This document shows positions 1-64,000 of a DNA stretch of 64,000 nt, in pieces (the stretch's first letter is position 1; each line of letters starts with the position of its first letter). The notes under the pieces are model-generated. The model saw only the letters and a list, made by a program, of their open reading frames with translations, searched no databases and was not told where the DNA came from. Origin of the DNA: Ianthella basta (lineage: Eukaryota > Porifera > Demospongiae > Verongiida > Ianthellidae); NCBI GenBank assembly GCA_964019415.1, contig OZ025873.1:176001-240000 (forward strand), written 5' to 3'. The translations under genes were made by a program, and so were the position numbers.

Positions 1-548
1 CAGCCACAAATAATGCAGCCAGCCGGAGCCATTAACACCCATAGCTCGGGTGTCTGACATACCTGGGTACCTGAGTCAGCCATTGCTGGAGTCAGCCATC
101 ACTAGAGTCAGCCATCACTGGAGTCAGCCATCACTGGAATCAGCCATCACTGGAGTCAGCCATCACTGGAGTCAGCCATCACTGGAGTCAGTCATCAATG
201 GGTACATGGATGCACTGGCCCGACACCTCGGTGCATTATGGCTCAATGAGCGGGTGCTGCCTTGTTTGCAGAATATCCCACTGCGGTGTTAGGCAGACCA
301 GTAGGGCACTTCCTGGAAACTATTGACCAGAGAACTACATTACTCTGTTTGATTGATGATGTAGGCATCCCTTTGATGTGGCATTACACGCATGTGTGTT
401 GAGATATCTTTAAAGGACACATGACCAACCAGGGGCTAATAACACTGCTGACTAACCTTTTAATGATATTCATGGCATGATATTTGAATAATTATATCTG
501 GATGTGAATCATGTGATGCAATGTTTGTTGTTGTTGCACTCATTGCAG
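1..548. other. Left edge: short minisatellite and intron sequence
   Basis: About eight copies of a 16-17 bp unit (GAGTCAGCCATCACTG) lie at roughly 75-195. The rest is unique AT-richer sequence ending in a splice acceptor (CATTGCAG at 541-548). It is probably intron of the prolyl 3-hydroxylase gene that begins off the left edge. I found no further exon here. Confidence 0.6.
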
Positions 549-1547
549 GAATCAATCAGTCAGGGTAGGATGCTTGTCAAGGAATTCCTCTCGCCCCACC
601 AGGCAGAGAGGCTGAGAAAGATTGGAATGGTAAGCTCTTTCTCAGATACAAGCACTTGACCTCTTGATTATGTCCTCCCCCCCCCTCATATCAGGTACCC
701 TTCCTAGGAAAGACTGCTAAAGAAGGAACTGCTTTCTCTTCCCAAGTTCAGTACCTCGGGTTGTCCCCTCAGGCAGCAGTGCAGGCAGTGGAGGCAGGCT
801 CTGTAGCCGCAGAGGATGCACGGCTGTACCTCACAGTCACTGAGAGGATTAGGCACAAGATCAAAGAGCAGTTCAACCTGCGGACAGAGCTCTACCACCA
901 CTTCACGCACATAGTGTGTCGCTCTCCCAGTGTAGGTGAGTCACCTTTGACTTCAGCAGTCACTGCTGCTCAGGTCACTTGATGCACCAGTGCTGTGACA
1001 CCAATCACCTTCCTCTCACAGAGGCGCCCCTGGTCAGTGAGGGGGCATACCTTCCCGCCCATTCCGACAATTGTAACTTCAACATCTCCACTGGTCAGTG
1101 CCACTATTCACCTAAAGCCTTCACATGGAGACACTACACGTGAGCTACACCGCACTCTTTGATATGCATGTTATCACCTCCCCTTCTCACTGACTCTCGG
1201 TAAGGGAGCAAGGTGCCAACCTTTCTTCCTTGATGCTGCATGTTCCTTTAGTACACCATGTCACACAGACCCACCCCCTCCATGTCACACAGACCCCCTC
1301 CATGTCACACAGACCCACCCCCTCCATGTCACACAGACCCCACCCCCCTCCATGTCACACAGACCCCACCCCCTCTATGTCACACAGACCCCACCCCCTC
1401 CATGTCACACAGACCCCCTCCATGTCACACAGACCCACCCCCTCCATGTCACACACAGGTCTCTGCTGTACCTACACGAGGACTTTGAAGGAGGACACTT
1501 CTTCTTCTCACATGGCACACACAATATACAGCCTGAGGTGAGCTCCT

Positions 1548-1612
<65 letters not shown>

Positions 1613-1850
1613 ACACACACACACACACAGCCCTTACTTTACCATGCCCTGCCACATACAGATGTGGGTGAAGCCGCGGACAGGCCAGCTGTTAGCCTTC
1701 ACTGCTGGAGAGGAGAATATCCATGGCGTCACACACACAGTGCGGGGTGTGCGGTGTGTCCTGGAGCAGTGGTTCACCATCGACCCCCACTACCACGACA
1801 GTCTCAGGGAAGCACAACACAGCATATCACAAAGACATCACCTTTCATGA
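549..1850 (+). CDS. Prolyl 3-hydroxylase (leprecan-like) paralogue, 3' exons only
   Basis: Five exons encode the C-terminal 2-oxoglutarate/Fe(II) dioxygenase domain: 549-629, 695-935, 1022-1139, 1459-1537 and 1662-1850 (stop). Phases chain without error. The domain would hydroxylate proline in collagen-like chains in the secretory pathway. Visible residues are the metal-binding HSD triad part (HSDNCNF), the distal histidine in ENIHGV, and the arginine in VRGVRCVLEQWF that would bind 2-oxoglutarate. Closest relative in the window is the complete gene at 55923-59459: intron positions match except that the second exon here merges two exons of that gene. The N-terminal CXXXC/TPR half is not in the window. 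The C-terminus (QRHHLS) has no KDEL-type retrieval signal. Family call is firm; P3H1, P3H2 or P3H3 orthology is not decided. Confidence 0.85.
1253..1457. repeat. Intronic minisatellite ending at a splice acceptor
   Basis: Eight to nine copies of a 21-25 bp unit (CACCCCCTCCATGTCACACAGA, variable C run) fill the 3' half of the intron before exon 1459-1537. The final unit is the functional acceptor itself. Confidence 0.9.
1548..1629. repeat. (CA)n microsatellite
   Basis: Almost uninterrupted CA dinucleotide run in the last intron of the prolyl 3-hydroxylase paralogue. Confidence 0.97.
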
Positions 1851-4133
1851 ATGGACAGAACATTTTAGCCCATTTTTAACAGCACGGTGCACCCTATGCA
1901 CACTTGTCCACTTATTCTAACACCTGCATTAATTAATATACATTTCTGACTGTATTTTGTGGTTTGTGGTGTATTGTGTTTGAACATATCACTGCGTATG
2001 TACGTGGAGTGGAGTGGAGTGGAGTGAGTGGAGTGGAGTGGAGTGGAGTGGAGTGGAGTGGAGTGGAGTGGGTCTGGTCACATCTGACAAACCAGTGCAC
2101 TAGCTACATAGTAATACTGAAATTGGGGACTTTATTGAGCAAAGGGTCACTGAAACAGGCCATTTCACGCTGTTGTGAATGTGAATGGCAGCTTCAGCTG
2201 AAACTGAAAACTCCGTGCTACACACCATTACATGTAGGACAGCCCACAATGGTTAGACTGTTGGCTGACAGCACCCCATAGCACTCTCTGGCATGTACAC
2301 AGGCCAACTGCACCTGCACACACTGTACGGGACATGAATGAATGGAATGAGGTATTGTTGGCTGACATGATCGCACATCACCCTGGAAGTGCCAAGCATA
2401 CTGGTGTAACAGAGAACAGTAATATTACAATGGGAGCTAGGTGATGTGTGAGGTAAGAGTCTGGGCATCCCACACAGCCCATATGACCTGACAGCTCCTG
2501 ACAGCTAAGAACCACTTCCTCTTGTTGAGGTTAGCTGGTCCAACACTCATGCAACACCCCAGGGGGGGGGGGGGGGGGGGTGGTAGGACCAGTCAGCTTT
2601 ACATGCAACACCCCAGGGGGGGGGGGTGGTAGGACCAGTCAGCTTTACATGCAACACCCCAGGGGGGGGGGGGTGGTAGGACCAGTCAGCTTTACATGCA
2701 ACACCCCAGGGGGGGGGGGTGGTAGGACCAGTCAGCTTTACATGCAACACCCCAGGGGGGGGGGGGTGGTAGGACCAGTCAGCTTTACATGCAACACCCC
2801 AGGGGGGGGGGGGGGTAGGACCAGTCAGCTTTACATGCAACACCCCAGGGGGGGGGGGTGGTAGGACCAGTCAGCTTTACATGCAACACCCCAGGGGGGG
2901 GGTGGTAGGACCAGTCAGCTTTACATGCAACACCCCAGGGGGGGGGGGGTGGTAGGACCAGTCAGCTTTACATGCAACACCCCGGGGGGGGGGGTGGTAG
3001 GACCAGTCAGCTTTACATGCAACACCCCAGGGGGGGGGGGGTGGTAGGACCAGTCAGCTTTACATGCAACACCCCGGGGGGGGGGGGTGGTAGGACCGGT
3101 CAGCTTTACATGCAATACCCCAGGGGGGGGGTGGTAGGACCAGTCAGCTTTACATGCAACACCCCAGGGGGGGGGGGTGGTAGGACCAGTCAGCTTTACA
3201 TGCAACACCCCAGGGGGGGGGGGTGGTAGGACCAGTCAGCTTTACATGCAACACCCCGGGGGGGGGGGGTGGTAGGACCAGTCAGCTTTACATGCATGTG
3301 GGTGCACCGCACATGACATTATAGACATTTATACTGAAACATCACAAATGAAAGTGTACTAAAAGTGAATTGATGGAATTGGAGTGGTTCAAAAATTGCA
3401 AAATAAGAACAGACAATAATCCTGCATTTGACAAGAGCAGGGTGCCATGGGCGGGGCGGGGGAAGGGGCGTGACAGTTAGGACCTCCTCTTAGCCATGGC
3501 CAAGACTGGCTGATGGGCCTCGAAAGGAGGCATGTTCGGAACAATGAATATTGAGGCAGCTAGGGAGGGAGGGAGGGAGGGGGAGGAGAGAATGAGATGC
3601 ATATTATACAGTCACAATTACCAAGGATCAGGTGCTCACAACCCCCCCCCCACTTCCCCTAGTCCACACTTTATATTCTATTTATTTGATGCAATGATGC
3701 TCCTCTCCATGACAACCTGGAACAGTATGGTGCATGGAAAAGCAACTATCATTCCATTGGCTGTTCAACACTTTCTGGAGAACAGTGAGATCATTTGCAA
3801 ATCATTTCTTTCAAGTGGTACCAATCACAGGTTTACTGTTAATGGATAATATCTTTGCACCATGGCTTCCACTATGCCATTGCCACATGTTCCTGCTTCC
3901 TGTGGGCAGCTCACTTCTAACTTCCTTTGCACCCGTACTGCCACAGTCCTACCAACATACAAGTCGGCTCCAGGGCACTCCAGGGCTACGGACACCAGCT
4001 GAGAGCTTGCAGCTCTTTGGCCTTGTTTGGTCTTGAATCAGCATTTTTGCCAACACTGCAAATCGCACCTATGTATGACTCACCATCACCTGACACCACA
4101 GGTTACTAGCCAACCATCATTAACCTGGCTTGC
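1851..4133. other. Intergenic spacer dominated by tandem repeats
   Basis: The spacer lies between the convergent prolyl 3-hydroxylase paralogue and the CDK14-like gene. It holds a GGAGT pentamer array (about 1999-2070), a G-run minisatellite (2553-3297) and unique sequence at 2071-2550 and 3298-4133. No exon with family similarity was found. Part of 3850-4133 is probably 3' UTR of the kinase gene. Confidence 0.6.
2553..3297. repeat. G-tract minisatellite
   Basis: About fifteen copies of a 43-55 bp unit: a run of 8-18 G followed by TGGTAGGACCAGTCAGC and TTTACATGCAACACCCCA. The unit body is nearly invariant while the G run changes length from copy to copy. Confidence 0.95.
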
Positions 4134-15677
<11,544 letters not shown>

Positions 15678-15970
15678 AATACTCGCGGCGGGAATCAGCC
15701 TTCAAGACGTCTAATCCCTGTATTACTTCATCCGCCGTCCAACTTCCTTGTGTTTACAAGCCCCGCCGCGCAATGGAGCACTTCCGCATGAGCACATAAA
15801 TGGCTTCCGCTACCGCTCTCCACCCTTTTAGTGCGGGCGACCGCGCTCGTATCTCCCATCACGCATGTAGCGACATGGCATTTACTATCCGTAACTAGAC
15901 AGTCCACAGGCGCTCTGCACGCTGCAAGCTACTTGTACGTAATGCGTTCACTAAACCACACTGGGACCAG

Positions 15971-16238
15971 CTAGTTGCGGCCCACAATAGCCAGGAGGAG
16001 TTTCCTGTAATCGCCTGAGGTGTCTCCCTCAATCATCTTGTACAATGTCTTGTGGTACATCTGGAGGAAGGCTGCCTTGATCTCCACCAGATCCACCTGC
16101 AGAGGAGGGGAGGGGAGAGGAGGGGAGGGGAGGGGAGGGTGGGGATGATTGAGGCCACAGAACACCCACAACTGAAGAGGGCACAGCTGAAGCAGCACAG
16201 TGGGCGGTTATGATGTCAACAACTTGCATGGCTGCACC

Positions 16239-16312
<74 letters not shown>

Positions 16313-16323
16313 GTGTGTGTGTG

Positions 16324-16362
<39 letters not shown>

Positions 16363-19300
16363 ATGTGGTGTGCGTGCTGCTTGTCTTCTGATGCACTCTC
16401 CCCCTTCACACAGGTCCACACACTAGAACATGACATCACCTACCTCAGACCTTGACACTACGACTCTAACAAGCGTACTGTCGTCCGTCCCAGCACCGAT
16501 CATGCTCTTGTAGAGCCGCTCAGCAAAGTACTGCGGACGGCTGCGCACACACATGACAACCGTCTTGAAGCCCTTCTTCAGGTCACCACTCATCTCACGA
16601 TCGATGCTGTTTAGGATGTCACGTTGAGAGACCTGGGAGAGGAGGGGGAGGGGAGGGAGGAGGAGTAGAGGAGGGTTGGGGAAGGGGAGGTAAGGGAGAG
16701 GGAGGGGAGGGGGAGTGGAAGGGGAGGAGGGAGGGGAGGAAGCGGGAGGGGGGAGTGGGAGGGGAGGAGGGAGGGGAGGAAGCGGGAGGGGGGAGTGGGA
16801 GGGGGAGGGGGAGGGGAGAAGGACGGGAGGAGGTGAGGGAGAGGGAGAGAGGGGAGGGATGGAGGCTGCAGAATACACCACGCTGTATCCAGTACAGCCG
16901 ACTCAGCTCTAATCTGGCTCGCTAGACCGTCCCATCTAAACACTGGGCACTTAGGCTGGGAAGGGGCAGTCTAGCAGCAGTAACAATTAGTTCACACCTA
17001 TTCGACCAATCAGATACGCTTGGCAGGAATTCGTGCTAACAGTATTCATTGGCTTGAGGAGCTTTAGTTATGCAAGAGTGGGTCTTTGTGGCTGTGGCTG
17101 TGCTCTGGCTTTGGTGATTGCCGAGGGCTCAAAGCTCAGTTATCCCTCACTCTATTCCTCTCTTGGATCACTGGCTGGAGATCAACCGACGGACCGCAGA
17201 GAGGGTTGCAATGGGCCATTCGCTCATTTAGAACTTGAGAAGAATGCACCAGCAGTTGTATTTTGCAACGTGCGCTTCCTTGCTTCACGCTGGTTCAGAA
17301 TGCTAGAGCACTGTTAGAAAGCAAGTGAGACAATCTTCTTCCTTGGTCAGATGATCGCAAGTATTTCCCCACTACAGTCAGCCTATCAGCTTTCACCAAC
17401 CTGTAGCTCTGTTCTAGTGGTTGGCAGCAGCAACTGCAAAAGCACTTGTACTGTACCATCTCGCCCGTATGGTTCGGCCCAATTGCGCAGATTTACCACA
17501 CAGTATTGCTTATGAATTGCACAATACAATAGGTGTGAGTCTGATAATGCGAAGGTGTGAACTAATCGACCTCTGCTAGACCGTCCCTTCCATTCATTGC
17601 CCCCAGCGCGTAGATGGGATGGTCTAGCAAGCCAGACTAACACAGCTCAGGTCCACTCCAGTCCACAGGGATGGGAGCACACCACACTCTAGTGCGACTA
17701 CTGCCCACCTTGATGTACTCGTCAAAGGTGGCCCTCAGCTGGGGAAAGCTTCTGGTGGCCAGGATGACATTGAACTTGGATTCGTCTGTTCCCCACTTCT
17801 TCTCGCCCGCCTGGTACAACTCCTGGGCTTCACGCTTTGCCTTCTCCATGTCCACAGCAGTTCGCTCTTCACGAGCACCCTGCACAATTGGGTGGTACAC
17901 ACACACACACGCCATCTCAAGTACTGCTGCACTTGCTCAGCACCTTCCCTCCCATCTCCGCAGCCAACACAGGTCCAGGTCACCTCCCCCCCTCCCCTCC
18001 CCTTCCCCTCCCCTTCCCCTCCCCCCCCCCAATGCAGCACCTGACACATGGAGACAAGGAGCCGCTTGAAGTGCCCACTGGTCTCGCTGACTACATCCTT
18101 CTCAAGGTCACGGCGAAAGTGGAACTTGTACATTTGGACAATCTCCTGGATCTCCTGTAACCATGGAAACCATTGGGCAGCACACATCAATCTCTGTTGC
18201 AGTGTGTCTGCCACGCCCACTCAGCCCCACCTTGTTAGTGCGAGTGCAAAGTATCTCAATGAGGGCAGACTCGTCAGTCCCGGCTCCCTTCATTGCTCGG
18301 CGGAGGCACTTGGCATCGTACAGGGTCTTGGGCTCCAACATGGCCAACAGGCAGTCCTCCAGGTTTCCACTTAGCTCACTCTTCAACTCACGAATCAGGT
18401 CCTGAAGGGAATGGAAACAGTGTACTCCCCTGAGCATTATCACACCCACTCACAATCCACTGACTCCACCCACTCATTCCACTCACTGACTCCACCCCCT
18501 CACAACCCACTGACTCCACCCACTCATTCCACTCACTGACTCCACCCACTCACAACCCAACGACTCCACCCACTCATTCCACTCACTGACTCCACCCACT
18601 CACAACCCACTGACTCCACCCACTCATTCCACTCACTGACTCCACCCACTCACAACCCAACGACTCCACCCACTCATTCCACTCACTGACTCCACCCCCT
18701 CACAACCCACTGACTCCACCCCCTCACCTTGCCATACATCAGTTTAAACCTCTTCACAATGTCCTGTCGTTGATCGTTGCTACGGGAAACAAGCAAATTG
18801 ATGATGGCTGCCTCGTCTGTCCCCAGCCCCTTCATGGCCTTGCGCAACACCCCTGCGTCAGCCTCCGGGTCACAGCTTGCCGCCGCCTTGATGGTGCCAT
18901 GACCAGTTTCCTCGTTAACACTCAGGCCACTCATCTGTGTGGTCACCTGGAGGGGATAGATGTGTCAGGTGTCACATGTCACACAGAGGTGGACAGGTGT
19001 GTCAGGCGTCACATGCAGCTGTCGAAATAACGGTCGGTCATAGGCCAATTTCCGAGCGTTTTAGTTAAATGACCGCGCATTGTTTCAAGTGGTCAGTAAA
19101 TGTGACCGATCAGATTTTTCAGCATAAAACTGGACCAATATTCCCCAAAGGACTCCCATGTTCAGTGGTTATTGGATGAAGGGTACTAACGACAATTGTA
19201 TGAAGTACAGACTAGTAAATTAGCACTTAATCGATAAGCGCTGTCTTCGCTACGTGGCGGCCATCTTATTGTGACGTTTACATACCGCTACGTGCAGGGG

Positions 19301-21520
19301 CGTGACGTCACATCCTGTCCCGGTGGCTGATTGTGCAGCTGCAACCACACTGCACACCACCACAGCCAGCTCATACTACGTTGTTTACACAACAGCTTTC
19401 ACTTGTAGGGCAGTGGCATGTTTGTGACCACAATTTTGGCACCAGTGCCTATAGGAAGTTGACTTGTTTTCTTGAATAGTGTTACTATTTCCAGTAGTGA
19501 CACTACTGTGCATCCTAGGAGATTGGAACTGTTCCAGTTTGTAGCCCATTAGCCTTGCATCAACATTATATAACAAAGTTGTTAAGAAGGCAATGCTTCC
19601 TAGGAGACACAATTCTGATCGACGGGACAAAATGTAAATGACTGAACAAAATGAGGAGTGTATGGACACGTATACGAAGTGTGTGACTGAACAAAAATGT
19701 GAATGACCGAACAAAATCAGGGGTGCTCGGACATATGACTTCACAACCATAAAACCTATTTCCACCTCTGACATGTCACACGAAGGTGGACAGGTGTGTC
19801 AGGCGTCATTTGTCACAGGCGTCACTTGTCACACGAAGATGGACAACCTATACACCATATTGTACAAATTTCATGGGACATTATTTTTCACAAATTAGCA
19901 GATGTCCGCAACATTCTCCAGCATCTGAAGCACCACACACCGGGGGGGAGGGGGGGGGGGGGGGCAGGCATAAACAAGTGTATCCCTGGCACTGGAGGCA
20001 ATGATTGCAGACATATTCAACTCAGACTTGTCACCATAAGACCAGCAGCGTCGAAGCATTCAAGAAGAGTTTGGATGTCACTGAAGAGCACACCAACAGA
20101 GATAGGCGTACCGTATGGTACCAAGATGCTAGTAGTGCCTTCCCCTCCAGCCAGAGCTAATCAGGAAGACTCTGTTCTTGAGTGCAGGAATTCGGTACAA
20201 CCTAGCTGCCATCGAGCAGAGATGTGTAAATGGAATGAAGACATCTTTAGCAATGGTCCTTAAAAAGTGCCAGCAGCAAAGCAAATCACACAGTGACATC
20301 AGAGTCCTACAGGTGTAAGTGCCGTGTGCAGAGTAGGAGCCTTCGTGAATTTCCACGCACAACAAGGCCTCACCAATAAAATTACAAAATCCTTAGGCAC
20401 AAGGGGCATTTGCGAAATACATGTCCAACAAGAATATGCAAACATAGCATGATTGCACCTGTACATTGAGGTTCACTTACTGCAGCTGCAGGACCCGGCT
20501 GGGCTGGGGGCTGTTGCCCTGGGTAACCAGTTGGCGGAGGCTGTTGCCCTGGGTAACCAGTTGATGGAGGCTGTTGCCCAGGGTAACCAGTTGGTGGAGG
20601 CTGTTGCCCTGGGTAACCAGTTGGTGGAGGCTGTTGCCCTGGGTAACCAGTTGGTGGAGGCTGTTGCCCTGGGTAACCAGTTGGTGGAGGCTGTTGCCCT
20701 GGGTAACCAGTTGGTGGAGGCTGTTGCCCTGGGTAACCAGTCGGTGGAGGCTGTTGCCCTGGGTAACCAGTTGGTGGAGGCTGTTGCCCTGGGTAACCAG
20801 TCGGTGGTTGCTGCCCTGGATAACCTCCAGGAGGGGGATAGGAGCCTGGGGGAGGTCCCTGACCAAACCCAGCTACACCTGCTCCAGCATAGCTCTGAGC
20901 AGGAGGCTGTGCTGAGGGGGGAAAGGTCAGCGAAGGGGGAGGGAAAGGTGGGGTCAGTGATGGAGGGGGAGGGGTAGAGGGTGGGGTCAGTGATGGAGGG
21001 GAAGGGTAGAGGGTGGGGTCAGTGATGGAGGGGAGGGGTAGAAGGTGGGGTGAGTGATGGAGGGGGAATGACTGTGCAGGCAAGGTGCTAGTACACAATA
21101 CACACCTCCTCCGTAGGGTGGGAATCCACCAGTCCCAGGAGGGAAGGTGGTGGGTGGGGCACCAGAGGGCGGGTAACCAGGGCCACCAGGAGGGTAGCCA
21201 GCTCCTCCTGGTACCGGGAATCCAGTGCCTGCTCCAGGTGGGTAAGCGCCTCCAGCAGGAGGGGGATAAGCGCCTCCAGCAGGAGGGGGATATGCGCCAC
21301 CTGCGGGCTGGGAACGGAGAAAAATGCTCACAGCACGCGAGCACAGATTAACATACCTACCCCTACCATTGCCATACTGAGGTGGTGTGCATGGCACAAC
21401 CTCACGGACCCCTCGCTCGAAACACACTCATGCAATCTCCGCCGCCGCCGGCTGGCTGCTGCAGCCGTTCCGACTCACCGGTGGGTAGCCTCCGCCACCA
21501 GAGGGGTAGGGATAGGACAT
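15971..21520 (-). CDS. Annexin A7/A11-like, PGQ-rich N-terminus
   Basis: Nine exons in gene order: 21520-21479, 21307-21106, 20911-20481, 18946-18728, 18401-18231, 18154-18041, 17879-17709, 16632-16444, 16096-15971. Phases chain and give 554 residues. Annexins bind acidic phospholipids in a calcium-dependent way. Residues 1 to about 225 are Gly/Pro/Tyr/Gln-rich, starting [10 protein letters not shown] and including about eleven [10 protein letters not shown] units, as in annexins A7 and A11. Four core repeats follow. Type II calcium loops are visible in repeats 1 (KGLGTDE), 2 (KGAGTDE) and 4 (IGAGTDD); repeat 3 has KKWGTDE, common in the family. The start sits at the ATG before the first PYPSGGG block. 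A divergent annexin begins 1.75 kb upstream. The intron between repeats 3 and 4 carries a transposon. Confidence 0.92.
16240..16362. repeat. (GT)n microsatellite
   Basis: GT dinucleotide run with GC interruptions in the last intron of the annexin A7/A11-like gene. Confidence 0.97.
16633..16855. repeat. GGGGA purine tract with 58-bp duplication
   Basis: A G/A-only stretch beside annexin exon 16444-16632. On the coding strand it is a long polypyrimidine tract upstream of that exon's acceptor. Confidence 0.85.
16912..17637. mobile_element. MITE, family 4, TA-flanked with foldback termini
   Basis: Terminal inverted repeats of about 28 bp begin (A/G)TCTGGCT(C/T)GCTAGACC, flanked by TA on both sides (16910-16911 and 17638-17639), as for Tc1/mariner-type insertions. 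Each end also contains its own internal inverted repeat: GCTAGACCGTCCC pairs with GGGGCAGTCTAGC on the left, and a comparable pair lies on the right. It is inserted in an annexin intron. No transposase frame. Confidence 0.8.
18430..18727. repeat. Minisatellite running into a splice donor
   Basis: About six copies of a roughly 50-bp compound unit (CACTCACAACCCACTGACTC, then CACCCACTCATTCC, then ACTCACTGACTCCACC). The last unit contains the donor of annexin exon 18728-18946. Confidence 0.9.
19014..19770 (-). mobile_element. Non-autonomous DNA transposon, family 1 copy B
   Basis: Inverted copy of the element at 4849-5579, about 757 bp. Termini are CAGCTGTCGAAATAAC and, inverted, CAGAGGTGGAAATAGG. 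A 5-bp direct repeat ACATG flanks it (19009-19013 and 19771-19775). The surrounding small repeat (GTCACATGTCACAC) gives the presumed empty site. It lies in the annexin A7/A11-like intron 19.0-20.4 kb. Confidence 0.85.
19776..20480. other. Annexin intron remainder, unexplained unique sequence
   Basis: After a few copies of a TGTCACACGAAGGTGGACAG-like repeat (19776-19840), about 600 bp of unique sequence with a G run at 19942-19964 precedes exon 20481-20911. It may be decayed mobile-element sequence. I recognise no domain. Confidence 0.4.
20490..20815 (-). repeat. Coding 30-bp tandem repeat ([10 protein letters not shown])
   Basis: About eleven in-frame units inside annexin exon 20481-20911. 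Units are nearly identical at DNA level (GGTTACCCAGGGCAACAGCC on the coding strand), so recent expansion or homogenisation is likely. Confidence 0.95.
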
Positions 21521-21961
21521 GGCGGCCTGTGCGGATTGGTAGGCGAGAGACAAAGGCGAGAGGGAGGGAGGGAGACTCGGCGATATGAGCTACCTACTTG
21601 AGCTCGTTTCCGGTTCTTCCCATTCCCTTATAAGGCAACTCGTAAACAATCTCACTTGCTCACATGATGCGCTGTGGACACATGCCACCCATTGTCGGCT
21701 AATTAATGAATAGACATCCGCTACCTCCTTCCACCTTCAATCTGAGCGGATGCTAGAGGAAGACAATGCCTGCTGCTGCTCCACATGGCTTCACTCCCTG
21801 GGTCACTGCTGACATATGACACATGTTTGCAATAAACATGGAGACACATCAGTATATTATTTCATGTTCTCCCTGTTGTCTATGTTCTATGTTCTCCTTG
21901 TTGCCTTTATCCTACTGTATCTTGTTGGGTCCCCCATTCACACCAGCCTTGTGCTGAAGGG

Positions 21962-22034
21962 GTAACCTTAATAATACAATACAATACAATACAATACAAT
22001 ACAATACAATACAATACAATACAATACAATACAA
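21962..22034. repeat. (AATAC)n pentamer array
   Basis: About fourteen tandem AATAC units. Confidence 0.95.
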
Positions 22035-22104
22035 ATACACCACAACTAAGCACAGTAAGGGGTATGGCCCATGCAGCCTCCCAGCCTTGTAGACCACAGG
22101 CACC

Positions 22105-22420
22105 ACCACTTCACTGGCGGGTGGAACAGCCCAGGCTGCCCACTTCACTGCCCGGTGAAACAGCCCAGGCTGCTCACTTCACTGCCCAGTGGAACAGCCC
22201 AGGCTGCCCACTTCACTGGCGGGTGGAACAGCCCAGGCTGCCCACTTCACTGGCGGGTGGAACAGCCCAGGCTGCCCACTTCACTGGCCGGTGGAACAGT
22301 CCAGGCTGCCCACTTCACTGGCCAGTGGAACAGCCCACTTCACTGGCTGGTGGAACAGCCCAGGCTGCCCACTTCACTGGCCGGTGGAACAGCCCAGGCT
22401 GCCCACTTCACTGCCCGGTG
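22105..22420. repeat. 34-bp minisatellite, about 9 copies
   Basis: The unit is CCCACTTCACTGGCGGGTGG followed by AACAGCCCAGGCTG. It resumes briefly after the MITE at 22602-22630. Confidence 0.93.
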
Positions 22421-22601
22421 CAGTGGCAGATCTAGGGTTACCCAAAGAGGTGTTCTAAACTAGCTAGTTAGGTGCTCATAGTGCCCCTGATATATGGCCA
22501 CTACGCCTATTTCTGATTGAAAAACTGTCCAATATCCTACAAAAGACTAGCAAAAGGGGGGTTACTTTGCACCCTTGTATCCCCCTCTAGATCCGCCACT
22601 G
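22421..22601. mobile_element. Short MITE, family 6 (CAGTGGCRGATC termini)
   Basis: The 181-bp element begins CAGTGGCAGATCTAGGG and ends with the inverse of CAGTGGCGGATCTAGAG. Such ends are typical of hAT-type elements. It interrupts a minisatellite, which shows that it inserted after the array existed. The target duplication is short or degenerate (GGTG on both sides). Confidence 0.8.
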
Positions 22602-23273
22602 TGGTGGAACAGCCCAGGCTGCCCAGGCCATGGCCTGAGCAGATGTTAGGTCTGCCCATGCTTTTCTATAGCTAAAGTACTTCCTGGCCTTCACAAGTGG
22701 CCGTCTAGGCAATATTGTTCTGACTTGACCTGACCACCTGTAAAGTGCTTCCTCCGGGCCTGCTTCAGTGTGCTGTTCTGCTCCCAGTGCAATCACACAC
22801 CACCTCAGCTGTGGACCGGTGTCACCCAAGGCCTGGACTGCCACAAACACTTGGCCCCAATGCCATGTGTGCACTTGGTAGTGACTGTGTGGTGCTTATT
22901 CAAGTGTGGCCATAGGATTTTGTACAATGTGATTCATTGAAAATGCAGTGGCATGTGCGTGCTCAAGGAATGAGTCGTAGCACTGAGGGCCTCCAGCTGT
23001 GTACACTGTGACATGCACTTGCACTGTTCTCCGTGTGCGGTGGCCACTTGGTTGCACAACATTTTCGATGGTACAGTGCTGGCTGCGTCACGGTAGAGAG
23101 GACATAGGAATGTCCAATACTCACTGATGTTATTTTGGGACTGCCTATGACCATAAAAGGAGTCGAACCCTGCCCTTGGGCGTTGCCGACCTTCCGCCAG
23201 TTGACACAGATATCGTAGTTTCCTCACTCCACCTAACCTCCTCCCGTTGCTACAATCCGAACGAATAACCGCC

Positions 23274-26441
<3,168 letters not shown>

Positions 26442-26796
26442 GCACAGAGTCAAAATTTAATCAGAATTGCAGCATTCAATTATTAGTATCATCTTTTGTA
26501 GTTGGTAGAAAGGCATTACATTTTGTAGTGTAAACAGAGAGTAGTTCAGCAAAGCTCTTACGTAGGTGTGCCCCTATCAGTATTTCTGTTATTTCTAGAA
26601 TCACAGTTGTTTAGCTTACAGTTGCGATGTGTGATAGTTTGCTGAAGTAAGTCAGTAGCACGGCCGTCGTGCATGTATGGGGACTGGTTGGGAGCCTGGC
26701 CTGTACTGTGTGCGGCTTGCTTGGCTTGGGCTCGTTGTATGGCAAAGGTGCTCTCCTTGTATGCAGCATGTGTACAGCTCAGCAGTGAGTGACCCA

Positions 26797-26837
<41 letters not shown>

Positions 26838-27265
26838 GTGTGTGTGTGTACATGGTTGGCATGCAATGCATTGAGGCAGTAGTCAGTGACCATGTTCCAC
26901 TGGGACAAGGTTAACTGAAATATTCCTACATGTAAGGGAGTGCAGGTAGACACTGTGTCACAAAGCAGCTAGAGCACATGCAGGCACCTGGAATGTCTGC
27001 GGCTGCATGCCAGCGAGGACAGCTGTATACACAGCAAACCACAAGTGTGTATGTTGAATGAGGTCCCAACTACTGTTTCTATGCAGAATGACAGCACTAG
27101 TAATTAAACCCACTGCATGTAGCACGCCGTCATCTCGTGCTGACAGCCTTACACACCCCTCATCAATGGTGCTGTGTAGCTTTGTGTTCAAACCTGCCAA
27201 CCAACAGTCAATTAATAGCAATATAAAATACTTTATTAACAATGTGGAGTGACAGTGACAGGCTG
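26442..27265. other. Convergent 3' spacer
   Basis: It holds the 3' UTRs of the short annexin (+) and the coiled-coil gene (-), plus a GT microsatellite at 26798-26850. Nothing else coding was recognised. Confidence 0.6.
27231..27236 (-). promoter_or_regulatory. Polyadenylation signal AATAAA
   Basis: AATAAA on the minus strand about 30 nt after the stop codon of the coiled-coil gene. Position suits a very short 3' UTR. Confidence 0.6.
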
Positions 27266-30200
27266 TCAGTGAGGGCAGGGACCATGGGTGGGGAAGTATG
27301 AGAAGGAGAAGGCAGGCGTGAGCTGCACACTCTTGTATTCCAGGCACTCTCGTAGTAACTCCTGGTGCAGCAGGGCACGTTGCCGAAGCAGCTGTGCCTT
27401 CAGCCTCTCTGCCTCCACATGTTCCTGCTCCTCCCTCAACACCCTCTCCCTCTCTTGTTGACGCTCTTCCTCCTCCTTCACCTGCTGCCTGAAGTCCTCG
27501 CCACTGTAGTAGTGCCCAAGCACACCCATTGACTCCTCCCACTGCTGCTGTACCCAGTTGTGCTCCTCCTGCACACTAGCAGAAATTAGCTGCCAGAGGC
27601 GTCGTTCTTCCTCAAGATAACGCAGCTCCTCCAGCTGTCTCGCCTCCCTCAAACGCTGCTCTTCTTCCCGTGCCTTAGCAGCTCGCATCACTTCCAGCTC
27701 ATGTACCTGTCGTGCTCGCTTCTCCTCCTCCTTGTGCCTCCTTTCCTCCTCCTCTCTGGCTCGCTGCAGCTGCATCTCCAGCCGCTCCCTGGCCAATTGT
27801 TCATGGAGTTGCTTCCGCCGCCTTTCGCGCTCAGCCTCATCCTCTCCATCACCATCCCCTTGTCCCTCTGCCTCCCATTTTATAATTTCCGTCTTCTCAC
27901 GTTGCTGCCGCACAAGTAACCTCTTCCTTGTTGCCTCCTCCTGTCGTCGACGCTTCTGCTCAAGTCTCCTTGCATCAGCGTCCACACCACCATCTGTGCT
28001 GATGGACGTATCCCTCGGCAAGGGAGTCATCATCCGACTGGTGTTGCTCAAGCCACGGCTCATTGTCCGTGAAGCAAGACGGCTCTGCCCTCGTTGTGTC
28101 CCAGGTCTCTCAGTCTCGTCCACCACAGTTGATGTGCAGCGTGATGGTGGAGGGCGCTCCTGAATCACCTCTCGAACCAGTGACAGGGCCTTGGAGACAT
28201 CATGAGGTACGTCCTGTTCAGGAAGACTGCCTGTGTAAGGTGCCACCTGCACCCTTGCGCTACCCTTGCTCTGGGCAGTACTAGGCCCTTCACTGCTCCC
28301 ACTGCTTGCCATTCCTCCCCCACTGGCACTCCCACTGCTTGTCATTCCTCCCCCACTGGCACTCCCATTGCTTGTCATTCCTCCCCCACTGGCACTCCCA
28401 CTGCTTGTCACTCCTCCCCCACTGGCACTCCCACTGCTTGTCATTCCTCCCCCACTGGCACTCCCACTGCTTGTTGTCCTTCCTTTGTCTGCACTTCCAC
28501 TGCTCGTCATTTCTGTTAATCTATTGTCCTGCTTCACCTCATGCTGGGCTTTGAGTGTTCGAGTACCCTTCACCCTTCTCTTGCTCAGTTCCTGGTCTCC
28601 TCCACTTGGCTGCCCCAGTGCCTGCTCCCTCTGGACCGTGTCAGTCACTGAGTTCGCTTCATTGTCAGTGCATTCAATGGAGTTGTCCCTCCACTGTGAG
28701 GGCAATGGGGTACTAAAAGAAGGTGTGGCTTGGGGTGTGTCACTCTCACCTCCGCCTTGTGTGCTACTTTGGGAGCACACTGGGTTCACATGACTAGTCA
28801 CATGATTGGTCACATTACTAGTCACATGATTGGTCACATGACCAGTCTCCTGCTCATCTCCAGTGTCTGTCCTGGAAATACCAAAACCTCTTGTTGTAGT
28901 GTCAGGCAATACCACCATGTCACCTGTCTGCAGTGGTGTCATCACTTCGTCCCCTGTTTGCAGTGGTGTCATCACTTCGTCACCTGTCTGCAGCAGTGTC
29001 ATCACTTCATCACCTGTCAGCAGTGGTGTCATCACTTTGTCACCTGTCAACAGTGGTGTCATCAATGGTGTCACTGCTGCAGTACCTGGAACGAATGTAG
29101 CACTCTCACTGGACTCACATGCAGCCGTGAGCTGCTTGTGGTCGGCGTCAGCTCTGCTTGCTCTCCCCTTGGTGTAAGCCCTGCCCCCTACCCCCAGCCT
29201 GTCCTTCCTCCTTTGCTGGTTGGGTACATTGAGTGAATCCCACCTGGTCCCACATGGTACGGAAACACTGCTGTAACCGTTGCCCCTGGCAACCACTGGT
29301 AGATCGAGGTGAATACCTGCAGAGAGGACATGCAGTGCTAAGGTAGACGTGCCCACTTCCTCCACTGTGCACTAACCCTCCTGACAGTATGGTCACAGTA
29401 CCAGACCACTTAACTGTGATTACACCGCCAGAACAGTAACAGTATTCATGGCTCTCACCTAATTGGTGTGCTTTGTGGAGCAACTGGGGGAATTCCTCTT
29501 CAATGGGTAGGAGTGACCCAGGGTAATTCACACGTGGTATGTCCAGATACTTTGTGGACAGAACAAACTCTGCATTGTGAGATAAAAAGGAAGCAATACA
29601 CAGTGTGTGGTGTACCCCTCGTGTGTAGTGTGTGGTGGACCCCTCGTGTGTGGTGAGTGGTGGACCCTCGTGTGTAGTGTGTGGTGGACCCCTCATGTGT
29701 GGTGAGTGGTGGACCTCGTGTGTGGTGAGTGGTGGACCCTCGTGTGTGGTGAGTGGTGGACCCTCGTGTGTGGTGTGTGGTGGACCTCGTGTGTGGTGAG
29801 TGGTGGACCCTCGTGTGTGGTGAGTGGTGGACCTCGTGTGTGGTGAGTGGTGGACCCTCGTGTGTGGTGAGTGGTGGACCTCGTGTGTGGTGAGTGGTGG
29901 ACCCTCGTGTGTGGTGTGTGGTGGACCCCTCGTGTGTAGTGTGTGGTGGATCCTCGTGTGTGGTGAGTGGTGGACCCTCGTGTGTGGTGAGTGGTGGACC
30001 CTCGTGTGTGGTGAGTGGTGGACCCTCGTGTGTGGTGAGTGGTGGACCCTCGTGTGTGGTGTGTGGTGGACCCCTCGTGTGTAGTGTGTGGTGGATCCTC
30101 GTGTGTGGTGAGTGGTGGACCCTCGTGTGTGGTGAGTGGTGGACCCTCGTGTGTGGTGAGTGGTGGACCCTCGTGTGGTGTGCGGTGGACCCTCATGTGT

Positions 30201-31041
30201 GGTGTGTGGTGTACCCTCGTGTGGTGTGTGGTGGACCCTCGTGTGTGGTGAGTGGTGGGCCCTCGTGTGTGGTACTCACTCTGTCCCTTCACTGAGTTGT
30301 AGAGACCTGCTCCAATGAGTGTAGTGGTGCTCGGTGACGGTAGCTGCATCCCCAATGAGCAGTAGGGGTTCTGATGGTGTCTGCTGTGCAGCGTGAGGGC
30401 AAAGTGATGGGGGTGGATGGAGTGGGCACTGAAGGGACGGATGGCTGCCCTCTTCTGTCGTTTGGACAAGCAGCAGAGGGACCGGCTGCGGAAGCGTGTG
30501 GGTGGGTGGAGTCCAAAGTGGTGGCAGTGGGAAGGGGTATAGGAGGGGGGCAGGTTTAGGAACTCCACCATGTCATGGGTGGATAGGACAGATGAGCCTC
30601 TTGTGCTTCTTTGATTGGACAGAGAACCCATGTTGGTTGCCATGGCAACTACAATACTGGGTAGGTGTCTTGCCTTGTTAAGCGACCCTCCGTCAAGCAG
30701 CACCATTGGGTAGTGTGAGGGATGTGGTCCTGTTGTAATGGGTGTGTTGAAGTGAAGTGCTGGTTGTTTGAGGCGGTACTCCGTGAGGTCTGTGGCTACT
30801 GCAGGCTGCCTGACACTGGCCAGTCGCCGGGGTGGTCTGTTCAGATGGTGGTGAGCACCTTTCCTTGGAGGGCGGGGCTGCAGTGGGTGGGGCCTTGATC
30901 TGCTGCCACCCTTCGCTGGTGCATCCAGGCTCACTACACTTGGAGCTATACTGAGCTCTGCTCTGTGTGTGGTGGGACCTGCGACAGGCCAGGGAAGAGG
31001 GCTGGTGGGTAGAGAGTGCTAAAAGTACACATCTACCTTTC

Positions 31042-31136
<95 letters not shown>

Positions 31137-31530
31137 ATTTGTAACAACATTGCTCCTAGTTAAGGTACATACCATTTGGAATTGGAGGCAGCAGCTTTGT
31201 CCTAGAGGGTGTCACCTTGGAGTGGCGCCGTGCCCTGAGGGGGAAGCTGCCCAGTGCCTGAGGTTGGGAGGGCCCAACAGGTAGGTGGTGTGGGGCTCTG
31301 TCTACCAAGGGAGGAGGCTGCAGCTGCTGGTTTCTCCCTCCTCCACTTCCAGTGTACAAAGTGGCTAAAGCAGCAATGCTTCTCTCTTTCCCCCTCCTCT
31401 TGGCCAGTGCTGCTGCCTTGGTGTTCCCAATATCCGGGAGGCTGGGTCTGTCGGTGTCCTTTGGCTTCCCCCTCTCCCTCTTGTGCTGCTGCCCTCCACC
31501 GAGGTGAGGTAGGCGGGTCTTGGAGGCCAT
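27266..31530 (-). CDS. Uncharacterised coiled-coil protein, 1072 aa
   Basis: Four exons in gene order: 31530-31173, 30978-30280, 29569-29459, 29316-27266. Phases fit. I do not recognise the family. The N-terminal third is basic and proline-rich (MASKTRLPHL start, many PP and HH). The third exon encodes a compact segment (FVLSTKYLDIPRVNYPG) that looks conserved. Two repeat blocks follow: about six LLTGDEVMTP-like decapeptides and about seven SGSASGGGMTS undecapeptides. The last roughly 230 residues are Glu/Arg/Gln-rich with strong heptad character (REEEERRHKEEEKRARQ), predicted to be long coiled coil or single helix. There is no signal peptide or membrane segment, so it is probably cytosolic or cytoskeletal. 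A second ATG six bases upstream (31536) is an equal start candidate. Confidence 0.75.
28295..28510 (-). repeat. Coding 33-bp repeat (SGSASGGGMTS)
   Basis: Six to seven in-frame 33-bp units in the coiled-coil gene. On the plus strand the unit is CATTCCTCCCCCACTGGCAC followed by TCCCACTGCTTGT. Confidence 0.93.
28915..29070 (-). repeat. Coding 30-bp repeat (LLTGDEVMTP)
   Basis: Five to six in-frame units in the same exon, plus-strand unit GTGTCATCACTTCGTC plus ACCTGTCTGCAGTG. Confidence 0.9.
29610..30273. repeat. 23-25 bp minisatellite, about 27 copies
   Basis: The unit is TCGTGTGTGGTGAGTGGTGG plus ACCC. It fills the intron between exons 30280-30978 and 29459-29569 of the coiled-coil gene and directly abuts the donor. 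Its open frames are repeat artefacts. Confidence 0.95.
31047..31134. repeat. (GT)n microsatellite
   Basis: Uninterrupted GT run in intron 1 of the coiled-coil gene. Confidence 0.97.
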
Positions 31531-32001
31531 ATGCATCCCCTGGTCACTCTCAATACATTGGGATCACTAGTCCTCTCATTGTAGAAGGTACTTAGCTACT
31601 AAAGAACTCCTCCTCCTTCTCCTCCTACTGGTACTGCCGTGTGTGAAATGTGAGTCATCCTCCTTAATTGAGGATGTGCTGATTATTGTCATGTTTACAC
31701 TTTAAAGGTGCAACACAACTAGAATGTGTCGCAACCATGGCAACCCCACTGAAGTAAGCCCCCTATGCTACACAACCCCTAACCCCTAAAGTGTGGGCCT
31801 AAGGCACCTTCTTGGGTTAGGGCATGCTTGTGTTGTGGTGTACTATGACACCATGTCCCCTGCACTCCTGTTTCAACTGGCATGCATTCCAGACCAGCAA
31901 TACTACCACGCATTGTGAGCAGATTAGGTCACTAACATAATTTAGTTATACACAACTACATTACTACACTATAATACAGTAACATACAGTGTATTATAAG
32001 G
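31531..32001. other. Spacer between coiled-coil gene and Frizzled 1
   Basis: Unique sequence without recognisable exon. It must contain the coiled-coil promoter and the Frizzled 1 3' UTR. Confidence 0.55.
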
Positions 32002-33846
32002 TCAGTGGTCTAATGTAGTGTTCTGGGTCGGGTGGGACTGCGCGACCTTGTTCTGGTGTTTTGCTGTGAAGCCAAACACGCTGCCCATGTCAGTGAAGAG
32101 TACCTTCCATGACTGCACGGTCTTTGCGGACACTACCCACAGGAAGGTGGTGCTGCAGAGCCCCACCCACAGGAAGTACTTGATGATGTAGAAGACAATG
32201 CTGGGTGCACTGTGGGGTGCGCTGCACTCCGGAGGGGGAGGGACCCTGTCCATGGCTGCTCCCTCACACACGGCATGCAGCTCCCAGCTCTCCTGCTGGG
32301 CCATCACAAAGATGTGGAGTACAAGGAGGAGGGCGTTGGGGATGGCAGTGGCTAAGGTGAAGACTACTACTCGGATGAGAAGGCGTGTGACCTTGCTGGT
32401 TTGTTCAGCGTCATCTGTGATCTGTCGGCGAATGGCGGCTAGTGAGATGATGCCAATGGTAGACAGGACAGCTCCGAGCAGCACATAGACAGTGCTGGTT
32501 ACAAACACAGCCCCTGCAAAGGCCCCTGTGTCAAAGTTGCCAATGTAGCAGATCCCAGAGAGGGGCTCCCCGTCAATCTTGCCAAAACCAAGCACAAATA
32601 TTACCTGGACAAGGGGAACCCCCCACCCAAGAGCGTGGTAGAGCAGCCAGAACTTCTGTATGGCCTCTTCCGCCCATTTGAGGATGGTGGCCAGAAACCA
32701 GGTGAAGGTGAGGACCACCCACCAGACCATGGCCGCTGTAGTGCTGTAGTAGAGGAAGGCAGACACTGCCACACAGGTGTTGCGCACATCAGATGATGTC
32801 TCCGTAATGCTGTGGGGCAGCTCCTGGAACACAATGGAAAGCTGGCCTCCAGAGCATGCAAAGTTGGTGCTGGCCAGACTGGCTGAGCTACTGACGACAA
32901 AGCTAGCTGCAGTGACCAAGTAGCAGAGTGTGAGGTAAACCAGTGGGCGCTCGGGGTAGGGGAAACGGGTGCGGTCAATGAGGAAGGTTGCCATGGTGAA
33001 CAGTGAGAGTACGCCCCCTAGGATGCTCAGTACCAGTACAAGGCTGGACACTACAGTGCCGTAAGTAGTAGCAGTTCCACTACCAAAGAGTGTCTCCGAA
33101 GGACAGTCCAGGCTGCACTGCGGGAAGGAGGCCAGCTGGTATCGGTCATACCCAGCTGTATGGTTAAGGACTGCTAGCCTTGTCACTGGGCATATGGTAG
33201 CACTGTTCATAGGGCCTCGTGTTGCAGTGGTGGGGTCTGTTGGGATTGGAGTGATGCCGCCACACCGTTCCACCCTCTCTGGGTAGGGAACAGCTTGGAT
33301 CGCTGGCAGTGTCAGCTGTTGGATTTCTTCGAAGTTGGCATTGTCTGATGCTGCAAAACACCTGCTTCCACTTGCTCTCTTGCTCTCAAACAAGCTGCAC
33401 TCCAGCTGGGCTGGCCACTCCACTCCTAAGTTGCGGACGTCATCTTCACAGGAGCAGAACACATATTCGCAGAGCTCCTGGCAGGGTGGAAACACCACTG
33501 GCGCTGTATCTTCCAGCTCAAAGCAGAGTGGGTAGTAAACAGTGCAGATGAAGTGCAGCATGGCGTTTGAACAGCCAGTGGAGTACAGGGTGAGGAAGGT
33601 TTCCAGTGACTCCTCAACTTCATCCTGGATGTCCTGGTTGAGGAAGTTGGGCAGTGCACCAAGTTGTTGAGAGCTGAAGGCAGAGCACACCCTGGAGGAG
33701 GTAAGGTTGATGCAGCGGTGTGACTCAGGAGGGGCAATGATGGTGGTGTTCTGCCCCTGACAGCTAGGCAGGCAGAGGACCAGGCACAGCAGTAAGGCCA
33801 CCAGGGAGAAGGTCACCTTCACTGCCTCACAATTTAAACTGAACAT
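32002..33846 (-). CDS. Frizzled receptor 1, intronless
   Basis: Single-exon Wnt receptor of 614 residues. Residues 1-31 are a signal peptide (hydrophobic run LVALLLCLVLCL). The cysteine-rich domain spans about residues 44-165 with the Frizzled pattern, including LYSTGCSNAM, YYPLCF, PPCQELCEYV and the final SRCF. A linker follows, then seven hydrophobic segments from about residue 265 with PYPERPLVYL and the TFTWFLATILKWAEEAI block typical of Frizzleds. The cytoplasmic tail carries KTVQSW, matching the KTxxxW Dishevelled-binding motif. The length is normal for the family. It points away from Frizzled 2 at 37050-38807, with a Frizzled remnant between them. Absence of introns is common in Frizzled genes. 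Confidence 0.95.
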   Translation of the reverse strand: MFSLNCEAVKVTFSLVALLLCLVLCLPSCQGQNTTIIAPPESHRCINLTSSRVCSAFSSQQLGALPNFLNQDIQDEVEESLETFLTLYSTGCSNAMLHFICTVYYPLCFELEDTAPVVFPPCQELCEYVFCSCEDDVRNLGVEWPAQLECSLFESKRASGSRCFAASDNANFEEIQQLTLPAIQAVPYPERVERCGGITPIPTDPTTATRGPMNSATICPVTRLAVLNHTAGYDRYQLASFPQCSLDCPSETLFGSGTATTYGTVVSSLVLVLSILGGVLSLFTMATFLIDRTRFPYPERPLVYLTLCYLVTAASFVVSSSASLASTNFACSGGQLSIVFQELPHSITETSSDVRNTCVAVSAFLYYSTTAAMVWWVVLTFTWFLATILKWAEEAIQKFWLLYHALGWGVPLVQVIFVLGFGKIDGEPLSGICYIGNFDTGAFAGAVFVTSTVYVLLGAVLSTIGIISLAAIRRQITDDAEQTSKVTRLLIRVVVFTLATAIPNALLLVLHIFVMAQQESWELHAVCEGAAMDRVPPPPECSAPHSAPSIVFYIIKYFLWVGLCSTTFLWVVSAKTVQSWKVLFTDMGSVFGFTAKHQNKVAQSHPTQNTTLDH

Positions 33847-34603
33847 TTTGCCAACTGTCTTCTAGTGCAACACACACTAATAAGGATAGCTGTTTCCTTG
33901 GGGACCGGATAGCCTTCAATCTGTATCCCTAGTGAGACGTGGGCTGTCCTGGTTTGTCCACTGTCTTCGGAAGTGAGGCTGTCCTGATCTGACCACTGTC
34001 TTGAGATGTCAGACTCCTTACTTCGACTACCTTGACTCTCTCCTTGTCTGCTCAGGAATCCGGTAAGAATGCTGTTCACCTGGAATGGTCTCTGAGGTAT
34101 GGCACTGGACTAGGTAGGCAACAGGTCCAGGCATAGTTGGCATACTGATAGCCAAGAAGAGTAGTGGCACTAGTGAGGAACTTGAATGGCCTCCCCTTAT
34201 GTGTGTTTGATGGGCTGTCTGTGGCAGAAGTACAACCCAACACTCGGGTGTTTATATGCCTACATACCCTCAACTATACACAGGCCTGGTTCCTCTCACA
34301 GTCAATACCAACACTTGCTGAGGTGAACAGGAGAGCAAGAAGGCCTAGTGCATCGTCTAGTGCGGTCAATGAGCTCACAGCTGTCACACTATGGCCGGCA
34401 CCAGCAGACGTGGTTGCATGGCAAGCCACACCCACCAACTCTCCTGCGAATGCATAGCGACTGTGACCTTCTGAGGTGTTGGCTGCAGCTACATAGACAG
34501 GCAGAGGGACTTTCCCTTTGTGCGACATCATCAGTGGGTGAACCTCTGTTTGCAGTGGGCATATCACCACACCTTTGTGGCTGTGGGCGGGGCTGACCCT
34601 CAA
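33847..34603. other. Upstream region of Frizzled 1
   Basis: Unique sequence, no recognisable exon. A short imperfect duplication (CTGTCTT / GTCCTG) lies at 33950-34010. Likely promoter of Frizzled 1. Confidence 0.5.
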
Positions 34604-35000
34604 TTGTAGGCAGTGTGAGTTCCTGGTCGACAGAAGAACTGGATGGTGGTATTACCAGGGTAACTCAACTCTCCTTGACGACCAACGGGGAAGTTGCTGC
34701 AGTTGAACTCCTGAGGCCATGCTGCTTCCAGTCTCTCCACTGCACTGTCACAGGTACACTGTACATACTCACACAGCTCAAAGCATGACAAGACTATGTG
34801 TGCCCTTAGCTTCCCTTCAGACCAGTAAACAAGGAGGATAGTAGACTGCATGCACAGAGCACAAGCAGCAGTGCATTGGAGCAGCCATTAGCGTAGAGAG
34901 GTAGGTACTGGTGGAGGTCCTTCTCAGTAGCAACCACACCCGTCAGGAGGAGGAAGTTAATTGGGAAGGGAGGTGTTGCTCCACCCAACGTTGCCACAAA
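34604..35000 (-). pseudogene. Broken Frizzled cysteine-rich domain
   Basis: In gene order, frame 1 encodes a segment with FPINFLL then LYANGCSNALLLVLC (about 34990-34865). Near 34855-34865 the frame is lost after a GCATGCA stretch: a second frame briefly reads VYYPPC, and a third carries CFELCEYVQCTC, WPQEFNCSNFP and a stop at about 34604. These blocks are collinear with the cysteine-rich domains of both neighbouring Frizzleds, but two frame changes interrupt them and no seven-transmembrane part follows. It is most likely a decayed third Frizzled, or Frizzled-related, duplicate. An assembly error is less likely because the breaks are not in homopolymers. Confidence 0.75.
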
Positions 35001-37049
35001 CTGCTAAGGGGAAGCAGTGACTGTTGGTTGGAGAGGGGCACAATGGCCATCTGCAGGCAGCAGGGCTGGCCAGCAGGAACAGGACACAGCAACCATTCCA
35101 AGAGTGGACAGCAAGTGGGGTATTGCACTCAGCTCTGTCTCAGCTACCACAAGTCACTCAACTGACTCGTCATCCAACAGTGGCCGAGACTTCACCTGGT
35201 GTGCACAGGACAGTTATGGGCATGTTTATGTGCCTACATCTCCTTTGATTGATGGCATTCCTGGCAGTCTGTGCCTGTGAAGATGGGGAATGTGTACACC
35301 CAGTGTGGTTGGTGGGCTCCACATTGGAGGCACCGGTACTGACAGTGTGGTTGGTGGGCTCCACATTGGAGGTGCCAGTACTGACAGTGCTACATGCCAT
35401 CTTGTCAGATAACCTCCTATCAGAGAGGATGGTTCAATTCAAAAGTGGATATTTCAGTTGCAGATTTCCAACTGGTTTGGGGTTATCTGCTCAAAACTGG
35501 ATTACTGATCCAGAAGTGGACTGATCCTGCTTGCAGATTAAGATTGTGGGACAGCCTTACCCAGTTAGATATCACCACTTTCCCAGGGATGCACACTGCA
35601 CTCTGCATGCCATAAATGCCAATCCCACTCAAACGAAGCCCTCCAGTGCGCACTGTGTGATAGGTTGCTATTCACATAGTCCCCCATAGCTACTGCAGTG
35701 TGCAGTGTACAGCTTCAACAGTGACAGTGTAGACAGTGGTTGTTGCTGAGTTGTAATTGCTATTCCCCTTTATTCTCCCTCCCTTCCTCCCCTTCCTCCC
35801 CTCCTTCCTCCTCCCCCTTCCTCTCCCTCCCTTCTTCCTCCCATTCCCCCCCCCCCCCCCATTTCTCCCCCTCCTTTCCTCCTCCCCCCTTTCTCCCTGC
35901 TCCCTTCCCCCTCCCTCCCTCCCCTATTTCTCCCCTTCCTCCACCCCTTCTTCCTCTCAAACCCCCCTCTCTTCCTCCTCCTCTCCTTCCTCCCCTCCCT
36001 TCTTTCTCCCTCTGCTTTTCCCTATCCCCTCCTAAGACATCTGCCCAATCCCAGTACTGCCCCAGGTGTGTTGATGTGGAGAGTCTGGTGTATATCATGT
36101 GCATGGGTAGGGAGAGAAGAGTGCCCAGCCCTGGGTACTTGGTCAGAGGAAGTCCCTGACTACTTGCAAGCAAATCCAGCAGTACTTGACATCTACCACC
36201 TGGTGTGTTCCAGCACATTGTCTCTCTGTTGTGTTCACCTCCTGTGAGCTCTTTTCACCTCCTGTGAGGAGATTGCAAAATCTGTCCAGCAGATGAAATG
36301 ATTCTAAGCACATGCACCTACGAAGGGGCACGGGAGCATGACTGTGTCATCTATTTGGAGGGATCTTACTGGGGAAAGTGACCCACTTCTCCTTACAATG
36401 GTTCGCAGTATGCTTTTTGATTACATTGCAAAGATTCTGCAATCTCCTGTCGCTACCACGATATGAGCTCCATGCTATTGTTCTTGTGTGTTGTGTACCA
36501 GCCCAACAAGTAGCATGTGACAGTCATGTGACCAGCATGTGTGGTGCACTGACCCATAAAGGTATGCGTGAAAGGAGGGGGCAGAAACATCTGCGTAGCA
36601 TGTACGTCCTTGAGTCAGCAGCGCCTAGGTCACGGACAAGGTAGACCGAACACAACGAGTAACTATATTCATGAGCTTGCCGGACGTGTGCCTCCACAGA
36701 TCGCCGCCTTTGAAGGTGCCGTTAACTATATTCATACGAGATTCTCCGGATGTAATCACACTTAGGTGATACAGCCAGGTGTCATTTTGGCTAGCCACAG
36801 CGATCGTGCGGTCAGACGCGCTCACCAGTACGTGACAGAGCGAGAGAGAGGAGAGCTCGCTGTTGTCTCTTCGAGAATTATCCAGTTCAGTTGAATCAGT
36901 TTGGAAGCATTCCACAAGGTACTTGAGTCACGCGAGGAATCTCGCGCGTATCCCCAGCTGAGTTGTATGCTACTCTCGTCTTTAATAGCATTCACCACCT
37001 GTCCACTCTCCTTCTCCCCTCAATTGCAGCGCTGAGTTTGTCGCGAACA
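35001..37049. other. Spacer and upstream region of Frizzled 2
   Basis: It contains a 42-bp duplication (35302-35386), a C/T-only tract of about 270 bp (35764-36035) and unique sequence. Within 36655-36750 the motif AACTATATTCAT occurs twice, about 65 bp apart, each upstream of a CCGG. A possible acceptor CTCAATTGCAG at 37019-37029 suggests a 5' UTR intron just before the Frizzled 2 start. Confidence 0.5.
35302..35386. repeat. 42-bp tandem duplication
   Basis: Two copies of GTGTGGTTGGTGGGCTCCAC followed by ATTGGAGGYRCCAGTACTGACA. Confidence 0.9.
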
Positions 37050-38807
37050 ATGAGGTTCCTTGTGGCGTCGGCTGTGCTCCTGTCCTTAGTGTTCTGGACA
37101 GCCATGTCTCAGCCTGACCTAATCAGTCGCATCAGGTGCAACAGCTTGGCTCAGGACGCGTTCTGTGGAAGTATTGAGAACTACACCATGTTCGCAACCC
37201 CCAACTTCCGTAACGGCACAGAGGAGGATGAAATCGACTCTGAACTGGCTACCTACATCATCCTCTACTCCACCGGTTGCTCCAATGCGCTGGTCCACTT
37301 GTTGTGCGCGTACTACAAACCGTTCTGTTTCTCCCCCGCCCCTGCCGTTTCGATTCGCCTCCCCCCCTGTCGGGAGCTATGCCTGTACGTCAGGAGTACA
37401 TGCGAGCCGGCGCTGATGGGACTGGAAGCGAGGGCGCGCTGGCCGGACCATCTGGACTGCAACCAATTTCCGCTGGAAGGTGTCGACAGCAGCAGTCCGT
37501 GCTTCCCTAGTTTCAATACTTTGGAACAGTATCGTAACGATTTGGAGCTGCCTGCCATCCCTGGAGCTCCATTGCCATCGCGCATAACGCAAGGAGACAC
37601 TATAGACGAAGTAACAGAGATCTCCAGGCCCCCTGAAGTGCCCGTGAGCTGCCCCAAAGTACTCCGCCCTGGCAACATGTCTGGTGACTACCTGCAGTAT
37701 CAGCTGGCGGAAGAGACTGCCTGCGGTGTGCCATGTGACAAGAACTACCACACTGAGGCTGACCTAGCTGTGCCCATTATTGTCGTGGTCCTATCCATAG
37801 TGGGTATGGCAGCCACTCTCTTTGTCATTGCGACGTTCCTCATCGACCGTGACAGGTTCCACTACCCGGAGAGGCCCATTGTGTATCTTGCTGTCTGTTA
37901 CCTCGTCATCTGTATCATGTTCCTCATTGGGAGCAGCTCAAAGCTGGCCAGCGCTTCCGTCGCCTGCAGTCCCCCTTCTGCCTCCAGTGTGTCTTTTGTC
38001 TTCCAGCGCCTCCCTCAAAGCAACTTCCAGTCATTGTCAGCACGCAGTGGCGGATGTGTGGTAGTTTTTGTGTTCCTGTACTTTGCCGTTATGGCCTCCC
38101 TGGTCTGGTGGGACATCCTCACCTTCACATGGTTCCTCGCCGCTGCACTCAAGTGGGCCGAAGAGGCTATCGGAAAGTTTTGGATCCTGTACCACTTTCT
38201 GGCTTGGGGAATTCCCTTTGTCCAGGCCATCATCGCCATGGCAGTCCAACTGGTGGATGGTGACCAGCTGAGTGGTGTGTGCTACATTGGCAACTCCAAC
38301 AACACCGGGCTGGGCGTGTTTGTGTTCTTCCCCCTTGTGCTCTATCTCGCAGTCGGAATGGTGTTCCTTGTAATTGGACTAATTGCACTGTTCCAGATTC
38401 ATCGACAGCTGGCAAGGGACCGCACTAAGTCTCAGCGTCTGAGCCGCCTCATCTTTCGTGTTGGCCTCTTCTCAGCCCTGTACTGCATCCCAAACCTGAT
38501 CCTTGTCCTGGTCTACGTCTACGAGCTGGCCATGAAACTGCAGTGGCACCGGGCCATCCTCTGCACCGAGGGAGCTGACACTGTGGACTGCAGTAGCGTG
38601 GGTTCACCGACCAGTGGCTATCCTGCTCTAGTGATCAAGTACCTGGTGTGGCTCATTGTTGCTTGCAGCATCAGTGTGTGGGTGTTCTCATGGAAGACTG
38701 TGTTGGCCTGGAAGAAGCTGATCTGGGACCTGACTCCCTTCCTTAAGCGTGAGTCTGAGAAAAGTCTGGAGGACGTCAAGAAGGCCAGCAGTGCTAGTCG
38801 CATTTGA
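37050..38807 (+). CDS. Frizzled receptor 2, intronless
   Basis: Single coding exon of 585 residues. The start at 37050 gives a clean signal peptide (MRFLVASAVLLSLVFW). The open frame continues 29 codons upstream, but a splice acceptor lies there and no better ATG was seen. The cysteine-rich domain (about residues 28-150) has ten cysteines in Frizzled spacing: LYSTGCSNALV, LLCAYYKPFC, PPCRELC, LDCNQF, SSPCF. Seven hydrophobic segments follow from about residue 245, with HYPERPIVYLAVCYL and TFTWFLAAALKWAEEAI. KTVLAW near the C-terminus is the KTxxxW Dishevelled motif. It is clearly a paralogue of Frizzled 1, sharing many transmembrane residues, but divergent in the ligand-binding domain. Confidence 0.95.
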   Translation: MRFLVASAVLLSLVFWTAMSQPDLISRIRCNSLAQDAFCGSIENYTMFATPNFRNGTEEDEIDSELATYIILYSTGCSNALVHLLCAYYKPFCFSPAPAVSIRLPPCRELCLYVRSTCEPALMGLEARARWPDHLDCNQFPLEGVDSSSPCFPSFNTLEQYRNDLELPAIPGAPLPSRITQGDTIDEVTEISRPPEVPVSCPKVLRPGNMSGDYLQYQLAEETACGVPCDKNYHTEADLAVPIIVVVLSIVGMAATLFVIATFLIDRDRFHYPERPIVYLAVCYLVICIMFLIGSSSKLASASVACSPPSASSVSFVFQRLPQSNFQSLSARSGGCVVVFVFLYFAVMASLVWWDILTFTWFLAAALKWAEEAIGKFWILYHFLAWGIPFVQAIIAMAVQLVDGDQLSGVCYIGNSNNTGLGVFVFFPLVLYLAVGMVFLVIGLIALFQIHRQLARDRTKSQRLSRLIFRVGLFSALYCIPNLILVLVYVYELAMKLQWHRAILCTEGADTVDCSSVGSPTSGYPALVIKYLVWLIVACSISVWVFSWKTVLAWKKLIWDLTPFLKRESEKSLEDVKKASSASRI

Positions 38808-40404
38808 GAAAGTAGACGGCTGGGAGTCCAGGACGGCTTTGTTCTACAGACCACTTAGCATGTGTGTAGTTTGTTCTATCCATATCTTTGTATCATACCA
38901 ACTTCTCATATTCATCTGACTGCTTTTGTGTTCACATAGCTCATGTGTCGCTCCTTTCATCACACACCTCGCTCCTGCTAATGCTGTAATAACTGCTGGC
39001 TGGCTTTGAGGCAGCCTTACTATTGCTACAATGTCAGTGCCAGTTTGTGCAAGCGGTGCCTTTGGTGCCCTTTGAAGTGGTTGTGCAGTAGTGTGAGTTA
39101 ACAATCAGGTGATTGAAGCTATTCAGGTGTGAGCCGGGTGTCTACATTTGTATGGGTGCATGGGATATGACCATATTCCCACAACTGTAGCATTTCTGCA
39201 CATGTCAAGAGAGAACGTCTCCCAAATCCTAATTAATCATATGGCAAGGCATGTGCCCTTAGGTGTAGTGAGAATGAAAGGGGGTAGGACATCTTGAACC
39301 GTGGGTCTGGTCTAGGGCTAGATTGGCAACGATGGGGTCCTCACTGCTGTATACCCCGCTAATGGGCCAGATTGGCAACGATGGGGTCCTCACTGCTGTA
39401 TACCCCGCCAATGGGCCAGATTGGCAACGATGGGGTCCTCACTGCTGTATACCCCGCCAATGGGCCAGATTGGCAACGATGGGGTCCTCACTGCTGTATA
39501 CCCCGCCAATGGGCCAGATTGGCAACGATGGGGTCCTCACTGCTGTATACCCCGCCAATGGGCCAGATTGGCAACGATGGGGTCCTCACTGCTGTATACC
39601 CCGCCAATGGGCCAGATTGGCAACGATGGGGTCCTCACTGCTGTATACCCCGCCAATGGGCCAGATTGGCAACGATGGGGTCCTCACTGCTGTATACCCT
39701 GTCCATGGACCAGAGGTTAGTGACTGCCAATTGTGCCTAAAGAAGAGTGCCATTACCCCAAGGATTCTGGACTTGCCTTCCCACTCAAAGGGCACCAAAT
39801 GTCACAGCATTCACCCAAATAGTCATTTTACCCAAACTTCAAAGGCATTTGTTTGGCTTCCTTATCTACAAAAATCCATTTTACAACTGACCCCAGACAT
39901 AGTCAAACCACAGGGTTTGTTCAGACAGTGTTGTCACATGCCTGTCATAGCTTGCTAGACCAACCTATCATGGGCCACCACACACCTAATGAGGTGTAGC
40001 TACTGTTGTATGAGCAGTCTAGCTCGCTAGACCAACCTCTGAGCAACTCACTATAACAATCTTGTGGCCCAGAGATAGTGCAGAATCATTCTTGCATACA
40101 GTAGTGGTATCCTAGGTAACAACTCCCTCCTCCCAACAGCACTAGCGTGCGGCAAATAACATTGTTCAACTCCAACCACCCCATCAGTGTAGTTCAGTCT
40201 GTGGGTCTTGTTTACCCCCATGTCTGTGAATCTGCCACACTGCTGCTCCTTACAGCCAATTAGTTAATTCCATTTCAACACCTCAGTCTACCACAGTACA
40301 AGGTACCTGCTAAGAAAAGTGCCTAGAAACTGACAAGTTGCAAAGAAACTAATGTCAACAACAAACTCCCCTCCCTGCTACAGCCACTCCCCACTACAGT
40401 GTTC
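38808..40404. other. Convergent spacer between Frizzled 2 and villin
   Basis: A 49-bp minisatellite lies at 39310-39705. The rest is unique. At 39953-39970 and 40021-40038 a GCT(T/C)GCTAGACCAACCT block is repeated; its GCTAGACC core resembles the terminus of MITE family 4. No exon was found. Confidence 0.55.
39310..39705. repeat. 49-bp minisatellite, eight copies
   Basis: Nearly identical units of ATTGGCAACGATGGGGTCCT, then CACTGCTGTATACCCCGC, then CAATGGGCCAG. Very low divergence suggests recent expansion. Confidence 0.95.
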
Positions 40405-43400
40405 TCAGAACAGTCCTAGATCTTTCTTAGTCTTCTGCTGTTTCCACTTTGGAATCTTCTCAAACTCAGACTTTGTCATCTTAAACAAGCTCTGGAATTC
40501 CTCGTCACTAAGGTGTTGCTAGGAGTATAAAGTGTGACACAAGTATCATCACTAAGGTGTTGCTAGGTACTGTCATGTGACCAGCTCACCTCCTTGCTGG
40601 ACGGGTCCACATCAGGAGGACACTTGTCCTTCAGTGCCTCATAAGGATACATCTTGAACACACCAGCCTGGGCCACCACCTGCCGGGGACGGGAAGAACA
40701 CACACGGGCTACATCACCTGGGGCCCACCACACATTCCCTCAACCAGCCAACCCATCACCTCTGCCACGCTCTCAGCCTGCCCTCCACCGGAGCTCTTAA
40801 GCTCCTCCAAGTACTGCTCGTAAGTCTTGTTAGCAGCCCACAGCTCCGAGTTCCAGCCAAAGAAGTGACCAGTGAAGGTAGGCAGCTCAAAGCCCTGCTT
40901 GATCTGAACCAGGAGAGTGTTGTCCTCATTGCGACCCGAGGGATCACTACGCACATACTCCTACATAGCAGGGAGGAGGGGGAGGGGCTCAGTCCATGGA
41001 CCACACCTCTATTATCCCCAATATCAGTGGACTCACTGTGGCAACCCTCAGTGACTCCTCCTTCTCCTTCTTGTTGGCACCACGGCCCACCCACACGTAC
41101 ACTGTGTCGTAGGTGTCCAGGATCATCACATCATCCTCAATCAGGTCCTACAGAAGTGAGTGAGTGGAGTCACAGCAATGAGTGAGTGGGTGGAGTCACA
41201 GCAATGAGTGAGTGGGTGGAGTCACAGCAATGAGTGAGTGGGTGGAGTCACAGCAATGAGTGAGTGGGTGGAGTCACAGCAATGCGCGAGTGGGTGGAGT
41301 CACAGCAATGCGCGAGTGGGTGGAGTCACAGCAATGAGCAAGTTGACCAATACAGAGTGGTATACACAAGAACACACAAGACATGCCCCCCCTCCCCTTC
41401 CGTCCCCCCTTCCCTTCCCTCCCCTCCCCTTCCCCTCTCCCCTTCCCCTCTCCCTCCCCCCTCCCCTCCCCTCCCCTTCCCCTCCCCTCTCCCCTCTCCC
41501 CCTCCCCTTCCCTTCCCTTCCCCCTTCCCTCTCCCCCTCCCCTCCCCCATTCCCCCTCCCCTCCTCTTCCCCCTTCCCTCCCCCCACCTCCTGGGTGAAG
41601 TCAAAGATCTCTTCCACTGTGAAGCGTCCGCTGGCATTGGAGCACTGGAAGAGACGGGCTGGGTGCGAGGCCACCACCTCCTGTGGACGGGGCAGGGACG
41701 AGGGCAATATGTCAGGAGGTGTGTTAGTTTCTCCATTACTGCCCACACCATTGCAAGCAATGCTGCCACGATACAATAACACTGACATGTCAAGGTTAGC
41801 ACCTTTCCAAGTTGTATGGTGTTTATAGGCACGACCCCTGAGGGCACAAAGCACCCAAGGGGAAGTGCTTACGAACAACATACAAGGAGGAATCAACCTG
41901 CTTCTAAAGAGATGCCCAAGCAGTCTTCAGTAACAGTAGGTAGGAGTGATGGCTCCTAGACTACAAAGACCATAAAAACATCATAAAGATACACGTAACA
42001 TATCAGCAAATGTATTCTTTCAATAGTCGTAGATACAGATTCCCTTGTATCAAGGCATCACCAGTCCACACAACACACAAGCTACTGTCCACCCTCCCCC
42101 CAGCCAGCCCACCCACCCTCAAACTACTCTTCACCACCCACAGTACTCACAAGCTACCCCCTAAACCCTCCTCCACCCCCAGCCACACAACCTACCTCAA
42201 AGATCTTGCTCTGATGGTACTCGGTCTTGCCCCCGAGAGCGGCCCAGAAGGTATCAGGCTCTTTCTCCTCCTGAATCTTGACTGGCTCCCTCCCTGGGGT
42301 GACCATGCTAGCAACATGGTTGGCCATGTCACGCTCATCACCACTGCAGCCCTAAATGTTGAGGGGGGAGGGGCAAGGGGAGGGGCAAGGGAGGGGAAAG
42401 GGAGGGGGAGGGGCAAGAAAGGGTGAGGGGCAAGGAAGGGGAGGGGTAAGGGAGGTGATTATGCCTTATAGATACACAGTGTTGGCTAAGCCACACGGCT
42501 CTGTATGGCCCTTGCAGCTCCACCTGCCACAACCAACAAAATGGCCGCCTGTTGTGACCTACCTTGCCATACCAGATGTACGTCTCCAAAGGTGTCTCCA
42601 GCACAAAGCAGTCGTTGGTGTTGAGGGCAGAAGCCTTCTCCTCTACCTGCACAGCACGGGTGTTCAAGGTGGAGGTCCCCTTGACCTGGAAGAGACGAGT
42701 GCCGTCTACGTCGTACGAGTCACTGTCAAAGCGGTTCTTGAATCCTGATGCCTTCCCACCCTGGGTACCACAGAGAGAATCACCAGGGGTAGCTACCGCC
42801 ATGTGTGTGTGCACGTGTGTGTGTGTGCATCCTCACAGCATGGATGACCATCTTCCCCCTGAAGATCTGGAGGAAGTGCTCTGGTTCCTTGTACTGGACC
42901 ACGCGGACCTGGACAGGAGCACCTCCGTACTTGTCATCCAGTGCCACTGTGTGTATGGCTGCAGCGCCGCGCTCATCCTGGGGAGGGGGGGGGGGGGGGG
43001 GGGGGGGTTAACATCAGGTCACAATGTGACTTAACCAAACTAGGACATTTCAGTACACCACTATTGGTAGCCTTCCCTCTCCTCTCACATGCTGTGCCTC
43101 TATTGTGCCCCACCCCCATCCCTCCCCTCACAACCTGTGCCCCACCCCCATCCCTCCCCTCACAACCTGTGCCCCACCCCCATCCCTCCCCTCACAACCT
43201 GTGCCCCACCCCCACCCCTCCCCTCACAGCCTGTGCCCCACCCCCACCCCTCCCCTCACAACCTGTGCCCCACCCCCATCCCTCCCCTCACAGCCTGTGC
43301 CCCACCTGGGTCGACTCCTGCCCCAGCCAGAAGTAGATGATGTAGTGCTCCTTGCCGTTGACCAGGTAGGTGTACAGGATGATGTAGCTGTCACCTCCAT

Positions 43401-46400
43401 AGAACTGGCCGTACATCTCTGGAGTGACCGGCTGAGGCTCAAAGTCTTCAATGCGCCAGATCTGCAAAGGGAAGAACACACAGGCAAACTGGCACTGGTG
43501 ACTGAGAGACATTGGAGCAGTCAAAGCAAGCCTGCCTCCACGGTGGTTGGCTGGATCTCCCTCACCTCAATCTTCCCAGAGCCATCATCAACCATCTTCT
43601 GACTCTCTCGCTCTCCCTGCTTGTGCATGGAGGCCCCTTCCACCTTGACCTCTTCCTTGACAGCTGGGCACAGAGAAGACAAAGTGACACTCCCCGTCAC
43701 GAAAAACATCAACACACACAGGTACCACTCACCTTTCTTCTCATACTTGGGCAGCCCCGTGATCTCCCCCTTGTTCAGCCAGTCGGTGAAGTTCTGCTTG
43801 AACAGAGGCGTCTCAGCTCCCTCGCGCACCATGGTCACCTGTGTCCAGTTCGGGTAGCCCTTCTGGGAGATGAATTCCTGGAAACACAGGAACAGAGCAA
43901 GGAGGGAATAATCCAATGGTCTTCCTCACTCACCAGAAGGTATACTGTATCACTCCCCCCCCCTCCCCCCTGGCCCAGCCCTACACATACCACTTGACAT
44001 CCCAACACCTCCAAAAGCCTCCAACCATCCATACATGTGTGTACTCAGTGTCTACAGTGCTAACCATCAGTGGCACACACACAGCTAGGGCCTACAGCAC
44101 AGTGACCGTGCACCAGGCCACTCCTCACGGTTGCATTCTTGAAGGCTGCCTTCTTCTCATTGGCAGTGGCGCCCTTGCCAACCCAGGCAAAGATGCCACC
44201 TGCCCCAGTGTCCAGGATGAAAGCATCATTGGTATCCAGTAGGCCGCACTTCAGGGGGTAGCTGCCTACCTCAGTGACCTCCAGCTGCCCACTGGCATCA
44301 GAGACCCTAGGGGAGGGGAGGGGGAGGGGGAGGGCAGGGAGGAAGAAGCAGCACAGTTAATGGGCAGTCACTCCAGCTACAGAGGGTAACCAAGTGTATG
44401 CTTATCCCTCCCTCCACCCTCTCTCCCCTCCCCTCCCCTCCCCTCCTCCCTCCCTCTCCTTCCTCCCTCCCCTCCCCTTCCCTCCTCCCTCCCTCCCCTC
44501 CTCTCCCCTCCCCTCCCCTCCACTCCCCTCCCCTCCTCCCTCCCCTCCCCTCCCCTCCTCCCTCCCTCTCCTTCCTCCCTCCCCTCCACTCCCCTCCCCT
44601 CCTCCCTCCCCTCCCTCCCCTCCCCTCCCCTCCCTCCTCCCTCCCCTCCCCTCCCTCCCCTCCCTCCCCTCCCCCTCCCCTCCCCTCCCCTCCCCTCCCT
44701 CCCCTGCACACCTGTACAGCTTGACTTGCTCCTTGGCAGCCCTCTCAAAGGTGGTGTCGGATGTGGCAGCTGCAATGTCATTAAGTGTGGCATCGTCAGA
44801 AACCAGCTCATTCATCTTGCGCACAAACTCCTCTGGCTCCTTGTGGTCATCTGCAGACAAGAGACACTTGACGTCAAAATCACAGTTTGAGATCACATCA
44901 AAGGGCAAGATGACTCCTCCCCCCAGATCCATGAAAGATGGCCTTCCCACCCACCAATGGGACACAGCTCAGCCCGACCCCCACGCTCCTCGTCCCTGAT
45001 CCTCCGAGCAACGTCCAAGCCTTTGATCTTCTCCATCTTCCCAGCCTCCTCCCCCTGCCACACCCACACCTTCAGGCCCAGGTCCAAGATGAACACATCC
45101 CCGTGGTTCATGGACTTCCACGACATCTTGACCTGGTTGGAGGACACGTACACACTGGCATGTCACAACCTGATGCCAACTTCAGTGCAGCTTGTTCCTA
45201 CATATCCACTGGGCCCAGGTCCCATACCCACTACCCTATAAATTTGGAGTGTGTCCCTACCTGCTGGACCCTGATGTTCCTGCGTCCCTTGACCTGAAGC
45301 AGTCTGGCCTCATACTTGTCACGCTCCACCTTCCTGAACCCACTCTCCACACCTCCAGCTAGGTACCTGACAGGAGGCAAACGGATCAAAATGTGCATTC
45401 CACCTCCCACAACCTCTAGTGCATACTGTTCTCCCCCAGTGTGTACTGCCCCTCCCCCAGTGTGTACTGCCCCTCCCCCAGTGAGCACTGCCCCTCCCCC
45501 AGTGAGCACTGCCCTCCCCCAGTGAGCACTGCCCCTCCCCCAGTGAGCACTGCCCCTCCCCCAGTGATCACTGCCCCTCCCCCAGTGAGCACTGGCCTCC
45601 CCCAGTGATCACTGCCCTCCCCCAGTGAGCACTGCCCCTCCCCCAGTGATCACTGCCCTCCCCCAGTGAGCACTGCCCCTCCCCCAGTGAGCACTGCCCT
45701 CCCCCAGTGAGCACTGCCCCTCCCCCAGTGATCACTGCCCTCCCCCAGTGAGCACTGCCCCTCCCCCAGTGAGCACTGCCCCTCCCCCAGTGAGCACTGC
45801 CCTCCCCCAGTGATCACTGCCCTCCCCCAATGAGCACTGCCCCTCCCCCAGTGATCACTGCCCTCCCCCAGTGAGCACTGCCCCTCCCCCAGTGAGCACT
45901 ACCCTCCCCCAGTGTGTACTGCCCTCCCCCAGTGAGCACTGCCCTCCCCCAGTGAGCACTGCCCTCCCCCAGTGTGTACTGCCTTCCCCTGTGTTGTCCC
46001 TCCCACATCCTCCTGCTGCCCCTATTGTCCTTACTCAATGCCCTTTTTGGGGAACAGGGAAATGAACTCTTTGGACTCGTGGTTCTGCACCTCCCGATGC
46101 TGGACAGGCCCACCACCCAGGCTGTCATCCAACTCCACTGTCTTGTAGGCAGCCACACCTTGCTCATCCTAGCAATAGGAAGGGAGGGGGAGGGGAGGGG
46201 AGGGGGAGGAGGGGGGAGGGAGAGGGGGAGGGGAAGGGGAGGGGGAGGGGAGGGGGAGGGGAGGGGGAGGGGGAGGGGGAGGGGGAGGGGGAGGGTACTC
46301 ACAGCAGATGCATGTCCAGCTCACTGCACATACAAGTAGTTGATGCATGCATTAGTAATTTTGTTAGCAATCTTGCAAAGATCACTTTCCAACCTTGGGA

Positions 46401-47686
46401 GCAATTGTTTCCTAGGATACGAACCCCACAGTCCAATCCCAGGCAATGCTGACCGTTGGCTGGGAAGTACCACATACATTATGCAGGCCATACATATCAC
46501 ATGCATTGTATCCTAGCAACGATCCCGGACAAATGATATTCATAGCTGTCAGAAAGCACCTAATGAATACAGTTAATTGCTGTGCCTCCCATGCTCCAAA
46601 TAAGGTCATTGACACTTGACCTCCTTACCTGTGAGCACTCCTCTCCCAGCCAAAAGTGGATGTGCCATTCAAAGCCTCCTCCACTTGGGGGCTTCTTGGT
46701 CTAGAGGGGGAGGGGAAAGGGGAGGGGAGGGAGAGGGAGAGGGGAGGGGAAAGGGGAGGGGAGGGAGAGGGGGAGGGGAGGGGAGAGAGGAGGGAAAGGG
46801 GGGAGGGGAGGGGAAGGGGAGGGGGAGGGGAGAGCAGATGGAACAGGAAGGGAACAGGAGGGGAGCAAATGATCTACTACACATAGCCAATGTCACATGA
46901 CATGAGTGGGCTCTCCCCTCACATTGTCCTCATATCCAGTCCCTATTTCCATTATGACCTTGGAAATAGGGACTGGGCTCAAGCATACTCTCACATATGC
47001 AGCAAACCTGTCCCCCACTGCCTGCTATCCCCCAGTTTACCTGTGCATGCAGGAGGCAACAGCGGACCAGAAGGCCATTAGCACTGCCATCAGCCTACAG
47101 ACCAGCTACCAGAATGTTTGTAAAGGGCCTTCCACTCACATGACCATATTAGGAAGGTGAACTGCCAGCACTGGACAGGCTTCTATGTATACTGGCCATA
47201 CAGGTCTAATTTGCCCCACCTCAGGTGATTCTACACCAGAGGGCACACTGCACCCACACAGGGGGCTATGCAGCTCCAAAGGAGCATGCAATGAAAGGAC
47301 ACTCGGCACTACACCCCATTCACTCCAGTGGTCACGGACCGACACATTCATTAGCTCACAATACGTGAATGGAGTGACAATACGCCGCCATGCCTCACAG
47401 CACTCCGCGTCAGGAAGGGCGAAACGGACAAGAACGCGCGCCAGTTCTGCGCCCCTCACCTGCAAAACAATGTAGGCGTCGCCCGTGCAGAACTTCCCGT
47501 ACATCTTCCGATCCCATTCCTTGACCTTCAGTTTCTGTGTGCAGAGACGGCAGTGGAGACAATGGAGCCGGTGCAGAGCACCGCCCGCGGGCGGGATGCA
47601 TGCGCTCGTCAGTGCAAACACACCTCAATTCGCCAGATCTCCAGGCCAGGCTTCTGTCCGGCGCCCTTGAAAGCCGGATCCACCAT
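40405..47686 (-). CDS. Villin: six gelsolin domains plus headpiece
   Basis: Nineteen exons in gene order: 47686-47624, 47534-47460, 46700-46629, 46168-46035, 45366-45261, 45132-44955, 44850-44712, 44306-44129, 43877-43733, 43663-43566, 43461-43306, 42977-42837, 42760-42563, 42351-42196, 41680-41588, 41147-41037, 40960-40760, 40679-40590, 40518-40405. All phases fit, giving 815 residues, close to vertebrate villin. Villin bundles, caps and severs actin filaments in a calcium-dependent way. Two triplets of gelsolin domains are visible: each begins with IWRIE and contains FWLG(E/Q)E, DE(Q/R)GAAA and GG(V/K)xSGF. The C-terminus is a villin headpiece ([19 protein letters not shown], ending LGLF). 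A shorter gelsolin would lack the headpiece. Introns are rich in pyrimidine tracts and minisatellites. Confidence 0.95.
41155..41335. repeat. 26-bp minisatellite, about 7 copies
   Basis: Unit GAGTGGGTGGAGTCACAGCA plus ATGAGT, villin intron. Confidence 0.93.
41383..41587. repeat. C/T-only tract
   Basis: CCCCTTCCCCTCCC-type tract of about 200 bp ending at the donor of villin exon 41588-41680. Confidence 0.9.
43105..43305. repeat. 32-bp minisatellite, six copies
   Basis: Unit CCCCACCCCCATCCCTCCCC plus TCACAACCTGTG. The last copy abuts the donor of villin exon 43306-43461. Confidence 0.93.
44403..44705. repeat. C/T-only tract (CCCCT)n
   Basis: About 300 bp of CCTCCCTCCCCTCC repeats ending next to the donor of villin exon 44712-44850. 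Confidence 0.93.
45421..45990. repeat. 20-bp minisatellite, about 27 copies
   Basis: Unit GCACTGCCCCTCCCCCAGTG plus A, with TGATCACTGCC variants. Villin intron between exons 46035-46168 and 45261-45366. Confidence 0.95.
46170..46296. repeat. GGGGGA purine tract
   Basis: G/A-only tract adjoining villin exon 46035-46168; a polypyrimidine tract on the coding strand. Confidence 0.9.
46702..46835. repeat. GGGGA purine tract
   Basis: G/A-only tract adjoining villin exon 46629-46700; a polypyrimidine tract on the coding strand. Confidence 0.9.
46935..46975. repeat. Perfect 15-bp stem hairpin
   Basis: CCAGTCCCTATTTCC and its exact reverse complement are separated by 11 bases (ATTATGACCTT), near 46935-46975. 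The stem resembles the foldback terminus of MITE family 5. It lies in a villin intron. Confidence 0.85.
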
Positions 47687-48024
47687 TGTTCAGTGTCGAG
47701 TGCTGCACACGCAGGAGGAAACAGTTTGCTTAACAGACACACGAAAAGGCCTACAACAATTCTCAGGCATTGGGTAATGGTCACGGGTGGACAGTAGGGT
47801 GACATTCAGTGCGGTGCACACCGTCCAACTGCTTACCGAACTGGAGCAAGTCACAGAACCTCACGATCGCAGAGAGCAGAGGAAGGAGGAGGGTACGTTC
47901 GTGACGTCAGAGGATACGCCCTAGAGCCCACGTGATGTGCTAGTGAATTCTATTAACAATCTCGCAGCTGAACTGCAACAAGATAATTTGCTCAAATGTC
48001 GTTCTAATTATCTAAAAAGTCATT
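47687..48024. other. Villin upstream region and 3' UTR of the membrane protein gene
   Basis: Unique sequence. The first intron or 5' UTR of villin probably continues here, since no TATA-like element was seen. No other exon. Confidence 0.5.
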
Positions 48025-55830
<7,806 letters not shown>

Positions 55831-55922
55831 TTTGTTCGCGTTCCCGCGCGTCCCGAACTCACGCAAAAGAACGCGGTCTCTCAGCTGATCCAAAGTTTAT
55901 GGACAAAGAACAAACGAATAAA
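55831..55922. promoter_or_regulatory. Short divergent promoter region
   Basis: Only 92 bp separate the chosen start codons of the membrane protein gene (-) and the prolyl 3-hydroxylase (+). The stretch is CpG-rich (TTCGCGTTCCCGCGCGTCCC, 55835-55854) and must hold both 5' UTRs. No TATA box was seen. Confidence 0.65.
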
Positions 55923-58900
55923 ATGGCGGCAGTCGTAGTAGTTCTGCTAGCGGCATTGCTTGCTGCAGTCTGCCATGGCACGTCCTTTGACAGTACCTAC
56001 GCGGAGGGGGTAGTCAGCTACAAGGATGACCAGTGGAAGGAGACGGTTAGCGCAATGCAGAAGGCAGCAAGCGAGTACTCACAGTACACGCTCGCTCTCG
56101 AGGACTGCGTGAAGTCCTGCACGTCTAAGGAACCGAGCCGTCCGCTGGACTATCCTCCCGAGCCTCAGCTGTACTGGTTCCACTCGCTCATCGAACGCGC
56201 GTCCTGCCTACGGGCCTGCCTGGTGAAGGAAGGCTTTGAGGGAGAGGGCGGGATCAGTGAGGAGTTGTACTCCAATCTACAAGCCGGAGAGCCGTACAAC
56301 TACTTACAGATGTCCCTTTGGAACGTGAGGCACTTCTTGTCTATGATCATTGCACATGCACACATGTGTGCTTAATTGAAGTTCTAATTATAGACACTAG
56401 TGTCTAACTTACATGGTCCACCGGTGTACGTGTTCCACTGGAGTACGTGTTCCACTGGTGTACGTGTTCCACCAGTGTACGTGTTCCACTGGAGTACGTG
56501 TTCCACCAGTGTACGTGTTCCACTGGAGTACGTGTTCCACTGGAGTACATGTTCCACTGGAGTACGTGTTCCACCAGTGTACGTGTTCCACTGGAGTACG
56601 TGTTCCACTGGAGTACGTGTTCCACTGGAGTACGTGTTCCACTGGAGTACGTGTTCCACCGGTGTACATGGTCCACCGGTGTACGTGTTCCACTGGAGTA
56701 CGTGTTCCACTGGAGTACGTGTTCCACTGGAGTACGTGTTCCACTGGAGTACGTGTTCCACTGGAGTACGTGTTCCACCGGTGTACGTGGTCCACCGGTG
56801 TACGTGGTCCACCGGTGCACTTGACCTCTGTGTTTCCTGCTCTCTGCTGTGGTGTGCACAGTTAGGTTCCAAGAAGGAAGCCAGTCTAGCGGCAGCAAGG
56901 TACGCTGGGATGAACCCCCTCAACGAGGTGGCGCAGAGCAACTTGGAGCTGTACCGCTCACACGTGGGGGAGGGGCTGAGTGCAGAGACCCCGCCCTACG
57001 CCAACCTGTACACACAGGCCCTGGTAAAGTACTACGAAGAGGACTATAGCAGTGTGAGTGAGCTCATGGAGCAGAGCCTGGAGGAGTTCCTGGTGCAGCT
57101 CAAGACGTGAGCACTGTCCCATCGCATTCAGTACAGACAGGTTCCTGGCACCTTTACTTCTGGTTGCTATGGTGATGTGGTTTGCATGCAGGTGCCGCAC
57201 ACTGTGTGAGGGTCCCCTTCGCCACCAGGAGCCGCTGGAGTTCTCTAGAGCTGTCACACACTACCTCACAGCAGTGTTGGAGTGTAGGGGGCAGTGCATT
57301 GGCAAGCTGGGGGAATTCCCTCGCGACACTGATGATGACATTTTGACCAGTTACTTCCGCTACCTCCAGTTCAGCTACTACCAGAGTGAGGGGGCAAGGG
57401 GAGGGGAGGGGTGGGGACACCCTACCAAGGTGGGGGGGAGGGGGGAGGGGTGGAGACATCCTACCAAGGTGGGAGGGGAGGGGGTGGTTGTGGTTTACAC
57501 TTGCATCACCTTCCTCCTTTCTTCCCACCTGTCTCCCATTACTGTAATCCCTCCCCTCCCCCTCCCCTTCAGTGAAGGACTATAGGAGTGCAGTTCGTGC
57601 CTTTGTCATTCAGAAGAAGCTCAGTCCAGAGACAAAAGAGATCCGCACAAACTTTGAGGTTTACAGTAAATTGGCTGATGTGACCCAGGAGGACTGGGAG
57701 GGGAGGAAGGTGGGACTCACACACACTGCATGTGTTTGGTAGCTTGTCCCAGTGCATTGCATGGCAGCCTCATGTAGCCCACTCTGTCACTGTCACCCTC
57801 ACCCCCCCCCCCCCCCCCCCCCAGGATGTAGCAGGTATGGTGGAGCAGTTGCAAGACGAGAAATCCTTACTGGCTATTTTGCAAAGGTTGTCCAGCCTTG
57901 GGACCGGAGACACCCCACCCCCTGAGGGCGGCCCTGAGGGAGGAGACAAAGTGGACCAGCAACTCCTGGATCAGGACTACATTGACCACCCAGTGGGGCT
58001 GGGGGCTACCCTGCCATTAGTGGTGGAGGAGGAGTCCAGCACTGAGAAGCAGCGAGTGGTGTTTGACCAACTGGCAGATGAACAGCAGTGCCGCATGCTG
58101 ATGCAACTGGCTTGGGTGAGACCTACCCATTCCAAATTGAACCCCATTCCAAGTTGACCATTCTCATATCTCCCATTCAGAATGGCACAGAGGGAGATGG
58201 GTATCAGTCTAAAACACCTCATACCAAGCATGAGAAGTTTGAAGGACTGACAGCCTTGGCGGCTGCAAAGGTGATCCCCTCTCGCTCACATCATGATTGT
58301 ATGTAGTCCACCCTGCACTGCCCCTCCCCCTCCCCCTCCCACAGGCTGCCCAGCTTGGTGAGGTTAATGTCACAGCGGCTCAGCTGTACCTGGACCTCAG
58401 TGAGCTTGTCCGCAGTCTCCTCCAGCAGCACTTCAACCTCTCCACCCACCTGCACTACTCCTTCACCCACCTCGTCTGCCGGACTGCAGCCTCTGGTGCG
58501 CACACTGCACACAGTGACAGCTAAACACTACTAAACTCTGACAGTTACCCTCACCCCCCCCCCCCCCCTCCCACCAGATGCCCCTCTTGTTCGCAGTGAC
58601 CTCAGCCATCCTGTACATGCCGATAACTGTGTACTCAACGAGAAACTTGGCGAGTGCAACAAGGTGGCACCAGCGTATACCTGGAGGGATTACAGGTGGG
58701 GGAGGGGAGGGGAGGAGGGTACAGGAGTGGGAAGGAGGGGAGGGGAGGGGAGGGGAGGGGAGGGGGGGGGAGAAAGTTACAGGAGTGGGGAGGAGGGGAG
58801 GGGAGGGGGGGGGAGAAAGTTACAGGAGTGGGGAGGAGGGGAGGGGAGGGGAGGGGGTTACAGGAGGGGAGAAAGTTACAGGAGTGGGGAGGAGGGGGTT

Positions 58901-59459
58901 ACAGGAGGGGAGAAAGTTACAGGAGTGGGGAGGAGGGGAGTAGGTTACAGGAGTGGAGTGGAGAGGGGAGGGGAGGGGAGGGGGTTACAGGAGTGGAGTG
59001 GAGAGGGGAGGGGAGGGGAGGGGGTTACAGGAGTGGGGAGGGGAGGGGAGGGCGACCACAGTTGTGTCCTGCTCTTCAAGCCATCTCTCCTGCCTTTCTT
59101 GCATGACAGTGCTATTCTGTATCTCAATGAAGACATTGAAGGCGGCAAGTTCTTCTTTGCCCATGGCCCAAAAGACCTTAGTCCCGAGGTGTGTGCGGAG
59201 TGTGGTGTTGTCATAGGGGGTGAGGAGGTATTGTATTTTGTTGTGTGATTTTCCCATTCCCACTTAGCAATTTGTGATCCCAAAGTGTGGACGAATGGTT
59301 GGCTTTTCAGCTGGTCATGAGAACATGCATGGTGTTACCGCGGTAACCAAGGGGCGGAGATGTGCAGTGGCACTGTGGTTCACACTAGACCCCGAACACA
59401 AAGAGCTGTCCATTGAGGAGGCTAGAGACATCTTAGCCAAGCAGCAGGGATTGAACTGA
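55923..59459 (+). CDS. Prolyl 3-hydroxylase (leprecan family), complete
   Basis: Ten exons: 55923-56324, 56862-57106, 57192-57385, 57573-57709, 57825-58115, 58181-58270, 58345-58495, 58578-58695, 59110-59188, 59268-59459. Phases fit, giving 632 residues. The enzyme would convert collagen 4-hydroxyproline-adjacent prolines to 3-hydroxyproline in the ER. MAAVVVVLLAALLAAVCHG is a signal peptide; an in-frame ATG at 55899 would add eight residues before it. The N-terminal half carries four CXXXC motifs (CVKSC, CLRAC, CRTLC, CRGQC), a hallmark of leprecans. The C-terminal dioxygenase domain has HADNC, the distal His in ENMHGV and Arg in KGRRCAVALWF. The C-terminus (KQQGLN) lacks a KDEL-type signal. 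The protein is shorter than vertebrate P3H1. A paralogue's 3' end is at 549-1850. Confidence 0.93.
56409..56820. repeat. 17-bp minisatellite, about 24 copies
   Basis: Unit TACGTGTTCCACTGGAG with CCGGTG and CCAGTG variants. It fills most of intron 1 of the complete prolyl 3-hydroxylase. Confidence 0.96.
58696..59055. repeat. GGGGA/GTTACAGGAGTGG minisatellite
   Basis: Purine-rich units around GTTACAGGAGTGGGGAGGAG, each containing TTACAGGAG. Exon 58578-58695 ends GATTACAG followed by GTGGGGGAGGGG, so the array starts at, and resembles, the donor region. Confidence 0.9.
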
Positions 59460-60546
59460 ATGATATACATGAAGTGAATGTGTTAATGATATTCATTGTC
59501 TGGACCCCCATTCTGACCACTTTCCACTTTTCTCTGTACTGATTTCTTCATCTGTACACCTACACAGACACTGTGTACCAGGCAGTGGGACAAGAGGGTT
59601 GGGTGAGGGTGGTGAAGGGCAGGAGGGTTGGGCGAGGGCAGTGAAGGGCAGTGGGCCAGGAGGGGCGGGCGAGGGTGAAGGGCAGTGGGCCAGGAGGGGC
59701 GGGCGAGGGTGAAGGGCAGTGGGCGAGGGTGAAGGGCAGTGGGCCAGGAGGGGCGGGCGAGGGTGAAGGGCAGTGGGCCAGGAGGGGCGGGCGAGGGTGA
59801 AGGGCAGTGGGCCAGGAGGGGCGGGTGAGGGCGGTGAAGGGCAGTGGGCCAGGAGGGGCGGGTGAGGGCGGTGAAGGGCAGTGGGCCAGGAGGGGCGGGT
59901 GAGGGCGGTGAAGGGCAGTGGGCCAGGAGGGGCGGGTGAGGGCGGTGAAGGGCAGTGGGCCAGAAGGGGTGGGCAAGGGCGGTGAAGGGCAGGTTATGTC
60001 GTGTCTTGTGGGGTAGCCACACACTAGTTGTTGCCAGGCTGGAATTTTAATCACCTGCAGTCAACATGTCCCAGAGGGTGTGGTCTTACTAGCTCTAGTG
60101 TGTACAAAAGGGTGTAGCCAGGAATCTGGGAGGTGGGGTTCTAGTATCAAGGATGCATGCCTGTATGACTCGTATGATGTCATGAATAAATGGCCGCCAA
60201 CGGACTGGTGGGGTCTGGTACGTAACCGTTTACCATTAAATGAGACACTGTCTGCTAGCTAGCGTGTGTGCCAGACTTCTAGCTACCTAAATTCACTTAA
60301 TTCATGGCCACAGTTGGGAGGGAGGGGGATTCATCTGAACCCCCCAACCCCCCCCCCCCCCCCCCGGCTACACCCTTGGTACATGTAGAGCTAGCAGGGC
60401 CACGCCCACTGGGCTAGCAGGACCACGCCCACTGGGCTAGAGCTTGCATGCTATACGTCAGACTACCCACACACACTCCAAAAGTCATGCAGTGCTGATT
60501 ACTACTACAGGTAACAGGTTAGTGCAGTCCTGTCCAGTGCACTAGC
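59460..60546. other. Convergent spacer, prolyl 3-hydroxylase and CaMKII
   Basis: A minisatellite occupies 59590-59995. The remaining 550 bp includes a C run (60347-60365) and a 21-bp duplication (CCACGCCCACTGGGCTAG, 60400-60440). No exon. Confidence 0.55.
59590..59995. repeat. 31-34 bp minisatellite, about 12 copies
   Basis: Unit GGCGGGCGAGGGTGAAGGGC plus AGTGGGCCAGGAG, in the 3' flank of the prolyl 3-hydroxylase. Confidence 0.95.
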
Positions 60547-62646
<2,100 letters not shown>

Positions 62647-62649
62647 CTG

Positions 62650-64000
62650 CAGTGGAATCAACCCACAGAGAAGGGCTCAGCTGGGACCAACCCACAGGGA
62701 AGGGCTCAGCTGGGACCAACCCACAGAGAAGGGCTCAGCTGAGACCAACCCACAGAGAAGGGCTCAGCTGGGACCAACCCACAGGGAAGGGCTCAGCTGG
62801 GACCAACCCACAGGGAAGGGCTCAGCTGGGACCAACCCACAGGGAAGGGCTCAGCTGGGACCAACCCACAGGGAAGGAGCTCAGCTGGGACCAACCCACA
62901 GGGAAGGAGCTCAGTTGAGACCAACCCACAGGGAAGGAGCTAAGCTGGGACCAACCCACAGGGAAGGAGCTCAGCTGGGACCAACCCACAGAGAAGGAGC
63001 TCAGCTGGGACCAACCCACAGGGAAGGGCTCAGCTGGGACCAACCCACAGGGAAGGAGCTCAGCTGGGACCAACCCACAGGGAAGGAGCTCAGCTGGGAC
63101 CAACCCACAGGGAAGGGCTCAGCTGGGACCAACCCACAGGGAAGGGCTCAGCTGGGACCAACCCACATGGAAGGGCTCAGCTGGGACCAACCCACAGAGA
63201 AGGAGCTCAGCTGGGACCAACCCACAGAGAAGGAGCTCAGCTGGGACCAACCCACAGGGAAGGAGCTCAGCTGGGACCAACCCACAGGGAAGGGCTCAGC
63301 TGGGACCAACCCACAGGGAAGGGCTCAGCTGGGACCAACCCACAGGGAAGGAGCTCAGCTGGGACCAACCCACAGGGAAGGGCTCAGCTGGGACCAACCC
63401 ACAGAGAAGGAGCTCAGCTGGGACCAACCCACAGGGAAGGAGCTCAGCTGGGACCAACCCACAGGGAAGGGCTCAGCTGGGACCAACCCACAGAGAAGGG
63501 CTCAGCTGGGACCAACCCACAGGGAAGGGCTCAGCTGGGACCAACCCACAGGGAAGGAGCTCAGCTGGGACCAACCCACAGGGAAGGGCTCAGCTGGGAC
63601 CAACCCACAGGGAAGGAGCTCAGCTGGGACCAACCCACAGGGAAGGGCTCAGCTGGGACCAACCCACAGGGAAGGAGCTCAGCTGGGACCAACCCACAGG
63701 GAAGGGCTCAGCTGGGACCAACCCACAGGGAAGGAGCTCAGCTGGGACCAACCCACAGGGAAGGAGCTCAGCTGGGACCAACCCACAGAGAAGGGCTCAG
63801 CTGGGACCAACCCACAGAGAAGGGCTCAGCTGGGACCAACCCACAGGGAAGGAGCTCAGCTGGGACCAACCCACAGGGAAGGAGCTCAGCTGGGACCAAC
63901 CCACAGGGAAGGAGCTCAGCTGGGACCAACCCACAGGGAAGGAGCTCAGCTGGGACCAACCCACAGGGAAGGAGCTCAGCTGGGACCAACCCACAGGGAA
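62650..64000. repeat. 29-30 bp minisatellite, about 45 copies, open at right edge
   Basis: Unit CTCAGCTGGGACCAACCCAC plus AGGGAAGGAG (or AGGGAAGGG, AGAGAAGG). It starts within about ten bases of the CaMKII exon acceptor and continues to the last base of the window. Two unit lengths, 29 and 30 bp, are interspersed. Confidence 0.97.

Follow-up and report, generated by a model that had tools for sequence, protein, structure and literature searches.

A CaMKII gene of Ianthella basta carries a tandem array whose final copy, as judged from its position, is the pyrimidine tract of a real splice acceptor. We consider it reasonably probable that this array is a locus-specific intronic minisatellite which was seeded beside the acceptor and expanded mostly in the direction away from the exon. 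In the window (the whole analysed stretch of 64,000 nucleotides), unit parsing placed the array, with no strand assigned, at 62659..64000, and TRF gave the same edge at 62659. It comprises 45 full 29/30-bp units and one partial unit, a count that refers to the window part only, as the array continues to the window's last base (64000). The units fall into types A (30 bp, n = 17), B (29 bp, n = 15), C (n = 5) and D (n = 4), together with four single variants. The copy nearest the acceptor is a complete type C unit; the 16 bp CAACCCACAGAGAAGG beside the acceptor are unit sequence and belong to it, and this exon-side part of the final copy (62659..62674, minus strand; coding CCTTCTCTGTGGGTTG) would by its position act as the tract. 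The 12 nt between array and exon, here called the tail (62647..62658, minus strand; coding ATTCCACTGCAG), end in the acceptor AG (62647..62648, minus strand), where the coding sequence reads ...CCACTGCAG|CCTGAG. The array, its position and the identity of tract and unit are established. With head-to-tail units in the 10-100 bp range, in an intron and at a single locus, the array has the features of an intronic minisatellite, its intron side being taken from exon 62544-62646.

This exon (62544..62646, minus strand, 103 nt) reads PENLLL...HKEYF(G) in translation and has the donor TTG|GTAAGT; together with the following exons it matched CaMKII alpha 7b55 best in a phmmer search (E 1.8e-74). It begins at the PEN of the catalytic loop, which we take to lie inside the kinase C-lobe, and on this assumed anatomy the placement of the exon just upstream of the C-lobe, as proposed in the sequence-only reading, was wrong. 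The intron carrying the array is presumably an old one. The window's end falls within the CaMKII gene (minus strand), and beyond the next 5,000 bases of the contig (C6:240001-245000) a tensin- or PTEN-like phosphatase gene was recognized by eye on the plus strand. Shortly past the donor of the exon, a TRF-type repeat call marks a purine-rich array (62411..62534, no strand assigned; coding GGGGAGGGG). Among the literature matches listed, nothing relevant was found on CaMKII intron positions and no comparable array was reported in any CaMKII gene, a result that says little beyond this narrow coverage.

Intronic arrays are common in this DNA, since tandem repeats make up 17,926 of the 64,000 bases of the window (28%) and 29,409 of the 218,247 bases of non-redundant DNA examined with the window included (13%). 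The CaMKII unit itself was found by DNA search at this locus only in the 209-Mb assembly, the search skipping simple repeats and very common words, and the seed of the array was for that reason probably local. Spread by a transposon or introner, which would place the same unit at many loci, was discarded on the same search. A pattern search with one 16-mer of the unit returned one further match, on C11, which was dropped as a second array locus because it lies, by eye, in an apparent exon and appears coding. Since tandem arrays grow in place, an array edge that falls inside the pyrimidine tract points to a seed beside the acceptor. The first 18 of the 45 units, counted from the exon, contain all four of the variants that occur once (P 0.02, with the cut set post hoc). 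Newer growth at the distal side fits this placement, a polarity that refers to the window part of the array.

We infer the seed beside the AG, the growth polarity, the constraint on the edge and the use of the last AG. In the favoured course of events, a piece of about 29 bp of the intron just upstream of the acceptor would have been duplicated in tandem, and the copies would have gone on expanding, chiefly away from the exon. Splicing would pin the exon-side edge, as the last copy may serve as pyrimidine tract, and the 12 nt past the array, with a possible branch-like TTGAT followed by CTGCAG, would have been retained. Splicing most likely still takes place at the last AG, which exon definition downstream and the unique tail may favour; splicing at upstream CAGs would give frameshifts or stops and hence be wasteful.

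A true 'mirage' would differ from this course in its founding duplication, which would have covered the acceptor together with the opening bases of the exon; each unit would then descend from acceptor and exon start and have decayed since. We regard this origin as unlikely, and the same holds for the derivations it would involve, either of the unit's CTGAGCC from a CTGCAG|CC spaced at exactly 29 nt or of CAG|CTGAG from CAG|CCTGAG. In the exact 29-nt register, the tail ATTCCACTGCAG is identical to the unit GTCCCAGCTGAG at 6 of 12 positions by hand count, the next two bases CC match as well, and by eye the real AGCC comes to lie over the AGCC of the unit. When anchored similarity was compared with 195 predicted acceptor contexts in three scorings, the value for the 29-bp unit was equalled by 6, 7 or 13 of them, which counts in favour of the mirage, whereas for the 30-bp unit 16, 28 or 32 contexts did as well; overall, 3-16% of the contexts resemble the unit equally well. 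In five scorings, only 3-15 of 300 shuffles (1-5%) reached the observed similarity, and the tail is to this extent unit-like, which together with the 29-bp result is a point against the preferred origin and leaves room for a seed spanning the acceptor. Against the mirage, the same similarity was equalled by 12-61 of 300 window segments and by 10-48 of 300 acceptor-like segments (3-20% of real segments), and the real tail was present in none of the 45 units (0/45). Moreover, identity breaks abruptly at the array edge: ungapped hand counts gave 0 mismatches in 16 positions inside and 6 in 12 beyond (Fisher P 0.0025), and with two indels permitted the counts were 0/16 and 4/13 (P 0.03).

Tail and exon start, read as a diverged unit, would thus stand above shuffles and barely above real sequence, a marginal similarity. 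The sequence-only reading had taken positions 62640-62658 (CTCAGG, CTGCAG, TGGAAT) for a diverged first copy of the unit, and had held that an exon-proximal segment no closer to the unit than chance would speak against it. In alignment against the controls the similarity exceeds that of most shuffles; with respect to real sequence the margin is slight and the identity break sharp, so that the diverged copy is at best a candidate and the chance expectation is neither confirmed nor refuted. Likewise, the view that the array grew from the splice acceptor is supported insofar as the array abuts the acceptor, the tract equals the last copy and the seed was probably local; for AG or exon bases within the seed the similarity is marginal only. 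The array was plausibly seeded beside the acceptor, not demonstrably from the AG itself.

Lancelets already offer examples of tandem repeats located at splice sites. In two reports, lancelet (amphioxus) mirages are described as tandem repeats at the exon-intron boundary of Adh3, globin and TnC, with similar structures in PGBD5, whose units carry AG/GT signals and which reportedly leave regular splicing undisturbed (PMC3087553, PMC3902484). As far as these descriptions go, they represent the closest known kind (PMC3087553), and their existence lends the mirage origin some support. Tandem repeats at the boundary, AG or GT signals in many units and a real exon in place are shared between the two: mirage units measure about 10-160 bp, the CaMKII units 29/30 bp with an edge 12 nt off the exon, and 43 CAG among 88 AG occur on its coding strand upstream of the acceptor. 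Lancelet repeats are, however, described as spanning the boundary, whereas the CaMKII array ends 12 nt before the exon and exon content is marginally suggested, at the level set by the control acceptors (6-13/195 for the 29-bp and 16-32/195 for the 30-bp unit). Mirages are further marked by lengths that are unstable between haplotypes; for the CaMKII unit the DNA search listed a single locus, on C6. With ordinary intronic minisatellites the array shares the 29/30-bp unit, the 45 or more copies, the alternating variants and the single locus, but it lies unusually near the acceptor and provides its pyrimidine tract. Minisatellites with units of about 30 bp also expand at gene boundaries in human segmental duplications and reportedly change gene structure there (PMC2812944); in these cases new introns may form, whereas the CaMKII array lengthens an existing intron.

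The claim that the units are acceptor-like, with dozens of sites ahead of the real one, was confirmed. In the window part, 43 CAG sites lie upstream of the real acceptor on the coding strand, nearly every unit bearing an acceptor-like CCCAG or CTCAG, and the closest AGs ahead of the real one lie at -29 and -34. The proposed scoring of the units for 3' splice strength, carried out with a simple matrix of acceptor weights, gave 0.2 for the real acceptor and 0.5 to 2.5 for the upstream CAGs, so that all 43 score at or above the real site, as do 43 of the 88 AGs in total. The real acceptor also scored below all 22 curated window acceptors (1.4-10.6), a comparison biased to high scores because these were hand-picked from predicted exons, themselves chosen partly by acceptor score. 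Use of the last AG is left unexplained by the matrix, since the decoys score equal to or above it. Ahead of the exon, the window contains a single YTNAY match, which is formed by the tail and the array edge and has its A at -12; no such branch-point match occurs within the array units themselves in the window part. CTGAG is present 44 times ahead of the exon, and the A of its last occurrence is at -31.

Insert lengths are a multiple of three for 17 of the 43 CAG decoys, none of them open, and none of the 88 upstream AGs in the window part yields an open in-frame insert (0/88). For this reason decoy use would spoil the reading frame, and productive alternative exons from the decoys are, as predicted from the reading frames, unlikely; an effect on exon choice by that route, as had been suggested, found no support. 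It is conceivable, though quite unlikely, that the CAG run acts as a regulatory decoy array which delays or redirects the choice of 3' splice site and sets the level of functional CaMKII mRNA via unproductive splicing and decay. The scores would suit it, with all 43 upstream CAGs at or above a real acceptor that itself scores below the 22 curated ones, and so would the lack of any decoy with a productive insert, as poison splicing requires. In addition, the C. elegans minisatellite CeRep25B is reportedly over-represented near alternative splicing regions (PMC4039745). This is countered by the lancelet mirages, which reportedly leave regular splicing alone (PMC3087553, PMC3902484), and by the array units, which are without a YTNAY branch-point match of their own. 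In a kinase exon with a repeat-derived pyrimidine tract both acceptor strength and decoy number could vary between individuals.

We also compared the CaMKII array with arrays at other splice junctions of the DNA examined. Exon models were built from kinase codon use and splice weights, and 40 of 52 sources were kept after removal of redundant loci. The kinase family search, which recovered for the most part nearly complete domains within a single open frame, served for training of the exon models and as a source of extra DNA; a retrained donor model pushed exons beyond their donors, and the kinase-trained model was used instead. The models recovered an annexin gene, its name also given by Pfam, and what we presume from translations, by eye, to be gelsolin, AMPK and prolyl-3-hydroxylase-like genes. 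As CaMKII and a second annexin are absent from the exon chains, which also include false exons, the junction, context and recurrence counts are approximate and leave CaMKII out.

The placement null covered 147 predicted introns, of which 25 held complex-unit arrays (period >=10) and 21 simple arrays. Within 2 nt of a junction, complex arrays were found at 3 donors and at no acceptor, where 0.79 would be expected for donors and acceptors together; within 12 nt there were 5 (3.40 expected) and within 20 nt 8 (5.48 expected). Simple purine, pyrimidine or two-letter arrays were found within 12 nt at 5 donors and 8 acceptors (13 against 2.86 expected), as pyrimidine tracts would give, and all arrays of period >=10 pooled gave 17 against 7.67. 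Recurrence was assessed for 16-mers of higher complexity in introns of at least 120 nt. Tandem recurrence was seen for 3 of 100 complex 16-mers at donors and 0 of 104 at acceptors, and for 0.7% of 274 at 8-20 nt from the acceptor, 1.3% of 480 at 20-40 nt and 10.4% of 12,178 in the interior, the counts at the edge being somewhat lowered because edge words have one-sided neighbours.

An early impression that complex arrays generally nucleate at splice junctions was dropped after the placement null and the recurrence test. Similarly, the extension of an acceptor origin to arrays as a rule is unsupported for complex arrays, given the recurrence of 0/104 beside acceptors, 0.7% at 8-20 nt and 10.4% in the interior. 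The CaMKII array, complex and with its edge at -12, is an exception and not an instance of a rule, because tandem recurrence of complex sequence is lower near junctions than in the interior. The same scarcity of complex repeats near acceptors in the DNA examined would suit a route in which the array arose elsewhere in the intron and was brought to the acceptor by deletion of the intervening DNA, its closeness then being secondary. This route requires an extra deletion that ended exactly inside the pyrimidine tract, and we hold it to be very improbable.

Exact array starts at donors amount to a small-number hint. An array begins no more than 1 nt from each of three donors, namely annexin 18727, gelsolin 43305 and AMPK L067:457. 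In the AMPK alpha-like kinase gene, a period-21 array (L067:457-587, on C4) begins at the intron donor, and its units end in ATCAG|GTGGGC, the same as the exon does, a similarity equalled by 2, 6 or 14 of 194 control tails. As judged from this similarity, the AMPK array is the best mirage candidate seen, better than the CaMKII array. The minisatellites at window positions 18443-18726 (annexin, period 50) and 43104-43306 (gelsolin, period 32) start within 1 nt of an intron donor and carry GTGAG- or GTGGGG-type donors inside their units; similarity extending into the exon was sought for both and was not found. At 41155-41338, a period-26 array ends 7 nt from the gelsolin acceptor 41147, with no similarity past the array edge.

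Together, the CaMKII, AMPK, annexin and gelsolin arrays provide test cases for whether boundary-hugging arrays are more widespread among animals than in lancelets, and for how the spliceosome passes over dozens of sites that resemble the real one. A joint reading, with a mirage founded on the CaMKII acceptor, equally strong decoys acting as a length-variable rheostat of productive splicing and boundary arrays in these four genes recurring outside lancelets, appears very unlikely.

Several window introns have purine-rich arrays after their donors and pyrimidine-rich arrays before their acceptors on the coding strand, in excess of the placement null. Finally, a 30-bp repeat at window positions 20505-20807 is open in one frame on each strand.
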